The notes below the pieces were generated by a model. It was given only the letters and a program-made list of their open reading frames with translations. It was not told the origin of the DNA and did not search any database. This document shows positions 1 through 64,000 of a stretch of DNA of 64,000 nucleotides, one piece after another. How positions within the stretch are numbered: position 1 is the stretch's first letter; every line of letters begins with the position of its first letter. The position numbers and the translations under genes are program-made. Origin of the DNA: Sedimentibacter sp. MB31-C6 (GTDB taxonomy: Bacteria; Bacillota; Clostridia; Tissierellales; Sedimentibacteraceae); NCBI RefSeq assembly GCF_035934735.1, contig NZ_CP142396.1, positions 2,046,001 through 2,110,000 on the forward strand, in the 5' to 3' direction.

Positions 1-260
1 TTGAAGCTTGGTCTCCAAGACAGAAAAAATATTTCGAAGTAGGAAGTTGTTCTAATTTAGGGGATGCTCAAGCTAGACGTTTGAAAATTCGTGTTAATGG
101 AGAAAAGGGCAAATATTTTGCGCATACATTAAACAATACAGTAGTCGCTCCTCCTAGAATGTTGATAGCATTTTTAGAAAATAATTTAAACGAGGATGGT
201 TCAGTTAATATTCCAGTAGCATTACAGCCTTATATGGGTGGAAATACTATAATAAAATAA
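1..260 (+). CDS. serS: Seryl-tRNA synthetase, C-terminal fragment
   Basis: The gene is cut by the left edge; reading from base 3 gives 85 residues and a TAA at 258-260. The visible part is the end of the class II catalytic core. It contains EVGSCSNLGDAQARRLKIR and, later, a LNNTVVAPPRMLIAFLENN stretch ending in LQPYMGG. These match motif 3 and the C-terminal end of bacterial SerRS, which charges tRNA-Ser with serine in the cytoplasm. The TVVAPPRML wording differs from the SGLAVGR seen in many bacterial SerRS, so it may be a divergent or second SerRS. There is no sign of damage; truncation is only from the window. A hairpin at 304-359 follows. Confidence 0.9.
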   Translation, partial: EAWSPRQKKYFEVGSCSNLGDAQARRLKIRVNGEKGKYFAHTLNNTVVAPPRMLIAFLENNLNEDGSVNIPVALQPYMGGNTIIK

Positions 261-303
261 AAAAAGTGAGCAGTATATATAGATTTCCATTAGTATAAAT
301 AAT

Positions 304-359
304 ACTCCTCTTTGTAATAAACAGCATTTTCGTTTGCTAAAAGAGGAGTTGTTTTTCTT
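304..359 (+). terminator. Intrinsic terminator after serS
   Basis: A 10-bp stem (304-313 pairing with 340-349) is followed by a T-rich tract at 349-360. It separates serS from the convergent minus-strand ars arm and could serve both strands, though the T-tract is better on the plus strand. Confidence 0.75.
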
Positions 360-366
360 TATTCTA

Positions 367-606
367 CTATTGCACCTTTTTAAGTGCCTTTACTATATCT
401 TTGGGTTTTAACACTTTACCAAAAGACACTACCTTTTCATCAATTACTAGTGCTGGAGTTTGAAGCACTCCATAAGATACAATATCCTTCATGTCTTCTA
501 TTTTTACTATTTCTGCTTCGATTCCCAATTCCTTTACAGCATCTTCTGTATTTTTCTTTAAAGCTATACAATTTTTACAACCTGAACCTAAAATTTTAAT
601 TACCAT
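367..606 (-). CDS. Mini-thioredoxin (redox-active disulfide protein 2 family)
   Basis: This 79-residue protein has the fold signature of the small thioredoxin/glutaredoxin-like family (TIGR00412 type). A beta strand leads into the redox motif GSGCKNC (CxxC, residues 8-14), and the cis-Pro loop is QTPALVID. It is cytoplasmic with no signal peptide. It is the last gene of the minus-strand operon arsR - permease - mini-thioredoxin, a common arrangement in which the thioredoxin is thought to act with the permease or keep its cysteines reduced. That partnership is inferred from context. It probably shares the ArsR-controlled promoter near 2000. An RBS-like AAGGAG lies upstream of the ATG. Confidence 0.85.
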   Translation of the reverse strand: MVIKILGSGCKNCIALKKNTEDAVKELGIEAEIVKIEDMKDIVSYGVLQTPALVIDEKVVSFGKVLKPKDIVKALKKVQ

Positions 607-636
607 AATAAATCTCCTTTTATTATTTTTTAATAA

Positions 637-1641
637 TTATATAAATATATATCCGAATGCATTAAATGCATAACCGATTATAATAATACCTATTGTTACT
701 AAGCCGACAAATATTCCTAAAAGCTTAACCTTGACAACTTGTTTTAGCATTACTATTGATGGCAGAGACAATGCAGTTACTCCCATCATGAATGAAAGAG
801 CTGTTCCCAATCCAACACCTTTCAATACAAGAGCTTCAGCAATTGGCAATGTTCCAAATATATCAGCATACATTGGTATTCCGGCAAAAGTTGCTACGAG
901 AACTGAATACCACTTATCTTTACCTAATATTGCAGATATTAAAGATTCTGGAATCCAATTGTGAATAGCAGCACCAATTCCAACGCCTATTAAAATATAT
1001 ATCCATACTCTTTTTACTATTTCCAATACTTGTTCTTTTGCAAAATCAATTCTGTCATGAACAGTTAATTCTTCCTGCTCTGTTTCAAGAACCTTATTAC
1101 CGTATACAAATGGTTCTACATAATCTTCAAGTTTTAATTTGCTTATTATAGTTCCACCTGCTACAGCAAGTATTAGACCGACAATGACGTATGCTATTGC
1201 AATTTTCCAATTAAATATACTTGCAAGTAAAATAACCGAAGCTAAATCTACTAGTGGTGAAGATATTAAAAATGAAAATGTAATACCTAATGGTAATCCT
1301 GCACTTGTAAATCCAATAAACAAAGGAATTGAAGAGCAGGAGCAAAATGGTGTAACTGTTCCAAGCAATGCACCTAAGATATTACCTGTTATTCCACTAA
1401 ATCTTCCTAATATTTTTTTAGTTCTTTCAGGAGGAAAATAACTTTGTATATATGAAATTGCAAATATCAAAACTGATAATAGTATAAATATTTTTATTAC
1501 ATCATATATAAAAAAGTGAATACTTCCACCTAGTCGTTCATTAATACTTAAATTAAATACATTTTCTACTAAAAGCTTTATTAAATTGTAAAGCCATTCC
1601 ATTTTAAGTAATTGGTTATTCAACCATTCAAATATAAACAA
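637..1641 (-). CDS. ArsP/YraQ-type (UPF0718) permease
   Basis: This 334-residue integral membrane protein has about eight to ten hydrophobic segments. It carries the family hallmark TPFCSCSSIPLFIGF in an early membrane segment, and its cysteines resemble those that bind trivalent organoarsenicals in ArsP. A second conserved block, IPMYADIFGTLPIAEALV, lies in the C-terminal half. A cytoplasmic loop around residues 180-210 is highly charged. The gene is 23 bp downstream of arsR and 30 bp upstream of the mini-thioredoxin gene, so it is probably co-transcribed and arsenic-responsive. Known relatives export methylarsenite or roxarsone(III); which substrate applies here cannot be told from sequence. 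A general permease function is the fallback. Confidence 0.82.
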   Translation of the reverse strand: MFIFEWLNNQLLKMEWLYNLIKLLVENVFNLSINERLGGSIHFFIYDVIKIFILLSVLIFAISYIQSYFPPERTKKILGRFSGITGNILGALLGTVTPFCSCSSIPLFIGFTSAGLPLGITFSFLISSPLVDLASVILLASIFNWKIAIAYVIVGLILAVAGGTIISKLKLEDYVEPFVYGNKVLETEQEELTVHDRIDFAKEQVLEIVKRVWIYILIGVGIGAAIHNWIPESLISAILGKDKWYSVLVATFAGIPMYADIFGTLPIAEALVLKGVGLGTALSFMMGVTALSLPSIVMLKQVVKVKLLGIFVGLVTIGIIIIGYAFNAFGYIFI

Positions 1642-1664
1642 TTCAATTCTCCTTAATCATTATT

Positions 1665-1949
1665 TTACACTGATTTTTCAGCTATATTGTTTATGAAATC
1701 TTTTAAAATTACAAGGTTATTTTTATTAATAGTATATTTAGTCCAAATTCCATCTTTTCTGCTGTCTACTAAGCCACTTTTACATAGAATTTTCATATGA
1801 TAAGACAATGTAGGTTGTGTTATTTTAAACTCTTCCAAAATAATACAAGCACAAAGTTCTCCTTGAGTAAGCATTTCAAATATTTTAACTCTTGTTTCAT
1901 CTGAAAGAGCTTTCATGTATAATGCATAATTTTCATATTTTTCAGCCAA
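1665..1949 (-). CDS. arsR: ArsR/SmtB family repressor
   Basis: A 94-residue winged-helix repressor. The metalloid-sensing motif ELCACIILEEF (CxC) lies at the start of the alpha-3 helix, followed by recognition helix QPTLSYHMKILCKSGLV and the wing DGIWTKYTINK. Arsenite binding by such cysteine pairs releases DNA in this family. The start codon is TTG (1949-1947), preceded by AGAGGTG. It heads the minus-strand operon and is preceded by a consensus promoter overlapped by two palindromic operators (1974-2030), so it is almost certainly autoregulated. A third related palindrome sits at the divergent arsC promoter, so this protein may control both arms. Confidence 0.92.
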   Translation of the reverse strand: MAEKYENYALYMKALSDETRVKIFEMLTQGELCACIILEEFKITQPTLSYHMKILCKSGLVDSRKDGIWTKYTINKNNLVILKDFINNIAEKSV

Positions 1950-1973
1950 TTTTACACCTCTTTTATTAATTTG

Positions 1974-2030
1974 ACATATAGATAATTATCTATATGTATT
2001 ATATTCATCATATTGATAATTGTCAATATG
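1974..2030 (-). promoter_or_regulatory. arsR promoter with two ArsR operators
   Basis: On the minus strand a perfect TTGACA (2026-2021) and TATAAT (2003-1998) are separated by 17 bp. A perfect 24-bp palindrome covers 1974-1997, just downstream of the -10, and a near-perfect 22-bp palindrome at 2009-2030 covers the spacer and -35. Both share an ATA-gAtAATTaTc-TAT core, as expected of ArsR/SmtB operators. The overlap with RNA polymerase contacts implies repression. Confidence 0.85.
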
Positions 2031-2062
2031 TTTATGAAAATTTTTTTGAATATAAAACTGAT

Positions 2063-2079
2063 TTTACATAGATTTTACA
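2063..2079 (+). promoter_or_regulatory. Pho-box-like direct repeat upstream of arsC
   Basis: Two TTTACA hexamers start 11 bp apart (2063 and 2074). The 17-base block is identical to the one upstream of pstS (26996-27012). PhoP/PhoB sites are hexamer repeats with an 11-bp period. It lies about 20 bp upstream of the arsC -35. Alternatively, the first TTTACA plus TATGAT (2085-2090) could simply be another promoter. Confidence 0.5.
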
Positions 2080-2098
2080 AAAAATATGATATTAATAC

Positions 2099-2129
2099 AT
2101 TGACATATAGTTATATATCAATATATAAT
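2099..2129 (+). promoter_or_regulatory. arsC promoter with overlapping ArsR operator
   Basis: TTGACA at 2100-2105 and TATAAT at 2124-2129 (18-bp spacer) form a strong sigma-A promoter. An imperfect 24-bp palindrome, 2099-2122, covers the -35 and spacer and resembles the two palindromes in front of the divergent arsR. The divergent arms therefore look co-repressed. Confidence 0.8.
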
Positions 2130-2166
2130 TTGATAAATTAAATGATTAATGTAAAGGAGAATTATA

Positions 2167-2583
2167 GTGAGTAATAATAAACCAAAGGTAGCATTTATAT
2201 GTGTTCATAATTCATGCAGAAGTCAAATTGCAGAAGCTCTTGGAAAATACTTTGCATCTGATGTATTTGACAGTTATTCGGCGGGAACTGAAACTAAACC
2301 ACAAATAAACCAAGATGCAGTGAGATTGGTGAAAAAAATTTACGATATTGATATAAATCAAAAACATTATTCTAAATTAATAACGGAACTTCCTGAAATA
2401 GATATAGTAATAAAGATGGGATGTAATGTTATTTGTCCATTTGTTGAAAGCAAATACGAAGAAGATTGGGGTTTAGACGATCCTACAGGAAAAAGTGATG
2501 AGGAATTTGAAAGGGTAATTGCTGAAATTGAAAAGAAAATTAAGGAACTAAAAAATAAGATTTTAAATCAAAAATTGTATTAA
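2167..2583 (+). CDS. arsC: Arsenate reductase (LMW-PTP fold)
   Basis: A 138-residue cytoplasmic enzyme that reduces arsenate to arsenite. The phosphatase-like loop CVHNSCR (C12 to R18, CX5R) is near the N-terminus. The resolving cysteines are in MGCNVICP and are followed by EDWGLDDPTGK, the conserved general-acid region. The close C-x3-C spacing differs from the S. aureus thioredoxin-coupled enzyme and resembles the MGCxxxCP group found in actinobacteria and clostridia, so the electron donor is uncertain. The start is GTG, with AAAGGAG seven bases upstream. It is the first gene of the plus-strand ars arm, before arsR2 and acr3. Confidence 0.9.
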   Translation: MSNNKPKVAFICVHNSCRSQIAEALGKYFASDVFDSYSAGTETKPQINQDAVRLVKKIYDIDINQKHYSKLITELPEIDIVIKMGCNVICPFVESKYEEDWGLDDPTGKSDEEFERVIAEIEKKIKELKNKILNQKLY

Positions 2584-2587
2584 CAAT

Positions 2588-2640
2588 ATCTATTTGATTG
2601 ATAAAATATTCTATTAAATTATATCAAATAGATTTTATTT
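2588..2640 (+). terminator. Weak terminator or attenuator after arsC
   Basis: An 11-bp AT-rich inverted repeat (2588-2598 with 2623-2633) is followed by a broken T tract. It may limit read-through into arsR2-acr3. Confidence 0.5.
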
Positions 2641-2646
2641 AAAATC

Positions 2647-2662
2647 GCATATGCGTATATGC
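2647..2662 (+). promoter_or_regulatory. Possible operator of the second ArsR
   Basis: A 16-bp dyad with arms GCATAT and ATATGC around GCGT lies 30 bp upstream of the arsR2 TTG. It has a different core from the three upstream operators, so it may be the specific site of the second repressor. Confidence 0.45.
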
Positions 2663-2692
2663 TCATTTAAGAATATATAAGGAGATGACAAT

Positions 2693-3028
2693 TTGATTGA
2701 AATTTTTAAAGCATTGGCAGATGAAACAAGATTACGTATTTTATCACAATTATTAAAAGACGAGATGTGTGTATGTGAAATTGAAGATTGTTTAGAACTT
2801 ACACAATCTAATGCGTCTAGACATTTGACTGTACTTAAAAAAGCAGGTATTTTAGAAAGTTATAAAAAAGCACAGTGGACTTATTATAATATTAGTGATG
2901 AATTTAAGAGTAAAAATATGGAACTATATAAATATCTAATAAAAATGATAAGTGGGTTGTCTTGTTATGAAAGAGACAGTCAAAGGTTTAAAAAATGCAA
3001 GGCAAATGATTTGTGCAACAATAAATAA
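2693..3028 (+). CDS. arsR: ArsR family repressor (second)
   Basis: A 111-residue winged-helix protein with DEMCVCEIEDC in the sensing helix (CxC plus a third cysteine). The DNA-reading helix is SNASRHLTVLKKAGIL and the wing AQWTYYNIS. The C-terminal tail adds three more cysteines (SCYERD, KKCKAND, LCNN), which could form an extra metalloid site; that is inference. The start is TTG with AAGGAG nine bases upstream. It is followed 18 bp later by acr3, so this pair is surely co-transcribed. It is distinct in sequence from the first ArsR, suggesting separate control of efflux and of the permease arm. Confidence 0.92.
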   Translation: MIEIFKALADETRLRILSQLLKDEMCVCEIEDCLELTQSNASRHLTVLKKAGILESYKKAQWTYYNISDEFKSKNMELYKYLIKMISGLSCYERDSQRFKKCKANDLCNNK

Positions 3029-3046
3029 ATTTTGGAGGACTTTATT

Positions 3047-4099
3047 ATGAGCAAAGAAAATAAATCAGAAATAGGATTTTTTCAAAAATATTTAACATTA
3101 TGGGTAGCGCTTTGTATGGTAACAGGTGTATTAATTGGAAAATTCATACCATCAATACCAGAGTTTTTTGGCAATTTTGAATATGCTAATGTTTCAATAC
3201 CAACTGCTATACTTATTTGGGTAATGATTTATCCTATGATGATGAAGGTAGATTTTCAAAGTATTAAAAATGTAGGCAAAAACCCAAAAGGTCTTTATGT
3301 TACTTGGATTACTAATTGGATTATTAAACCTTTTTCAATGTATGCAATAGCTTCATTCTTTTTATTTGTAGTTTTTAAGAACTTTATTGCTTCTGAACTT
3401 GCAACGGAATATTTGGCAGGGGCAGTATTACTCGGTGCAGCTCCATGCACAGCAATGGTATTTGTATGGAGTACCTTAACTAAGGGTAACCCCGCTTATA
3501 CAGTAGTTCAAGTAGCTACTAATGATTTAATCATATTAGCAGCCTTTATACCTATAGTAAAATTTTTATTAGGAGTTAGCAATGTTTCAGTTCCATGGGA
3601 CACATTAGTATTATCAGTTATTCTTTTTGTAGTAATACCTTTAACTGGTGGTGTATTAACTAGGTTGAACATAATTAAGAAAAAAGGGTTGGAATATTTT
3701 GAAAACAAGTTTTTGCCAAAATTTGATGGAGTAACTACTGCGGGTTTATTATTAATGTTGATTCTATTATTCTCTTTTCAAGGAGAGACTATTTTAAATA
3801 ATCCGTTACATATTTTGTTAATAGCTATACCACTTACAATTCAGACTATTTTAATATTTTTTATAGCTTATTTAGCATGTAAATGGTTTAAATTGCCCTA
3901 TGAAATCGCGGCACCTGCAGGCATGATAGGAGCATCTAATTTTTTTGAACTTGCAGTAGCTGTAGCAATAGCATTATTCGGTATGGATTCACCGGCAGCA
4001 TTAGCTACAACAGTTGGTGTATTAACTGAAGTTCCAACAATGCTTTTTCTTGTATATATAGCCAATAGTACTAAGAACTGGTTTCCTACATCTAAATAA
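3047..4099 (+). CDS. acr3: ACR3-family arsenite efflux permease
   Basis: A 350-residue, roughly ten-helix membrane carrier that exports arsenite (and often antimonite) using the membrane potential. The diagnostic GAAPCTAMVFVWS segment holds the essential cysteine, and PAGMIGASNFFELAVAVAIALFG is the second conserved block (given here only as a landmark near residue 290). A longer reading from 3032 exists, but ATG 3047 has GGAGG at 3034-3038 with good spacing. It ends the arsC-arsR-acr3 operon and is followed by a strong terminator. Confidence 0.93.
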   Translation: MSKENKSEIGFFQKYLTLWVALCMVTGVLIGKFIPSIPEFFGNFEYANVSIPTAILIWVMIYPMMMKVDFQSIKNVGKNPKGLYVTWITNWIIKPFSMYAIASFFLFVVFKNFIASELATEYLAGAVLLGAAPCTAMVFVWSTLTKGNPAYTVVQVATNDLIILAAFIPIVKFLLGVSNVSVPWDTLVLSVILFVVIPLTGGVLTRLNIIKKKGLEYFENKFLPKFDGVTTAGLLLMLILLFSFQGETILNNPLHILLIAIPLTIQTILIFFIAYLACKWFKLPYEIAAPAGMIGASNFFELAVAVAIALFGMDSPAALATTVGVLTEVPTMLFLVYIANSTKNWFPTSK

Positions 4100-4121
4100 A
4101 TATTATTATTGAATATGAATA

Positions 4122-4166
4122 AGGACCTTTCAAGTGAAATATTTTTACTTGAAAGGTCTTTTATTG
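4122..4166 (+). terminator. Intrinsic terminator after acr3
   Basis: A 12-bp perfect stem (4124-4135 with 4147-4158), an 11-nt loop and TTTTATT follow acr3. This hairpin lies inside the longest possible reading of the next ORF, supporting the later MATE start at 4214. Confidence 0.88.
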
Positions 4167-4213
4167 TGATGTACAATTGCAGTATCTATTATAGAAAACA
4201 AGAGGATATGATA

Positions 4214-5587
4214 ATGCCTGAAAAAATTTATGATAACAAAATAATAAGAAAAAAGATATTTTTACTTATTATACCAGTGATGCTGGAAAATATATTTCAA
4301 GTATCGGCTGGTCTCATATCAGCTGCAATGATAGGAAGGCTTACTCCTACACTTATATCTTCTCAAGGAATTTGTACCAGAATAACAGGGGTATTATGGT
4401 GCTTATTTAAAGGCATTGGGGTAGGAGCAACAGTTATTATCGCTAAAACATATGGTAAAAGTGATATGACAAAGTGTAAAAAGACATTTGAACAAACAGT
4501 TATTACAGGAGTTTTAATTGCAGTTGCCTTAATAATTATAATATTATTTAATTCATCAAAGATTTTATCTTTTTTCACAACCAATACTGAAACATTATTT
4601 CATTCAAGTGAATATTTGAAAATAGTTATTTTAACAGCACCCTTTCTTTTGATTATGTCAGTAGTAACAGCTGCATTTCAAGGTTGTGGAAATACGAAAA
4701 CTCCCATGTATATTGCGATTGTTGTTAATATAATAAATGTGATGCTAGGATATGTGCTCATATATGGTAAGTTTGGATTTCCAAGATTATCACTTATAGG
4801 TGCAGCCTTAGCGCTTTTAATTGCACAGATATCAGGTGCTTTATTAGGTTTTTATCTTCTATACAATAAAACACATGGGTTATTTAGTATTATTGACAAA
4901 TTTGATTTAAAGTTAAATTTTAATTTAATGAAAAAAGTTTATTCTATTGGCATACCAGCAGCATTTGAAAGTATGTTTTGGCAACTTTCTGCTATAGTTA
5001 TGAGTAAAATAATACTTTCCTATGGAGAGGTTACTTTTTCAGCATATCAACTTGGGTTACAAGCTGAGTTATTATCAGAGATGCCTGCTATAGGAGTGGG
5101 GGTTGCTGCCACATCATTAACTGCCAATGCTATTGGAAAACGAGACGGCGCATTATTACAAATATATACTAAACAATTAATTACTACTTCAACTATAATT
5201 AGTTTATTTTCATCTCTATTAATTATTATTTTTCCAAGTTTATTTATGAGCTTCTTTACAAATAATGCTGAAATTCAAGGGATAGGAATTAAATATCTCA
5301 TTGTTATGGGCTTTATACAAATACCACAGAATTTAACTAAGGTATTAAGTGGAACTATTCGTTCAGCTGGTTATAAAAATATACCAATGATAATTTCATT
5401 TTTAGGAATTTGGGTAATTAGAGTACCTTTGGCACTTGTTTTTGCATATGTTATCAAACTTGATATAGTATTTATATGGTTATGTATGGCAATAGATCAA
5501 ATATTCAAATGTATTATTAGTGCAACTGTTTTTAAAATGAAAAAAGTTAATTATATATCAACACCTAATTATAATAGCCAAAATTAA
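4214..5587 (+). CDS. MATE family multidrug/cation exporter
   Basis: A 457-residue protein with about twelve transmembrane segments and the two-lobed MATE layout. It opens with a charged leader, KIYDNKIIRKKIFLLIIPVM, then LENIFQVSAGLISAAMIGR. The second lobe begins near SIGIPAAFESMFWQLS. Relatives export drugs or organic cations in exchange for Na+ or H+. I place the start at ATG 4214, eight bases after AGAGG; the ATG at 4208 is too close to that site, and upstream codons overlap the acr3 terminator. It has no visible link to arsenic other than position. Substrate unknown. Confidence 0.85.
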   Translation: MPEKIYDNKIIRKKIFLLIIPVMLENIFQVSAGLISAAMIGRLTPTLISSQGICTRITGVLWCLFKGIGVGATVIIAKTYGKSDMTKCKKTFEQTVITGVLIAVALIIIILFNSSKILSFFTTNTETLFHSSEYLKIVILTAPFLLIMSVVTAAFQGCGNTKTPMYIAIVVNIINVMLGYVLIYGKFGFPRLSLIGAALALLIAQISGALLGFYLLYNKTHGLFSIIDKFDLKLNFNLMKKVYSIGIPAAFESMFWQLSAIVMSKIILSYGEVTFSAYQLGLQAELLSEMPAIGVGVAATSLTANAIGKRDGALLQIYTKQLITTSTIISLFSSLLIIIFPSLFMSFFTNNAEIQGIGIKYLIVMGFIQIPQNLTKVLSGTIRSAGYKNIPMIISFLGIWVIRVPLALVFAYVIKLDIVFIWLCMAIDQIFKCIISATVFKMKKVNYISTPNYNSQN

Positions 5588-5767
5588 ATGGGTAAATATT
5601 AAAGAAGTAAAATGGATATATTGCTATATACTGTTATTAATAAGATTAAATTACCATTATACCCTAAAAACTTATATAGATATTTTTGTTCACAGAATAT
5701 ACAATGCATATATAACGTACGATATATAAAATATATATTTAGTTTTATAGATTTATTAAGGGGGATA

Positions 5768-6508
5768 ATGATGATAAAGAAAATACTAATATATTCATTA
5801 ATGATAATGATGATTTTTTCAATGAATATTCAAATATATGCGGAAGAATATGATATACAAAGTAACTTTAACAATAAACTTGAAGAAAGAAATATTAATC
5901 CTGACAAGCCAATGATCGCATTAACATTTGATGATGGTCCATCTAAACTATATACTCCAAGAATTTTAGATATATTAGAAGAATATAATTCAGTTGGAAC
6001 ATTTTTTGTTTTAGGAAATAACGTAAAAAATAATAAAGATACTTTAATTCGAATGATTGAAAATGGACATGAAATAGGAAACCATAGTTATAATCACAAA
6101 GATATAACAACTTTGTCTGATGAAGAATTATATAAGCAAATAAAAGGAACAGATGATTTAATTAGAAATGCTACAGGATATACTCCATCTATAATGAGAC
6201 CGCCTTATGGTACTAATAGTGAGGAGTATAATAAAAAAATATTCAAACCTATTATTCTTTGGTCTATTGACACCCTTGATTGGGAAAATAGAAATACTGA
6301 AATAATAATTAATAATATTCTTGACAATGTTAAAGATGGTGATATTATTCTGTTGCATGATTTATATGACAGTACTGCTGAAGCTGTGGAAAAAGTAGTG
6401 CCTGAACTTATAAATAGAGGATATCAACTTGTAACTGTTAGTGAATTATATGAATATAGAAATACAACATTAACAGCTGGAATAAAATATAGTAATATGT
6501 ACAAATAA
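5768..6508 (+). CDS. Secreted polysaccharide deacetylase
   Basis: About 246 residues. The N-terminal signal peptide runs from MMIKK through a hydrophobic stretch to IYA-EE near residue 25, so the enzyme is exported. The NodB/CE4 motifs are all visible: TFDDGP (motif 1), GNHSYNHK (zinc histidines), RPPYGT, WSIDTLDW and LLHDL. Family members remove N-acetyl groups from peptidoglycan or chitin-like polymers. The closest functional analogues are PgdA- or PdaA-like enzymes, but which one is not resolvable. The start is ATG 5768 or 5771, behind AAGGGGG; codons upstream of that encode no recognisable domain. A perfect palindrome follows at 6521-6544. Confidence 0.88.
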   Translation: MMIKKILIYSLMIMMIFSMNIQIYAEEYDIQSNFNNKLEERNINPDKPMIALTFDDGPSKLYTPRILDILEEYNSVGTFFVLGNNVKNNKDTLIRMIENGHEIGNHSYNHKDITTLSDEELYKQIKGTDDLIRNATGYTPSIMRPPYGTNSEEYNKKIFKPIILWSIDTLDWENRNTEIIINNILDNVKDGDIILLHDLYDSTAEAVEKVVPELINRGYQLVTVSELYEYRNTTLTAGIKYSNMYK

Positions 6509-6520
6509 TATTAAAACTTT

Positions 6521-6544
6521 ACGGGACACATATATGTGTCCCGT
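6521..6544 (+). repeat. Perfect 24-bp palindrome after the deacetylase gene
   Basis: A self-complementary GC-containing sequence centred on ATAT (arms ACGGGACACAT) that folds into a tight hairpin 12 bp after the stop codon. It lacks a T-tract, so it resembles a 3'-end protector or repeat element more than a classic terminator. Confidence 0.6.
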
Positions 6545-6571
6545 AAACTATCAACAAAATAACACCCACAA

Positions 6572-6672
6572 CGTAGGGGACGCATTGTATGCGTACCGTG
6601 ACCCGAAATAACATCCATAATATATTTGCGTATTTCCCGCCTACAGTATGCATAAAATGTATACCCTATAAT
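6572..6672 (+). repeat. Split copy of the TGTAGGG palindromic element
   Basis: The left half (6572-6598: GTAGGGGACGCATTGTATGC) and a degenerate right half (6646-6672: GTATGCATAAAATG, then ACCCTATA) match the halves of the 54-bp element seen at 13038, 35740 and 41185. They are separated by about 48 bp of unrelated sequence. Confidence 0.65.
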
Positions 6673-6780
6673 ATAAAAAAGATATATTTTTACAAAAAAA
6701 TACTTTTTACTTGCAAAATAAATGTCAAACATCTATAATAGCTGTATAAATATAACAGATTATGGATGGAGGCTAGGGCG

Positions 6781-8247
6781 ATGAGGTTATTTGGAGGTAT
6801 ATTAGGTACTAATATTATTTATGGAATACAAGAAGTAAATTCAGGTAATTTAAGTAAAAAATTTGGTAGAAAAGATTCAAGACGGAAAGTACTTACTGAA
6901 GGTTTAAACAAATTAATAAATAATTATAGAAAGGTTCTTGCTCAAGTTGGTATGAATTCTGACACTCTTTTTAATAGAACAAAAAAACTGTCTGCTATAA
7001 CAATGGAAACGAGTTCTGCAATGCAAGAAATATCTGGAACAATTGAGGAAATTGCTACAGGAGTAGAGCGACAAAATAATATGACTAATAATATTATGGA
7101 CAGTAGCCAAAAATTAGTAGAACTTGCAAATGAGACGAGCATTAAAGTTGAAAATGCAAAAAACAATTTGGAGGAAACTGTTTTAGGGTTTAGGGATAAC
7201 GGTGAAGTTTTACAGCAATTAATTGAGAAAATGCAATCAAGGTCAAATGATAATATTCTATTATCACAACAAACAAAGGAAACGTCAGAAAACCTTAAAA
7301 CTATGAATGGCATCATAGATGTAGTGAAAAATATTTCTGAACAAACAAATTTACTCGCAATAAACGCTTCAATTGAAGCATCCAGAGCAGGAGAGGCTGG
7401 AAAGGGTTTTTCTGTTATTGCTAATGAAATAAGATCACTAGCTGAAGAATCTAATAAGGCAGCCGATGAAATAGGAAAAATACTCAGCAATTTTGAAAAT
7501 GAAATCTTGGATTTAATTAATTCTTTTGATAAAGGAATAAGTCAAGAACAAGAAAATTCAAATATATTGTCTAAAGCAGAAAAAGGTTTTCAAGGCATGA
7601 TTGAAACTAGTGATTTAACTGTATCAACAATGTTTCAAGTATGTGAAGGCATTGAGTTACAAAAGAACGAAATTGAAAGTATGAATAGTCATCTTATTCA
7701 AATTACTTCTGTTTCAGATGAAATTAGTGAGGCAACACGACAAGTAGCTTCAGTAATAGAAGAGCAAACAAATAAAATTGAAATAATGGCACAGGAAACA
7801 GAATCATTTGAGAGAATGAGTGAGGCAATGACAAATGTTATAAAAGAACACTCGCAAGTTAAAATTCCAAAGGATAAATTAGAATCGATAAAAAATAAAT
7901 GGACAGCCTTTGTTAAAGATTTAGTACAAAATCCTGATATAATTAAGTTGGATAGTAAAGTACATACGAAATTGTTTAAAGAGCTTTCAAGACAGCATAA
8001 TGATAAAATTGTTCTTTATACATATAAGCCTGATAGTACTAGAGTAGGTTGCAATCTTGACAATATCCCTCAGATAGATTTGAGAGACCGACCATGGTTT
8101 ATTGGTGCTTTGGAAGGAAAAGTATATATTTCTGATTTATATATCACTACAGATACAAATGAAATTGTATTAACTATAGCTTCTCCAATTTTTGATAAAG
8201 GTAAGTCTATAGCAGTTTTAGGATTAGATGTAGTAATAGAAAGTTAA
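6781..8247 (+). CDS. Soluble chemoreceptor with C-terminal Cache-like domain
   Basis: A 488-residue protein with no transmembrane segment. Residues ~55-390 are the coiled-coil signalling domain with the hallmark hairpin tip [20 protein letters not shown] (near residues 184-203), which contacts CheW/CheA. The C-terminal ~100 residues ([44 protein letters not shown]-like wording) resemble the membrane-distal part of a dCache/PAS-like sensor. Such a domain is normally extracellular and N-terminal. The ATG at 6766 is less likely than ATG 6781, which has GGAGG eight bases upstream. It is monocistronic, with a terminator at 8264. The signal sensed is unknown. Confidence 0.8.
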
Positions 8248-8263
8248 TAAATTAAAAACTATC

Positions 8264-8290
8264 ACCTCTCGCATAAACGAGAGGTTTTTT
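8264..8290 (+). terminator. Intrinsic terminator after the chemoreceptor gene
   Basis: An 8-bp stem ACCTCTCG/CGAGAGGT with a 6-nt loop, followed by six T. Confidence 0.9.
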
Positions 8291-8405
8291 GAGTAGAAAA
8301 TAATAAGAATTAAGAAAAATTGAGAAAAATTGAGAAAACATTATAAAATATAGCTAATTAAGGAATATTTGATGAATTTTAATGAAAATTATTTGAAAAT
8401 AAATA

Positions 8406-8464
8406 TTGATTTAAGAAATAATAATGATATAATAAATTAAAGGTCAAAGAAAGTCAAAGTCAAA
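8406..8464 (+). promoter_or_regulatory. ctsR promoter and CtsR operator
   Basis: TTGATT (8406-8411) and TATAAT (8428-8433) are spaced by 16 bp. At 8442-8458 lies GGTCAAAGAAAGTCAAA, matching the CtsR tandem heptad consensus with a 3-bp gap, and an extra AGTCAAA overlaps at 8458-8464. The position at about +1 fits autorepression of the clpC operon. Confidence 0.9.
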
Positions 8465-8511
8465 GACAGAACTAAGGTTAAATACTAAAATATTAGTTAG
8501 GAAGTGATAAG

Positions 8512-8976
8512 TTGTCAAATTTAAGTGATATAATTGAAGGTTTTATAAAGGAGTTAATGGATTCCAATGAAGAAAGTGCAATAGAAATCCAAAGAAATTT
8601 GCTTGCTCAACAATTTGATTGTTCTCCTTCTCAAATTAATTATGTTTTGACTACTAGGTTTAATAATGACAGAGGATATATTATTGAAAGTAGAAGGGGT
8701 GGCGGAGGTTATATAAGAATTTTCAAAGTAAAATCTTCAAAGCAAGATGAATTGGATAAAATATTTGGTGATAGCATAGGTGAAAGTATAACTATTAATA
8801 AAGCTCTTGATATAATTGAAATTTTAGCCGATAGAGGTATAATCTCACAAAGAGAACAAAGAATAATGAAAAGAGCTATAAATGATAGAGCATTAAAGGA
8901 AGTCTCCTATGATAACAGAAACAAGTTTAGAGCTGATATATTGAAAGAAATGATTTTAGCATTGATAGAACAATAA
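8512..8976 (+). CDS. ctsR: Transcriptional repressor CtsR
   Basis: A 154-residue class III heat-shock repressor. The N-terminal winged helix-turn-helix includes QFDCSPSQINYVLTTRF and the glycine-rich wing ESRRGGGGYIRI, which in this family reads the operator and acts as the heat-sensing element. The C-terminal four-helix dimerisation domain follows. The start is TTG with TAGGAAGTG upstream. It heads the ctsR-mcsA-mcsB-clpC operon, and its own operator lies 50-70 bp upstream. In Bacillus, McsB with McsA inactivates CtsR; the same circuit is expected here. Confidence 0.95.
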   Translation: MSNLSDIIEGFIKELMDSNEESAIEIQRNLLAQQFDCSPSQINYVLTTRFNNDRGYIIESRRGGGGYIRIFKVKSSKQDELDKIFGDSIGESITINKALDIIEILADRGIISQREQRIMKRAINDRALKEVSYDNRNKFRADILKEMILALIEQ

Positions 8977-9003
8977 TAAAGATATTTAAATGGGAGGTAT
9001 ATT

Positions 9004-9492
9004 ATGTTATGTAATGAATGTGGTAAAAATGAAGCTACAGTTCATGTAACACATATAATTAATGGAAAAAAGACTGAAAGCCATTTGTGTGAAGAGTGTG
9101 CTAAAAAGAATCAATCTATATTTAATTCAGGATTTTCTATGGAAAATATGTTTTCTGCAATGTTGAATAATGCTTTTAGTACAACATCATATTTATCTAG
9201 TAAAGGTTGTTCTACTTGTGGAATGACATTTGAGCAATTTAAAAAAAATGGTAAATTTGGTTGTAGTGATTGCATTGATACGTTTAAAACTAAACTTATG
9301 CCAGTCGTAAAAAATATACAGGGATATGATACCCATAAGGGTAAAATTCCAAGAAGGGATGGGGGAACATATAGAATACAAAAGGATATTGAAAAATTAA
9401 AAATTGAATTAAAACAAGCAATTGAAGCAGAAGAATATGAAAAAGCTGCAGAATTGAGAGATAGAATAAGAAATATGGAAAGTACGTTATAA
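9004..9492 (+). CDS. mcsA: McsA, activator of protein arginine kinase
   Basis: A 162-residue protein with two paired zinc-finger-like clusters: CNECGKN with CEECAKK, then CSTCGMT with CSDCID. The C-terminal UVR motif is IELKQAIEAEEYEKAAELRD. McsA binds and stimulates McsB and is metal- and redox-sensitive. It sits 27 bp after ctsR and 18 bp before mcsB, with GGGAGG in front of the ATG. Length and order match the family. Confidence 0.95.
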   Translation: MLCNECGKNEATVHVTHIINGKKTESHLCEECAKKNQSIFNSGFSMENMFSAMLNNAFSTTSYLSSKGCSTCGMTFEQFKKNGKFGCSDCIDTFKTKLMPVVKNIQGYDTHKGKIPRRDGGTYRIQKDIEKLKIELKQAIEAEEYEKAAELRDRIRNMESTL

Positions 9493-9510
9493 TTATGAGG
9501 AGGGCTAAAT

Positions 9511-10503
9511 ATGGATTACAATGATATTGTGGTAACTAGCCGAATTAGATTGGCAAGGAATTTAAAGAATTATAAATTTCCTACTAAAATGTCAAATGAA
9601 GAATCGAATAAAATTATTAATGATGTAAATGATGCTATAAATAGTATTGGATTGAATTATAAATTGACATATATGAAAGATTTAAGTGAAACTGAGAAAA
9701 ATGTTCTCGTTGAAAGACATTTAATTAGTCCAGGATTAGGAGAAAAAAAGAATGATGGAGCATTTCTTTTAAGTCCAGATGAAAGTGTTTCTATTATGAT
9801 AAATGAAGAAGACCATGTAAGAATCCAATCATTAGGACAGAATATGTCATTAATGGAATGTTGGGATATTAGTAATAAAATTGATGATGTTTTAGAGGAA
9901 AAACTAGATTACACTTTCGATAAGGATTTAGGATATATAACAAGTTGTCCAACTAATTTAGGAACGGGAATGAGAGCATCTGTTATGATGCATTTGCCAG
10001 CATTATCTATAACTAATCAAATTGATAAGCTTATTTACGGTGTTTCACAACTAGGAGTAGCTGTTAGAGGAGTATATGGTGAAGGTACAAAATCTTTAGG
10101 ACATTTATATCAAATTTCTAATCAAGGTACATTAGGTGCATCTGAGGAAACACTAATTGATAAGGTTACGCAAATTACAATGCAAATAGCACAAAAGGAA
10201 AAACATACGAGAGATTATCTTAATAAAAATAATATTGATGAACTTGAAGATGAAATATATAGGGCCTATGGATTGTTGACTAATGCTAAAAAAATGACTA
10301 CTGATGAAGCTATGAAGTTATTGTCGTTGATAAAACTTGGAAGTGAAATGAAAATAATTGATAAGGTTAAAAATAAGAAGTTATATGAATTAATGATTAA
10401 AATACAACCCAATAATCTTTTATCTAAAGAAGGTAAGGATCTTACTGCGAAGGAAAGAGACTTTAAAAGGGCAGAATTAATTAGTAGAGAATTATTATCT
10501 TAA
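9511..10503 (+). CDS. mcsB: Protein arginine kinase McsB
   Basis: A 330-residue phosphagen-kinase-like enzyme that phosphorylates arginines on proteins and so marks them for ClpC-ClpP. Visible motifs are SSRIRLARNL-like VTSRIRLARNL at the N-terminus, TSCPTNLGTGMRASVMMHLP in the ATP-guanido catalytic core, and RGVYGEGTKSLGHLYQISN. The usual N-terminal and C-terminal lobes are both complete. The RBS is GAGGAGG. It is the third gene of the CtsR operon. Confidence 0.95.
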   Translation: MDYNDIVVTSRIRLARNLKNYKFPTKMSNEESNKIINDVNDAINSIGLNYKLTYMKDLSETEKNVLVERHLISPGLGEKKNDGAFLLSPDESVSIMINEEDHVRIQSLGQNMSLMECWDISNKIDDVLEEKLDYTFDKDLGYITSCPTNLGTGMRASVMMHLPALSITNQIDKLIYGVSQLGVAVRGVYGEGTKSLGHLYQISNQGTLGASEETLIDKVTQITMQIAQKEKHTRDYLNKNNIDELEDEIYRAYGLLTNAKKMTTDEAMKLLSLIKLGSEMKIIDKVKNKKLYELMIKIQPNNLLSKEGKDLTAKERDFKRAELISRELLS

Positions 10504-10545
10504 ATATAGTTAAAATAGTATTAACGGATAAAGGAGATGAAATAT

Positions 10546-12984
10546 ATGATAAATGGTTTTAACAATTCAGCAAAAAAAGCTATTGAATTAGCACAAGAGG
10601 AAGTTAAAAAATTCAAACAAAATATGTTAGGAACAGAACATATTTTATTGGGCTTAATGATTGAAGAAGAAGGAATTGCTGGGAAAATACTTAGAGAAAA
10701 ATTAAATGTAGATCAGGTTAGAGAAATTATTAAAAATTCGACAGGTATTGGTGATAAAATACCTGAGTTTATAACAATTAGCCCAAGGAGTAAATATATT
10801 ATTGAATTAGCAAAACAATATTCAATACAACAAGGTGCTTCATATATAGGAACAGAGCATATACTATTGGCATTGATTGATGAAGGGGAAGGTATAGCTG
10901 CACAAATTGTTAAATCTGTTTCAAGTTTACAAGAACTGAAAAATGAAGTTGTTAAAACTTTAAATCAAGGGCAGGTAGGAGAAGGAAATTCAAATATAGG
11001 AGGCACTTCTCAAATTTCAAGTACTACAGGGACAAAAACTATTGATAAATATGGTACTGATTTAAATCAAAGGGCAAAAGAAGGGAAACTTGATCCAGTT
11101 ATAGGTAGGGAAGATGTGATTGAAAGGGTAATTCAAATATTATCTAGAAGGACAAAAAATAATCCTGTTTTAATAGGAGAGCCTGGTGTAGGTAAGACAG
11201 CTATTGCAGAAGGATTAGCCCAAGAAATAGTTAAAGGAAATGTGCCGGAAATTTTAAAAGAAAAGAGAGTTATTACTCTTGATATGGCAGGTATGGTAGC
11301 TGGAGCGAAGTATAGGGGAGAATTTGAAGAAAGACTCAAAAATTCTGTAGATGAAATTAAAGCAGCTGGAAATATAATATTATTTATAGATGAACTTCAT
11401 ACTATTATTGGAGCAGGGGCTGCAGAAGGATCTATAGATGCATCTAATATACTCAAACCAACTTTGGCAAGAGGAGAATTACAAGTTGTTGGAGCTACAA
11501 CTTTGGATGAATATAAAAAACATATAGAAAAGGATGCTGCTTTAGAAAGAAGATTTCAACCAATAACTGTAGAAGAGCCAACTGTAGATGATGCAATACT
11601 TATATTAAAGGGTTTGAGAGACAAATATGAAGCACATCATAAGGTAGCTATAACAGATGAAGCTATAGAAGCAGCAGCTAAGCTGTCTCATAGATATATA
11701 TCAGATAGATTTTTACCTGATAAAGCAATTGACTTAATTGATGAAGCTGCTTCTAGAGCAAGACTTAAATCATCAACATTTCCTAAAGGATTAAAGGAAA
11801 TAGAAGATAAATTAAAAGAAATTAATAATGAAAAGAAGGCAGCAATCACTAATCAAGATTTCGAAAAAGCTGCATCTTTAAGAGATGAAGAAAAGGAACT
11901 ATCCCTAGAATTAGATAAACAAAAGAAACTATGGGCTGCAAAAAATTCAAAGGATTCAAGTATTGGAGCAGAAGAAATTGCTGGAATAATAGCTCAATGG
12001 ACAGGAATACCAGTTAAAAAACTTCAAGGGGATGAATCTGAAAGATTGCTTAATATGGAGGAAATTCTTCATAAAAGAGTAATAGGTCAGGAAACAGCTG
12101 TAGATGCAATTGCAAAGGCTATAAGAAGGTCTAGAGTAGGACTTAAGGATCCTAAAAAGCCAATTGGTTCTTTTATATTTCTTGGACCAACAGGTGTTGG
12201 TAAGACGGAGTTATCTAAAGCTTTAGCTGAATCTATGTTTGGTGATGAAGATGCTATGATAAGAGTTGATATGTCAGAATACATGGAAAAACATTCGGTA
12301 TCAAAATTAGTTGGTTCACCTCCTGGATATGTGGGATTTGATGATGGAGGACAATTGACAGAAAGAGTAAGAAGGAAACCATATTCAGTTATATTGTTTG
12401 ATGAAATTGAAAAAGCACATCCAGATGTATTTAATATATTATTACAGATACTAGATGATGGTCGCTTAACTGATTCAAAGGGAAGAACTGTTGACTTTAA
12501 AAATACTGTAGTTATAATGACATCAAATGTTGGGGCAAGTACAATTAAGAAACAAAGAACATTAGGATTTGCCACAAGTTCTTCAAATGAAGAAAAAGAT
12601 GAATATGAAAAAATGAAAGAAAATGTAATGAGTCAGTTAAAGCAAACATTTAGACCAGAGTTTTTAAATCGTATAGATGAAATAATTGTATTCCATTCTT
12701 TAAATAAGGAACATATTAAAAAAATAGTTTCATTAATGATTGATAGTTTGTCAAAACGTCTTGAAACATTAAATATTAAAATCGAATTAGATGAAAAGGC
12801 AAAAGAATTATTAGCTGATGAAGGTTTTGATCCAGTATATGGAGCAAGACCGTTACAAAGAGCAATAAGAAGAAAAATAGAAGACAGATTGTCAGAAGAA
12901 TTACTAAAAGGTACAGTTAAAAAATCTGATACAATTAAAATAAGTGCCAATGAAAAAGAGCTAGTCTTTAGCAACGAAAGTTAA
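10546..12984 (+). CDS. clpC: AAA+ unfoldase ClpC
   Basis: 812 residues. An N-terminal double Clp-N repeat ([14 protein letters not shown] and [13 protein letters not shown]) is followed by AAA-1 with Walker [10 protein letters not shown] and Walker [11 protein letters not shown] short UVR-bearing middle domain follows ([13 protein letters not shown]), then AAA-2 with GPTGVGKTE and [13 protein letters not shown], and the D2 small domain ([12 protein letters not shown]). It unfolds substrates, including arginine-phosphorylated proteins, for ClpP. AAGGAG abuts the first ATG (10537), so ATG 10546, nine bases downstream, is the better start. A terminator follows at 12988. Confidence 0.95.
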
Positions 12985-12987
12985 TTT

Positions 12988-13018
12988 AGAGGGAACCAAC
13001 TTGGTCCCTCTTCTTTTA
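12988..13018 (+). terminator. Intrinsic terminator after clpC
   Basis: An inverted repeat AGAGGGAACCAA/TTGGTCCCTCT with a tight turn, followed by TCTTTT, closes the ctsR operon. Confidence 0.85.
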
Positions 13019-13037
13019 TAACAGTGTTTATAATATT

Positions 13038-13091
13038 TGTAGGGTATGCATTGTATGCATACCGCGGGACGCATACAATGCGTCCCCTACA
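13038..13091 (+). repeat. TGTAGGG palindromic element, full 54-bp copy
   Basis: The ends are TGTAGGG and CCCTACA. Inside are two head-to-head hairpins, one around GTATGCATTGTATGCATAC and one around GACGCATACAATGCGTC, joined by CGCGG. Full copies of exactly the same length occur at 35740-35793 and 41185-41238. Confidence 0.85.
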
Positions 13092-13186
13092 GTTTAAAAA
13101 ATATCCATTTTATAGTATAATAAATGAAAAAGTCAATTTGTTGCGTATGTAATATCTATAATTGTATAAAGATAGGGAGTCAAATA

Positions 13187-13480
13187 ATGGTAACACGTGA
13201 AGAAATATTAAAAATTGCTAAATTATCTAAACTAGCAATAAAAGAAAATGAAATTGAAGAACTGATAAAAGATATGAATCAAATAATCGATTTTGCTAAT
13301 ACAATTAATATGGTTGTTGAAGATGAAGACTATGATGAATTTGAGAATATTAATAATTTAGTAAATGTTTTTCATAAAGATGAAGTTTTAGAATCTTATG
13401 ATAGAGATAATATATTAAAAAATAGAGATGGTGGAGAAAATGGTTACTTCTTTGTAAAAAGGTGCCTTCCTGAAACGTAG
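13187..13480 (+). CDS. gatC: Asp/Glu-tRNA amidotransferase subunit C
   Basis: A 97-residue small subunit that stabilises the GatAB complex, which converts mischarged Glu-tRNA-Gln or Asp-tRNA-Asn to the amides. Typical features are the N-terminal TREEILKIAKLSKLAI helix, the ELIKDMNQIIDFANTI helix and the C-terminal DGGENGYFFVKR. An in-frame ATG at 13124 exists, but ATG 13187, behind GGGAG, gives the family N-terminus. First gene of gatCAB. Confidence 0.93.
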   Translation: MVTREEILKIAKLSKLAIKENEIEELIKDMNQIIDFANTINMVVEDEDYDEFENINNLVNVFHKDEVLESYDRDNILKNRDGGENGYFFVKRCLPET

Positions 13481-13520
13481 ATAAAGGAAGTGGAAGTCTT
13501 TAAGTTTTATGGGAGGAATT

Positions 13521-14993
13521 ATGGAGAAAACAATCAGTAAAATAAAATATATAAAGAATCTATTAGAAACTAAGCAAGTATCATGTATTGAATTGACTAA
13601 TAAATATTTAGAAAGTATAGAAACAGAAAATAAAATATTAAATGCATATGTTAAAACTACTGAAGAAATAGCAATAGCTACAGCTAAATCTGTTGATGAT
13701 AAAATTTCCAAAAGAGAAAAATTAAAGCCATTAGAAGGTATACCAATGACTTTAAAGGACAATATTTCTACGAAAGACGTGGAAACAACATGTTGTTCAA
13801 GGATGTTAAAAGGATATATACCAATTTATGATGCAACAGTATGGAGTATTTTAAAAGGTCAAAATGCAGTATTACTTGGGAAAACAAATATGGATGAATT
13901 TGCAATGGGATCTTCCTGTGAGACATCATGTTTCGGAGGAGCTATAAATCCACATAATTCTAAGTATGTAGCAGGTGGAAGTTCTGGCGGAGTAGCTTCA
14001 GCAGTAGGCGGAAATATTGCTGTTTATGGTTTAGGTTCTGACACAGGTGGTTCCATAAGGCAACCAGCTAGTTTTTGCGGTTTAGTTGGATTAAAACCTA
14101 CTTATGGAGCTATATCAAGATATGGATTAATTGCATATGCATCAAGCTTAGAACAAATTGGACCTATTGCTAAAACTGTAGAGGATACAGCTTTAGTTTA
14201 TGATTCTTTATCTATTTATGATACAAAGGATGCAACTTCACAGGGTAATAAGGGACAAACTGCAGAGGGTATTTTAAAAAATAGCATAAAGGGTATTAAA
14301 ATAGGAATTGTAGAAGAATATTTTGAAGGTGTTAGAAGTGATATTAAAGAATCAATAAATGATGCAATTAAAGTTTATGAGGATTTAGGTGCGGAAATAA
14401 TACATTTTAAGATACCACAATTAAAATATTCATTACCTGTTTATTATATTATAGCATGTGCTGAGGCTTCATCAAATTTAGGAAGATATGATGGAATTCG
14501 TTATGGATATAAATCATCTAGTTATGATGATATTAATGATATGATATGTAAAACACGAAGTGGCGGTTTTGGCAAGGAAGTACAAAGAAGAATTTTATTA
14601 GGTACTTATGTTTTAAGTGCAGGTTATTATGATGATTACTATAAAAAAGCTCAAAAGTTAAGGGGTTCTATAGTAAAGGCCTTTAGAGAAGCTTTTGATT
14701 TCTGTGATGTTATACTTGCTCCTACAGTTCCTAAGACAGCTTTTGAATTAAATTATACTTCAATAAACCCCATAGAAACATATATGACAGATATTTGTAC
14801 TGTGGCGGTAAATATTGCTGGTCTTCCAGCAGTTTCAGTTCCATGTGGACTTGATAATAAGGGATTACCAATAGGTATGCAAATTATAGGAAACATTTTT
14901 GATGATGCTAAAATATTAAATGTAGCTTATAAATATGAACAACAATCTAGAAATAATATTTATAAAGATATAAAGATGGGAGTGAGTTTATGA
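13521..14993 (+). CDS. gatA: Asp/Glu-tRNA amidotransferase subunit A
   Basis: A 490-residue amidase that releases ammonia from glutamine for transamidation. The Ser-cisSer-Lys triad is visible: the lysine in MTLKDNIS, then VAGGSSGGVASAVGG and GSDTGGSIRQPASFCG with the nucleophile serine. GLKPTYGAISRYGLIAYASS follows. ATG 13521 is preferred to 13509, since GGGAGG (13511-13516) sits between them. It overlaps gatB by 4 bp (ATGA), implying translational coupling. Confidence 0.95.
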   Translation: MEKTISKIKYIKNLLETKQVSCIELTNKYLESIETENKILNAYVKTTEEIAIATAKSVDDKISKREKLKPLEGIPMTLKDNISTKDVETTCCSRMLKGYIPIYDATVWSILKGQNAVLLGKTNMDEFAMGSSCETSCFGGAINPHNSKYVAGGSSGGVASAVGGNIAVYGLGSDTGGSIRQPASFCGLVGLKPTYGAISRYGLIAYASSLEQIGPIAKTVEDTALVYDSLSIYDTKDATSQGNKGQTAEGILKNSIKGIKIGIVEEYFEGVRSDIKESINDAIKVYEDLGAEIIHFKIPQLKYSLPVYYIIACAEASSNLGRYDGIRYGYKSSSYDDINDMICKTRSGGFGKEVQRRILLGTYVLSAGYYDDYYKKAQKLRGSIVKAFREAFDFCDVILAPTVPKTAFELNYTSINPIETYMTDICTVAVNIAGLPAVSVPCGLDNKGLPIGMQIIGNIFDDAKILNVAYKYEQQSRNNIYKDIKMGVSL

Positions 14994-16411
14994 GTTGGGA
15001 ATTAATCGTCGGACTTGAAACTCATATTGAGCTTTCAACTAATACAAAAATTTTCTGCCAATGTACTACGGAATTTGGTGGAAAGCCAAATACTCATTGT
15101 TGCCCTGTTTGTATTGGATTACCAGGTACGCTGCCAAAGTTAAATATGAATGTTGTAAAATATGCGGTTAAGGCTGGACTTGCAACAAATTGTAATATAA
15201 ATAATATTTCTAAAATGGATCGTAAAAATTATATGTATCCAGATTTACCAAAAGCATACCAAATAACTCAGTATGATAGACCTTTATGTGAAGGAGGTTA
15301 TATAACATTATCATCAGGAAAAAAAATAAACATAACACGAATTCACATAGAAGAAGATGCTGGAAAGCTTGTACATGAAAAAGGAAATATCTTCATAGAT
15401 TACAATAGAGGAGGTATCCCTCTGATAGAAGTTGTATCAGAGCCGGATATTAGAAGTATAGATGAAGCCTTAGAATATATTGAGAATCTTAGACTAATAA
15501 TGAAGTATATTGGTGTATCAGATGTTAAAATGCAAGAAGGTTCGTTAAGATGTGATGTAAATATTTCTGTTAGAAAAGTTGGAGAAAAAGAGTTTGGTAC
15601 GAGAACAGAGATTAAAAATATGAATTCTTTAAACTTTATTTCCAAAGCAATAGATTATGAGTTCAAGCGACAAATAAAAATATTAGAAGATGGTGGAGAG
15701 ATTAACCAGGAAACGAGAAAATATAACAGTGATTTAAAGATTACTGAAAGTATGAGAGGAAAAGAGGATGTTGATGACTATAGATATTTTAGGGATCCTG
15801 ATTTAGTTACTATATTAATTTCAGATGGTGAAATTGATAGAATTAAACATGAATTGCCAGAACTTCCTCATGTTAAATTTCAACGTTTTATTAAAGATTA
15901 TAACTTGCCATATGCTGATGTTGAGTTGCTTATTAAATACAAAAAAGTCGCTGAATATTTTGAAGAAGCATGCAAGAATGTTGGTAATAATAAAATGGTT
16001 GCTAATTTTATGTTAGGACAAATATTTAGGTATTTATCTACAGAAGAAGAAAAGGATAATTGTAATATTCCTATTCCTCCTTATTATTTAAATGAACTTA
16101 TAAAATTGATAGAAAAGAAAAAAATAACTTATAATATGGCAAAAAATACGTTAGAAAAAATGTTGGAAACAGGCGAATCTGTAAAAAACATAATATCAGA
16201 AAAGGATATGGTAATAATTGATGAAGGTGCACTTAAAATTCTTTGTGAAAAAGCTCTTTTAGAAAATAACGAAGCTGTAAAATCTTATTTAAATGGTAAG
16301 GAAAAGGCATTAAAATCAATTATAGGATATATTATGAAAGAAACAAATGGTAAAGCTGATGCAAAGTTAGCAAGTAAAATTATTAAAAAATTATTAGCAG
16401 GTATAAATTAA
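14990..16411 (+). CDS. gatB: Asp/Glu-tRNA amidotransferase subunit B
   Basis: A 473-residue subunit that binds the mischarged tRNA and activates its side chain with ATP. It begins ELIVGLETHIELSTNTKIFC, with zinc ligands CQC and CCPVC in the cradle domain. KMDRKNYMYPDLPKAYQI and RCDVNISVR complete the conserved core; the C-terminal helical and YqeY-like tail ends at KIIKKLLAGIN. It overlaps gatA by 4 bp and ends the operon before a terminator. Confidence 0.95.
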   Translation: MSWELIVGLETHIELSTNTKIFCQCTTEFGGKPNTHCCPVCIGLPGTLPKLNMNVVKYAVKAGLATNCNINNISKMDRKNYMYPDLPKAYQITQYDRPLCEGGYITLSSGKKINITRIHIEEDAGKLVHEKGNIFIDYNRGGIPLIEVVSEPDIRSIDEALEYIENLRLIMKYIGVSDVKMQEGSLRCDVNISVRKVGEKEFGTRTEIKNMNSLNFISKAIDYEFKRQIKILEDGGEINQETRKYNSDLKITESMRGKEDVDDYRYFRDPDLVTILISDGEIDRIKHELPELPHVKFQRFIKDYNLPYADVELLIKYKKVAEYFEEACKNVGNNKMVANFMLGQIFRYLSTEEEKDNCNIPIPPYYLNELIKLIEKKKITYNMAKNTLEKMLETGESVKNIISEKDMVIIDEGALKILCEKALLENNEAVKSYLNGKEKALKSIIGYIMKETNGKADAKLASKIIKKLLAGIN

Positions 16412-16434
16412 CAATGAAGTTAAGAATTAAGAGA

Positions 16435-16462
16435 AAATTTAGAGAGACCCTCTAAATTTTTT
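16435..16462 (+). terminator. Intrinsic terminator after gatB
   Basis: A 10-bp stem (16435-16444 with 16450-16459) with a 5-nt loop and a T run through 16462. The composite hairpin element begins inside this T run. Confidence 0.88.
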
Positions 16463-16632
16463 ATTATATAGGAAAGTTCTCCTTTCCTATATAACAAAAA
16501 ACGAGGATTGCAAAGGACGGAACGTCCTTGCCGTTAAGGGGGGGGCTCAGTAAAAATGCTTTAATAAAGCATTTTTACGCCGAAGGGGGACATAGGTCCC
16601 CCTAGCGGGTGTTGCGAAGCAACTCTTTTTAT
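16457..16632 (+). repeat. Composite multi-hairpin element, copy A
   Basis: About 176 bp and nearly identical to 53973-54147. Five hairpins occur in order: TATAGGAAAG/CTTTCCTATA; AAGGACG/CGTCCTT; a 13-bp GTAAAAATGCTTT arm pair; GGGGGAC/GTCCCCC; and GTTGC/GCAAC. It has no ORF. It starts in the gatB terminator T-tract and ends in CTCTTTTTAT. It fills most of the gatB to LysM-GH18 gap. Confidence 0.85.
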
Positions 16633-16740
16633 TGCTTAAAATAAAAGTTCCAATAATTAAATAGCTTAACAAATTTCCTTACATTTCTTAACAACAGGTA
16701 AATATCATGCATATACTAATGAAAAGAAAGGAGTTAAAAT

Positions 16741-18024
16741 ATGATAATTCATGTTGTTCAGCCTGGGGATAGCATATATTCCATTGCGGCTACTTACAAT
16801 GCTTTACCTAGGCAAATAATTAGAGATAATCAGCTTGCTAATCCCAATTACCTTGTTCCTGGTCAAACAATTGTTGTATTATTTCCTAGTCAATATCATA
16901 CAGTAAGACCAGGAGATACACTATCGTCTATTGCAGAAATGTATGATACATCAGTAGTTAAACTTATGCAAAATAATCTTCATATTACTGATCCAACTAA
17001 TCTTGCTTTAGGAGAGGAAATAGTAATAAGTTATGAAGAACCAAAAATAGGACCTATTCATGTGAATGGCTATGCATATCCTATTATAGATAGAAATGTA
17101 TTAAGAAAAACCTTGCCATATTTAACTTATTTAACACTGTTTACCTATGGTATTACACCTGAAGGTAATCTTATAGATATAGAAGATGAAGAATTAATAC
17201 AAATGGCGAGAGAATATGGAGTTGCACCACTTATGCTTATTTCTACATTGACGGAAGAGGGAACATTCAGTAATGAGTTAGCAAGTGTGATTCTTAATAA
17301 CCAAGAGGCACAAAATAATTTAATTGAAAATGTTTTAAATACTTTGAAAACTAAAAACTATTATGGACTAGATGTAGATTTTGAATTTATATTGCCAGAA
17401 GATAGAGATGCTTATACTCAATTTATAAGAAATTTGACAAATAGATTAAACGAAGAAGGTTTTATTGTATTTACAGCACTAGCTCCTAAAGTATCAGCTG
17501 ACCAACCAGGTTTATTGTATGAAGCACATGATTATCCTGCATTAGGAGATGTATCTAATAGAGTGCTATTAATGACTTATGAATGGGGTTATACTTATGG
17601 TCCTGCAATGGCAGTAGCACCAGTAGACAAAGTTCGAGAAGTACTAGATTATGCAATAACGGAAATTGATCCAAATAAAATTTATATGGGTATACCAAAC
17701 TATGGATATGACTTTATTTTACCTTTTGTAGAAGGGGTTTCCAGAGCAGAGTCTTTATCAAATGTTGAGGCTGTAGAATTAGCAGGAGAGGTTGGCGAAT
17801 ATATATTATATGATGAAACTGCGCAATCTCCATATTATGTATATTATGATGCTCAAGGAAGACAACATCAAGTTTGGTTTGAAGACGCAAGAAGCATTCA
17901 AGCAAAGTTAGATTTATTTAACGAATATGGTTTCGAAGGTGTAAGTTACTGGAATATAATGAGGTTCTTTCCTCAAAATTGGCTTGTTGTTAATTCGTTA
18001 TATGATATAGCTAAAGTATTATAA
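16741..18024 (+). CDS. LysM-GH18 glycosidase (SleL/YaaH-like)
   Basis: 427 residues. Two LysM repeats occupy residues 1-45 and 54-98 (VVQPGDSIYSIAATYNA; TVRPGDTLSSIAEMYDT). A GH18 barrel follows, with the catalytic DxxDxDxE-type motif as YYGLDVDFEF and the late-strand motif SYWNIMRFF. There is no signal peptide, like Bacillus SleL/YaaH, which act on spore cortex muropeptides as N-acetylglucosaminidases and reach the spore coat from the mother cell. It suggests a spore-forming host. Function beyond the family is inferred. The RBS is AAAGGAG. Strongly regular, complete gene; a small hairpin at 18063 follows. Confidence 0.87.
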   Translation: MIIHVVQPGDSIYSIAATYNALPRQIIRDNQLANPNYLVPGQTIVVLFPSQYHTVRPGDTLSSIAEMYDTSVVKLMQNNLHITDPTNLALGEEIVISYEEPKIGPIHVNGYAYPIIDRNVLRKTLPYLTYLTLFTYGITPEGNLIDIEDEELIQMAREYGVAPLMLISTLTEEGTFSNELASVILNNQEAQNNLIENVLNTLKTKNYYGLDVDFEFILPEDRDAYTQFIRNLTNRLNEEGFIVFTALAPKVSADQPGLLYEAHDYPALGDVSNRVLLMTYEWGYTYGPAMAVAPVDKVREVLDYAITEIDPNKIYMGIPNYGYDFILPFVEGVSRAESLSNVEAVELAGEVGEYILYDETAQSPYYVYYDAQGRQHQVWFEDARSIQAKLDLFNEYGFEGVSYWNIMRFFPQNWLVVNSLYDIAKVL

Positions 18025-18062
18025 TTTAATTAAAAAACCAAAACCATTTCGATGTTATAATA

Positions 18063-18089
18063 GGGACAGAATCCTGTCCCCACTTTTAT
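18063..18089 (+). terminator. Hairpin terminator after the LysM-GH18 gene
   Basis: A 7-bp stem GGGACAG/CTGTCCC with loop AATC, followed by CACTTTTATT. The GGGACAG palindrome resembles the core of the hairpin inside the recQ 3' end (44614-44644). Confidence 0.65.
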
Positions 18090-18169
18090 TATTTCATTTA
18101 CAATAGTCATTTTACAAGAAAAATAGCATATATATAGAATATATTGGTATAAAGTGTAGGAGGTTTTCA

Positions 18170-19378
18170 ATGAATAATAAAAACAATAATTATAGAGTTA
18201 TGAAATTTCTTGAACCAGTAAATAAAAAAGATAAAGCTAAAGGTTATGTGCGATTAGATATTAGAGGTATAAGAGGAAATATTTTAGTTTCTGTAGAAAA
18301 CTTAGGTGATGTTAAATCGACTAGTGATGTTTACTTATACAAGGATAAAATTAATAAAATCAAATTAGGTCAGATTAATAACAAAAGGGGAATGATTAAA
18401 AAAATTCTTACTTTTGGAAATAATAATGCTATTGAAGATTATAATACATGTGCAATTGTTAACGATAAAAAAATTGTTATGTACGCTAATTTATTCAATA
18501 CAGTAAGTTTGGAAAGTGTTAGAAAGTTAGAAGAAACAGATAATGAGGAAAATTATAATGTAGATATAAAGTCAATGGAAACAGAACAAAAAGAAACAAA
18601 GGAAATACATAACGAAGAAAAAAATTCAGAGGAACTTATTAAAGGTAAAGATAAAGATGAAGAAGTAGAATTAGTCCAAAACAATGATGAAAAAGATATT
18701 GTAGAAGATGAAGAAGAGAAAGAAGAGAAAGCAGATAAAGGAGAGAAAGAAACTGAAAAAGTTATAGAAACTGCTAAAAAGCAAGTACCTGAGAAACAAC
18801 CTCAAAAACAAAAGGATTTTAAGAATGATATTAGGAATTTAGGAAATAAAGATAAAATTTCCGATAAAATAGAAAGTGAAGCAGAAAAAAGAGCGGGATT
18901 AGAAGCTGTTAAGAAAAAAGTTTATAAAAATAAATTTGAAGAAAACTTATATAAAGCATTAGGCAAATATGAGAGAATAGAACCTTTATCAGTAAAAATA
19001 AAAGATTTATCTTGGTGGTATATTCCTTATAATGAAAAGGGTATAAAAAATGGTTCTTTACCTTTTTACAATAAGGTAATTAGCTCTTATTATCCATACC
19101 CTGTTTCATACAGAGTCACTACATGTAGTGGACTTATGGAAAAATATGAACACTATGTATTTGGTATTTACAAAGATAAAGGTAATGTTAATCGATACGT
19201 ATATGGTATACCAGGAGAGTTTAAAAGAGATGAACAACCTTATAAAGGAGTAACTGGATTTAAAAATTGGTCATATAAAAATAAAAAAACAGATGGGGAG
19301 TACGGCTACTGGTTAGCTTTTGTTGATTCTAATTCTGGAGAAATAACAGATCCGCCACAAATTGTATTAATTAAATAA
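18170..19378 (+). CDS. Uncharacterised protein with charged linker
   Basis: A 402-residue protein I do not recognise. Residues 1-~115 form a beta-rich globular domain (GYVRLDIRGIRGNILVSVENLG; NTCAIVNDKKIVMYANLF is given as a landmark). Residues ~120-240 are a highly charged Glu/Lys low-complexity linker. Residues ~250-402 form a second aromatic-rich domain (DLSWWYIPYNEKG, GFKNWSYKNK, GYWLAFVD). There is no signal peptide or membrane span. The two-domain layout with a disordered linker suggests a scaffold or a sporulation/coat-associated protein, but that is only suggested by the neighbouring cortex-type glycosidase. The RBS AGGAGG is eight bases before the ATG. Confidence 0.8.
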   Translation: MNNKNNNYRVMKFLEPVNKKDKAKGYVRLDIRGIRGNILVSVENLGDVKSTSDVYLYKDKINKIKLGQINNKRGMIKKILTFGNNNAIEDYNTCAIVNDKKIVMYANLFNTVSLESVRKLEETDNEENYNVDIKSMETEQKETKEIHNEEKNSEELIKGKDKDEEVELVQNNDEKDIVEDEEEKEEKADKGEKETEKVIETAKKQVPEKQPQKQKDFKNDIRNLGNKDKISDKIESEAEKRAGLEAVKKKVYKNKFEENLYKALGKYERIEPLSVKIKDLSWWYIPYNEKGIKNGSLPFYNKVISSYYPYPVSYRVTTCSGLMEKYEHYVFGIYKDKGNVNRYVYGIPGEFKRDEQPYKGVTGFKNWSYKNKKTDGEYGYWLAFVDSNSGEITDPPQIVLIK

Positions 19379-19444
19379 TACTGTACAAATAATAATAAAT
19401 TTGCTATAATGTATAGACTAATTAAAAAGGAGTTTAATAAACAA

Positions 19445-20038
19445 ATGCCGCCAATTAGTACACATATGCATTTTGGTAAAATATTTATTGAGAACACCGA
19501 TGATGATATTGACATACCCAGTTTTATTATGGGAATAGTGTATCCCGATACGATTAACGATGAAGATTTTGAAGAAGTTCATAGTTTGGATGAAGATGGA
19601 AACATTGATGTTAGAGAATTTTATGAGCAATTTGACTTTAAAAGGTTGAATCTAATACAAAAGTCATTTGTATTAGGATATTATTGTCATATATGGTTTG
19701 AAGAATATTATAAATTTAATGCAAGTAAACTGATCGTACATAATAACCTAGAATTAAATGATGAGGAATTAAGTGCGGGAGTAAAAAATATACTTAGATA
19801 TTATGACGATAAAGCAATTGGTAGTTATTATGATAAAATTAAGATTCAGATTAAAGAATATAATACTAATTTAAATTTGAAAGAATTAGATAGTGATAGC
19901 ATAAAATTAACTAAAGATAAAATTCTGAAATACTTTAAAGAAACATCACCTAAAAATGTTTATTTGCAATTAATAGAAGAAGATGAGTATGTAAAATTTA
20001 TTTTCAACAGTTATAGAAAAATAATAAAATCATTATAG
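19445..20038 (+). CDS. Zn-dependent phospholipase C-like protein
   Basis: 197 residues. The N-terminus PPISTHMHFGKIF, the IPSFIMGIVYPDTI block and FVLGYYCHIWFEEYYK resemble the all-helical Zn-dependent phospholipase C-like family. In that family His and Asp residues in these three places bind metal (here H7/H9, D in YPD, H in YCH). No signal peptide is seen, unlike secreted PLCs, so a different hydrolase role is possible. The reading frame opens at 19409, but that ATG overlaps a TATAAT -10 at 19405-19410. ATG 19445 follows AAAGGAG, with a long 12-nt gap, and is preferred. Family assignment is moderate. Confidence 0.6.
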   Translation: MPPISTHMHFGKIFIENTDDDIDIPSFIMGIVYPDTINDEDFEEVHSLDEDGNIDVREFYEQFDFKRLNLIQKSFVLGYYCHIWFEEYYKFNASKLIVHNNLELNDEELSAGVKNILRYYDDKAIGSYYDKIKIQIKEYNTNLNLKELDSDSIKLTKDKILKYFKETSPKNVYLQLIEEDEYVKFIFNSYRKIIKSL

Positions 20039-20041
20039 CAT

Positions 20042-20072
20042 AAACTCCTATATGGGAGTTTTTTTATTTTAT
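20042..20072 (+). terminator. Intrinsic terminator
   Basis: A short stem AAACTCC/GGAGTTT with a TATATG loop region and a run of seven T closes the preceding gene. Confidence 0.85.
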
Positions 20073-20147
20073 AAATATTTTTAAATTGACTGTTTAATTA
20101 AAATATAATATAGTATGAAGTAGTCTATATTAATAAGGTGGTTAAAA

Positions 20148-20777
20148 GTGAAATATAAATATGTTTTTTTTGATTTTGATGGAACACTTGCAGATACCGA
20201 AGAAGCTAATTTTGTAATATATCAGAAATTAGCAGAAAAATATAACTTAAAAAATATAACGATAGATGAATTAGGTCACATTAAAAAAATGAGTGCAAAA
20301 GAATTAATTGAATATGTCGAACTAAAAAAAAGATATCTTCCTTTTATTTTGAAAAGAGGTAAAAAACTTTTAACTCAAGATATTAAAAATGTAAGCATAT
20401 GTAAGACAGATATATTTAATGTTATTAAGCAATTAAAAGATATGGGCATTAAAACTGCTGTCTTAACAACCAATTCAAAGACCAATGTAAAAATATTTTT
20501 AAAAGAACATAATGCAGATGTGTTTGATTTTATTTCAAGTTCGTCAATGTTTGGCAAGGAATCAAAAATGAGAAGAATTATGAAAAAAGAAAAAATTAAA
20601 AATAGTGAGGTTTTATATGTAGGTGATGAAATAAGAGATATACATGCTGCTAATCGCGCATATGTAGATATAGCTTCTGTAGCGTGGGGTTATAATACAG
20701 TTGAAAGCATTAAAAAGAATAAACCAAATTATTTGATTTATGAACCAGAAGAATTAATTGAAATTTGTAAAAATTAA
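20148..20777 (+). CDS. HAD-family phosphatase (phosphoglycolate phosphatase-like)
   Basis: 209 residues. HAD motif I is FFDFDGTLADT with the nucleophile Asp, followed by an alpha-helical C2-type cap. Motif II is AVLTTNSK, motif III lysine lies in SMFGKESK, and motif IV is VLYVGDEIRDIHAANR. This belongs to the Gph/PpaX-like branch, which hydrolyses small phosphorylated metabolites; the substrate is unknown. The start is GTG, behind AAGGTGG. It is monocistronic between two terminators. Confidence 0.87.
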   Translation: MKYKYVFFDFDGTLADTEEANFVIYQKLAEKYNLKNITIDELGHIKKMSAKELIEYVELKKRYLPFILKRGKKLLTQDIKNVSICKTDIFNVIKQLKDMGIKTAVLTTNSKTNVKIFLKEHNADVFDFISSSSMFGKESKMRRIMKKEKIKNSEVLYVGDEIRDIHAANRAYVDIASVAWGYNTVESIKKNKPNYLIYEPEELIEICKN

Positions 20778-20780
20778 GAA

Positions 20781-20823
20781 ACGAACTATCGCTTTAAACA
20801 TCAAATCATAGTTCGTATTTTTG
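20781..20823 (+). terminator. Intrinsic terminator after the HAD gene
   Basis: A 9-bp stem ACGAACTAT/ATAGTTCGT (20781-20789 with 20808-20816), followed by ATTTTTG. Confidence 0.8.
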
Positions 20824-20913
20824 AATTATAAACATAAATATTCTATTGAAATTGTTGCACTAGCATAATTTTTGTGCTAGAATACAAACAATATAAACAT
20901 AGGGAGGTAATAT

Positions 20914-22812
20914 ATGAGTAAAATGATATATACTATAAAACCTGAACATCATAATATATCTGATTTAACAAAAGTTCTAACTGAACATCCAGAGATACAA
21001 TTTGTATCATTTATGGGAATAGATATTGGTGGAAATGGTACAGATGAAAAAATTCCAATTAAATTATTTTTAAAAGATATGGAAGAAATGTTATCCAAAG
21101 GCATTCAGACAGATGGTTCTAGTGTTGAACTTCAGGGAATTGCAGATTTAAGCGATGCAAGAGTTGACATATTACCTGACTTAGATTGTACGTGGTTTGT
21201 TGATTATAATTATGATTATTATAATGATGAAAACGGACTACCAGTAGGAACTCTAAAAATACCATCCTTTATAATACACAGTGGTAAACAAGTTTGTTCT
21301 AGATCAATTCTTAAGAAATCAGCTGATAATTTTAGAGTTAGAATTAGAGAAATATTGAAAAGCAATCCAGAATTAATAAGAAAATATGATTTTAAATATG
21401 ATGATATAGATGATATATTGTTAACTGCTGCTACTGAGCTGGAAATGTGGGTGAAGACTCCTGAGCAGAGTGCTGACTTTGAAGAACTTCATACATCACA
21501 AATGTTGAAAGAACAATATTGGAAAAGAACAATGGGTACTGTAAGAACAGTTCTTGAAAAGATAATGGATCAACTTGAATATTATGATTTAAAACCAGAA
21601 ATGGCCCATAAAGAAGTTGGTGGCATAACAAATAGTATCGACTCCAAAGGTAGAATTACTCATGTGATGGAACAATTAGAAATTGACTGGAGATTTACTG
21701 ACACGCTTCAAGCTGCAGACAATGAAATATTTGTAAGGGAATTAATTGAAGATCAGTTTAGGCATCATGGACTAGAAGTTATATTTAAAGCTAAACCTAT
21801 TGAAGGTGTTGCTGGAAATGGAGAACATACACATCTTGGAGCAGCGTTAAAACTCAAGGATGGTAAAAGAATTAATTTATTTGCTCCTCTAGATTTAAAG
21901 GAAGATTATTTAAGTGAAATTGGTTATGGATCTTTAATGGGGATTTTAAAAAACTACGAAGTAATTAATCCTATTGTTTCAGCGACAAATGATGCTTTCA
22001 ATAGATTGAAACCGGGTTTTGAAGCTCCGGTATGTATAGTAACTTCTTTAGGCGGCACTAAAAAATCACCTTCAAGGAATCGTTCAGTATTAATTGGTGT
22101 TATTAGAGATATAGAAAGTCCACAAGCTTTAAGATTTGAATTAAGGGCACCGAATCCATATTCAAATACTTATTTATTAATTTCAGCATGTTATCAATCG
22201 ATGTTAGATGGAATAACTAAGATTATAGAAGCTAAATTGTCAACAGAAGATCTTGAAAAAGAAATATCTAAGAAATATGGTGAAAATGGAATATATCTAG
22301 AGAAAAATAGAGAGTATAGAAGTGAAGAAGATGTATTTGAATCATATACAGAAGAAGAAAGAAATAAACTTTATGGTAAGGCACCAGCAACGGTATGGGA
22401 AAACTTAAAGGGATTCGATTCAAATTCAGACAAACATAAAATTTTAAAGACTGGTGATGTATTTACTGATGAAATTATTAATTCATTTAGAATATCTACG
22501 GCTGAAAAATGGAAAAATGAACTTAGTGGAAGAATTATACATGACAATATAATGATATTGAAGACTTTCGTAAAACTTCATAATGAACAAGACCATGCGA
22601 CTGATTTAGATGTGGTTAATTGGGAAAAGATTGTATATCTTAAAACGAAACTTATGAAGGACAGTATGTCTAAAAAATGCATATTTACAAAAATAAAGAC
22701 TGCATTGAAAAAAGGTGATTATGATACAGCATCTGATTTACAAAAACAAATGAATGAAAAAATGACAGAAATCAGAAACTTATATATTGAATATAAAAAT
22801 AATATATTTTAA
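20914..22812 (+). CDS. glnA: Glutamine synthetase, long clostridial form
   Basis: A 632-residue ligase making glutamine from glutamate, ammonia and ATP. It has the beta-grasp N-domain with QTDGSSVELQGI. Catalytic motifs are GNGEHTHLGAAL (ATP/metal), SPSRNRSVLIGV (the NRS arginine loop) and RFELRAPNPYSNTYLL. It is about 190 residues longer than the 440-aa GSI-alpha because of a helical C-terminal extension (residues ~440-632). Long forms like this are seen in Clostridia; the role of the extension is unknown. RBS GGGAGG; monocistronic, with a terminator at 22863. Confidence 0.88.
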   Translation: MSKMIYTIKPEHHNISDLTKVLTEHPEIQFVSFMGIDIGGNGTDEKIPIKLFLKDMEEMLSKGIQTDGSSVELQGIADLSDARVDILPDLDCTWFVDYNYDYYNDENGLPVGTLKIPSFIIHSGKQVCSRSILKKSADNFRVRIREILKSNPELIRKYDFKYDDIDDILLTAATELEMWVKTPEQSADFEELHTSQMLKEQYWKRTMGTVRTVLEKIMDQLEYYDLKPEMAHKEVGGITNSIDSKGRITHVMEQLEIDWRFTDTLQAADNEIFVRELIEDQFRHHGLEVIFKAKPIEGVAGNGEHTHLGAALKLKDGKRINLFAPLDLKEDYLSEIGYGSLMGILKNYEVINPIVSATNDAFNRLKPGFEAPVCIVTSLGGTKKSPSRNRSVLIGVIRDIESPQALRFELRAPNPYSNTYLLISACYQSMLDGITKIIEAKLSTEDLEKEISKKYGENGIYLEKNREYRSEEDVFESYTEEERNKLYGKAPATVWENLKGFDSNSDKHKILKTGDVFTDEIINSFRISTAEKWKNELSGRIIHDNIMILKTFVKLHNEQDHATDLDVVNWEKIVYLKTKLMKDSMSKKCIFTKIKTALKKGDYDTASDLQKQMNEKMTEIRNLYIEYKNNIF

Positions 22813-22862
22813 ATTTTCGACAAAATAAAATAAAATTACAACTATGAATATTGTTAATAAGG

Positions 22863-22913
22863 GCGTTCGAATCTCAAAGAGTATTGAAAAAGAGATTCAA
22901 ACGCTTTGTTTTG
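22863..22913 (+). terminator. Intrinsic terminator after glnA
   Basis: A 13-bp stem with one mismatch (22863-22875 with 22892-22904), a 16-nt loop and TTTGTTTTG. Confidence 0.82.
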
Positions 22914-23021
22914 TAATAAAGAGATTGAAAAAATAATAAATTTTATGCAAAATGTAAAATATTTTGAATTATGTTTAAATATTAATAATTGGTATAAATA
23001 TGTAAAAATAATAAATAAGTG

Positions 23022-23175
23022 TTTACAAAAAAAAAAAAATATGATAATATTAATATGCATCTAAAATGAAAAACGTTTCCAGTAGGGAATACGTTTTGGG
23101 GGGTGCAAAATTATAGTTGGCGTATAATATAATAATGTATTTAATTCAATTGAAGTGATAACGTTTTTAATAGGG
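23022..23175 (+). promoter_or_regulatory. nhaC leader: two promoters and a repeated ACGTTT motif
   Basis: P1 is TTTACA (23022-23027) with TAATAT (23045-23050), spacer 17. A second TATAAT lies near 23123. The motif AACGTTTCCAGTAGGG (23072-23087) recurs as AACGTTTTTAATAGGG (23160-23175), 88 bp apart, each 20-35 bp after a -10. The AACGTT core looks like a LacI/CcpA-type operator but is not a clean cre site. The rest of the 463-bp gap holds only the glnA terminator and AT-rich DNA. Confidence 0.4.
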
Positions 23176-23275
23176 TTTATTTTGAATATGGGTGAATAAT
23201 GCTAGTATTATTATTTAAATTGGAATAAAGATAGAATTATTTTATGCGCGAAAAAATATTTAGTGGAGGAGAAAT

Positions 23276-24712
23276 ATGAGTAAAGAAAGGCAAAGAAAAG
23301 AACCTACCTTTTTAATTTCTATCATACCAGTTATTGTTACAGTCGCACTATTAGGTATTTCTATCATTGTATATGGAGCAGATGTTCATATTCCAATTTT
23401 AATGGGTGCTGCTCTTGCAACAGTAATGGCTATTTATTTATTAGGTATTCCTTGGAAAGAAATTGAAGAAGGTATTGTTGAATCAATTGGTAGTACAATG
23501 CAAGCGATTTTAATTCTTGCAATAGTAGGTATTTTAATTGGAACTTGGATATCAGGTGGCGTAGTTCCAACAATGATTTATTACGGATTACAAATATTAT
23601 CACCTACATTTTTCTTAGTAGCATCAGTTATCCTTTGTAGTGTAGTTGCTATAGCTACAGGAAGTTCTTGGACAACTGCAGGTACAGTTGGAGTGGCTCT
23701 TATAGGCGTTGCTCAAGGACTTGGAATTTCTGTACCATTGGCAGCAGGTGCAATAATATCAGGTGCATATTTTGGAGATAAATTATCACCATTGTCTGAT
23801 ACAACGAATTTAGCTCCAGCAATGGCAGGAGCAGAGTTATTTGACCATATTAAGCATATGTTCTATACAACATCTGTTTCTTATGGAATTACTTTAGTAA
23901 TATTCCTTGTTATAGGATTAAGATTTAAAGCAAATGCTTTAGATACTAGCGAAATTAGTGGAATTTTGGGAGCAATTGAAAGTATATATACAATAAATCC
24001 ATTATTAATGTTAATACCTGTTATAGTTATTGTAATGGTTGCTATGAAGGTTCCAGCTATACCTGGTTTGATTATAGGTTGTTTTTTAGGTGGATTTGCT
24101 ACATTATACCAAGGTGGAGATTTTGGTCTTTTATTAGATGTTGCAAATTATGGAACAGTTGCAGAATCAGGTCATGAAATGGTTGATGAACTGTTAACTA
24201 ATGGTGGTTTGCAAAATATGATGTGGACTATTTCATTGATTATGTGTGCATTAACTTTCGGTGGAGTATTAGAAAAAACAGGAATGATGGCTGTTATAGC
24301 TAATAAATTACTTATATTGGCAAAGAGTACAGGTTCATTAATTCTTGTAACAGCAATTACTTGTTTATTCGTAAATACACTTTGTGGAAATCAATATCTT
24401 GCTATAGCTCTTCCTGGTAAAATGTTTAAGGATGAATATCATAAAAGAGGATTGGCACCTAGAAACTTATCTCGTGCCTTAGAAGATACAGGTACAGTAA
24501 CATCTGCTCTTATTCCTTGGAATACATGTGGAGCTACAATGTCAACATTCTTAGGTGTACCTACAATAGCATATCTTCCATATGCATTCTTTAATATTTT
24601 AAGCCCTATAGTAACTATTATATTTGGATTTACAGGAATTACTATAATGAAACTTGAAAACGATCCTGCAGCTCCAGAATATATAGGTCCTGCTTCTAAG
24701 AATAAAGCATAA
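23276..24712 (+). CDS. nhaC: NhaC-family Na+/H+ antiporter
   Basis: A 478-residue carrier with about eleven to twelve membrane helices. NhaC landmarks are WISGGVVPTMIYYGL, ATGSSWTTAGTVGVALIG and GAYFGDKLSPLSDTTNLAP, the last holding the conserved acidic and serine residues of the transport site. The second half has CGNQYLAIALPGKMFKDEY. Relatives exchange Na+ for H+ or couple them to organic acid or amino-acid exchange, so the true substrate may not be Na+/H+ alone. The RBS GGAGGAG is strong. Complex upstream region; see 23022-23175. Confidence 0.9.
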   Translation: MSKERQRKEPTFLISIIPVIVTVALLGISIIVYGADVHIPILMGAALATVMAIYLLGIPWKEIEEGIVESIGSTMQAILILAIVGILIGTWISGGVVPTMIYYGLQILSPTFFLVASVILCSVVAIATGSSWTTAGTVGVALIGVAQGLGISVPLAAGAIISGAYFGDKLSPLSDTTNLAPAMAGAELFDHIKHMFYTTSVSYGITLVIFLVIGLRFKANALDTSEISGILGAIESIYTINPLLMLIPVIVIVMVAMKVPAIPGLIIGCFLGGFATLYQGGDFGLLLDVANYGTVAESGHEMVDELLTNGGLQNMMWTISLIMCALTFGGVLEKTGMMAVIANKLLILAKSTGSLILVTAITCLFVNTLCGNQYLAIALPGKMFKDEYHKRGLAPRNLSRALEDTGTVTSALIPWNTCGATMSTFLGVPTIAYLPYAFFNILSPIVTIIFGFTGITIMKLENDPAAPEYIGPASKNKA

Positions 24713-24738
24713 TTAAAAAATACTGTTAACTAACTATG

Positions 24739-24770
24739 ACCCTAGGACTTTCCTAGGGTTATAATTTTAT
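24739..24770 (+). terminator. Intrinsic terminator after nhaC
   Basis: A 9-bp stem ACCCTAGGA/TCCTAGGGT with a CTT loop, then a TATAATTTTAT tract. Confidence 0.8.
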
Positions 24771-24907
24771 ATAAAATGAATTGTTTTTTATTTTTATTTA
24801 AAATATATTGACTAATTTTACCATTCGTTATAATATTAACTTCAAATAAACATCATAATTATTAAGTATTGATTTGTTATCGGTATAATTTATAAGGGGT
24901 GTATTTT

Positions 24908-26992
24908 ATGGACTTCAAATATAAATACAAAGAAGAACTAGATAAATTACTGGAAAATGAAGACAATTTTGAATACTTTAATCATTTAATAAAAAAGCTT
25001 AGGAAGTATAATACAGAAGCTACTAAAGAAATTATAGATGAATTATTATTGTTTGCAATTGAAAATAATTTAAATAATACTATTGCATGGATTTATTATT
25101 ATTTAGGATGGTATTTTATGGATACATCTAAATATAACATGTCAGTAGAAGCATTTTTAATTTCGAATGATGTTTTTGAAGATACTGGTGATGAAAAAGG
25201 CTTAATGTATGCATGTAACGGATTGACTAATGTATACTGTCAAATTGGGCAATTTAAGTTAGCAAACGAATGGGGACTTAAAGGTATTTCTTTATGTGAA
25301 GATATGAATGATAAAGAAGCATTATGTACGTTATTAATAAACACAGGTATCAATTACATACAAATGAAAGATTTCATAAAGGCTAAAGGTATTTTAAAAA
25401 ATATAAAAATGATAAACTATGAATTAAATAATTCACAAAAAATATCTTATTTTATTGCTTTAGCTGAAGTGGAAATTAATATAGGAGAACCAAACAAGGC
25501 GCTTGTATATTTAGATGGAGCTTCAAAATTAGATGATAGTTTAAATATGAACACCGATACAAGTGAAATTTTCAAACTAAAAGGAATGGCTTATGCAAAA
25601 CTTTATGAATATGATTTGGCAGAAAAGGAATTTATAAAATGTTATGATTTCTCCAATCAGCAGGGTTATATTTACGAAAAATGCAGTTCATTAATAGAGT
25701 GGTCAAAACTTTGTGTTAGAATTGGTAGATATGATAATGCAATACAGACATTGGAATATGTATCAGTAATAAGCAAAACAAATGATTTCAATGTATTGAT
25801 GAAAGAATCATACCATTTATTATATGAAATTTTTAAAAAGTTAAAAAATGAAAAAAAAGCACTTTATTATTTGGAAAAATACATCGAAATTGATGATTTA
25901 ATATATGACTATGAACAAAATCAGTTAATGGCAAAAATGAATATAAAGCATACCAAAAGGGAAGCTAAATTATATAAATTGTTGTATGATAGAACTGAAT
26001 TATTATCTTCCATAGGTCAAAAAATTATATCCAATCTTAATATTAACTCTATAATCGATTTAATAAATGAAGAACTTAACAACTTAATTAAAGCTGATCT
26101 TATGGGTATAGCATTATACGACTGCGAAAAAGGAGATGCAGCATACAACTATATTTTAGTTAATTCTAAAAATAAATCTACTAGTCAGTTCAATGTAAAT
26201 GATAAACATGCCTTTGGTGCATATTGTATTAGAAATAAAAAAGATATTATCATAAATGACGTAACAAAGGAATATAAGAAGTATACTAATTTAAAACCTG
26301 ACGATTTTAATAAAGATATATTTGAAAAATCAATGATTTATACTCCTTTAATTATAAAGGAAAAGGTTGTAGGTATCATTACAGTTCAAAGTTATAAAGA
26401 AAATGCTTATGATAAGGATGATTTAAATATACTAAAAATTATTGCAAACTATGCAGCAATAGCAATTGATAATGCTATGTCTTATAAGAAATTAGAACAT
26501 ATTGCAACTTTTGATAATATGACTGGGTTTTTGACAAGATTTGAAATTACAAGGTTAGGTCAAATATTATATGAAAAATTTAAGGAGAAAAGTTTTAGCA
26601 TAATAATGATTGATATAGATGATTTCAAATCAATTAACGATACATATGGTCATATTTATGGTGATAAAGCTTTAAACATGGTTTCTTCAGCAATATCTGA
26701 TTATGTTAGGAGTAGTGATTATATCGGGCGGTATGGAGGAGATGAATTCTTGCTTATTTGTCCAGGTGCTACTAAGTCTAAAGCAATAGATATAGCAGAA
26801 AGAATTAGAAAGGAAATATATAATAAAATTTTTATTTTGGAAGATGATATTTCTGTGAAAGTAACTCTGAGTTTAGGCGTATATCAGTATGGTGAAAATG
26901 ATACATCATTTATTGATGGTGTAAAAAAAGCAGATAAATATTTATATATGTCCAAGGAAGGTACTAAAAATAAGGTTAGTTGCGATATTTAA
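24908..26992 (+). CDS. TPR-GAF-GGDEF diguanylate cyclase
   Basis: A 694-residue cytoplasmic protein. Residues ~10-345 are tandem TPR helices (e.g. LGWYFMDTSKYNMSVEAF, LKGMAYAKLYEYDLAEKEF). Residues ~360-530 are a GAF domain (LMGIALYD, IYTPLIIKEKVVGIITVQS). Residues ~535-694 are a GGDEF cyclase with IMIDIDDFKSINDTYGHIYGD and intact active site GRYGGDEF near residue 610. An RSSD inhibitory I-site lies just before it. It should make c-di-GMP in response to a ligand or a protein bound by the TPRs. A GTG at 24899 is in frame, but ATG 24908 is better placed after AAGGGG. No EAL domain. Confidence 0.9.
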   Translation: MDFKYKYKEELDKLLENEDNFEYFNHLIKKLRKYNTEATKEIIDELLLFAIENNLNNTIAWIYYYLGWYFMDTSKYNMSVEAFLISNDVFEDTGDEKGLMYACNGLTNVYCQIGQFKLANEWGLKGISLCEDMNDKEALCTLLINTGINYIQMKDFIKAKGILKNIKMINYELNNSQKISYFIALAEVEINIGEPNKALVYLDGASKLDDSLNMNTDTSEIFKLKGMAYAKLYEYDLAEKEFIKCYDFSNQQGYIYEKCSSLIEWSKLCVRIGRYDNAIQTLEYVSVISKTNDFNVLMKESYHLLYEIFKKLKNEKKALYYLEKYIEIDDLIYDYEQNQLMAKMNIKHTKREAKLYKLLYDRTELLSSIGQKIISNLNINSIIDLINEELNNLIKADLMGIALYDCEKGDAAYNYILVNSKNKSTSQFNVNDKHAFGAYCIRNKKDIIINDVTKEYKKYTNLKPDDFNKDIFEKSMIYTPLIIKEKVVGIITVQSYKENAYDKDDLNILKIIANYAAIAIDNAMSYKKLEHIATFDNMTGFLTRFEITRLGQILYEKFKEKSFSIIMIDIDDFKSINDTYGHIYGDKALNMVSSAISDYVRSSDYIGRYGGDEFLLICPGATKSKAIDIAERIRKEIYNKIFILEDDISVKVTLSLGVYQYGENDTSFIDGVKKADKYLYMSKEGTKNKVSCDI

Positions 26993-26995
26993 AAC

Positions 26996-27050
26996 TTTAC
27001 ATAGATTTTACAATCTCATGCTTTCTTTTTTACTAAACAAGTATATATTT
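26996..27050 (+). promoter_or_regulatory. Pho-box promoter of pstS
   Basis: TTTACA hexamers start at 26996 and 27007, 11 bp apart, and a TTTACT at 27029 is two further periods away. A TATATT (27044-27049) could be the -10. This is the layout expected for PhoP activation of the pst operon, whose own phoP-phoR genes lie 4 kb downstream. The 17-base core is identical to 2063-2079. Confidence 0.7.
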
Positions 27051-27088
27051 ATGACAAAATTAATAAACAATAGAGGAGAAGAAAGTAA

Positions 27089-27973
27089 ATGAAAAAAAGT
27101 AAAGTATTATCAATATTTATATCTATATTATTGTTATCTTTAGTATTTGTAGGATGTTCACAAGCAGAAAAACAAGAAAAAGAAGGTTTCGATTATAATA
27201 AAGAAATTACTGTAGTAGCTAGAGATGCTGCTTCTGGTACTAGAGGAGCATTCCATGAATTAATGGGTATTATACAAAAAGAAGGAGATACGGAAGTAGA
27301 TAAGTTAGTTGTAGGCGCCCTTGAATTTGATGGAACTGACAAGGTAATCACTGCAGTAGAAGGAGATAAATTTGGTATTGGATATATTTCATTAGGATCT
27401 GTAAGTAATAGAATAAAAGCTGCAAGTGTTGATAAAGTAGAGCCAACTGTTGAAAATGTTAAAAATGGCAATTATTCAGTAGCAAGACCTTTCCTTTTAG
27501 TGACAAAGGGAGAAGAAAGTGATTTAGTTAGAGATTTTCTTAGTTTTGCAGAATCAACTCAAGGACAAGATATAACAAATGAAATGAATTTTATAGGGGC
27601 TGCAGATTCTCCAATTGAATACTCTGCTTCTGGAATGTCTGGTATTATTAAGGTTGCAGGATCAACATCAGTTACCCCATTAATGGAGAAATTACAGGAA
27701 GCTTATACTGAACTTAATCCAGATGTAAAATTTGAGATGCAATCTAATGGATCTTCTCAAGGAATTAAGGCAGCTATAGATGAATCTTATGATATTGGAA
27801 TGGCTTCTCGAGAATTGAAGGAAGAGGAAGCAGGACAATTAAACAGGTATGTTTTAGCAATTGATGGTATTGCAGTAATAATAAATAATGAAAATCCAAT
27901 AGATGATATTTCATCAGAATCTATAACAAATATCTATACTGGTGAAATTACAAAATGGTCAGAAGTAAAATAG
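27089..27973 (+). CDS. pstS: Phosphate-binding lipoprotein PstS, circularly permuted
   Basis: 294 residues. A lipoprotein signal ends in LVFVGC (Cys23), anchoring it outside the membrane. The two halves of PstS appear in reversed order. Residues 41-180 match the usual C-terminal half (VARDAASGTRGAFHELM, the SGTR phosphate-binding loop). Residues 187-294 match the usual N-terminal half (VAGSTSVTPLMEKL; MASRELKEEE; AIDGIAV; IYTGEITKW), ending right after TKWSEVK. All phosphate-binding loops are still present, so it is probably functional. First gene of pstSCAB-phoU-phoPR, and it overlaps pstC. Confidence 0.88.
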   Translation: MKKSKVLSIFISILLLSLVFVGCSQAEKQEKEGFDYNKEITVVARDAASGTRGAFHELMGIIQKEGDTEVDKLVVGALEFDGTDKVITAVEGDKFGIGYISLGSVSNRIKAASVDKVEPTVENVKNGNYSVARPFLLVTKGEESDLVRDFLSFAESTQGQDITNEMNFIGAADSPIEYSASGMSGIIKVAGSTSVTPLMEKLQEAYTELNPDVKFEMQSNGSSQGIKAAIDESYDIGMASRELKEEEAGQLNRYVLAIDGIAVIINNENPIDDISSESITNIYTGEITKWSEVK

Positions 27974-28854
27974 AAATGCAAAATTATAGTAAATCTAATG
28001 TTAAAGAAATCCTAATGCAGACAGTATTTTTCGGGTCTGCATTAGTTTCAGTAATAGCAGTTATCGCCATCTGCCTCTTTTTACTTATGAGAGGTATACC
28101 TGCTATTGCTGAGATTGGATTTATTGATTTTATATTTAATGAATCATGGAAACCAACAAATAACCCTCCCTCCTATGGAATACTATCAATGATAGTTGGA
28201 AGTATTTATGTAACAGCAGGCGCAATTGTAATAGGCGTACCAATAGGTATAATGTGCGCAGTATTTTTAGCAGAATTTTGTCCGGACAACTTATATAAAA
28301 TTATTAAGCCAGCAGTAAATTTACTATCAGGCATACCATCTATTATTTTTGGTTTTTTCGGAATGGAAATAGTGGTGCCTTTTGTAAGGGAAACAATAGG
28401 TGGAAATGGATACAGCATAATATCTGCTTCAATTATACTTGGAATCATGATACTTCCAACAGTTATATCCTTAAGCGAGTCATCTATAAAAGCTGTTCCT
28501 TCTAGTTATAAAGAAGGGTCTTATGGTTTAGGAGCAACTAAAGAAGAAACTGTATTTAAAATATTAGTTCCAGCTGCTAAGTCTGGTATATTTACTTCTA
28601 TTATCCTTGGCATAGGTAGAGCAATAGGCGAAACAATGGCTGTTGTAATGGTTGCTGGTAATGCTGTAATGCCTATTGATAAAATTAAGTTGCTTAAGCC
28701 AATTAGAACCTTAACAACTAATATAGTTACAGAAATGAGTTATGCATCAGGATTGCATGAAGAATCACTAATAGCAACTGGTGTTGTTCTTTTTGTATTC
28801 ATTATTATTTTAAATACAGCACTTAGTTTGATTAAGGTTAAATCAAATAGTTAG
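27955..28854 (+). CDS. pstC: Phosphate ABC transporter permease PstC
   Basis: A 299-residue inner-membrane permease with about six helices. Markers are MVGSIYVT-like IVGSIYVTAGAIVIGVPIG, LLSGIPSIIFGFFGM and the EAA loop SYKEGSYGLGATKEETVFKIL, which contacts PstB. The ATG at 27955 overlaps pstS by 19 bp. ATG 27976 (MQNYSKSN) begins 2 bp after the pstS stop and is an equally possible start, but neither has a strong RBS. Confidence 0.93.
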   Translation: MVRSKIEMQNYSKSNVKEILMQTVFFGSALVSVIAVIAICLFLLMRGIPAIAEIGFIDFIFNESWKPTNNPPSYGILSMIVGSIYVTAGAIVIGVPIGIMCAVFLAEFCPDNLYKIIKPAVNLLSGIPSIIFGFFGMEIVVPFVRETIGGNGYSIISASIILGIMILPTVISLSESSIKAVPSSYKEGSYGLGATKEETVFKILVPAAKSGIFTSIILGIGRAIGETMAVVMVAGNAVMPIDKIKLLKPIRTLTTNIVTEMSYASGLHEESLIATGVVLFVFIIILNTALSLIKVKSNS

Positions 28855-28879
28855 ATATATTTTATAGAAAGGAATTATT

Positions 28880-29758
28880 ATGGAGCAAACAATAAAACTA
28901 GAAAGCAATTTAAAACAAAGAAAAATAAAGTCCGTAATTCTTCAAACAGTTGTATGGTTGTGTGGAATAGTAACAGTGGGCATATTAATTTATATAATAT
29001 TGTTTATATCGCTAAGAGGAATACCTAATATTAATTTTAATTTTCTTTTTGGAGAGTATAATTCAGATACGCTATCAGCTTTTTCTTCAATTGTAACTAC
29101 AATTGAGATGATTATTATATCCTTATTAATAGCAGTACCAATAGGTGTTTTTTGTTCTATATATCTAACAGAGTATGCCAAAAGAGGAAATAAAGCTGTA
29201 AAGGTAATTAGACTTGCAGTCGATACATTAGCAGGAATACCATCTATAGTATATGGATTATTTGGTATGATATTTTTTGTAAAGTTTTTAGGTTTTAGAG
29301 CTTCAGTGTTGTCAGGTATAGGAACAATTTCTATTATGATATTACCTTTAATTATAAGTTCAACTGAAGAAGCTATTAAAGCAGTACCTGATACTTACAG
29401 AGAAGGTAGCCTAGGACTTGGAGCAACTAGATTAAGGACAGTATTTAAAATAGTGTTACCTGCTGCAATGCCAGGTATACTATCAGGTGTTATCCTTGCT
29501 ATTGGTCGAATAATTGGAGAAACTGCAGCACTTATTTTTACAAGTGGAACTAATGTCTTAAAAAATCCTACCCTTAATTTGTTTGTATCACAAAGAACTT
29601 TAGCAATTCATATGTATATGTTAGCAAGTGAAGGATTGCCTCATTCAAAAGATATGGCCTTTGCTACCGGTGCAATTTTAATAATAGTTGTGCTTTTAGT
29701 TAATTTCACTACAACAAAACTTGCAAGTAGATTAGGGAGGATAAGTAATGAAAAATAA
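28880..29758 (+). CDS. pstA: Phosphate ABC transporter permease PstA
   Basis: A 292-residue permease with six predicted helices. The conserved parts are [34 protein letters not shown] and the coupling loop [20 protein letters not shown]. It pairs with PstC to form the channel. RBS AAAGGAA. It overlaps pstB by 11 bp. Confidence 0.93.
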
Positions 29759-30506
29759 TACAAAAATTAAGATTGAAAATATAGATTTATATTATGGAGA
29801 TTTTCACGCACTTAAAAATATTAATATGGAAATTAAAGAAAAAGAAATTACAGCTTTTATTGGTCCGTCAGGATGTGGAAAATCAACATTATTAAAATCA
29901 TTAAATAGAATGAATGATTTAATAGAAAATGTGAAAATTACAGGACAAATATATTTAGATAATATCGATATATATAAAAATATGGATCCAACAGTATTAA
30001 GAAGAAGAGTTGGAATGGTTTTTCAGAAACCAAATCCATTTCCAATGAGTGTTTATGAAAATGTAGCTTATGGGCCTAAAACTCATGGATTAAAACAAAA
30101 ATCAAAATTAGATGAAATTGTAGAGCAAAGTTTAAGGTCTGCAGCTATGTGGGATGAGGTTAAGGATAGACTTAAAAAAAGCGCACTTGGCTTATCAGGA
30201 GGACAACAACAGAGATTATGTATTGCAAGGGCAATATCAGTTAATCCAGAAGTTATTTTATTAGATGAACCTACTTCTGCCTTAGACCCAATTTCTACAA
30301 TGAAAATAGAAGATTTATTAATAGAAATTAAAAAGAAATATACAATAGCTATAGTAACTCATAATATGCAGCAAGCAACTAGAATTTCTGATAAAACAGG
30401 ATTCTTTCTACACGGTGAAGTAGTTGAATTTGATGAAACTGAGAAACTCTTTTCAATGCCTAAAAATAAAAAAACTGAAGACTATATAACAGGAAGATTC
30501 GGTTAG
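29748..30506 (+). CDS. pstB: Phosphate ABC transporter ATPase PstB
   Basis: A 252-residue ATPase. Walker A is GPSGCGKST, the Q-loop [12 protein letters not shown] is typical of PstB, the signature is LSGGQQQR, Walker B is [13 protein letters not shown] and the switch histidine is in VTHNMQQA. It energises phosphate import through PstCA. The start ATG 29748 lies inside the pstA end behind GGGAGG, so translation is coupled. Confidence 0.95.
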
Positions 30507-30542
30507 AATATTGATATTAAATAAATGAGGAGGCAAATATAG

Positions 30543-31187
30543 ATGAGAAATAGATTTGATAAAGAACTTGAAAGTTTGAATTTGGAACTTATAAAAATGG
30601 GGGGTCTCATTGAATTATCAATAGAAACTAGTTCAAAGGCATTTATTAATCAGGATTTAATTATGGCTAAAAAAGTGAATGAGTTGGAAATTGAAATTGA
30701 TGAGATGGAAAAAACAATTGAAAGTCATTGCCTAAGGTTATTGTTACAACAGCATCCAGTAGCATCAGATTTGAGGGTAATAAGTACTGCTTTAAAAATG
30801 ATAACTGATATGGAGAGAATTGGCGACAATGCTGAGGATATAGCAGAAATTACTAAATATTTAGTAGGTCAAACATTTATTAAAGAAATTGTTCATATTC
30901 CACAGATGGCAGAAGCTACCATACAAATGGTGAAAAATAGTATAGATGCTTTTGTAAATAGGGATAAACAATTAGCAGAAGAAGTTTGTTTATCTGATGA
31001 TATAGTTGATAATTTATTCCATATAGTAAAAGATGAACTTATAGAGATGATACAAAAAGACAAAAAAAATGGTGAACAAGCTGTTGATTTACTCATGATA
31101 GCTAAGTATTTTGAAAGAATTGGTGATCATGCTGAAAATATAGCAGAATGGGTAATATTTTCAATAACAGGTGAACATAAAAAATAA
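30543..31187 (+). CDS. phoU: Phosphate signalling protein PhoU
   Basis: A 214-residue all-helical protein made of two similar three-helix repeats. Metal-binding ExxxD-type motifs are visible as MERIGDNAEDIAE in the first repeat and FERIGDHAENIAEW in the second. PhoU links Pst activity to PhoR and limits phosphate uptake. It is 36 bp after pstB with GAGGAGG in front. Confidence 0.94.
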   Translation: MRNRFDKELESLNLELIKMGGLIELSIETSSKAFINQDLIMAKKVNELEIEIDEMEKTIESHCLRLLLQQHPVASDLRVISTALKMITDMERIGDNAEDIAEITKYLVGQTFIKEIVHIPQMAEATIQMVKNSIDAFVNRDKQLAEEVCLSDDIVDNLFHIVKDELIEMIQKDKKNGEQAVDLLMIAKYFERIGDHAENIAEWVIFSITGEHKK

Positions 31188-31201
31188 ATGGAGGATTTCT
31201 T

Positions 31202-31879
31202 GTGAAACTTATATATTGTGTAGAAGATGATGATGGAATAAGAGAATTAATTAAAATTGCATTGAATACAGCAGATTTCGAAGTAATAGGTTTTGAGGAA
31301 GCAAAAGATTTTTATGAAGAACTTAAAATTAAAGTTCCTAATTTAATACTTCTTGACATTATGCTCCCTAAAACCGATGGTATGACTATTCTCAGAGATT
31401 TAAAGAAAGCTCCCTTATATAGAGATATTCCAGTAATTATGATTACAGCTAAATCTATGGAAATAGACAAGGTTAAAGGATTAGACACTGGCGCGGATGA
31501 TTTTATAACAAAACCCTTTGGAGTGTTAGAACTTGTAGCAAGAGTTAAAGCTGTATTAAGACGTTCTGGAAAAGAGGAAGATAGTATTATAGAGAACAAT
31601 GGTCTTGTACTTGATTATAGTAAACGTACATTGAACTATAATGAAAATTCTATAACTTTAACTTATAAGGAATTTGAATTGTTGTATTATTTAATGTTGA
31701 ATAAAGGTATAGTTTTATCTAGAGATAAGATTCTTCAGAAAATATGGGGATTTGATTATGAAGGAGAAACACGCACAGTTGATATGCATATAAAAACTAT
31801 AAGACAAAAACTTGAAAGTGCAGGATGTCCTAGTTATATTAAAACTATTAGAAGTGCAGGATATAAATTTGAGGAGTAG
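31202..31879 (+). CDS. phoP: Response regulator PhoP/PhoB
   Basis: A 225-residue OmpR-type regulator. The receiver domain has the acidic pocket EDDDG, the phospho-acceptor D52 in LLDIMLPKTDG and the lysine in ITKPFG. The C-terminal winged helix has LTYKEFELLYYLMLNKG and RTVDMHIKTIRQKLE. It should bind the 11-bp-periodic TTTACA repeats upstream of pstS, and possibly of arsC. The start is GTG with GGAGG upstream, and the gene is 14 bp after phoU. Confidence 0.93.
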   Translation: MKLIYCVEDDDGIRELIKIALNTADFEVIGFEEAKDFYEELKIKVPNLILLDIMLPKTDGMTILRDLKKAPLYRDIPVIMITAKSMEIDKVKGLDTGADDFITKPFGVLELVARVKAVLRRSGKEEDSIIENNGLVLDYSKRTLNYNENSITLTYKEFELLYYLMLNKGIVLSRDKILQKIWGFDYEGETRTVDMHIKTIRQKLESAGCPSYIKTIRSAGYKFEE

Positions 31880-31887
31880 ATGGATGT

Positions 31888-33621
31888 ATGAAAAGAAGGT
31901 TGCTTATAATTATAATTTTTATATCTGTTTTTACTGCAACTGTTACTAGTTTGCTGTCTACATTAGTATACTATGGTTTCTATACAGACAATGCAAAAGA
32001 ACAGATAAAAACAATAACAAACTTAGTATCTGAAAATTCAGAAGATTGGAAAAATAATAATAGTATTTTAAAGTCTGTAAATAATATTTTGAAAACTGTT
32101 AATTATAGTATTCGATTTACTATTATCGACAATAGTGGAAAAGTAACTTTTGATAATCAAGCAAAACTAGAAACTTTAGACAATCATAGAAATAGGCCAG
32201 AGGTTGTTGAAGCATTTAATAAGGGGTATGGTGAATATACAAGACATTCAGATACAAAGAAAACTGATACATATTATTATGCTATCAAATTAGATAATAA
32301 TACAATCTTAAGATTATCAAGAGAAATAAGCAATATAAGAGATGTATTCAAAAATATTTTACCTATGATTATAATACTGTTTATTATAATTATAATAATT
32401 GATTTTTTTGCAGCCACATTCTTAACAAAAAAAATAATGAAACCCATTAATTATATGTCAAATTCTTTAGATGATATATTGGAAAAGGAAGATAATTTCG
32501 AAATTAATATTTATGAAGAGCTTGAACCTTTTGCATTAAAAATAAAAGAGCAAAAATCAAAAATTAATGAATATATTGAATTCATAAAACGCGAAAGAGA
32601 TACAATTGGAATAATTACAGAAAATATGAAAGAAGGTTTTATTCTCATTAATAAAGATAAAAAAATACTTTCTATTAATTCTAGCGGTAAGCGAATGATG
32701 CAAAATGATAAATTCAGTTTAAAAGAACATAAAAATATATTAGAACTTACAAGAGATACCGATATTTTGAGAAATATAGACAAGGCTATAAAAGAAAATA
32801 AGCATATAAATTATGATTTAGATAAAGATAAACTTCATTATAGATATTACTTAAGTCCAGTAAGAGAAAAAGGGAATGTTGCGGTAGAAGGTCTTTTGAT
32901 ATTAATAGAAGATATTACGTTAGAGAAAAATGCTGAAATAATGAGACGTGAATTTACGGCTAATGTATCCCATGAATTAAAAACTCCTTTAACTTCAATG
33001 ATTGGCTTTGCAGAAATGATTAAAGAGGGGTTAATTACTGACATGGAAAGTATAAAAAAATACTGTAGTATGATAAACAGCGAGGGTTTAAGGCTTATAA
33101 CATTAATTGAGGATATTATGAGATTATCAAAAATAGAAGAAGGAATAGAAGCAGGGGAGAAAAACATAGTAAATCTAAGGGAAATTGGAGAAGAAGTGTG
33201 TCTATTATTACAAAATAAAGCAGATGCTAGAAATGTAAAAATAAATTTTCATGCTGAAGATATAAATATTAATGCTAATAAAAATTATATTAATGAAATG
33301 CTATATAATCTGATAGATAATGGAATTAAATATAATAAGTATGGTGGAAATATTAAAGTTAATATCTATATAAAGGACAAATTTATATATATTGTAGTTA
33401 AGGATACAGGCGTTGGAATTCCGATAGAATGTCATAATCGAGTTTTTGAACGTTTCTTTAGAGTCGATAAAAGTAGATCGAAGGAAACCGGGGGAACAGG
33501 TCTAGGACTATCAATTGTTAAGCATATAGTAGATATATATGGAGGGCTTATAGCATTAAAAAGTAATGAAAATGAAGGGACAGAAATAACTGTGAAATTT
33601 CCACATAATAAGCTATTATAA
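31888..33621 (+). CDS. phoR: Sensor histidine kinase PhoR
   Basis: 577 residues. Membrane helices span about residues 3-28 and 155-178 and bracket a small extracytoplasmic sensor. A HAMP-like segment and a PAS domain (GIITENMKEGFILINKDKKI) follow, then HisKA with the phospho-histidine in NVSHELKTPLTSM. The ATPase domain has NLIDNGIKYN, DTGVGIP and GGTGLGLSIV. It phosphorylates PhoP at low phosphate. It lies 8 bp after phoP and ends the operon before a terminator. Confidence 0.93.
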   Translation: MKRRLLIIIIFISVFTATVTSLLSTLVYYGFYTDNAKEQIKTITNLVSENSEDWKNNNSILKSVNNILKTVNYSIRFTIIDNSGKVTFDNQAKLETLDNHRNRPEVVEAFNKGYGEYTRHSDTKKTDTYYYAIKLDNNTILRLSREISNIRDVFKNILPMIIILFIIIIIIDFFAATFLTKKIMKPINYMSNSLDDILEKEDNFEINIYEELEPFALKIKEQKSKINEYIEFIKRERDTIGIITENMKEGFILINKDKKILSINSSGKRMMQNDKFSLKEHKNILELTRDTDILRNIDKAIKENKHINYDLDKDKLHYRYYLSPVREKGNVAVEGLLILIEDITLEKNAEIMRREFTANVSHELKTPLTSMIGFAEMIKEGLITDMESIKKYCSMINSEGLRLITLIEDIMRLSKIEEGIEAGEKNIVNLREIGEEVCLLLQNKADARNVKINFHAEDININANKNYINEMLYNLIDNGIKYNKYGGNIKVNIYIKDKFIYIVVKDTGVGIPIECHNRVFERFFRVDKSRSKETGGTGLGLSIVKHIVDIYGGLIALKSNENEGTEITVKFPHNKLL

Positions 33622-33640
33622 CAGTTTTCTAATAAAAATT

Positions 33641-33727
33641 AACGACTATGTAATTCAGATATTTGAGAAAATATTTATGTTATATTTTCATTACTGAAAG
33701 ACTTTAGTCGTTATTTATTTTTTTATT
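33641..33727 (+). terminator. Terminator of the pst-pho operon
   Basis: An outer stem AACGACTA/TAGTCGTT (33641-33648 with 33705-33712) has weaker inner pairing and a following TTATTTATTTTTTT tract. Confidence 0.75.
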
Positions 33728-33809
33728 GATAAAATGCAAAAATGTTGGTACAATTAAATGTAACTTCTAGCCTCGTAATGTGATGTAATATGTTGAATAA
33801 TAGAATGGA

Positions 33810-34655
33810 ATGAGTGATTACGTGTTCGGTAATGTGACAATAGATAAAATGGAATTAAAGTTTAAGGAATACTACAGTTACAAGGGATATTATTGTGGAC
33901 TGTGTAAGTGTTTAAAGACTAAATTTAGCAATAAATCAAGAATTACTTTAAATTATGATATGACTTTTCTTATTTTGCTTTTAAGTTCTTTATATGAACC
34001 TGAAAATAAAGTGTATAATGAAAGGTGTATAGTACATCCGAGTAAAAAGCAGACAATTATACAAAATGAAATAACTGAATACGCTGCTTCAATAAATATA
34101 ATTTTGTCATATTATAATTTAATTGATAACTGGGAAGATGAAAAAGATTATAAATCTTTAGTATTATCTAAAATATTAAAAAAAGAATTTAATAAATCAA
34201 GTTCTGAATTAATAGAAAAGGCAGAAAAAATTAAAAGATTTTTAAAGGATATGTCAGACTTAGAAAAGATAAACGTCAATGATATTGATGCTGTGTCAAA
34301 TGTATTTGGCCATCTTATGGAAGAAATCATTTTATATAAAAAGGATGTTTGGGAAGAGACACTTAGAAAGATTGGTTTTTTTCTAGGAAAATATATTTAT
34401 TTACTAGATGCTTATGAGGATATGGAGAAAGATAAAAAAAATAAATCTTATAATCCATTTAATAATATAAAATCTCAAAATGTTGATGAATATGCAAATA
34501 GTTTGTTAATTTTAAATTTGTCATTTTTAAGTGAAGAAGTTGAAAAATTACCTTTGTTACAAGATAAGGGAATTATAGATAACATAATATACTCAGGAAT
34601 ACAGGGTAAGTTGAATAAGCAAAAGAAGGAGATTATTGATGAAAGATCCATATGA
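33810..34655 (+). CDS. DUF5685 family protein
   Basis: A 281-residue protein of unknown function. It has the family pattern [10 protein letters not shown] near residue 28, [18 protein letters not shown], a later CIVHPSKK cysteine/histidine pair, [13 protein letters not shown] and [11 protein letters not shown]. The acidic DxxED/DAYEDM residues and Cys/His could bind a metal; that is inference. The family usually begins MFGxV, matching VFGNV here, so GTG 33822 may be the true start rather than ATG 33810; neither has a good RBS. It overlaps the J-domain gene by 17 bp, which strongly implies joint function. Confidence 0.78.
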
Positions 34656-35238
34656 AGTATTAGGTTTGAAGAGAGGCGCATCAAAAGAAGAGGTGAAAAG
34701 TGCCTATAGGAAGTTAGCAAAAAAATACCATCCGGATATGAATGTAAACAATCCTCTTCAAGATTTAGCAGAAGAGAAATTTAAAGAAGTGCAATGGGCA
34801 TATGATGAAATAATTAAGGGTACAAGTTCTAGTTATGGATCAAGTGGAGGGTATAGCAGTAATTCAAATAATAATAATGGCAGTAATTTAAGTTCAGTTA
34901 GACAACAAATTAATGTTGGTAGATTTCAAGATGCTATTAGAACTTTGAATAGTATATCAAACAGAGATGCAGAATGGAACTTTTTGATGGGAGTATGTTT
35001 TGTTAATATTGGTTCAGTAGGTCAAGGAATGCAATATGTGCAACGTGCTGTGAATATGGAACCAAGGAATGTGGAATATCAAAATTTTCTAAGTCAGATT
35101 ATGAATATGCAAAGAGCATATCAAAATAGAGCATATAGGTATAACTCAGGCAATAATAGCGTTGATTGTTGTACACAACTTATTTGTGCAGATTGTTTAT
35201 GTGAGTGTTTGGGGGGCGACTTAATATCATGCTGTTAA
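34639..35238 (+). CDS. J-domain protein with cysteine-rich C-terminus
   Basis: 199 residues. The N-terminal J domain ([21 protein letters not shown] motif in KKYHPDMN) should stimulate DnaK. A Ser/Gly/Asn-rich linker follows (residues ~60-85), then a TPR-like helical region ([33 protein letters not shown]). The tail packs eight cysteines into about 25 residues ([18 protein letters not shown], then SCC), suggesting metal binding, acylation or membrane attachment. It is not a DnaJ chaperone proper, as the zinc-finger domain is missing. ATG 34639 follows AAGGAG. It overlaps both neighbours. Confidence 0.82.
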
Positions 35239-35729
35239 AAAGCAAGGATATAGCATATTTAGGAGTATTGCTTGGAATAAATCAATTATTTATAATTCTT
35301 TCATCTGTAATAGAAACGAATACAATTATACTTTTTGCGGCTGCTGCTTTAATAATAGGCATTGTAAGAGTTGAATTTGGGGTTAAAAGCGGAGTGGTTT
35401 TTTACGTTGCTTCATGTATACTTGGATTCTTTTTAACTTTCAATAAAATTGAAATGATTACATATATTATTTTTTTTGGGTTATATAGCATAATTAAATC
35501 TATAATAGAATGTAAGATAGATAAAAAAGTTACTTCTTGGATAATTAAGATTATTTGTTTTAATTTATTAATTGTTATTTTATACTTTACAATAAAGGCA
35601 TTTATTGTTTTGAAGTTGTACTGGTGGATGATAGTTTTAGCTCAAGTTTTATTTTTAGTATACGATTATGCATTTACTGTATTTATAAATTATTATATCA
35701 ATATAATAAGACCAAAATTGAAACTGTAA
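35229..35729 (+). CDS. Small integral membrane protein
   Basis: 166 residues, mostly hydrophobic, with about five membrane helices ([53 protein letters not shown]). The layout resembles small S-component/YybS-like proteins, but I cannot assign a family with confidence. The frame is open from GTG 35205; ATG 35229 is the more natural start and overlaps the J-protein gene by 10 bp. It is the third gene of an overlapping DUF5685 - J-protein - membrane protein set, so a membrane-linked complex is possible. Confidence 0.7.
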
Positions 35730-35731
35730 CG

Positions 35732-35800
35732 ACGTAATTTGTAGGGGACGCATTGCATGCGTCCCGCGGTTTGCATAAAATGCAAACCCTACAACGTAAT
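35732..35800 (+). repeat. TGTAGGG element, full copy with flanking direct repeat
   Basis: The 54-bp element is at 35740-35793 (TGTAGGG ... CCCTACA). The heptamer ACGTAAT occurs on both sides, at 35732-35738 and 35794-35800, as a transposition target duplication would leave. It lies between convergent genes. Confidence 0.8.
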
Positions 35801-35808
35801 CGCGTGAA

Positions 35809-36555
35809 TCAAAATTGTTCATCATTTATCGCATTATATGTTAATGGTAATCTTCTTTTATGCTCAGTTTTTTCGTGGGCATTTTTTATTTTGGTAATGG
35901 CTTCTGGCGTTCCGTTACTTGTATTTATATATTCATCAATTTCTGAATAAGATACACCCATTTCTTTTTCATCTGTCTGTCCTTCAAAAAGACCTGCTGA
36001 AGGTGCTTTTTGAATTATACTTTCAGGGGCATTTAAAAATCTTAAAAACTCATATGTTTCAGTTACAGTTAAATCAGCAATTGGATTGAAATCATAGGCA
36101 CCATCACCCCATTTTGTATAATAACCCATATATACTTCGCTTTTATTTCCTGTACCTGCAACTAAATAATTTTTACTCTGACCAATACTATATAGAGTTG
36201 TCATTCTTAGTCGTGGAGCTATATTAGCTTTAGCTGTATCAGTAACATTTGATATTTCTTCAACAGAAGATAATAATGCTTTTTTAGTATTTGTTAAGTC
36301 AACTGTAATATAATCAATATTAAATTGATCAGCAACCTTTAGACCATCCTCCATATCTTCTCCAAAGTTACGTTTAGATTCACATGGCATAATTACTCCT
36401 AAAGTATTCTCGCAGGCCATTTTACATAAAATTCCTACTAAGGCACTGTCTTTACCACCACTGTTTCCGTAAATTATTCCAGATGCTTTTGATTTATTTA
36501 GTATTTCTTTTATAAAATTTACTCTGTTTTTTAATTCAATAACATAGTTTCTCAT
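35809..36555 (-). CDS. nadE: NAD+ synthase (ammonia-dependent type)
   Basis: A 248-residue N-type ATP pyrophosphatase that amidates nicotinate adenine dinucleotide. The PP-loop is YGNSGGKDSALVG. GTGNKSEVYMGYYTKWGDGAYDFNPI is the NaAD/ATP site (landmark near residue 140), and SAGLFEGQTDEKEMG lies near the C-terminus. It lacks the N-terminal glutaminase domain, so it uses free ammonia. It is second in the purA-nadE minus-strand operon (27-bp gap), with AAGGAGG in front. Confidence 0.92.
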   Translation of the reverse strand: MRNYVIELKNRVNFIKEILNKSKASGIIYGNSGGKDSALVGILCKMACENTLGVIMPCESKRNFGEDMEDGLKVADQFNIDYITVDLTNTKKALLSSVEEISNVTDTAKANIAPRLRMTTLYSIGQSKNYLVAGTGNKSEVYMGYYTKWGDGAYDFNPIADLTVTETYEFLRFLNAPESIIQKAPSAGLFEGQTDEKEMGVSYSEIDEYINTSNGTPEAITKIKNAHEKTEHKRRLPLTYNAINDEQF

Positions 36556-36582
36556 ACAATCCTCCTTATACTTTATCTGAGA

Positions 36583-37857
36583 TTACTTCATGATTAAATA
36601 ATCTTCTCTTTTAGCTCCAACTGATACATATTTAATTTTACAACCAATTTTTTCTTCAATGTATTTTACGTAAGCTAATGCTTTTTCTGGTAGGTCGGAT
36701 TCTTTTCTACAACTGCTGATATCGCATTTCCATCCATCTACATATTCGATAACTGGAGTTGCTATATCTAAGTAATCTCCTGTTGGAAAATATTCTATAA
36801 CTTTATCATTGATTTTGTATCCAGTGACTACTGGTACTTTATCTAGGTATGACAATATATCAAGCTTTGTTAACGCTAATACGTCTGCTCCCTGTACCAT
36901 TACACCAAATTTTGATGCAACTATATCAAAGGGACCAACTCTTCTTGGCCTTCCTGTAGCAGCTCCGTATTCTCCTCCGGCTTTTCTTAAGGCTTCAGCT
37001 TCGTCGCCAAACATTTCACATGTAAAAGGACCTTCTCCTACACAAGAAGAATAAGCTTTCATTATTCCAATAGTATTTGTAAGTTTATGTCCTGGTATTC
37101 CTGAACCAATAGGTGCGTATGCTGCAATAGTAGATGATGAAGAGGTATAAGGGTAAATACCAAAATCTATATCTCTAAGTGCTCCAAGCTGTGCTTCAAA
37201 CATAATTTTTTTGCCTTCTTTAATTGCTTTTTCAAGAAATATACCCGTGTCACATATGTAATCTTCTATTCCTTCCGAGAATTTTACTAACCAGTTATAT
37301 ATATCATCCGCCTTGAATGCTGTAGAATTATAACCCCCTTCGATTAGTAAGTTTTTCCACTGAACTATTTCTTTAACTTTAGATTGTAGACTTTTTTTAT
37401 TTAACAAATCTCCCATTCGGATTCCCTTTTTTAAATATTTATCACCATAAACAGGTGCAATACCTCTTCTAGTAGATCCAAATTTTTTATCTTTTAATCG
37501 CTCTTCTTCTAAGATATCTTGTTGTACGTTATATGGAAGACATATTATAGCTCTGTTGCTTATTTTAAGATTATCTGAAGTAATATTAATACCAGATTTT
37601 CTCAATTTGTTTATTTCACCATTGAGATGTTCTAAATCAATAACCATTCCATTGCCCATTACATTAGTAACATCAGCCCTTAAGATTCCCGATGGCAGTA
37701 AATTTAAAATATATTTACCAGAATCATTAATTACAGTATGGCCAGCATTGTTACCACCTTGATATCGGCAAACTATATCATATTCGCTAGATAATAAATC
37801 TACCATTCTTCCTTTGCCTTCGTCTCCCCAATTGATTCCAACTATTGCTGTAAGCAT
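36583..37857 (-). CDS. purA: Adenylosuccinate synthetase
   Basis: A 424-residue GTP-dependent enzyme joining IMP and aspartate in AMP synthesis. The N-terminal GINWGDEGKGRMVD loop contains the catalytic Asp, and NNAGHTV the histidine. STRRGIAPVYGDK and GAATGRPRRVGPFD are the IMP/Asp and guanine sites. TKLDIL is the GTP base motif. The RBS GGAGG is on the minus strand. A sigma-A-like promoter lies at 37887-37915. Confidence 0.95.
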   Translation of the reverse strand: MLTAIVGINWGDEGKGRMVDLLSSEYDIVCRYQGGNNAGHTVINDSGKYILNLLPSGILRADVTNVMGNGMVIDLEHLNGEINKLRKSGINITSDNLKISNRAIICLPYNVQQDILEEERLKDKKFGSTRRGIAPVYGDKYLKKGIRMGDLLNKKSLQSKVKEIVQWKNLLIEGGYNSTAFKADDIYNWLVKFSEGIEDYICDTGIFLEKAIKEGKKIMFEAQLGALRDIDFGIYPYTSSSSTIAAYAPIGSGIPGHKLTNTIGIMKAYSSCVGEGPFTCEMFGDEAEALRKAGGEYGAATGRPRRVGPFDIVASKFGVMVQGADVLALTKLDILSYLDKVPVVTGYKINDKVIEYFPTGDYLDIATPVIEYVDGWKCDISSCRKESDLPEKALAYVKYIEEKIGCKIKYVSVGAKREDYLIMK

Positions 37858-37886
37858 ATAAAACCTCCGTTTTGTTTAATAAAAAG

Positions 37887-37915
37887 ATTATATATTTTGT
37901 GAATATTAAAGTCAA
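37887..37915 (-). promoter_or_regulatory. purA-nadE promoter
   Basis: On the minus strand TTGACT (37915-37910) and TATAAT (37892-37887) are spaced by 17 bp. Further upstream (37941-37961) is a TGACA/TGTCA dyad with an 11-bp centre that could be an operator. Confidence 0.75.
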
Positions 37916-37987
37916 GGAATAAGTTCATATTAGTCTTTTATGACAAAAATTACAAATGTCAAAACAACAAAAACATGTTAAGTTTTG

Positions 37988-38016
37988 TTGATTAAGAGTA
38001 TACAATATGTTAAAAT
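37988..38016 (+). promoter_or_regulatory. Promoter of the DUF4015 lipoprotein gene
   Basis: TTGATT (37988-37993) and TAAAAT (38011-38016) with a 17-bp spacer, about 100 bp before the ATG. Confidence 0.5.
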
Positions 38017-38118
38017 ATTATGAACAATTAATTAACAACAGTTGGGTGATGGGTAACAATTGAATGTATATTGTTTGCTAATATCTATTAACATTGATTG
38101 ACAAAATCGGGAGGACTT

Positions 38119-39891
38119 ATGACTAAGAAAATTAAATGCGCTATTATATTTTTATTATTATCAATAATTTTAACCGCTTGTTCTAATCCAGTACAAGGGA
38201 ATACATCCACACCTGAGGAGGAAGAAATATTAGAACCTTCAGAAGAAAATCACGAAAATGAAGAAAAAGATGAAATTTCTGAAGAAGAAAAAGCAAAACT
38301 TGAATTAGAAAAGAAAATAGCAGAAAGAGAAGAATTAGAAAAAAAGAGAAAAGAAGAACTTGGAGAATTTTATGTTCCTTTAGTTCCAATAGGAGAAGAA
38401 AGAGAAAAAACACCAGTTGAAGTAAAAGCACTGTATGCAACCGGTTATACAGCGGGCAATGAATTAAATAGAGATAATATTGATGCATATGGCGAGTATG
38501 TAAAAGCTTTGGCGGATAACGACACAAAGAAGATTAATGAACTTTATCCAAAAGCTGAAGCTGCTAATAAGTTTGAACGAATAGTTGGACTTGCAATTGG
38601 TACAGAAATAAATGCTATTGTTATAAATGTTAAGGATGATAATGGCTTTATTACCTATGAAAGTCAAGTTAAAATAGTTCAAGATATGAACGAGAATACG
38701 CCTATTCCTATTAAAGATATTAATAATATGATTGAAATATTAAATGAATATGATATTTATACAATAGGTAGAATAGTTGCTTTTAAGGATAAGAACTTTG
38801 CGGTATTAAGTCCAGAACATTCAATACAATTGAAAACAGGAGGAACTTGGTTGGACCCTAACAGCGGGAATATTCCTTGGATAAATCCTTTTGATAAATA
38901 TGTATGGGATTATAATATAGCTATAGCTAAGGAAGCTGCACTTTTAGGATTTGACGAAATTCAATTTGATTATGTTCGTTTTCCTGATGGAGCTAAACAT
39001 TACAATCCTATAACAGAGTTTCCAGGAAGAGACGGAAGAGATAAAGATGAAGCAGTGGCTGACTTTTTAGAATATGCTTATAAAGAACTCGAACCATATA
39101 ATGTTTTTTTAGGAGCAGATGTTTTCGGATTGATAACAAGAACATGGGATGATTACCCAGAAGATATAGGACAAACATGGATTTTAATGGGAGAGCATGT
39201 TGATAATATGGCTCCTATGGTATATCCTAGCCATTATTCAACTGGATGGTATAATTTAGAGAATCCTAATGCAGAACCTTATTTAGTTGTTAAAGGAGCT
39301 ATGGAAGAAGCGTTAGAGAAAAATTCGTCTATGGAAAAACCACCAATTATAAGACCTTGGATACAGGATTTTGATTGGGCTGGAATAGAATATGGACCTA
39401 AAAAAATTAGAGATCAAATAATTGCAGCAAAAGAATTAGGTATAAATGAGTATATGATTTGGAATCCAGCTAACTCATATGATCCTTATTCATATATACT
39501 AAGTGATATAGAGAAAAAGTCAAATTATCCTGTTGATAAAGGAGAACTTGATTATAAAGAAAAATCACCTTCTGATGCAGCAGATAAATATTTATCAGGA
39601 ATGATGACTGAAAGATACAGTTATATGTATTTAATGACTCCTGTTGGAGACAGGGATAAGGAATTTGAGAAATTTGTTGAGATAGAACAATCTAAAGGAA
39701 ATAATCTATTAAATTACAAGGTATACAGTTATCAAATTGATGAAAATGATGAAAATAAAGCAACTGTAGATTTGTATTATAAACTTGAAACTACAAAAAA
39801 TGGAACATCAGAAATTATAGAAAAAGATAATGTTAAATGGGTGGCTATAAAAGAAAATAATATTTGGAAGATACAAGCTAATTTTAATTAA
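38119..39891 (+). CDS. DUF4015 putative glycoside hydrolase lipoprotein
   Basis: 590 residues. A lipoprotein signal ends in ILTAC (Cys near residue 19) and is followed by an acidic, lysine-rich linker of about 75 residues. The DUF4015 barrel spans residues ~95-430 (VKALYATGYTAGN; AIVINVKDDNGFITYES; FDEIQFDYVRFPDG with likely catalytic acids; DNMAPMVYPSHY). A C-terminal NTF2-like domain begins near SPSDAADKYLSGM. The family is predicted to cleave polysaccharides at the cell surface; no substrate is established here. ATG 38119 follows GGGAGG; the upstream TTG 38098 is unlikely. Monocistronic. Confidence 0.85.
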   Translation: MTKKIKCAIIFLLLSIILTACSNPVQGNTSTPEEEEILEPSEENHENEEKDEISEEEKAKLELEKKIAEREELEKKRKEELGEFYVPLVPIGEEREKTPVEVKALYATGYTAGNELNRDNIDAYGEYVKALADNDTKKINELYPKAEAANKFERIVGLAIGTEINAIVINVKDDNGFITYESQVKIVQDMNENTPIPIKDINNMIEILNEYDIYTIGRIVAFKDKNFAVLSPEHSIQLKTGGTWLDPNSGNIPWINPFDKYVWDYNIAIAKEAALLGFDEIQFDYVRFPDGAKHYNPITEFPGRDGRDKDEAVADFLEYAYKELEPYNVFLGADVFGLITRTWDDYPEDIGQTWILMGEHVDNMAPMVYPSHYSTGWYNLENPNAEPYLVVKGAMEEALEKNSSMEKPPIIRPWIQDFDWAGIEYGPKKIRDQIIAAKELGINEYMIWNPANSYDPYSYILSDIEKKSNYPVDKGELDYKEKSPSDAADKYLSGMMTERYSYMYLMTPVGDRDKEFEKFVEIEQSKGNNLLNYKVYSYQIDENDENKATVDLYYKLETTKNGTSEIIEKDNVKWVAIKENNIWKIQANFN

Positions 39892-39902
39892 TCGTAATTT
39901 CT

Positions 39903-39935
39903 TGTAGGGACGCAATTGTATGCGTCCCGTTTTTT
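39903..39935 (+). terminator. TGTAGGG half-element acting as terminator
   Basis: A half-length copy of the palindromic element (39903-39929) forms a GGGACGCA/TGCGTCCC hairpin followed by six T, 12 bp after the stop codon. The hairpin repeat thus appears to serve as the transcription terminator. Confidence 0.7.
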
Positions 39936-40019
39936 ATTATATAGGAAAGTTCTCCTTTCCTATAATAAAAAACGAGGATTGCAAAGGACGGAACGTCCTT
40001 GCGAAGCAACTCTTTTTAT
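39930..40019 (+). repeat. Composite multi-hairpin element, copy B (internally deleted)
   Basis: About 90 bp. It has the same left end and first two hairpins as copies A and C and the same GCAACTCTTTTTAT right end. The middle is missing: CGTCCTTGC runs straight into GAAGCAACTC. In the full copies TTGC occurs at both borders of the missing segment, so the deletion fits recombination or slippage between TTGC repeats. Confidence 0.85.
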
Positions 40020-40082
40020 ATACACGCAAACTATAGTGTATGTAAAACTAATACAATCGTAGGCAATTAATAAACAAAAAAC

Positions 40083-40110
40083 TTGACATTGAAAAATATG
40101 TTGTTATAAT
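40083..40110 (+). promoter_or_regulatory. asd promoter
   Basis: TTGACA (40083-40088) and TATAAT (40105-40110), spacer 16. The ~65-nt leader holds no lysine riboswitch that I can recognise. Confidence 0.75.
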
Positions 40111-40175
40111 ATTTATTATGCCAATTCGATATTATAATAATTAATATACAAAACAGAGATTCAAAAGGAGTTATT

Positions 40176-41189
40176 ATGAAAAAATATAATGTAGCAATTT
40201 TAGGAGCCACTGGTGCAGTAGGAAAAGAAATGTTGAAAGTTTTAGAAGAAAGGAATTTTCCGTTAAATGAGTTAAAGCTTTTAGCTAGTAAGAGAAGTGC
40301 AGGTGAAAAAATAGAATTTAAAGGTAATAAATATGTTATTGAAGAAGCCACTGAGAAATCATTTGAAAATATTCATGTAGTATTGTGTGCTGCGGAAAAT
40401 TATATAAGTGAAGCATTATCACCAGCTGCTGTTAAAGCAGGAGCTGTAGTAGTTGATAATAGTAGCGCATTTAGATTAAACGAAAATGTACCTCTAGTAG
40501 TACCTGAGGTAAATTATGAAGATGTTAAAAAACATAATGGTATTATAGCGAATCCAAATTGTTCAACTATTATAGCATTAACAGCGTTAAGCGAATTAAA
40601 TAAGTATTCTAAAATCAAAAAAATGGTTGTATCAACTTATCAAGCAGTTTCTGGTGCAGGAGTTAATGGAATAAAAGAGTTGGAACAGCAAATACAAGAT
40701 GCAAATCAAGACAAGCCTGTTGAAATAAAAACATTCCAATATCAAATTGCATATAATGTTATTCCTCAAATAGGGAACTTTGATGATATGGGGTATTCTG
40801 AAGAAGAAATGAAGTTACAAAATGAAGGTAGAAAAATATTCCACAATCCTGATTTAAAAGTAAATTGTACATGTGTTAGAGTTCCAGTGTACAGAAGTCA
40901 CTCAGAATCTATTACAATAGAGACAGAAAAGGAAATAACACCGGATAAGGCAAAGGAACTATTATCAAAGGCTCAAGGCGTTAAGTTGGTAGATGACTTA
41001 GTAAATAAAAAATATCCAATGCCATTAGATACTACTGACCAAGATTTAATATATGTAGGAAGAATAAGAAAAGATATAAGTAGTGAAAATTCTCTGGTAT
41101 TGTGGTGTTGTGGCGACCAAGTAAGAAAAGGAGCAGCAACAAATGCTGTTCAAATAGCAGAAGTTCTAGTAAAAGAAAATTTACTGTAG
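40176..41189 (+). CDS. asd: Aspartate-semialdehyde dehydrogenase
   Basis: A 337-residue NADPH enzyme reducing aspartyl phosphate for Lys/Met/Thr and diaminopimelate synthesis. The N-terminal GATGAVGKEML loop binds NADP. ANPNCSTI contains the catalytic cysteine, and RVPVYRSHSESI holds the substrate arginine and general-base histidine. The RBS is AAAAGGAG. The stop codon TAG (41187-41189) lies inside the TGTAGGG start of the palindromic element, so the original 3' end may have been altered by its insertion. Confidence 0.95.
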   Translation: MKKYNVAILGATGAVGKEMLKVLEERNFPLNELKLLASKRSAGEKIEFKGNKYVIEEATEKSFENIHVVLCAAENYISEALSPAAVKAGAVVVDNSSAFRLNENVPLVVPEVNYEDVKKHNGIIANPNCSTIIALTALSELNKYSKIKKMVVSTYQAVSGAGVNGIKELEQQIQDANQDKPVEIKTFQYQIAYNVIPQIGNFDDMGYSEEEMKLQNEGRKIFHNPDLKVNCTCVRVPVYRSHSESITIETEKEITPDKAKELLSKAQGVKLVDDLVNKKYPMPLDTTDQDLIYVGRIRKDISSENSLVLWCCGDQVRKGAATNAVQIAEVLVKENLL

Positions 41190-41238
41190 GGAACGCATTG
41201 CATGCGTCCCGCGGTATGCATAAAATGCATACTCTACA
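41185..41238 (+). repeat. TGTAGGG element overlapping the asd stop codon
   Basis: A full 54-bp copy (TGTAGGG ... CTCTACA) with two head-to-head hairpins. Its first bases supply the TAG stop of asd. Confidence 0.85.
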
Positions 41239-41317
41239 GTGGGGGATGTCAATAAAAAACATTGGACAAACATATATATATGGTATAAAGTATTATTAAT
41301 GGAGTGGAGGTATTTTC

Positions 41318-42571
41318 ATGGAATTAATAATTATTATTTTGCTTTTATTTTCTATATTAATTAATATTGTAGTATTAATTAAGTCATTACAAAATAAAAA
41401 TTCAGGAGAAACAATATCTGAATTAAAGGTATATTTAAATCAAAGCAATTCAAATATAACTGAATCTGTTACAAGAAAAATATCCGAATCAGAGCAGAAA
41501 CAATTAAGAGAACTTTTGACAAATAAAATGGAGACAGTTGAAAAATTAGAGCAAAATACAAGAATAATGACTGAAGCTTTCAGTAATTTTCGGGATAATA
41601 CTTCTAAAAGTATCAATGATTCAAATAATAAACTCACTGAAAGTTTAAATAATAACTTTTCTACTTTAAATGAAAAAATCAGTACAAGTCTTGATAAAAT
41701 TAATATTAGAGTAGAAGAAAGGCTTAATGAAGGATTTGAAAAAACAAAGAAAACTTTCGGAAATATATTAGAAAGACTATCAAAAATAGATGAGGCACAA
41801 AAGAAAATAGATAGTTTGTCAACAAATATTGTATCTTTACAAGATATATTAACAGATAAAAAAAGTAGAGGTACTTTTGGTGAAGTACAATTAAAACATA
41901 TTTTATCATCTATATTTGGTGAAAAAAGTAGTAAAATTTATGAACTGCAAAAAAAATTACCTAATGATACTATAGTTGATGCGGCTCTTTATATACCCGA
42001 ACCAGTAGGTACACTTTGTATTGATTCTAAATTTCCATTAGAAAATTATCAAAGAATGATTGATAAGAGCATTTCAGAAATAGAAAGAAAACAATTTATA
42101 AAAGATTTTAAAAATAATGTTAAAAAGCATATTAACGATATAGCTACTAAGTACATAATAGAAGATGTTACTTCAGAACAAGCAATTTTATTTATTCCTG
42201 CAGAAGCGATATTTGCAGAAATAAATGCCTATCATCAGGATTTAATAGATTATGCAGGAACTAAAAAGGTATGGATAGCTTCGCCTACAACTTTAATGTC
42301 TGTTTTATCTACCGTACAAGTAGTTTTAAGGAATATGGAAAGAGAAAAATATGCAAGTATTATACATGAGGAACTTAATAAGCTGGGTAAAGAATTTAAG
42401 AGGTATAAAACTAGGTGGGATTCTTTGGCAAGGGATATTAAAAGAGTTTCTGATGATGTAGATACAATAAATATTACGTCAAATAAAATTGAGAAAAAGT
42501 TTGATATGATATCAAAAGTTGAAATTGAAGATTATCAAGACGAAATTGAAGTGGGAGCTATAATTGAATAA
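41318..42571 (+). CDS. rmuC: DNA recombination protein RmuC
   Basis: 417 residues. An N-terminal membrane helix (residues 1-22) is followed by a long coiled coil (residues ~35-170). The nuclease-like RmuC domain follows, with RGTFGEVQLKHILSSIFG, CIDSKFPLENYQRM and QAILFIPAEAIFAEI. It is thought to limit inversions during repair at stalled forks. RBS GGAGG. Free-standing, followed by a tRNA gene. Confidence 0.93.
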   Translation: MELIIIILLLFSILINIVVLIKSLQNKNSGETISELKVYLNQSNSNITESVTRKISESEQKQLRELLTNKMETVEKLEQNTRIMTEAFSNFRDNTSKSINDSNNKLTESLNNNFSTLNEKISTSLDKINIRVEERLNEGFEKTKKTFGNILERLSKIDEAQKKIDSLSTNIVSLQDILTDKKSRGTFGEVQLKHILSSIFGEKSSKIYELQKKLPNDTIVDAALYIPEPVGTLCIDSKFPLENYQRMIDKSISEIERKQFIKDFKNNVKKHINDIATKYIIEDVTSEQAILFIPAEAIFAEINAYHQDLIDYAGTKKVWIASPTTLMSVLSTVQVVLRNMEREKYASIIHEELNKLGKEFKRYKTRWDSLARDIKRVSDDVDTINITSNKIEKKFDMISKVEIEDYQDEIEVGAIIE

Positions 42572-42657
42572 AAATTACCAGTAGGTTATCTAATAAAAAC
42601 AGAAAAAAAGTCTTGCTTTTTACTTAATATTATGCTACTATCTTAAAGTAGCATTTT

Positions 42658-42744
42658 GCCGCAGTGATGGAATTGGCAGACGTGACGGACTCAAAATCCG
42701 TTGGTGGCAACACCGTGGGGGTTCAAGTCCCTTCTGCGGCACCA
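42658..42744 (+). tRNA. tRNA-Leu (anticodon CAA)
   Basis: An 87-nt class II tRNA with encoded CCA. The acceptor GCCGCAG pairs with CTGCGGC (42734-42740). The anticodon stem ACGGA/TCCGT encloses loop CTCAAAA, with CAA at 42692-42694. A long variable arm and the T-loop GTTCAAGTC are present. Confidence 0.96.
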
Positions 42745-42751
42745 TATTGAT

Positions 42752-42793
42752 AGCCTATAAAATTGTACATAACAATTTTATAGGCTTTTTTTA
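42752..42793 (+). terminator. Intrinsic terminator after tRNA-Leu
   Basis: A 15-bp perfect stem (42752-42766 with 42772-42786), a 5-nt loop and seven T. Confidence 0.95.
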
Positions 42794-42822
42794 ACAGTAA
42801 GAAAAATTTAGATGGGGGAACT

Positions 42823-44679
42823 ATGTTAGAAAAAGCATTAGAACTGCTAAAAAAATATTACGGATATGAAACTTTCAAAGAAGGACAAAAAGAAATAATA
42901 GAAAATATACTATTGCATAAAGATGTTTTGGCAATAATGCCAACTGGCGGTGGAAAGTCTCTTTGTTATCAAATTCCAGCATTGATGATGGAAGGAACAG
43001 TTATAGTTATTTCGCCTCTCATTTCACTAATGAAAGACCAAGTTGATACTTTACAACAATTAGGAATATCAGCAGCATATATTAATAGTACTTTATCAAT
43101 AAATGAATTAAAATGTATTATGTCAGAAACAAAAGATAATAAATATAAACTTTTATACGTAGCCCCTGAAAGATTGGAATCTGAAAATTTCTTAGAACTT
43201 ATAAAAAATATAAAAGTATCAATGATAGCAGTTGATGAAGCTCATTGCGTATCACAATGGGGACATGACTTTAGACCAAGTTATTTAAAAATTAAAAGTC
43301 TAAAAGGCATATCAGAAGAAAAACCAATAGTAGCTACTTTTACTGCAACTGCCACTAAGTCTGTAAAAGAAGACATAATTAATCTTATAGGACTAGACAA
43401 TTATTTTGAAATTATAACAGGTTTTGATAGAGAAAATTTAAAGTTTGAAGTAATTAAAATTAACAAAAAATATCCATATATATCAAAATATGTTGAAGAA
43501 TATAGAGGCAAATCGGGAATTATTTATTGTCTTACTAGAAAACTTACAGATGAAGTTTATGAAAGACTTATAAAATCTGGATATAAGACCGTAAAATATC
43601 ACGCAGGTTTAAGTGATGCAGTTAGAAGTAAGAATCAAGAGGATTTTTTATACGACAATGCAGATATTATCGTTGCAACAAATGCTTTTGGTATGGGAAT
43701 TGACAAGTCGGATATTAGATATGTAATTCATTACAATATGCCTAAGAATATAGAGAGTTATTATCAAGAGGCAGGTAGAGCTGGTAGAGATGGAGAACCT
43801 TCTGATTGTATACTTTTGTATAGTCCTTCGGATATTGTTATGAACAACTTTCTTATTGAAAATAGCAGTGACAGTTTGAATAAGTCAAATGATTACGCTA
43901 AACTTAGAGAAATGGTTAATTATTGTAACACTGATAAATGTTTAAGAAAGCATATAATCAATTATTTTGATAACAATTATAATAAAGAAAACTGTAATAA
44001 TTGTAGTAATTGTTTAAGTGAAATTCAAAGTGAGAATATTACAATTGAATCTCAGAAAATACTATCTTGTATCTATAGAATGGGTGAAAGATTTGGAATG
44101 AATGTAGTTATAGATGTACTTAAAGGTAGCAATAATCAAAGAATAAGATCTTTTAATTTTAATAAAATAAGTACATATGGAATAATGAAGGATTTTAATA
44201 GAGAAGGACTTAAAGAAATAATTTCTTATTTAATTGCTGATGGATTTATAAATATTACAGGAGATAAATATCCTGTTTTAAATATATCAAAATTAGGAAA
44301 TGCTGTATTAAGGGGAAAGCAAGAAGTATTTATTAAAAAAGTAATTAACAAAAAAGATGTAATAGATAGTAAATCAATTATATATGAAAAAAAATTGTTT
44401 GAGATGTTGAGAAGAAAGAGAAAAGAAATTTCGGAAAACTTAAAAGTACCTCCTTTTGTAGTATTTTCAGATGCTACATTGAAAGAAATGAGCTCAAAAT
44501 ATCCTTTAAACAAAGAAGAGATACTAAATATATCAGGAGTTGGAGAAATTAAGGCTGAAAGGTATGGAGATAAATTTATAGAAATTATAAAAGATTACAT
44601 AGAAAAGAATACCGGGTGCACCGGGGACAGTCCCCAATGCACCCCTAACGCGCTTAACAAAGACTGGAGAGAAAGATGA
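42823..44679 (+). CDS. recQ: ATP-dependent DNA helicase RecQ
   Basis: A 618-residue 3'-5' helicase of recombination repair. Walker A is MPTGGGKSLCYQ and the DEAH-type box is VDEAHCVSQWGHDFRP. Motif VI is YYQEAGRAGRDG. The zinc site is CNTDKCLRK plus CNNCSNC. A winged helix and HRDC (LRRKRKEISENLKVPPFVVF) follow. The last ~22 residues (after IEKN: TGCTGDSPQCTPNALNKD...) are read from a GC-rich hairpin repeat at 44614-44644, so the natural C-terminus seems to have been replaced or extended. It overlaps rsmI by 4 bp. Confidence 0.94.
   Translation: MLEKALELLKKYYGYETFKEGQKEIIENILLHKDVLAIMPTGGGKSLCYQIPALMMEGTVIVISPLISLMKDQVDTLQQLGISAAYINSTLSINELKCIMSETKDNKYKLLYVAPERLESENFLELIKNIKVSMIAVDEAHCVSQWGHDFRPSYLKIKSLKGISEEKPIVATFTATATKSVKEDIINLIGLDNYFEIITGFDRENLKFEVIKINKKYPYISKYVEEYRGKSGIIYCLTRKLTDEVYERLIKSGYKTVKYHAGLSDAVRSKNQEDFLYDNADIIVATNAFGMGIDKSDIRYVIHYNMPKNIESYYQEAGRAGRDGEPSDCILLYSPSDIVMNNFLIENSSDSLNKSNDYAKLREMVNYCNTDKCLRKHIINYFDNNYNKENCNNCSNCLSEIQSENITIESQKILSCIYRMGERFGMNVVIDVLKGSNNQRIRSFNFNKISTYGIMKDFNREGLKEIISYLIADGFINITGDKYPVLNISKLGNAVLRGKQEVFIKKVINKKDVIDSKSIIYEKKLFEMLRRKRKEISENLKVPPFVVFSDATLKEMSSKYPLNKEEILNISGVGEIKAERYGDKFIEIIKDYIEKNTGCTGDSPQCTPNALNKDWRER
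44614..44644 (+). repeat. GGGTGCA/GGGGACAG hairpin repeat inside recQ 3' end
   Basis: An outer stem GGGTGCA/TGCACCC and an inner stem GGGGAC/GTCCCC form one GC-rich hairpin within coding sequence. The base composition differs sharply from the surrounding gene. A related GGGACAG palindrome is at 18063. Confidence 0.75.
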
Positions 44680-45542
44680 GTAAATTATATGTAGTTCCAA
44701 CACCTATTGGAAATTTAAAAGATATGACTGAAAGAGGGATTGAAACCTTAAAAGAATGTGATTTAATATTAGCTGAAGATACGAGACATACTCAAAAACT
44801 CTTAAACTATTTTGACATAAAAACAAAGCTTATATCTTATCATAAATTTAATGAAAAAAGCCGGAGTCAAGAAATAATTGACGAAATTTTATATGAAGAA
44901 AAAAATATTGCTTTAGTTACAGATGCAGGCACTCCATGTATATCTGACCCTGGATATGAATTAGTTAAAATAGCTAGGGAAAATAATATAGAAGTAATAG
45001 GTTTAGCTGGAGCATCAGCAGCAATAATTGCACTTTCTATAGCAGGTTTAGATACTAGTCAATTTGTATTTTATGGGTTTTTGCCTAGGAAGAAAAGTGA
45101 ACTTATTGAATCGTTAAAAGATATTCGTCATAATCATATTAAAACATTCGTTGTATATGAATCTCCTAAAAGAATTATAAAATTAGTTGAAGCAATTAAA
45201 GATGTTATGCCAAATGCGAGTTTATGTGTATGTAAGGAGCTTACGAAACTTCACGAAAATTCTTTTTTTGGCGGAGTGGAGTTAGTTCTAGATAAACTTT
45301 TAAATCATATAGATGTAGAAAGAGGAGAATATGTATTAGTAGGTTATAATAATGATTTTAAAGAAAAAGAATCGCCAGAAATAAATGTAGGAATTCATGG
45401 AATTATATTTGACAAAATAATGCAAAAGGAATATTCTTTAAAGGAAGCTGTAAATGCAATTGTTGAAGAAGGAATTGCCTCAAAAAATGAAGCATACAAA
45501 GCTTCTTTAGAAGTAAAAAAATTCATAGAAAGTTTTTTATAA
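44676..45542 (+). CDS. rsmI: 16S rRNA (cytidine-1402-2'-O)-methyltransferase
   Basis: A 288-residue SAM-dependent enzyme that modifies C1402 in the decoding site. Motifs VVPTPIGNLKDMTERGI, AEDTRHTQKLL, VTDAGTPCISDPGYEL and FYGFLPRK are all present. The C-terminal helical domain continues to KKFIESFL. Translation is coupled to recQ through an ATGA overlap. Confidence 0.95.
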   Translation: MSKLYVVPTPIGNLKDMTERGIETLKECDLILAEDTRHTQKLLNYFDIKTKLISYHKFNEKSRSQEIIDEILYEEKNIALVTDAGTPCISDPGYELVKIARENNIEVIGLAGASAAIIALSIAGLDTSQFVFYGFLPRKKSELIESLKDIRHNHIKTFVVYESPKRIIKLVEAIKDVMPNASLCVCKELTKLHENSFFGGVELVLDKLLNHIDVERGEYVLVGYNNDFKEKESPEINVGIHGIIFDKIMQKEYSLKEAVNAIVEEGIASKNEAYKASLEVKKFIESFL

Positions 45543-45557
45543 CAGAAAGGAATATAT

Positions 45558-46235
45558 ATGTTAGGCACAATAGTAAATTCATTAGCAATCATAATAGGTG
45601 GACTTGTTGGTTTTTTCTTTAAAAATATTATACCTGAAAAACTTTCTGATTCTTTACTTAAAGCATCTGGTTTAGCGGTTGTAGCAATAGGTATTAAATT
45701 AAGTTTATCTGGTGAAAATTTAACACTTTTAATAATTTCAATATTAATTGGAACATTTATTGGAGAGTTATTAGATATTGAAGCAAGGTTGGACAACCTA
45801 GGAGCTGCGGTACAAGACAAATTGAAGAACAAGGAAAGCAATATAACTGCTGGTTTCGTTTCTTGCACCCTTGTTTATTGTGTTGGGTCTATGGCTATTG
45901 TAGGATCTATACAAAGTGGGTTGACTGGCAACAATGAAATTTTATTTTCGAAAGCACTACTTGACGGTATTATTTCTATTTCTATGGCTGTTTCTATGGG
46001 TATAGGAGTTGTTTTTTCAAGTATTAGTGTGTTTATTTATCAAGGAACAATAACTATTTTGGCACAATTCTTACAATCAATATTGAATGATGCTGTTATA
46101 AATGAAATGACATCAGTTGGTGGAGTTTTGATAATGGCGATAGGGCTTAACTTCCTTGAAATTAAAAGAATAAAAGTAGGTAATATGTTACCAGCTGTTT
46201 TTTTGCCAATACTTTATTTTTTGATTTTTCAATAA
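45558..46235 (+). CDS. DUF554 membrane protein (YdfK-like)
   Basis: A 225-residue protein with about seven hydrophobic segments. The opening MLGTIVNSLAIIIGGLVGFF and the CTLVYCVGSMAIVGSIQSGLTG block are diagnostic for DUF554. Function is unknown, and transport is often proposed. It follows rsmI by 15 bp and precedes nhaC by 16 bp, so the three are probably co-transcribed. RBS AAAGG. Confidence 0.85.
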   Translation: MLGTIVNSLAIIIGGLVGFFFKNIIPEKLSDSLLKASGLAVVAIGIKLSLSGENLTLLIISILIGTFIGELLDIEARLDNLGAAVQDKLKNKESNITAGFVSCTLVYCVGSMAIVGSIQSGLTGNNEILFSKALLDGIISISMAVSMGIGVVFSSISVFIYQGTITILAQFLQSILNDAVINEMTSVGGVLIMAIGLNFLEIKRIKVGNMLPAVFLPILYFLIFQ

Positions 46236-46251
46236 TTTTTGAGGTGAAAAA

Positions 46252-47625
46252 TTGAATAAAAAAGAGTTGAAAGTTAATCCATTTATAATAATGGGTATTA
46301 GTACAATTTTTATTGTAAGTTGTATTATATTATCAATTCCATTATATGTTGGCTTTTTATTGGGAATATTGTTTACAAGTGCAATTCTTTATAAAAGCGG
46401 ATATAGTGTCGGCTTATTATGTAAAACTATATGTAAAGCCGCATTTGAAGTTAGACATTTATGTTTAGTTATATTACTTATAGGAGCTACAACTTCTATA
46501 TGGCTTTCTTCAGGAGTTGTTCCTACGATTATGTATTATGGTTTTTCCTATATGGAAGGTATTAATTTTTTAGTAGCAGCTTTTCTAATAATGGTTATAG
46601 TATCGTTGTTTATGGGTACAGCTGTTGGATCAATTAGTACTGTAGGAATTTCGTTAAATGGAATTGGAATAGGACTTGGTATTCCAGTTGAAATAATGGT
46701 AGGAGTTATAGTTTCAGGTGCTTTCATTGCAGATAAAATTTCACCCTTATCAGGCTTAGTAAATTTAATTATGACAACTTTAAATAAAAGCTATAAAGAG
46801 TTAGTCAAAGGTTTACTGATAACATTGATTCCTACTATAATAATAACAGCAATAGTATATTACTTCATAGGATTAAATTATACCTCGGGTGATTATAGTC
46901 AGCTTAATTTATATAAAAATGCAATATCTGAAGGCTACAACATGAACCTATTACTTTTAATATTACCTTTAATTGTCCTTACTTTATCTATACTGGGGGT
47001 TAACTCAATAGTAACAATAGGCACTGGTGTAGTAATAGGCATAGTTTTAAGTATAATATTTCAGGGTACATCATTTTTAAGTATTATTAAAGCTATATTA
47101 TTTGGTTATCAAGGCAATACTTCTTCAGTTGTATTAAATTCAATGCTAGTTAGTGGCGGAATGCTTTCTATGATTGAAGTAATTCTTGTAGTAATAGGAG
47201 GTGTTTCTCTCGTAAAGCTATTTGAAGTAGGGAATATTTTAATACCTCTGATGAATAAACTTATGAAGGGCGTTAAAACGAAAGTTAGCTTAATTTTGAG
47301 AACTGGATTCATAAGTAGCTTGATGACTACTATAACTTGTGATCAAACTGTAGGTATTATTTTACCAGCTGAAGTTTTGAAAGAAAAATACAAAGAATTT
47401 AATTTAGATAACATAGTCTTAGCGAGAACAATATCTGATACTGGTGTAATTATTGCACCACTTATGGCTTGGAATGTAAACTCATTTTTATTAGAACCAA
47501 TAGTTGGTGTATCGGCGAATCAATATGGGCCATACGCATCTTTACTATATATATGTCCTTTAATGACAATTATCGTAACTTATATATTATATAGAAAAAA
47601 GGACAATGTAAAATATCTATCGTAG
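46252..47625 (+). CDS. NhaC-family antiporter (second)
   Basis: A 457-residue carrier with about eleven helices. It has SSGVVPTIMYYGFSYM, GTAVGSISTVGISLNGIGIG and GAFIADKISPLSGLVNL in the NhaC positions, and TCDQTVGIILPAEVLKEKY in the second half. It is rather divergent from the first NhaC here (23276), so its substrate may differ. Some NhaC relatives are predicted amino-acid transporters. The start is TTG behind GAGGTG. The stop codon TAG (47623-47625) is provided by the start of a degenerate TGTAGGG-type element. Confidence 0.85.
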   Translation: MNKKELKVNPFIIMGISTIFIVSCIILSIPLYVGFLLGILFTSAILYKSGYSVGLLCKTICKAAFEVRHLCLVILLIGATTSIWLSSGVVPTIMYYGFSYMEGINFLVAAFLIMVIVSLFMGTAVGSISTVGISLNGIGIGLGIPVEIMVGVIVSGAFIADKISPLSGLVNLIMTTLNKSYKELVKGLLITLIPTIIITAIVYYFIGLNYTSGDYSQLNLYKNAISEGYNMNLLLLILPLIVLTLSILGVNSIVTIGTGVVIGIVLSIIFQGTSFLSIIKAILFGYQGNTSSVVLNSMLVSGGMLSMIEVILVVIGGVSLVKLFEVGNILIPLMNKLMKGVKTKVSLILRTGFISSLMTTITCDQTVGIILPAEVLKEKYKEFNLDNIVLARTISDTGVIIAPLMAWNVNSFLLEPIVGVSANQYGPYASLLYICPLMTIIVTYILYRKKDNVKYLS

Positions 47626-47695
47626 GGACGCAGCGTATTGCATAATGAAATAATATGAATCAACAGACGTAGGGGACGCATTGTATGCGTCCCGG
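47621..47695 (+). repeat. Two TGTAGGG half-elements after the second nhaC
   Basis: A degenerate half-copy at 47621-47645 (CGTAGGGACGCAG) overlaps the nhaC stop. A better half-copy at 47668-47695 (CGTAGGGGACGCATTGTATG, then CGTCCCGG) is followed by six T and may terminate transcription. Confidence 0.7.
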
Positions 47696-47702
47696 TTTTT
47701 TA

Positions 47703-47736
47703 ACAATGACATATTACAAAATATGTCATTGTTTTT
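47703..47736 (+). terminator. Intrinsic terminator
   Basis: A 13-bp stem ACAATGACATATT/AATATGTCATTGT with a 4-nt loop, then TTTTTG. Second terminator after nhaC. Confidence 0.85.
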
Positions 47737-47876
47737 GTGTAGTAATTGATTTAAGTATATACCTTACTTTTGAGAAGCCGAAGAAACTCAAGAAATTTGT
47801 TATAATTCCTTCTTTGTTTAAGTAACATAAGGAAAATATTAAAATAAAAAGAAATATAAATTATTCATTGCTATTT

Positions 47877-47948
47877 AAGTAAATGCGTTATATAATACCT
47901 ATGTTTGTAATATATTATAACACATTTACTTATTTTTTATGATATAAT
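47877..47948 (+). promoter_or_regulatory. Hairpin with T-tract just before the pckG -10
   Basis: A 16-bp inverted repeat with one mismatch (47877-47892 with 47916-47931) is followed by six T (47933-47938) and then TATAAT (47943-47948). It could be an intrinsic terminator or attenuator insulating pckG, or an operator. No good -35 is seen for the TATAAT. The 47737-47876 stretch shows no ORF and no clear RNA gene. Confidence 0.5.
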
Positions 47949-47985
47949 ATAACATATATAATAAAATAATAGGAGGCATGTCTAC

Positions 47986-49779
47986 ATGCAAGCTTTGACT
48001 TCAAACCAAAATGTTTTAAAATGGATAAACCAAATAGTATCATTGACAAATCCTAGTGAAGTAATGTGGATTGATGGTAGTGATGAACAATTAAACAAAC
48101 TTCGCAATGAAGGATGCAGCACCGGTGAGCTAAAGCAATTAAACAAGGAAAAATATCCTGGATGTTACTATCATAAGTCACATTCCAATGATGTAGCTCG
48201 TATGGAAGATAGAACTTTTATATGTTCTAGAGAAAAAGAAAATGCGGGACCTAATAATAATTGGATGAGTCCTGATGATGCTTATGAGCTAGGAAGGGAA
48301 ATCTTCAAAAATTCAATGATAGGAAGGACTATGTATGTAATACCTTACTCTATGGGTCCTATCGGTTCCCCGTTTTCTAAAGTTGGATTTGAAATAACTG
48401 ATTCAATTTATGTAGTACTCAGCATGAATATTATGACTAGGATAGGTCAAAAAGCTTTAGACGTACTTGGTGATTCGAATGACTTTGTAAGGGGGGTACA
48501 TTCTAAATGCACTTTAGATTTAAACAATAGATACATTTTCCATTTTCCAGAAGATAACACGATATGGTCTTGTAACTCTGCATATGGTGGAAATGTTTTA
48601 TTAGGGAAAAAATGTTTTGCTTTAAGAATTGCATCATATCAAGGCTGGAAGGAAGGCTGGATGGCTGAGCATATGCTTATATTAGGAATTGAAAACCCAA
48701 AAAAAGAAGTGAAATATGTTGCAGCAGCATTTCCATCTGCTTGTGGTAAAACTAATTTAGCGATGCTTATACCACCTGAAATTTATAGGAAAAAAGGTTA
48801 TAAAGTTTGGACTGTTGGAGATGATATAGCATGGCTTCGAATAAAAGAAGATGGAACTTTGTGGGCAATAAATCCAGAGGCAGGATTTTTTGGCGTAGCT
48901 CCAGGAACAAGTAAAAAATCTAACTATAATGCTATGATGTCTACAATGAAGGATACAATATTTACAAATGTAGTATATAACTTAGATGATGATACTATAT
49001 GGTGGGAGAAGTTTGATGACAATCCTCCTGAAAATGGACTTGATTGGAAGGGTAATCCTTGGAATGGTAAAAAATCTCAAGAAAAAGGAGCGCACCCTAA
49101 CTCAAGATTTACAGCTCCTGCAAGAAATTGTCCTAGTATTTCCTCTGAATGGGAATCACCAAATGGAGTTCCTATTTCAGCTTTTATATTTGGTGGTAGA
49201 CGAGCAAAAACAGCTCCTCTTGTTTATCAATCTCGTAATTGGCAACATGGAGTTTTTGTAGGTTCAATACTAGCTTCAGAGACTACGGCAGCTGCTACAG
49301 GAAAAGTTGGAGTTGTAAGGAGAGATCCTATGGCAATGCTTCCTTTCTGTGGATATAATATGGGAGATTACTTTGCACATTGGCTTAACATGGGTAAGAA
49401 AATTAATAATGCTCCAAAAATATTCCATGTTAATTGGTTCCGTACAAATGAAGATGGAGAGTTTTTATGGCCAGGATTTGGTGAAAACTTTAGAATATTA
49501 GAGTGGATATTAAGAAGATGTGACAAAGAGGTGGATGCAGAAGTTTCCCCTATTGGATATTTACCAAAAGTTCAAGATATAAAGCTTGAAGGATTGAATA
49601 TATCACATAAACAGTTAGAAAATTTACTTACTATTGATTGTGAGTCGTGGTTAGAAGATGTTGCAGGTATTGAAGAATTCTATAAGAAATTTGGCAGTAA
49701 AATACCTGAAGAGTTATCTAAAGAACTTAACACATTGAAAAACAACTTAAATAATTACTTATCTTCTATTGTTGCATAG
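47986..49779 (+). CDS. pckG: Phosphoenolpyruvate carboxykinase (GTP)
   Basis: A 597-residue GTP-type PEPCK interconverting oxaloacetate and PEP. The P-loop kinase motif with reactive cysteine is AAFPSACGKTNLAML. YSMGPIGSPFSKVGFEITDS is the substrate region, NPEAGFFGVAPGT and FIFGGRRAKTAPLVYQSRNW the nucleotide/metal region. The sequence is clearly of the GTP family rather than the ATP-type PckA usual in Bacillus. In anaerobes it can run in either direction. RBS AGGAGG; followed by its own terminator. Confidence 0.95.
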   Translation: MQALTSNQNVLKWINQIVSLTNPSEVMWIDGSDEQLNKLRNEGCSTGELKQLNKEKYPGCYYHKSHSNDVARMEDRTFICSREKENAGPNNNWMSPDDAYELGREIFKNSMIGRTMYVIPYSMGPIGSPFSKVGFEITDSIYVVLSMNIMTRIGQKALDVLGDSNDFVRGVHSKCTLDLNNRYIFHFPEDNTIWSCNSAYGGNVLLGKKCFALRIASYQGWKEGWMAEHMLILGIENPKKEVKYVAAAFPSACGKTNLAMLIPPEIYRKKGYKVWTVGDDIAWLRIKEDGTLWAINPEAGFFGVAPGTSKKSNYNAMMSTMKDTIFTNVVYNLDDDTIWWEKFDDNPPENGLDWKGNPWNGKKSQEKGAHPNSRFTAPARNCPSISSEWESPNGVPISAFIFGGRRAKTAPLVYQSRNWQHGVFVGSILASETTAAATGKVGVVRRDPMAMLPFCGYNMGDYFAHWLNMGKKINNAPKIFHVNWFRTNEDGEFLWPGFGENFRILEWILRRCDKEVDAEVSPIGYLPKVQDIKLEGLNISHKQLENLLTIDCESWLEDVAGIEEFYKKFGSKIPEELSKELNTLKNNLNNYLSSIVA

Positions 49780-49809
49780 ATAATGCAAAACAAATAGAAA
49801 AATAATTAT

Positions 49810-49852
49810 GGAGCGATGGATAATGTATTAATAATTTATCGTTCCCTTTTTT
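49810..49852 (+). terminator. Intrinsic terminator after pckG
   Basis: A stem GGAGCGAT/ATCGTTCC (one G-T pair, 49810-49817 with 49838-49845) with further AT pairing inside, then CTTTTTT. Confidence 0.82.
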
Positions 49853-49862
49853 ATATTTTTAA

Positions 49863-49894
49863 TTTTTATATTTTTTATATTTTTTATATTTTTT
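49863..49894 (+). repeat. Short AT tandem repeat, period 9
   Basis: TTTTTTATA is repeated about three and a half times between the pckG terminator and the T-box promoter. Low complexity; it could act as an UP element or intrinsic bend. Confidence 0.6.
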
Positions 49895-49904
49895 AAAAAA
49901 ACTC

Positions 49905-49933
49905 TTGACATTTAAAATTAATTAGAGTAATAT
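49905..49933 (+). promoter_or_regulatory. Promoter of the T-box/trpXYZ-like operon
   Basis: TTGACA (49905-49910), 17-bp spacer, TAATAT (49928-49933). Transcription should start near 49940 and include the whole T-box leader. Confidence 0.82.
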
Positions 49934-49939
49934 ACGATG

Positions 49940-50226
49940 TAATAAGTAAAGCATTGATGTAGAGAAAAATATTTTATACGTTTACAGAGAATTGGTGGTA
50001 GCTGAGAGCCAGTAGCGGAGAAATATAATATACACTACGGAGCAGGTTTGTTAAAAGGAAGACCGAGTAGACAAACACGTTTACCTACGTTAAAGGGTTA
50101 GAGGTTGTTAGACCTCGAAGAGTGATGATATTATCATATCATAATAAGGGTGGTACCGCGGAATCTTTCGTCCCTATAAGTATATTTGCAAATGTAAATA
50201 TATTTATAGGAATGAAAGATTTTTTA
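49940..50226 (+). ncRNA. T-box leader, predicted tyrosine specifier (UAC)
   Basis: Stem I holds the distal block AGAGAATTGGTGGTAGCTGA. In the lower stem GUAG (49959-49962) pairs with CUAC (50035-50038), and AUAUUU (49969-49974) pairs with AAAUAU (50021-50026). The 3' loop between them reads AAUA-UAC-A, putting the specifier UAC (Tyr) at 50031-50033. The T-box motif AAGGGTGGTACCGCGG is at 50146-50161; its UGGU bulge matches a tRNA ending A-CCA. The terminator stem spans 50162-50221, followed by a T run. Uncharged tRNA would favour the antiterminator and switch on the downstream transporter. Confidence 0.88.
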
Positions 50227-50296
50227 TTTTACGATATTTTAAACTTTGGCCAAAGTTATAATATATAAATTTAAATGTATTTTGGAGGATTATATA

Positions 50297-51328
50297 ATGA
50301 AAATAAAAGTATTTAAAATAATATTAGCCTTATGTTTATGTGTTCCAATAATTTTAACAGGCTGTTCAGACAATACTACTGAAGTAAATGATGCACCAAC
50401 AGATAATATAGAAGAACAAAAATCAGAAAATGAAAATGAACAATTCACAATCGGTATTTCCCAGTTGGTACAGCATCCAGCACTTGATGCATCGAGACAG
50501 GGATTTGTTGATGAATTAGAAAGTCAAGGCATAAACGTTGAATTTGTAGACCAAAACGCTCAAGGTGACATAGCAAATGCTCAAATGATTGCAGAAAAGT
50601 TTGTTAAGGATGATGTGGATTTAATATTTACAATTGCTACACTTACTGCTCAAGCAGCGAAACAATCCATAGAAGGAACTGACATACCAATGGTATTTAC
50701 AGCAGTAACAGATCCGGTATTTTCGCAACTTGTTACAGATATGAATGTTACTGACAATAATATTACTGGAGTTGTTGATGCAGCACCAATTAAAGAGAAC
50801 TTAGAGCTGTTTATGGACATTAAAGAAGATATTAAAACTATTGGAATAATTTATAATATCGGAGAATCAAATTCAGAGGTTCAAGTAAATCAAACAAAAG
50901 AAATTGCAAAAGAACTAGGTCTTGAATTAGAAACTGTAGGCATTACAACTGTTAATGATATTCCCCAAGCGGTAGATACAATATCTAAAAAAGCAGAAGG
51001 TTTGTATATAATTACTGACAATATGGTTGCATCATCTATATCCCTTGTAGCTAAGCTAGCAGGAGAAAATGGGTTATTGACTGTGTCAGCTGATGGAACT
51101 CATGTTGATGAAGGAATATTAGTTTCAAAAGGAATTAGTTACTATGCAATCGGTAAACAATCAGCGGTTATTGCTAAACAAATTTTAGTCGATAAAACTG
51201 ATGTGAAAGATATACCTGTTCAGACTTCACCTGAATTTGAAAAGAAGGTTAATACTAAGACTGTTGAAATATTAGGTTTAACAAAAGAACACCAAGCATT
51301 TGAAGGAGCAGAATTCGTAGGTGAATAA
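50297..51328 (+). CDS. ABC transporter substrate-binding lipoprotein (TrpX-like)
   Basis: 343 residues. A lipoprotein signal ends in IILTGC (Cys near residue 22), followed by an acidic linker. The two-lobed binding domain of the ABC_sub_bind family begins FTIGISQLVQHPALDASRQG. IFTIATLTAQAA-like wording, VFTAVTDPVFSQLV, IGIIYNIGESNS and SADGTHVDEGILVSKGI follow. It is the first gene of a TrpX-TrpY-TrpZ type importer. The family is commonly annotated for tryptophan, but the T-box here points to tyrosine or a related precursor. ATG 50297 has GGAGG eight bases upstream; the longer reading from 50246 lies just past the T-box terminator and is unlikely. Confidence 0.88.
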   Translation: MKIKVFKIILALCLCVPIILTGCSDNTTEVNDAPTDNIEEQKSENENEQFTIGISQLVQHPALDASRQGFVDELESQGINVEFVDQNAQGDIANAQMIAEKFVKDDVDLIFTIATLTAQAAKQSIEGTDIPMVFTAVTDPVFSQLVTDMNVTDNNITGVVDAAPIKENLELFMDIKEDIKTIGIIYNIGESNSEVQVNQTKEIAKELGLELETVGITTVNDIPQAVDTISKKAEGLYIITDNMVASSISLVAKLAGENGLLTVSADGTHVDEGILVSKGISYYAIGKQSAVIAKQILVDKTDVKDIPVQTSPEFEKKVNTKTVEILGLTKEHQAFEGAEFVGE

Positions 51329-51357
51329 TAGATGAGCAACAAGTGAACAAATGGATT

Positions 51358-51413
51358 TTCTTCAGGCTGCGTCTTTAGAATGACAGACTTTGTCATTCTA
51401 GCGTAGTGAAGAA
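51358..51413 (+). repeat. GAATGACA-type palindromic repeat between trpX- and trpY-like genes
   Basis: Nested inverted repeats: outer TTCTTCA/TGAAGAA and inner TAGAATGACA/TGTCATTCTA (51376-51385 with 51391-51400). The wording resembles the widespread GTCATTCTGAGCG-AGCGAAGAATC type of bacterial extragenic palindrome. It has been accepted inside an operon. Confidence 0.7.
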
Positions 51414-51430
51414 TATAAACGGAGGTTATG

Positions 51431-52303
51431 ATGAATACATTATTACTTACATCAATTGAACAAGGGCTTATTTTTTCAATATTGGCAATTGGAATGATGA
51501 TTACATTTAAAATACTGAATTTTGCAGATATGTCTGTTGAAGGAACATTTCCCATGGGAGCATTTGTATTTGCAAAGTTTATAACTGCTGGCATGAGTCC
51601 AATAACAAGTACAATATTAGCATTTTTATTAGGAACTTTGGCAGGACTAATAACTTACACATTAAATATAAAATTGAAAATAAAAGCACTTCTTTCAGGA
51701 ATACTTACAATGACAATTTTGTATTCTGTAAACTTAAGATTAAATGGCAAATCAAATATTGGGCTATTTAACTATAGCTCAATATTTGATGGTATGGAAG
51801 TTGTCATCGTATTAGTATTAGTAGTTGTAGCTGTAAAAACATTGATGGATATGTTTTTGAAAACAGAAGTAGGATACTTACTCATAGCAACAGGAGATAA
51901 TGAAACTTTGGTTAAATCTCTGGGAGAAGATAGCAATAAGTATAAATTAATAGGCTTAATGCTATCAAATGGATTGGTATCATTAAGTGGAGCTTTAATG
52001 GCACAATATCAAGGATTTGCAGAAATAACCATGGGGACAGGAATTATTGTAGTAGCAATAGCATCAGTAATAGTTGGAGATACAATGTTTAAAAAACTTA
52101 AACTAAAAAATACAACTAGAGCAATAATTGGTGCAGTTATTTATAAGTTTATTGGTGCAGTTGCAATAGATTTAGGACTAGAACCAACAGATTTAAAAGC
52201 GATAAATGCAATAATAGTTATAGGATTTTTAAGTTACAATACATTTAGTTTGGACATTAAAAACATTACAAAAAGGAAAGTAAAAATTACTGAAGGGGTG
52301 TAA
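51431..52303 (+). CDS. ABC transporter permease (TrpY-like)
   Basis: A 290-residue permease of the branched-chain-type (BPD_transp_2) superfamily with about eight helices. Landmarks are EQGLIFSILAIGMMITFKIL, FADMSVEGTFPMGAFV and the ATPase-contact segment LIATGDNETLVKSLGED. GLMLSNGLVSLSGALMAQYQGFAE is a core helix pair near residue 170. ATG 51431 is better spaced from GGAGG than ATG 51428. It is 2 bp before the ATPase gene. Confidence 0.88.
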   Translation: MNTLLLTSIEQGLIFSILAIGMMITFKILNFADMSVEGTFPMGAFVFAKFITAGMSPITSTILAFLLGTLAGLITYTLNIKLKIKALLSGILTMTILYSVNLRLNGKSNIGLFNYSSIFDGMEVVIVLVLVVVAVKTLMDMFLKTEVGYLLIATGDNETLVKSLGEDSNKYKLIGLMLSNGLVSLSGALMAQYQGFAEITMGTGIIVVAIASVIVGDTMFKKLKLKNTTRAIIGAVIYKFIGAVAIDLGLEPTDLKAINAIIVIGFLSYNTFSLDIKNITKRKVKITEGV

Positions 52304-52305
52304 AA

Positions 52306-53082
52306 ATGTTAGAAATCATGAGTTTATCTAAAAGTTTTAATATTGGCACAGATAATGAAACAAAAATATTTGAAAACTTTAATATAAATATAAATAAAGG
52401 TGAATGTACAGGCATATTAGGAGCTAATGGATGTGGTAAAAGCACCCTTTTTAATTTAATAAGTGGTGTTTTGAAACAAGAAAGAGGAGATATTATATTA
52501 AAAGGTAAAAATATAAATAATTTAAAAGAGAACGAACGCGCCAAGTATATAGGTAGAGTACATCAAAATCCTTCAATGGGCGTATCTCCTTCCTTAACTA
52601 TATTGGAGAATATATCTTTGGCAGATAAAAAAAGTCAGAAATTTAGTTTGAGAAGACTTATTAATAAAAATAAATTAGAAGAATTTAAAGAACTATTAAA
52701 AACCTTAGATTTAGGTTTGGAAAATAAACTAGATACAGAAGTTAAATTTTTATCAGGAGGGCAAAGGCAATCTTTAAGCCTTTTAATGGCAACTATAAAG
52801 AGACCAGATTTATTATTATTAGATGAACATACTGCCGCATTAGATCCAAAGACATCAAGACTTATAATGGATAAAACCAAAGAATTAATAAAAACTCATA
52901 GTATTACTACTATGATGATATCACATAATGTTAAAGATGCAATTATGTATTCAGATAGAATAATAATGATGGATCAAGGTAATGTTATATTAGATGTTAA
53001 GAATGGAGAAATTACTGAAAAAGAACTACTAGGAATATATAATTCCAGAAATTACGGTAGTCCTTTAAAAGAGGCTGTATAA
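52306..53082 (+). CDS. ABC transporter ATPase (TrpZ-like)
   Basis: A 258-residue ATPase. Walker A is GANGCGKST, the Q-loop is GRVHQNP, the signature is LSGGQRQSL, and Walker B is LLLLDEHTAALDP, with H after the catalytic Glu instead of the usual P. The switch histidine is in MMISHNVKDA. It powers the TrpXY-like importer and is the last gene of the T-box operon. No clear terminator is seen after it; a small GTAAGC/GCTTAC dyad lies at 53171-53186. Confidence 0.9.
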   Translation: MLEIMSLSKSFNIGTDNETKIFENFNININKGECTGILGANGCGKSTLFNLISGVLKQERGDIILKGKNINNLKENERAKYIGRVHQNPSMGVSPSLTILENISLADKKSQKFSLRRLINKNKLEEFKELLKTLDLGLENKLDTEVKFLSGGQRQSLSLLMATIKRPDLLLLDEHTAALDPKTSRLIMDKTKELIKTHSITTMMISHNVKDAIMYSDRIIMMDQGNVILDVKNGEITEKELLGIYNSRNYGSPLKEAV

Positions 53083-53260
53083 GTTTTTATTCTTACCACA
53101 TGAATAATTCTTGTAAATTATAATTAATAATATATAATGATAATAAGATGAGTTCAATAGTAAATAATTAGTAAGCTATCGCTTACATGGCACTATCTAA
53201 AGATTTATTTTTAAAAGAAGTAGAATATTAAAAATATAATATTGTGTATGGAGATTAACT

Positions 53261-53950
53261 ATGAGCAATACTATAAATATAATTAAAGACAACATTCTAT
53301 TTGATGGAATAAAAGAAGAAGAAATTGAGAAAATTTTATTATGCGGTAATGGTATTGTTAAAAAATTTGACAATAATCAAATTATATTTGAAAGACAAGA
53401 CATAATAAATAATATTGGTATAGTTTTGGAAGGCGAATTTAACTTAGTTACTCAAAAATATAACGGAACAAGGGTTATTATTACTACATTAGAATTGAAT
53501 GATTTGTTTGGAGAAGCACTAATCTTTTCTTCAACCAAAGAAGCACCTTACGATCTTGTTAGCTCAGGTGAAAGTAAAGCACTTTTTTTACCTTATTCGA
53601 TATTTACAGGCATGTGTTCTGAGGTATGTAATTTTCATAGAAAATTAATTAGTAATATGTTGTCTATTTTATCTGATAAAATTATTATGTTAAATAATAA
53701 AATGACTATACTTAATGCTGAAACATTAAAAGAAAGAATTGCAATTTATTTAATATCAATTTATAAAAAAACAAAAAAGCTAACATTTGATATACCTATG
53801 AAAAGACAAGAACTTGCAGAATTTTTGAACGTTACTAGACCTTCTTTGTCTCGTGAAATATCAAAAATGCAAAAAGATAAAATTATTGAAATAAATCGTT
53901 CAAAGGTTATAATTATAAGTTTAGAAAAATTATATGAATTAGCAGAATAA
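53261..53950 (+). CDS. Crp/Fnr family transcriptional regulator
   Basis: 229 residues. An N-terminal cyclic-nucleotide-binding beta barrel (IIFERQDIINNIGIVLEGEF; LFGEALIFSS) leads through a long dimer helix to the helix-turn-helix MKRQELAEFLNVTRPSLSRE. There is no Fnr-type N-terminal cysteine set, and two cysteines (GMCSEVC) lie at the end of the barrel. The ligand is unknown; clostridial members often sense haem, oxygen or a metabolite. Monocistronic. Its targets are not evident from the flanks. Confidence 0.88.
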   Translation: MSNTINIIKDNILFDGIKEEEIEKILLCGNGIVKKFDNNQIIFERQDIINNIGIVLEGEFNLVTQKYNGTRVIITTLELNDLFGEALIFSSTKEAPYDLVSSGESKALFLPYSIFTGMCSEVCNFHRKLISNMLSILSDKIIMLNNKMTILNAETLKERIAIYLISIYKKTKKLTFDIPMKRQELAEFLNVTRPSLSREISKMQKDKIIEINRSKVIIISLEKLYELAE

Positions 53951-53978
53951 AAAAATCCCTTGGGGGTTTTTCTTTTTT
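53951..53978 (+). terminator. Intrinsic terminator after the Crp/Fnr gene
   Basis: A short AAAAATCCC/GGGGTTTTT hairpin followed by CTTTTTT. The composite element copy C begins in this T run. Confidence 0.85.
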
Positions 53979-54147
53979 ATTATATAGGAAAGTTCTCCTT
54001 TCCTATATAATAAAAAACGAGGATTGCAAAGGACGGAACGTCCTTGCCGTTAAGGGGGGTGCTCAGTAAAAATGCTTTAATAAAGCATTTTTACGCCGAA
54101 GGGGGACATAGGTCCCCCTAGCGGCGTTGCGAAGCAACTCTTTTTAT
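53973..54147 (+). repeat. Composite multi-hairpin element, copy C
   Basis: About 175 bp, nearly identical to copy A (16457-16632) along its whole length, with all five hairpins. It differs in a few bases (e.g. GCGGCGTTGC versus GCGGGTGTTGC). Begins in a terminator T-tract and ends CTCTTTTTAT, like the other two copies. Confidence 0.87.
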
Positions 54148-54269
54148 ACATTATATTGAAGATGAAAATAAATTGTGATACAATATATTAATATATTATA
54201 TACTTAAGAAGTGAGTAGATAATTTGAAAATCAAATACAAAAGGTAACTGGCAAAGTGGGGATGTTAAT

Positions 54270-55361
54270 ATGAAATTTAAATTTATACATACATCAGATA
54301 TACATTTAGGAATGAAGTTTAATATAAAAGAATTCAGTATAAAGGAACGCAAAAAACGAAGAGAAGAACTATGGGATACTTTTGAAGAAATCATTAGAAT
54401 TGCAAAGGATGAAGACGTGCAATATTTGTTTATTGTTGGTGATTTGACTGAAAGTGAATATATCAGCTTTAAATTATTAAATAAAATTGCGAAAATATTT
54501 GAATCCATAAAAAATACTAATATAATTATATCATGTGGCCGTAGTGATGCCTACAATATTAATAGTATGTATGAATATGTGGAATGGCCTGAAAATGTTT
54601 ATATAATAAAAAGTACAAATTCAGTTCAAAAATTAATGTTTCCTGAGGATAACGTATGTCTTTATTCTTTAAGTTGGGACAAAGCTTCAAAAAATCATAA
54701 TTCTCAGCTAATTTATGACATTTCTGTTGAGCAAAATAAATTAAATATTCTATTACTAAGTTGTGATACTTATATGGAAGATGAAATGCTTTCTATTAAT
54801 GCAGATTTGATTAAAAATAAATTTGATTATTGTGCTTTAGGTGGAAAACATAACTATGAAAAAGTACAAAATAATGTTATATACTGTGGAACTCCTGAAC
54901 CATTGTCTTTTGAGGAAGTTAAAGAACATGGTATTGTTAAGGGAATTCTCGAAAAAAATAATATATTTTTTGACTTTCATCCTATAGCAAAAAGAAGGTT
55001 TATTATTAGAGAAATTGAGTTAGATTCTACTTTTGGATATAATAAAACCCTCGATTTAATAAAGTTCTCTGGAGACACATTTTCTAATATAAAGGATTAC
55101 ATAAAGATAATTTTAACAGGATTTGTAAATACGGAAATATCCATGGATGAAATAGAAAATGAAGCGAAACAATTCTTTTACTATATTGAATTTGATGAAA
55201 AATTTACATACAAAAGTACAGAAGAAAAAAAATATGTAGATAATGAATTTAATATAGTTGAGAGTTATAAACTTCAATTTGAAAATTTACAGAATAAATT
55301 AGAGCAAAAAGCACTTAAGTTAGGATTTGAAGTTCTAAGAAAAGAAAAGGTGGTTAAATAG
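54270..55361 (+). CDS. SbcD/YhaO-like metallophosphoesterase with degenerate active site
   Basis: A 363-residue protein of the Mre11/SbcD/YhaO type, from the opening FIHTSDIHLGMKF (D10, H12) and VGDLTESEY (D58). The other metal motifs are altered. GNHD is GRSD (residues 90-93), the HG motif is replaced by LLLSCDT, and GHxH is GGKH (191-194). The SbcD-like NVIYCGTPEPLSFEE block that follows is intact. It is thus probably not an active manganese nuclease, although the fold and partner-binding parts may be kept. It lies 1 bp before the SbcC-like gene, so the pair is co-translated. The RBS is GGGGATG-type and weak. Confidence 0.82.
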   Translation: MKFKFIHTSDIHLGMKFNIKEFSIKERKKRREELWDTFEEIIRIAKDEDVQYLFIVGDLTESEYISFKLLNKIAKIFESIKNTNIIISCGRSDAYNINSMYEYVEWPENVYIIKSTNSVQKLMFPEDNVCLYSLSWDKASKNHNSQLIYDISVEQNKLNILLLSCDTYMEDEMLSINADLIKNKFDYCALGGKHNYEKVQNNVIYCGTPEPLSFEEVKEHGIVKGILEKNNIFFDFHPIAKRRFIIREIELDSTFGYNKTLDLIKFSGDTFSNIKDYIKIILTGFVNTEISMDEIENEAKQFFYYIEFDEKFTYKSTEEKKYVDNEFNIVESYKLQFENLQNKLEQKALKLGFEVLRKEKVVK

Positions 55362-55362
55362 C

Positions 55363-58062
55363 ATGTATATAAATAAATTACATCTTAGAGCCTTTGGGAA
55401 ATTCATTTACAAAAGAATGTACTTAGGAAAAAACTTCAATATTATATACGGAGAAAATGAAGCTGGAAAAAGTACAATACATAATTTTATAGAGGCTGTA
55501 TTGTATGGTTTTGATGAAGATGAGAAGGGTAAAGCCTTGTTTAATAAATATAAGCCATGGAATAGCAATCTCTATAAGGGCTCTATGAGTATATGGGATA
55601 TTTATGGCAAAAAATACAATATAGCTAAGGACTTTATATTAGGTAATGCTCAAGTATTCAATAAAGAGATTGATGAAAATAAAAATCCTATCATAAAAGA
55701 AATAAATATTGAAGCTCCAGGGGAATATTTTTTTAATATTAACAAGTCTTCTTTTAAAAATACTGTTAGCATTAAACAGTTAGGAAATAAAACAGATAAA
55801 GAATTATCTAGAGAACTTAAAGAAAAAATTGTTAATTTAAGTAATACAAGAGATGAATCAGTATCAATGGATAGAATTTTAGCTTCATTAAGAAATATAA
55901 AAGAAGAAGTCGGAAGTGAAGATAACCCAAAATCATTATTAGGTCAATATACTCTACGTTTAAAGGAATTAGAAAAAGCTAAAGAACTCACCTTAAATTC
56001 AAAAGGGCAAGTAATGTTTTTGGCAATGGAAAAGAAAAGATTAAATAACAAAGTACAAGAACTAAATATAAGAATAGAAAATCTCAATAAAGAAATACAA
56101 GATTATGAATTATCAGTTAAAAAGGATAAATTTCTTAAGACTGAACCAATAAAAAAGGAACTTGATGAAATAAACGAAAAGCTGCTAGAATATAAGCATT
56201 ACGAAATTCCGAAATTTTCTAAAGAAGATTATGAAGAAGCTTTAAAACTAGATAAAATATTAAATTCAATGGAAAAGGATAGACAAGCTTTAAGAAATAA
56301 AAAGGATGAAGAAGAAAAGGAACTTGAAAACTTAGAAAATAATTTATCAAATAAAATTAAAGAAAATTTTAATTTAGAGAAATTTAATGTTGATTTTAAA
56401 TCTTATGAAATTAATAACAAAAATATTAAAGATATGAAATCTAAAATTAAATTAGGATACGACAGTATAAAAGATATTAATTTAAAAGAAATTAATGAAT
56501 TTATAAATAGATATAATGATGCAGAAGAAATTAATGCAAAAATACAGATTATTAAAACTTTAATTGATGATAATTCATATGAAAATATGAAGGGTTTCAG
56601 AAAATCAGAAAATTTGAAGGGCTTTCTTTTAGGACTTCTAGGTTTAGCATTTGTTGGTTGTGCAGGTTTTTCTGCATATATGGCTTATTATAACCAAATT
56701 ATAGAGTATTATGGAGGAGCTGCAATAGCTATACCTGGTATTTTATGCTTCTTTTCATCTACAAAGAAAAGAAAACGCGCTTTGAATGCGACTAAAGAAA
56801 TTGATGGTATGGAATGTGAGCATGCTGATAATTTATTAAATAAAGACAATTTATTGAAAGAAATGGATGAAATTATAAAAGAATCTGGCTGTACAGATTT
56901 TGATGACTTAAAAAGTAATTTTGATAAGAAATATAACAAAAAAAATATCGCAGAAGAAAAATTAAGGCTTTTAAAATTTGATGAAGATGGTGTTAAAAAA
57001 ATAGAAATAGCTAATATAGAATTAAATAATAATATAAAGGAAACTTTAAAAATATTTAATTTAAATGAAGTTTCATCAGAAAATATAAAAAAGGTCAATG
57101 AAATATACAATAATAAAGATACAGTTAAAGAAGATATAATAAATATAAAAAAAGTAATTGCACAAACAAAAAGTGACTTAAATAAATTAGATAAAGAAAT
57201 TTCTTTTGAAGAGAAAAGACTCCATATGATTTTAAGTTCAAATGGTATGGATACGTTAGAATGCTTTAATAAAGTTGTAGAACAATATAAAATTTATGAG
57301 AATTTAAATAAGAGGAAGAAATATTGCGAAAGTATTCTTCAAAATTTCCTTGGAAATGAAAATTTTAATGACCTTAAAGAAAAGACAAAAAATGTTGCTT
57401 TATATGAAGTAAAAGAATTGGATAAAAAGGAACATCAGCTAAAGATATTTAAATTAAATGATGAAAAGAACATTATATTAGATAAAATTAATAATATTGA
57501 CAAAGAAATAGATGACATTGAAAACAATGTAAGAAGTTTAGCAGAGGTAGAAGAAGAAATTGAATTTTATGAAGATAAAAAAAGTTCATATATAGAAAAG
57601 ATAAAAATTGCAGATATTGCAGCTGAAAAAATAAATAAAATTTCTGATTCTATTAAAGGTGATTTCATGCCTTTGTTAAGAAAGTCTATAAGTGATAATT
57701 TTAGTTATTTAACTGGAGGAAAATATCGAGAAGTTATAATAGATGAAGAAATGAATATTTCAGTTATAGCAGAAGATAATAAGGACAGATATATTGATAT
57801 TGACAGCTTAAGTGGAGGAACACTAGATCAACTTTATTTATCTCTTAGAATTGGATTGAGTAATGTTTTAAGTGGGAATCAAAATATTCCTTTAATTCTT
57901 GATGATAGTTTTGTTCAATATGATTCAAAAAGACTAAAAAAGTCAATTGAAATGTTGTCGAGAGAAAGTCAAAGAAGACAAGTTATTCTTTTTACTTGTC
58001 AAGAAAGAGAAGTTGAGTATGCTAAAGAGTTGAATGTAAAGTTCAATTATATAAAACTTTAA
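55363..58062 (+). CDS. SbcC/YhaN-like ATPase with mid-protein membrane segment
   Basis: An 899-residue SMC-like protein. Walker A is YGENEAGKSTIHNF at residues 29-42. Long coiled coils follow. Around residues 419-462 are two hydrophobic helices (GFLLGLLGLAFVGCAGFSAY and AAIAIPGILCFFSS). More coiled coil follows, then signature LSGGTLDQLYLSLRIG and Walker B IPLILDDSFVQYD. YhaN-type proteins share this layout, which would tether the coiled-coil apex to the membrane. Partner of the upstream SbcD-like protein; role in DNA end processing inferred from family. Confidence 0.87.
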   Translation: MYINKLHLRAFGKFIYKRMYLGKNFNIIYGENEAGKSTIHNFIEAVLYGFDEDEKGKALFNKYKPWNSNLYKGSMSIWDIYGKKYNIAKDFILGNAQVFNKEIDENKNPIIKEINIEAPGEYFFNINKSSFKNTVSIKQLGNKTDKELSRELKEKIVNLSNTRDESVSMDRILASLRNIKEEVGSEDNPKSLLGQYTLRLKELEKAKELTLNSKGQVMFLAMEKKRLNNKVQELNIRIENLNKEIQDYELSVKKDKFLKTEPIKKELDEINEKLLEYKHYEIPKFSKEDYEEALKLDKILNSMEKDRQALRNKKDEEEKELENLENNLSNKIKENFNLEKFNVDFKSYEINNKNIKDMKSKIKLGYDSIKDINLKEINEFINRYNDAEEINAKIQIIKTLIDDNSYENMKGFRKSENLKGFLLGLLGLAFVGCAGFSAYMAYYNQIIEYYGGAAIAIPGILCFFSSTKKRKRALNATKEIDGMECEHADNLLNKDNLLKEMDEIIKESGCTDFDDLKSNFDKKYNKKNIAEEKLRLLKFDEDGVKKIEIANIELNNNIKETLKIFNLNEVSSENIKKVNEIYNNKDTVKEDIINIKKVIAQTKSDLNKLDKEISFEEKRLHMILSSNGMDTLECFNKVVEQYKIYENLNKRKKYCESILQNFLGNENFNDLKEKTKNVALYEVKELDKKEHQLKIFKLNDEKNIILDKINNIDKEIDDIENNVRSLAEVEEEIEFYEDKKSSYIEKIKIADIAAEKINKISDSIKGDFMPLLRKSISDNFSYLTGGKYREVIIDEEMNISVIAEDNKDRYIDIDSLSGGTLDQLYLSLRIGLSNVLSGNQNIPLILDDSFVQYDSKRLKKSIEMLSRESQRRQVILFTCQEREVEYAKELNVKFNYIKL

Positions 58063-58074
58063 AGGATTAGTTGT

Positions 58075-58764
58075 ATGAACATATATGCTATAGCAGATTT
58101 ACATTTTGATAGTAGAAATGAAAAACCCATGAACATATTTGGTGACAATTGGATAAACCATGAAGAGAGAATATTGTCAAATTGGCAGTCAACAGTATGC
58201 GATGATGATTTAATTTTAGTACCAGGTGATATTTCTTGGGCTGTTAAATTAGATGAAGCAAAAGAAGATTTATATAAAATAGATAACCTTAAGGGAACAA
58301 AAATTATTGGTAAAGGCAATCATGACTATTGGTGGGGAACGTCAAACAAGTTAGAAAATATAGGTTTAAAAACTATTAAATTTTTAAAAAATAATAGTTA
58401 TGAATTTGATGAAGCTATAATATGTGGAACTAGGGGATGGGATACTATGGAAGAACATACAACTGATGTATCCAATGAAAAAATATATTTAAGAGAATTA
58501 AACCGACTTAGAATATCCCTTGAAGGTTCAAAAAATAGTGATAAAAATATAATTGTCATGCTTCACTATCCACCCTTTGAAAATGATGGAAGCGCTAATA
58601 GATTTTTTTCTCTTTTAAAAGAGTATAAAGTTAATACTTGTATCTATGGACACCTTCATGGTGAAGAAGGGCATAAAAATGTTAGAGAAGGAAAAATAGA
58701 TGATATTTTGTTTTATTGCGTTTCGAGCGATTATTTAAATTTTGAACTTAAAAAAATTATTTAA
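58075..58764 (+). CDS. Metallophosphoesterase, intact active site
   Basis: A 229-residue calcineurin-like phosphoesterase. All metal motifs are present: IADLHFD, VPGDISW, GKGNHDYWWG, MLHYPPF and YGHLHGEE. This is the short single-domain type (YkuE/MPPE-like) whose substrate is not known. It begins 12 bp after the SbcC-like gene, so it belongs to the same operon. It could supply the phosphoesterase activity missing from the degenerate SbcD-like protein, though it lacks the SbcD capping domain. Confidence 0.88.
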   Translation: MNIYAIADLHFDSRNEKPMNIFGDNWINHEERILSNWQSTVCDDDLILVPGDISWAVKLDEAKEDLYKIDNLKGTKIIGKGNHDYWWGTSNKLENIGLKTIKFLKNNSYEFDEAIICGTRGWDTMEEHTTDVSNEKIYLRELNRLRISLEGSKNSDKNIIVMLHYPPFENDGSANRFFSLLKEYKVNTCIYGHLHGEEGHKNVREGKIDDILFYCVSSDYLNFELKKII

Positions 58765-58803
58765 ATATAGCTACTATTTATTTTCTTAAGGAGGTAATGA
58801 CAA

Positions 58804-60720
58804 TTGTATAAAATAGCAGTTATTTATTCGGCATATCCAGAAATGAAAGAAATAGCAAAAGAGTTTAATAAAATCAAAGATTATCACATAAAAGTTGAGG
58901 AAGTGGTGCTTGATGAAGCTGTAGAAGTAGCAAAAAATTATGAAGCACAAAATTATGATATAATTATAAGTAGAGGAATAACAGGTGCATTAATAAGAAA
59001 AGCTATTAATATACCAGTTATCAATATAGAAGTAACCACCACAGATTTATTGATTACTTTATTAAAAGCTAAACAATATAGTAAAAATATTTTTGTACTA
59101 TTATACGATGATATAATAATATCATATGATTTTTCATTTATTAGAGAATTATTAGATTTATCAGAAGATGAGTTAACGATATATGAATATAAAACGGAAG
59201 ATGAACTAAAAAGAAGAATATCTCATATTAATAATGATCATATAGATTGTGTAATAGTTGGAATTGGGGCTTATACCATAGATATAGCAAGAAGTTATAA
59301 TATGAAGTCATTAATGGTATATTCTAATAGAGAAACAATTTACAAAGCTTTTGAGCAAGCTGCTAGCATAATAGATATAACAAAGAAGCATATTCAAGTT
59401 AGCAATATGACAAACTCCTTTGCTAAGGAGTTGAAAAACGGGATTGTATTTACAGACATAGAAGAAAACATAATATTTATAACAGATATTCTATGTTCGT
59501 TTGTTGGTATAAATAAAGGTATGTATATAGGTAGAAGTTTAAGTTTTTTAACTGAAAGTACTGAATTTTTTAATGAACTATCTTTAGGTAAGAATAACTA
59601 TACAGCAGAATATAATAGAAAGACATTTAATGTTGCTAAAATTCAGTTATCTATTGATAAAGATATAATAGGTTATGCTATTACGGTTAAGCAAGTTGAT
59701 AAGGAAATAAGAAAAAATACACAGTCAAAAGAAATAGAATATAAAAATGAAGGATTAGGGTTAAAGGCTAAGTATAATTTTGAAGATATAATAGGACAAT
59801 CAAATCCTATAATTAAATTAATTGAACGAGCAAAGAGTTACAGTAAGTCAGATGCAAACATACTAATTGTTGGCGAAAGTGGTACTGGAAAAGAGCTTTT
59901 AGCAAGTAGTATACACAATTATAGCAATAGATCTAACGGACCTTTTGTAGCAATAAATTGTGCTGCATTACCTCAAAGTCTACTTGAAAGTGAATTGTTT
60001 GGTTATGAAGAAGGTTCATTTACAGGTGCAAAAAAGGGTGGTAAAGTAGGAATTTTTGAATTGGCTGAAAATGGTACGGTATTTCTTGATGAAGTATCAG
60101 AAATATCATTATCAGCACAAGCGCAGTTACTTCGTGTGTTACAAGAAAAGACGATTATGCGTATTGGTGCGAATAAAATGATTCCTATAAATGCTAGAAT
60201 AATAGCTGCTACTAATGCTGACTTACAAAAGCGTATAAAATCAGGCACTTTTAGAGAAGACTTGTTTCATAGGCTGAATGTATTAAATTTAAAAATACCA
60301 CCATTAAGAGAAAGAAAAGATGATATAATATTATTAATTAATAGGTTTCTGGAATTATATTCATATAAAGAAAAATTAGATCTTCCGCATGTTTTTGTGC
60401 AGAAACTAAAAAATTATAGATGGCATGGGAATATAAGAGAATTACAAAATTTTGTTGAGAAATTTGTAATTCTGTCTAATGATTTTCCAGATAAATTTAA
60501 ACTTTTAGAAGAATTATATCATGATTTAATTAGTTACGAAAGATATGAAGATAACAATATCAATTCAATAGATATTAAAATATCTAATTTAAAAGATATG
60601 GAAATGCAAATCATTAAAAAGTTATATAATGAAACTGATAATAAAATTAATTTAGCAAGAAAATTAGGAATTAGCAGGACGAGTTTGTGGAATAAACTGA
60701 AGGAAATGGAATTAGAATAG
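58804..60720 (+). CDS. Sigma-54-dependent activator with PrpR-type sensor
   Basis: 638 residues. The N-terminal PrpR_N domain spans ~1-195 (DIIISRGITGALIRKAINIPVINIEV as a landmark). A PAS-like domain spans ~205-310. The AAA+ domain runs ~325-560 with Walker A VGESGTGKELLA (near 357) and the sigma-54 contact loop as GSFTGA (near 403) instead of GAFTGA. DEVSEISLSAQAQLLRVLQ is the Walker B region. A Fis-type helix-turn-helix ends the protein (INLARKLGISRTSLWNKL). Start TTG, eight bases after AAGGAGG. A sigma-54 promoter and long inverted repeat lie just downstream, so it likely activates the next operon. Confidence 0.92.
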   Translation: MYKIAVIYSAYPEMKEIAKEFNKIKDYHIKVEEVVLDEAVEVAKNYEAQNYDIIISRGITGALIRKAINIPVINIEVTTTDLLITLLKAKQYSKNIFVLLYDDIIISYDFSFIRELLDLSEDELTIYEYKTEDELKRRISHINNDHIDCVIVGIGAYTIDIARSYNMKSLMVYSNRETIYKAFEQAASIIDITKKHIQVSNMTNSFAKELKNGIVFTDIEENIIFITDILCSFVGINKGMYIGRSLSFLTESTEFFNELSLGKNNYTAEYNRKTFNVAKIQLSIDKDIIGYAITVKQVDKEIRKNTQSKEIEYKNEGLGLKAKYNFEDIIGQSNPIIKLIERAKSYSKSDANILIVGESGTGKELLASSIHNYSNRSNGPFVAINCAALPQSLLESELFGYEEGSFTGAKKGGKVGIFELAENGTVFLDEVSEISLSAQAQLLRVLQEKTIMRIGANKMIPINARIIAATNADLQKRIKSGTFREDLFHRLNVLNLKIPPLRERKDDIILLINRFLELYSYKEKLDLPHVFVQKLKNYRWHGNIRELQNFVEKFVILSNDFPDKFKLLEELYHDLISYERYEDNNINSIDIKISNLKDMEMQIIKKLYNETDNKINLARKLGISRTSLWNKLKEMELE

Positions 60721-60788
60721 TTAAAATAATGAACGTATAAAGTAAAAATTTTGAACAAAATAAAATAATTATTATTTAAATTACTATT

Positions 60789-60830
60789 AACATATATTTT
60801 ATTGTTATAAATTACAATAAAATATATGTT
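60789..60830. promoter_or_regulatory. Long perfect inverted repeat, candidate activator site
   Basis: 17-bp perfect arms (60789-60805 and 60814-60830) around an 8-bp AT spacer, centred about 41 bp upstream of the -24 element. With no T-tract it is a better candidate for an enhancer/UAS of the PrpR-type activator than for a terminator, though a hairpin at the regulator's 3' end cannot be excluded. Confidence 0.6.
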
Positions 60831-60848
60831 ATATGTAAATATAGTTTT

Positions 60849-60865
60849 TTGGCATGCTATTTGCG
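60849..60865 (+). promoter_or_regulatory. Sigma-54 (-24/-12) promoter
   Basis: TTGGCATGCTATTTGCG has GG at 60851-60852 and GC at 60863-60864, exactly 10 bases between them, matching TTGGCAC-N5-TTGC. It reads into yqeB, about 60 nt before its ATG. Confidence 0.85.
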
Positions 60866-60937
60866 TGTTCTTTTTTAACAATCGCTATACTTTTGAATGA
60901 ATAACGATAATTGGCAAATGAGGAGTATAAATAAGCT

Positions 60938-61750
60938 ATGATAAAAAATAAAATAATAGTTGTCAGAGGAGCAGGAGATATTGCTACAGGAAGCATTCAA
61001 AAATTAGTTAGAGCGGGGTTTCCTGTAATAGCAACTGAGATTGCATATCCTTCTGCAATTCGTCGATACGTTTCTCTTTGTGAAGCCGTCTATGAGGATA
61101 CCTGGACAGTAGAAGATATTACTTCAATCTTTGTAAAATCTATAACGGAGGCAGTGGTGGCAATAAAGTCTTCTAAAGTACCAATAATAATTGATCCATC
61201 TTGTAATATTATAAAAGAATTACAGCCTTTTGCAGTTGTTGATGCAACATTGGCTAAGAAAAATCTTGGGATGACTAAAGATTTGGCTCCAATTACAATA
61301 GCACTAGGCCCAGGGTTTATAGCAGGTAAGGATGTAGATATAGTAGTTGAGACTATGAGAGGTCATAACTTAGGAAGACTTATTATGGAAGGTACTTCTA
61401 TTTCAAACACCGGCATACCAGGTATTATTGCAGGCTATGGTGCTGAGAGAGTAATTCATGCACCTTATAAAGGGATAATTCATAATGAAAAAACTATTGG
61501 TGAAAATGTAAAAAAAGGTGAAATAATTGCTACTATAAATGGAAAGCCAGTACTTGCCACTATAGATGGAATTCTACGGGGATTAATACGTGATGGATTT
61601 AATGTATCGAAGGGATTTAAGATAGCAGATATTGATCCGCGAATATCAGAAAAAGAAAATTGTTTCACTATTACTGATAAAGCACGTTGTATTGGTGGTG
61701 CAGTATTAGAAGCGATACTTCAACAAAGTCATAAAATGGGGAGAAATTAG
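60938..61750 (+). CDS. yqeB: YqeB-family Se-dependent Mo-hydroxylase maturation protein
   Basis: A 270-residue protein of the YqeB/EF2563 family (TIGR03309 type), linked by co-occurrence to selenium-dependent molybdenum hydroxylases such as xanthine dehydrogenase. The Rossmann-like start is VVRGAGDIATGSIQKLVRAG. SEAVYEDTW-like CEAVYEDTWTVED, DATLAKKNLG, ALGPGFIAGKDVDIVVET and the late cysteine/glycine segment KARCIGGAVLEAIL are typical. Its exact chemistry is not established. First gene after the sigma-54 promoter; xdhC follows after 29 bp. Confidence 0.88.
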   Translation: MIKNKIIVVRGAGDIATGSIQKLVRAGFPVIATEIAYPSAIRRYVSLCEAVYEDTWTVEDITSIFVKSITEAVVAIKSSKVPIIIDPSCNIIKELQPFAVVDATLAKKNLGMTKDLAPITIALGPGFIAGKDVDIVVETMRGHNLGRLIMEGTSISNTGIPGIIAGYGAERVIHAPYKGIIHNEKTIGENVKKGEIIATINGKPVLATIDGILRGLIRDGFNVSKGFKIADIDPRISEKENCFTITDKARCIGGAVLEAILQQSHKMGRN

Positions 61751-61779
61751 GTTGTGAGCATTTATCAAAAGGAGACGAT

Positions 61780-62811
61780 ATGAAATTTTATAAAGTTTTA
61801 CAAAACATAGATATGGATAAAGAAAATATAGTAATTATTATCATAACAGGGAAAAATATTGGGTCTAAACTCATACTTTCAGATAATGAAATTATATATA
61901 CAAACAATGAAAAGGTTGATTGGAACAAATACATAGATTATATTACTAATATAAAAGAAAGAAAAAAAGATAATGTAATTACAATAGGAGATGAAAAAAT
62001 ATATTTTGAATATTTGAGGGCAGCTAATAAAGTAGTTGTTTGTGGAGCTGGACATATATCGATTCCAATAATTAAGATGTGTAAACTTCTTGATTTACAT
62101 ACAACTGTTATTGATGATAGACCTAAATTTGCAAACAATGCAATTATAGCCAAAGCCGATAAAGTGATTTGTGAGCCTTTTGCAGATGCATTGGATAAAA
62201 TCAAAGGTGATAGCAGTACATTTTTTATAATAGTAACAAGAGGTCATCGTTATGATAAAAGTTGTTTACAAAGTATTGTTAATAAAGAAAATGCATATAT
62301 AGGAATGATTGGTAGTAAAGTACGAGTAGCAAAAGTATTAAATTCTTTAGAAGAAGAAGGAATAGAAAGAGAAAAATTAAATAAAGTATACACTCCAATA
62401 GGATTAAAGATAGGAGCAGAAACACCAGCTGAAATTTCTGTTGCAATAATGGCTCAAATCATTGATGTTAAGAACAAGGAATTGAAATCAAGTAATTACA
62501 GCGATGAAATTATAAATAATATACTGGATATTAAGTATAAAAATATACCTAAGGCAATGGTGACTATCGTTTCTAGAAGGGGTTCTGCACCTAGAGAAGT
62601 AGGAACAAAGATGGTTGTGCTAAAAGATGGTACTATGTTCGGTACTATTGGAGGTGGATGTGCTGAATCTAATTTAAGACAAAAAGCCTTTTCGTGTATA
62701 GAGAATAATAAATGTCAGTTAGTTAAAGTAGACATGACTGGAAGAGAAAGTGAAGAAGAAGGTATGATATGTGGAGGAATAATAGAGGTTTTTATTGAAC
62801 CAATCAAATAA
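61780..62811 (+). CDS. xdhC: XdhC/CoxI family Mo-cofactor accessory protein
   Basis: 343 residues. A Rossmann XdhC_C-type domain comes first (VVVCGAGHISIPIIKM near residue 86; VTRGHRYDKSCLQ; AYIGMIGSKVRV), then an XdhC_CoxI domain (TIVSRRGSAPREVGTKMVV; GTIGGGCAESNLRQ; MICGGIIEVF) at residues ~255-343. That is the reverse of the order in classical XdhC. Family members bind molybdenum cofactor and insert the sulfido ligand into hydroxylases. The RBS AAAGGAG precedes ATG 61780. Confidence 0.88.
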   Translation: MKFYKVLQNIDMDKENIVIIIITGKNIGSKLILSDNEIIYTNNEKVDWNKYIDYITNIKERKKDNVITIGDEKIYFEYLRAANKVVVCGAGHISIPIIKMCKLLDLHTTVIDDRPKFANNAIIAKADKVICEPFADALDKIKGDSSTFFIIVTRGHRYDKSCLQSIVNKENAYIGMIGSKVRVAKVLNSLEEEGIEREKLNKVYTPIGLKIGAETPAEISVAIMAQIIDVKNKELKSSNYSDEIINNILDIKYKNIPKAMVTIVSRRGSAPREVGTKMVVLKDGTMFGTIGGGCAESNLRQKAFSCIENNKCQLVKVDMTGRESEEEGMICGGIIEVFIEPIK

Positions 62812-62839
62812 TAGTTCTATTAAATATGGAAGGAGAAGT

Positions 62840-62914
62840 ATGATTAATTATATATTTTTCATACATGCAAATAATGAAAAATCTATTTCTTTCAGGAGAT
62901 ATAAATGTTGGTAA
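62840..62914 (+). CDS. Possible 24-codon leader ORF overlapping the NTPase start
   Basis: ATG 62840 lies four bases after AAGGAG (62830-62835), the only good ribosome site before the NTPase gene. The frame gives 24 residues (MINYIFFIHANNEK...) and stops at 62912-62914. It overlaps the NTPase gene in another frame. It may couple translation of the NTPase or be fortuitous. Confidence 0.3.
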   Translation: MINYIFFIHANNEKSISFRRYKCW

Positions 62915-63398
62915 AAGCACGATAATCGAAAAACTTATATATGAATCACATATTAGTAAAGATAAAATTGGAGGATTTTATACTAAAGCATATTTAGAAA
63001 ATGATAAAGTCATGGGATTCTATATAGAACCTATAAATTTTAATAGCAAAATACCAACTATACAAAATAGATTAATAGGATACACTCCTGATGGTAATTC
63101 GTGGGTTGCAGTAGAAAAGACATTTGAAACTTTTGGAGTACAAATACTGAACTATTGTTTAAACAGCAAATTCAAATTAATAATAATGGATGAATTAGGT
63201 TTTTTTGAAAATAAAGCTTATAATTTTCAAAAGATAATTCACAAAGTATTGTCTAGTGATAAAAAAGTATTAGGTTGTATAAAACCATTTTCTACTTCAT
63301 TTATGGATTCTATCAGACAAAGGAAGGACGTGATAGAAGTTGATATTACAAGAAGCAACAGAAACGATATATCAAGGATACTTGCAGAAAAATTTTAA
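62874..63398 (+). CDS. THEP1-type nucleoside triphosphatase
   Basis: 174 residues. The N-terminal P-loop is LFLSGDINVGKSTIIEKL, KIGGFYTKAYLENDKVMGF follows, and Walker B is KLIIMDELGFFENKA. This is the pattern of the NTPase_1/THEP1 family, which hydrolyses NTPs and is often found beside molybdenum-cofactor genes in clostridia. ATG 62874 gives the usual start (MKNLF); ATG 62865 is also in frame. Neither has a Shine-Dalgarno sequence, and the strong site upstream serves a different frame. The end overlaps the next gene by about 59 bp. Confidence 0.85.
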   Translation: MKNLFLSGDINVGKSTIIEKLIYESHISKDKIGGFYTKAYLENDKVMGFYIEPINFNSKIPTIQNRLIGYTPDGNSWVAVEKTFETFGVQILNYCLNSKFKLIIMDELGFFENKAYNFQKIIHKVLSSDKKVLGCIKPFSTSFMDSIRQRKDVIEVDITRSNRNDISRILAEKF

Positions 63399-64000
63399 TA
63401 TAGTAAAAAAGGAATTTATTTATACTAAAAAAAGCATTAGTTGGTTTATAGACTCTGAAAGAACGACTACATTCTATAAAAAAAGTTTAAAAATATTGAA
63501 ACCCTATTTAAAAGAATGTAAAACGATATTAGATATAGGATGTGGAGTAGGTAGTTTTTCTATAGAGCTTGCAAAAATGGGATTTCATACAACTGCTATT
63601 GATAAATTTCCTTTAGTTATAGAGTCATTAGTTGAAAGAAAACGTCAAATGAAATTAGAAAATTTAACTCCTTTAAATATTTCTTTTGAAGACTTTGAAT
63701 TTAATAATAAATATGACATTATTTTAGCAAGTTATATGATGGGATTAATAAATGAAAATACGATTGATGATATTTTAAAAAATACAAATAAGCATTTAGT
63801 TTTGATTTTGCCATATAAGAGAATTAAAAATGATTTTTCAATATCAGAACTATATGATGAATTAGAAATAGATATAGGTAATTTAGAACAATCTAATTAT
63901 ATTGATATTATAAATATTTTAGATAAAAAAAATATAAAATATGATATTGAAATTTTCAAATCTGAATTTGGACAATCATTTAAGAATTTTGAGGAAGCTA
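63340..64000 (+). CDS. Class I SAM-dependent methyltransferase, cut by window end
   Basis: An open frame from TTG 63340 to the last base, at least 220 residues. The SAM-binding motif I is ILDIGCGVGSFSIELAKMGF, and motif II-like acid is in TTAIDKFP; KYDIILASYMMGLINE is motif IV-like. The region before the core, SISWFIDSERTTTFYKKSLK, is helical. The TTG start lies inside the NTPase gene, 12 bases after AGGAAGG, and two stops directly precede it; no ATG is available. It continues the Mo-hydroxylase accessory operon. Substrate unknown; the stop codon lies outside the window. Confidence 0.78.
   Translation, partial: MILQEATETIYQGYLQKNFNIVKKEFIYTKKSISWFIDSERTTTFYKKSLKILKPYLKECKTILDIGCGVGSFSIELAKMGFHTTAIDKFPLVIESLVERKRQMKLENLTPLNISFEDFEFNNKYDIILASYMMGLINENTIDDILKNTNKHLVLILPYKRIKNDFSISELYDELEIDIGNLEQSNYIDIINILDKKNIKYDIEIFKSEFGQSFKNFEEA

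Follow-up and report, generated by a model that had tools for sequence, protein, structure and literature searches.

A putative nuclease-dead SbcD/Mre11-like subunit linked to an intact SbcC/Rad50-like ATPase in Sedimentibacter

Introduction

Mre11-Rad50 is among the most widespread DNA-break complexes, and the share of cutting against clamping or tethering in its work is an old question. In known complexes of this type, of which that of Thermotoga is 3tho, the ATPase is held by helices at the C-terminus of the nuclease subunit. An ATPase without a CxxC zinc hook is typical of the SbcEF (YhaO/YhaN) kind, in which we take YhaO to be equivalent to SbcE. In the Mre11 of P. furiosus, metal 1 is held by D8, H10, D49 and H208, and metal 2 by D49, N84, H173 and H206.

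Published accounts of this enzyme state that seven residues bind two Mn (PMC7407228), that H173, H206 and H208 are involved in the site (PMC3175470) and that H85 is the proton donor (PMC4996933). Its H85S mutant is reported to have neither exo- nor endonuclease activity (PMC8007570). The H84Q form of E. coli SbcCD is described as nuclease-deficient with its ATPase down only about 15% (PMC6265447); because about 85% of the ATPase is kept, the nuclease and ATPase functions are separate. The SbcEF pair is presented as poorly characterised and implicated in double-strand-break repair (PMC6452273).

A gene pair with the predicted fold of these complexes

The window, which is the whole stretch of Sedimentibacter DNA that was analysed (64,000 nucleotides), contains a gene whose product resembles the nuclease subunit of these complexes:

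54270..55361, + strand: SbcD/Mre11-like putative pseudo-nuclease (363-aa ORF, PF00149 match, predicted Mre11 fold)
54891..54917, + strand: TPEPLSFEE block (residues 208-216), downstream of motif V, kept in translation and alignment
54975..55358, + strand: residues 236-363, capping domain with C-terminal helices; the better-conserved half within Sedimentibacter

The 54270 protein, to which the YhaO label presumably applies, passes the Pfam Metallophos model PF00149 narrowly, with 22.6 bits against a cut-off of 21.5, and lies under the curated cut-off of the SbcD model TIGR00619 (45.5 vs 77.65 bits). By profile search it is matched by P. furiosus Mre11 (1ii7) with an E value of 5.4e-24, the motifs being aligned. 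The structure model built from an 81-row alignment has a mean pLDDT of 91, and its nuclease and capping domains form the Mre11/SbcD fold. Its top structural match is 3tho_B, the Thermotoga Mre11 with Rad50 (Z 25.5, rmsd 3.3, 283 residues, model range 3-311), and P. furiosus Mre11 and its H85S mutant also match (Z 24.6). An earlier note, made from the letters of this DNA, had described the reading frame, the TPEPLSFEE block and a tightly coupled ATPase as intact, and this holds: the frame is open over 363 aa, the block is present, and a single base separates the stop of the 54270-55361 gene from the ATPase ORF (start 55363), which has its own motifs in place.

Residue-by-residue loss of the active site

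The positions that make up the two-metal site were read from the translation and from an alignment of 64 intact orthologs, nine other rows of f1 and f3 and seven remoter SbcD-type rows:

54297..54305, + strand: motif I, D10-I-H12, metal 1, kept (25/25 Sedimentibacter rows, 64/64 intact rows)
54441..54443, + strand: motif II, D58 of GDL, kept (25/25 Sedimentibacter rows)
54537..54548, + strand: G90-R91-S92-D93 where GNHD is expected; both the metal-2 Asn and the catalytic His gone (N91 0/25, H92 0/25)
54759..54764, + strand: S164-C165 where HG is expected; metal-2 His gone in the 54270 protein (H164 present in 12/25 genus rows)
54840..54851, + strand: G191-G192-K193-H194 in place of GHxH; metal-2 His gone, metal-1 His kept (H192 0/25, H194 25/25)

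The full Mre11/SbcD set, seven metal ligands plus the catalytic His of GNHD, is incomplete in the 54270 protein, in which the ligands N91, H164 and H192 and the catalytic H92 are lost and D10, H12, D58, D93 and H194 are kept. Each lost motif falls in its expected alignment column, which bears out the earlier claim that at least four metal or catalytic positions are missing; the survival of D10, H12 and D58 and the changes of GNHD to GRSD (90-93) and GHxH to GGKH (191-194) were likewise confirmed. Two of its statements need narrowing. The HG motif is indeed gone from this protein, but only its His matters, because the Gly is A, T, C or S in 9 of the 64 intact orthologs, and that His is still present in nearly half of the genus rows. 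The term broken metal site also lacks precision, since one metal has all its ligands invariant across Sedimentibacter and the other has lost its ligands or is losing them. From the kept and lost ligands it therefore follows that the metal-1 site is whole and that the metal-2 site and the catalytic His are dismantled, and two-metal nuclease activity has very probably been lost in the 54270 protein.

It could be argued that the nuclease still works with substituted ligands and that the losses merely change its specificity. The retention of H164 in part of the genus would fit this, and D93 together with the Q, K, S or R found at position 91 could bind phosphate or a weak metal. However, the ligand H192 and the catalytic H92 are lost in all 25 rows, and the H85S change inactivates the P. 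furiosus enzyme (PMC8007570), so we regard a still-working nuclease as quite improbable.

A second alternative is a one-metal enzyme, or a metal or redox sensor, in which D10, H12, D58 and H194 hold one metal and C89, C130, C165 and C188 tune it. Because each of the four metal-1 ligands is kept throughout Sedimentibacter, a one-metal or altered activity is possible, and entry 4fbk, judging by its title, is a Mre11 crystal structure that has a single Mn in each active site. Each of these cysteines is frequent or fixed in Sedimentibacter and nearly absent from intact orthologs, with frequencies in 24 Sedimentibacter rows and 64 intact orthologs of 0.96 and 0.05 (C89), 0.92 and 0.03 (C130), 0.79 and 0.03 (C165) and 1.00 and 0.00 (C188). 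Strict anaerobes may, however, tolerate buried Cys, which counts against a sensor. Position 92 is Ser in the 54270 protein and in 19/25 Sedimentibacter rows, and no new acid or base residue is fixed there. Moreover, the f31 rows L244 and L245, from a similar lineage treated below, have lost D10 and H194, so that a kept metal 1 is no rule for such proteins. This alternative thus appears unlikely, and a protein that has lost two-metal cutting remains the preferred reading. As a separate observation, three among the four cysteines adjoin active-site motifs in sequence.

Conservation of the losses in Sedimentibacter and relatives

The 54270-type gene was matched in 25/25 Sedimentibacter genomes, with no inner stop in the matched stretch (two matches being partial). 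The losses are conserved: all 25 rows are without N91, H92 and H192 and all 25 keep D10, H12, D58, D93 and H194; these counts include L015, whose last 120 residues are those of another row and which was left out of alignments, trees and rates. Duplicate loci (L001/window, copies L036-L058) were left out. By comparison, the 64 orthologs of the order sampled outside f1 and f3 are intact at all nine positions checked, and N91 and H92 are both present in 64/64 of them. The genus-wide loss of N91, H92 and H192 (25/25 vs 0/64) is far beyond chance.

Intermediate states occur in living relatives. Among the nine rows from other f1 genera and family f3, H92 is lost in 8 and N91 in 1, and H164 and H192 are kept in all 9; judged by these motifs, family f3 appears to represent an earlier stage of active-site loss. 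The f1 and f3 rows form one clade, with an SH-aLRT of 100 in a quick 104-row tree and values of 100/99 in a careful tree of 48 rows selected from those available. The simplest order of events within this clade would be that H92 went first, metal-2 ligands mostly later and metal-1 ligands never. GNHD is retained in a single member of the clade, G026, and H92 was therefore lost repeatedly, or regained.

Selection and shifted constraint

The dN/dS ratio (Nei-Gojobori) is 0.062-0.099 in six close Sedimentibacter pairs against 0.078-0.157 in four intact pairs; several pairs have a dS close to 1 or higher, which makes their ratios rough, and the pair L005/L025 is absent from the full-length values. 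The stepwise loss seen when f3, the remaining f1 genera and Sedimentibacter are compared is what would be seen in ordinary decay, with a gene on its way out that is kept by chance or by operon polarity. Against this stand the open frames in all 25 genomes, the dN/dS values, no higher than in intact pairs, and a highly conserved C-terminal half. Decay was therefore rejected, and we consider it hardly credible.

Constraint in Sedimentibacter has instead shifted along the protein. Mean pairwise identity is 0.741 over residues 236-363 and 0.666 over residues 1-235 (23 rows, without L015 and L026, the latter ending at a contig end), and 0.755 against 0.659 in a second alignment of 22 rows, from which L025, whose frame runs on in different letters past residue 325, was also removed. 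The order is reversed in three intact groups, with capping and nuclease identities of 0.552 and 0.603, 0.552 and 0.665, and 0.581 and 0.626, and family f3 is neutral (0.502 and 0.494). At a matched nuclease identity of 0.60-0.70, capping minus nuclease identity is +0.098 in Sedimentibacter (0.028 to 0.177, 142 pairs) and -0.091 in intact orthologs (-0.199 to 0.036, 60 pairs); the pairs in these comparisons are non-independent, and the two sets hardly overlap. From L351 to V362, most residues are invariant across the 22 Sedimentibacter rows.

The ATPase partner and the gene neighbourhood

The second gene of the pair encodes an SbcC/Rad50-like protein:

55363..58062, + strand: 899-aa SbcC/Rad50-like ATPase partner without zinc hook (PF13514, AAA_27, 45.1 bits vs cut-off 22)
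55450..55476, + strand: Walker A, GENEAGKST (motif reading)
56620..56754, + strand: predicted hydrophobic, membrane-like mid-chain hairpin (19-residue hydropathy peaks 1.93 and 1.63)
57805..57831, + strand: ABC signature, SLSGGTLDQ (motif reading)
57892..57924, + strand: Walker B, LILDDSFVQYD (motif reading)

A Q-loop is also present. The hairpin is placed where the coiled-coil apex is expected, the position of the zinc hook in SbcC. A CxxC hook is missing from all 85 aligned partner ORFs longer than 560 aa (the distant paralog L093 is one of them), and in 82 a hydrophobic stretch above 1.6 occurs at least once, near mid-chain in nearly all. The identity of the ATPase head is 0.689 in Sedimentibacter, compared with 0.639-0.700 in three intact groups. 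A PADLOC scan gave partial matches only, for example LmuB to the ATPase (E 4.3e-9). In four MAG loci (L036, L039, L040 and L056), the ATPase gene lies in two overlapping frames, probably through assembly or sequencing errors.

A gene for a CRP-type regulator lies upstream of the pair (53261-53950) and is found likewise in 19/20 Sedimentibacter loci of at least 5 kb, L041 being the one where it was not found. Downstream, within 58804-62811, there is a gene for a PrpR-type sigma-54 activator, and two genes of the same interval resemble what we take to be the YqeB/XdhC molybdenum-hydroxylase maturation pair.

The genome to which the window belongs (3.02 Mb) also carries an ordinary intact SbcCD, the SbcC of which has a CPVC hook; a search of this genome with the 54270 protein gave one further, distant nuclease-like match, which is the SbcD. 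An ordinary SbcD above the TIGR00619 cut-off occurs in 16/25 Sedimentibacter genomes, this one included. None was detected above that cut-off in the other 9, three of which are more than 90% complete, nor in the f31 genomes G391 and G257, so that an ordinary SbcD is not a universal backup.

Proposed role of the pseudo-nuclease

Losses of this kind, together with strong conservation of the protein and its ATPase partner, indicate that the subunit is probably a structural part and not a cutter. The earlier note had suggested a structural pseudo-nuclease regulating the ATPase. The pseudo-nuclease half of that suggestion is upheld by the genus-wide loss, the purifying selection, the fold, the ATPase motifs and the shift of constraint; regulation is a matter of inference, and a structural or gating role as an ATPase-coupled pseudo-nuclease is likely.

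The subunit, a nuclease-dead Mre11/SbcD-type protein of the SbcEF or YhaO/YhaN kind, would belong to an ATP-driven clamp. Its predicted fold still comprises nuclease and capping domains; dimerisation would be retained, and the ATPase would be held by the capping domain together with the C-terminal helices (residues 329-335 and 343-358). Deprived of metal 2 and of the proton-donating His, it would no longer cut DNA. Its task may instead be to position the ATPase and control its gating, probably while bound to DNA, and what is left of the metal site (metal 1) may play a structural part or bind phosphate. Natural lineages that have the complex without the nuclease, with intermediates in living relatives, would allow the roles to be separated without engineered mutants. 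Annotation pipelines are expected to name such proteins exonucleases, probably wrongly.

The adjoining phosphoesterase

The third gene of the cluster had been put forward as a possible replacement catalyst:

58075..58764, + strand: intact calcineurin-like phosphoesterase, old third cluster gene in the order (PF00149 46.7 bits, synteny, motifs)

Its position, 12 bases past the ATPase stop, and its complete phosphoesterase motifs would suit a protein that took over the catalytic role. However, the gene follows the ATPase gene in 32/33 loci of the order outside Sedimentibacter, the one miss being at a contig end, and in 28 of these loci the nuclease is intact; in Sedimentibacter it follows the pair in 18/20 loci of at least 5 kb, both misses being at contig ends. 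It is also present in 19 of 20 genomes searched from the 34 without a detected nuclease-like gene, 17 of the 20 being from one genus (g28) in which a very diverged nuclease-like gene could escape detection. The protein is short (229 aa) and matched phosphoesterase domains only, and a PDB sequence search with it gave nothing at E 0.001. Its identity in Sedimentibacter, 0.701, lies inside the 0.652-0.725 range of the intact groups and so gives no sign of a changed role. It is single-copy in a search of its own genome.

In 12-kb stretches surrounding two f31 pseudo-nucleases, the phosphoesterase gene was not detected; this is weak evidence, because the gene was likewise not detected next to two intact pairs that come from beyond the order (L213 and L214). 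Its link with the pair does not extend past the order. The idea of a replacement catalyst was therefore dropped, and a takeover by this protein is very improbable; by its motifs and synteny, it appears to be an old neighbour and no substitute.

Other lineages with lost motifs

A phylum sample of 159 genomes was searched, and 70 loci were read, the 30 best and 40 picked lower down, some of them probably SbcD-type paralogs; two repeat known loci, and the GNHD His is absent in 6 of the 68 further ones. Two of these six, G382 and G320, have GESD and GESE and keep the remaining motifs. In family f31, G391 and G257 (L209:4729-8591 and L210:4645-8446) have GRSD and GKSD, no HG His, and GGAH and GGEK, and the relative L246 in G448 has GNSD and GGAH, so that the f31 losses appear close to the Sedimentibacter pattern (GxSD, GGxH). 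In the two f31 loci whose ATPase partner was read, those of G391 and G257, this partner is intact.

Family f25 goes further. A match was found in 28/45 of its genomes, and 25 loci (L217-L241) were read; further records of the gene pair are L211:4867-8470 and L212:5263-8839. D10, H12, N91, H92 and H194 are gone in 24/24 readable loci (L226 left out of the motif count and of the identity figures), and H164 and H192 often stay; the other metal site was therefore lost first or further there. In the partner, Walker A is gone in 25/25 loci, and the f25 pair thus probably has neither of the two classical activities. The signature and Walker B are gone as well in the two partners read whole. The one f25 partner measured has no hydrophobic stretch above 1.6. 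An ordinary SbcD is present in both f25 genomes checked. The frame that contains the nuclease-like protein in L226 (G417) is open for 1187 aa in the genome search and for 912 aa in the retrieved stretch; it continues from the pseudo-nuclease into the partner, minus the first residues of the latter, which suggests a fusion.

The reversal of constraint seen in Sedimentibacter was rejected as a general mark of dead nucleases, since the nuclease half is still the better conserved in f25 (0.646 vs 0.483) and f31 (0.661 vs 0.561). A single origin for f1/f3, f31 and f25 was rejected (p-AU 0.0029); f1/f3 and f31 as one clade are borderline (p-AU 0.051), and f31 with f25 is not rejected (p-AU 0.206), for groups that were set by motif and family before the test and after the 48-row tree was seen. 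At least two origins are therefore supported, and three are likely. Tentatively, and with some doubt, nuclease activity may have been repeatedly dispensable in SbcEF-type complexes, the Mre11-like subunit having become a pseudo-nuclease in separate Firmicute lineages and f25 keeping, in each of the 25 species read, a pair that probably lacks both classical activities; the conserved role may be structural, that is, holding DNA or membrane.

Comparison with known systems

No description of a nuclease-dead bacterial SbcD or YhaO was found in the literature searched, which left out most subscription papers. The Mimivirus R555 Mre11/Rad50 fusion is similar in that the His206 ligand is replaced in an Mre11-like protein; it differs in being a fusion protein in which His206 is changed to Asp and the third Asp of the motif to His, His173 and His208 being kept (PMC3175470). 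Inactive calcineurin-like phosphoesterase folds are also found in regulatory subunits of another kind, the B-subunits of eukaryotic replicative DNA polymerases, the archaeal counterpart of which, DP1, is described as active (PMC4996933). These subunits belong to another complex with another function.

The 54270 pair resembles SbcCD and Mre11-Rad50 in fold, domain order, partner ATPase and motif positions. It is unlike them in that the 54270 protein is without three of the seven metal ligands and the catalytic His and scores under the SbcD cut-off, and in that the 55363 partner has no CxxC zinc hook, whereas the SbcC of the same genome has CPVC. The pair is also like SbcEF/YhaO-YhaN of Firmicutes, in which, as at 54270 and 55363, a small Mre11-like gene adjoins a gene for a Rad50-like AAA_27 ATPase; the hookless partner is a further feature of that kind, and the loss of the nuclease site in the 54270 protein sets the pair apart. 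With catalytic residues lost throughout the lineage (25/25) and the gene under purifying selection, it is well supported that the 54270 protein is a pseudo-enzyme subunit in an Mre11-Rad50-type complex.
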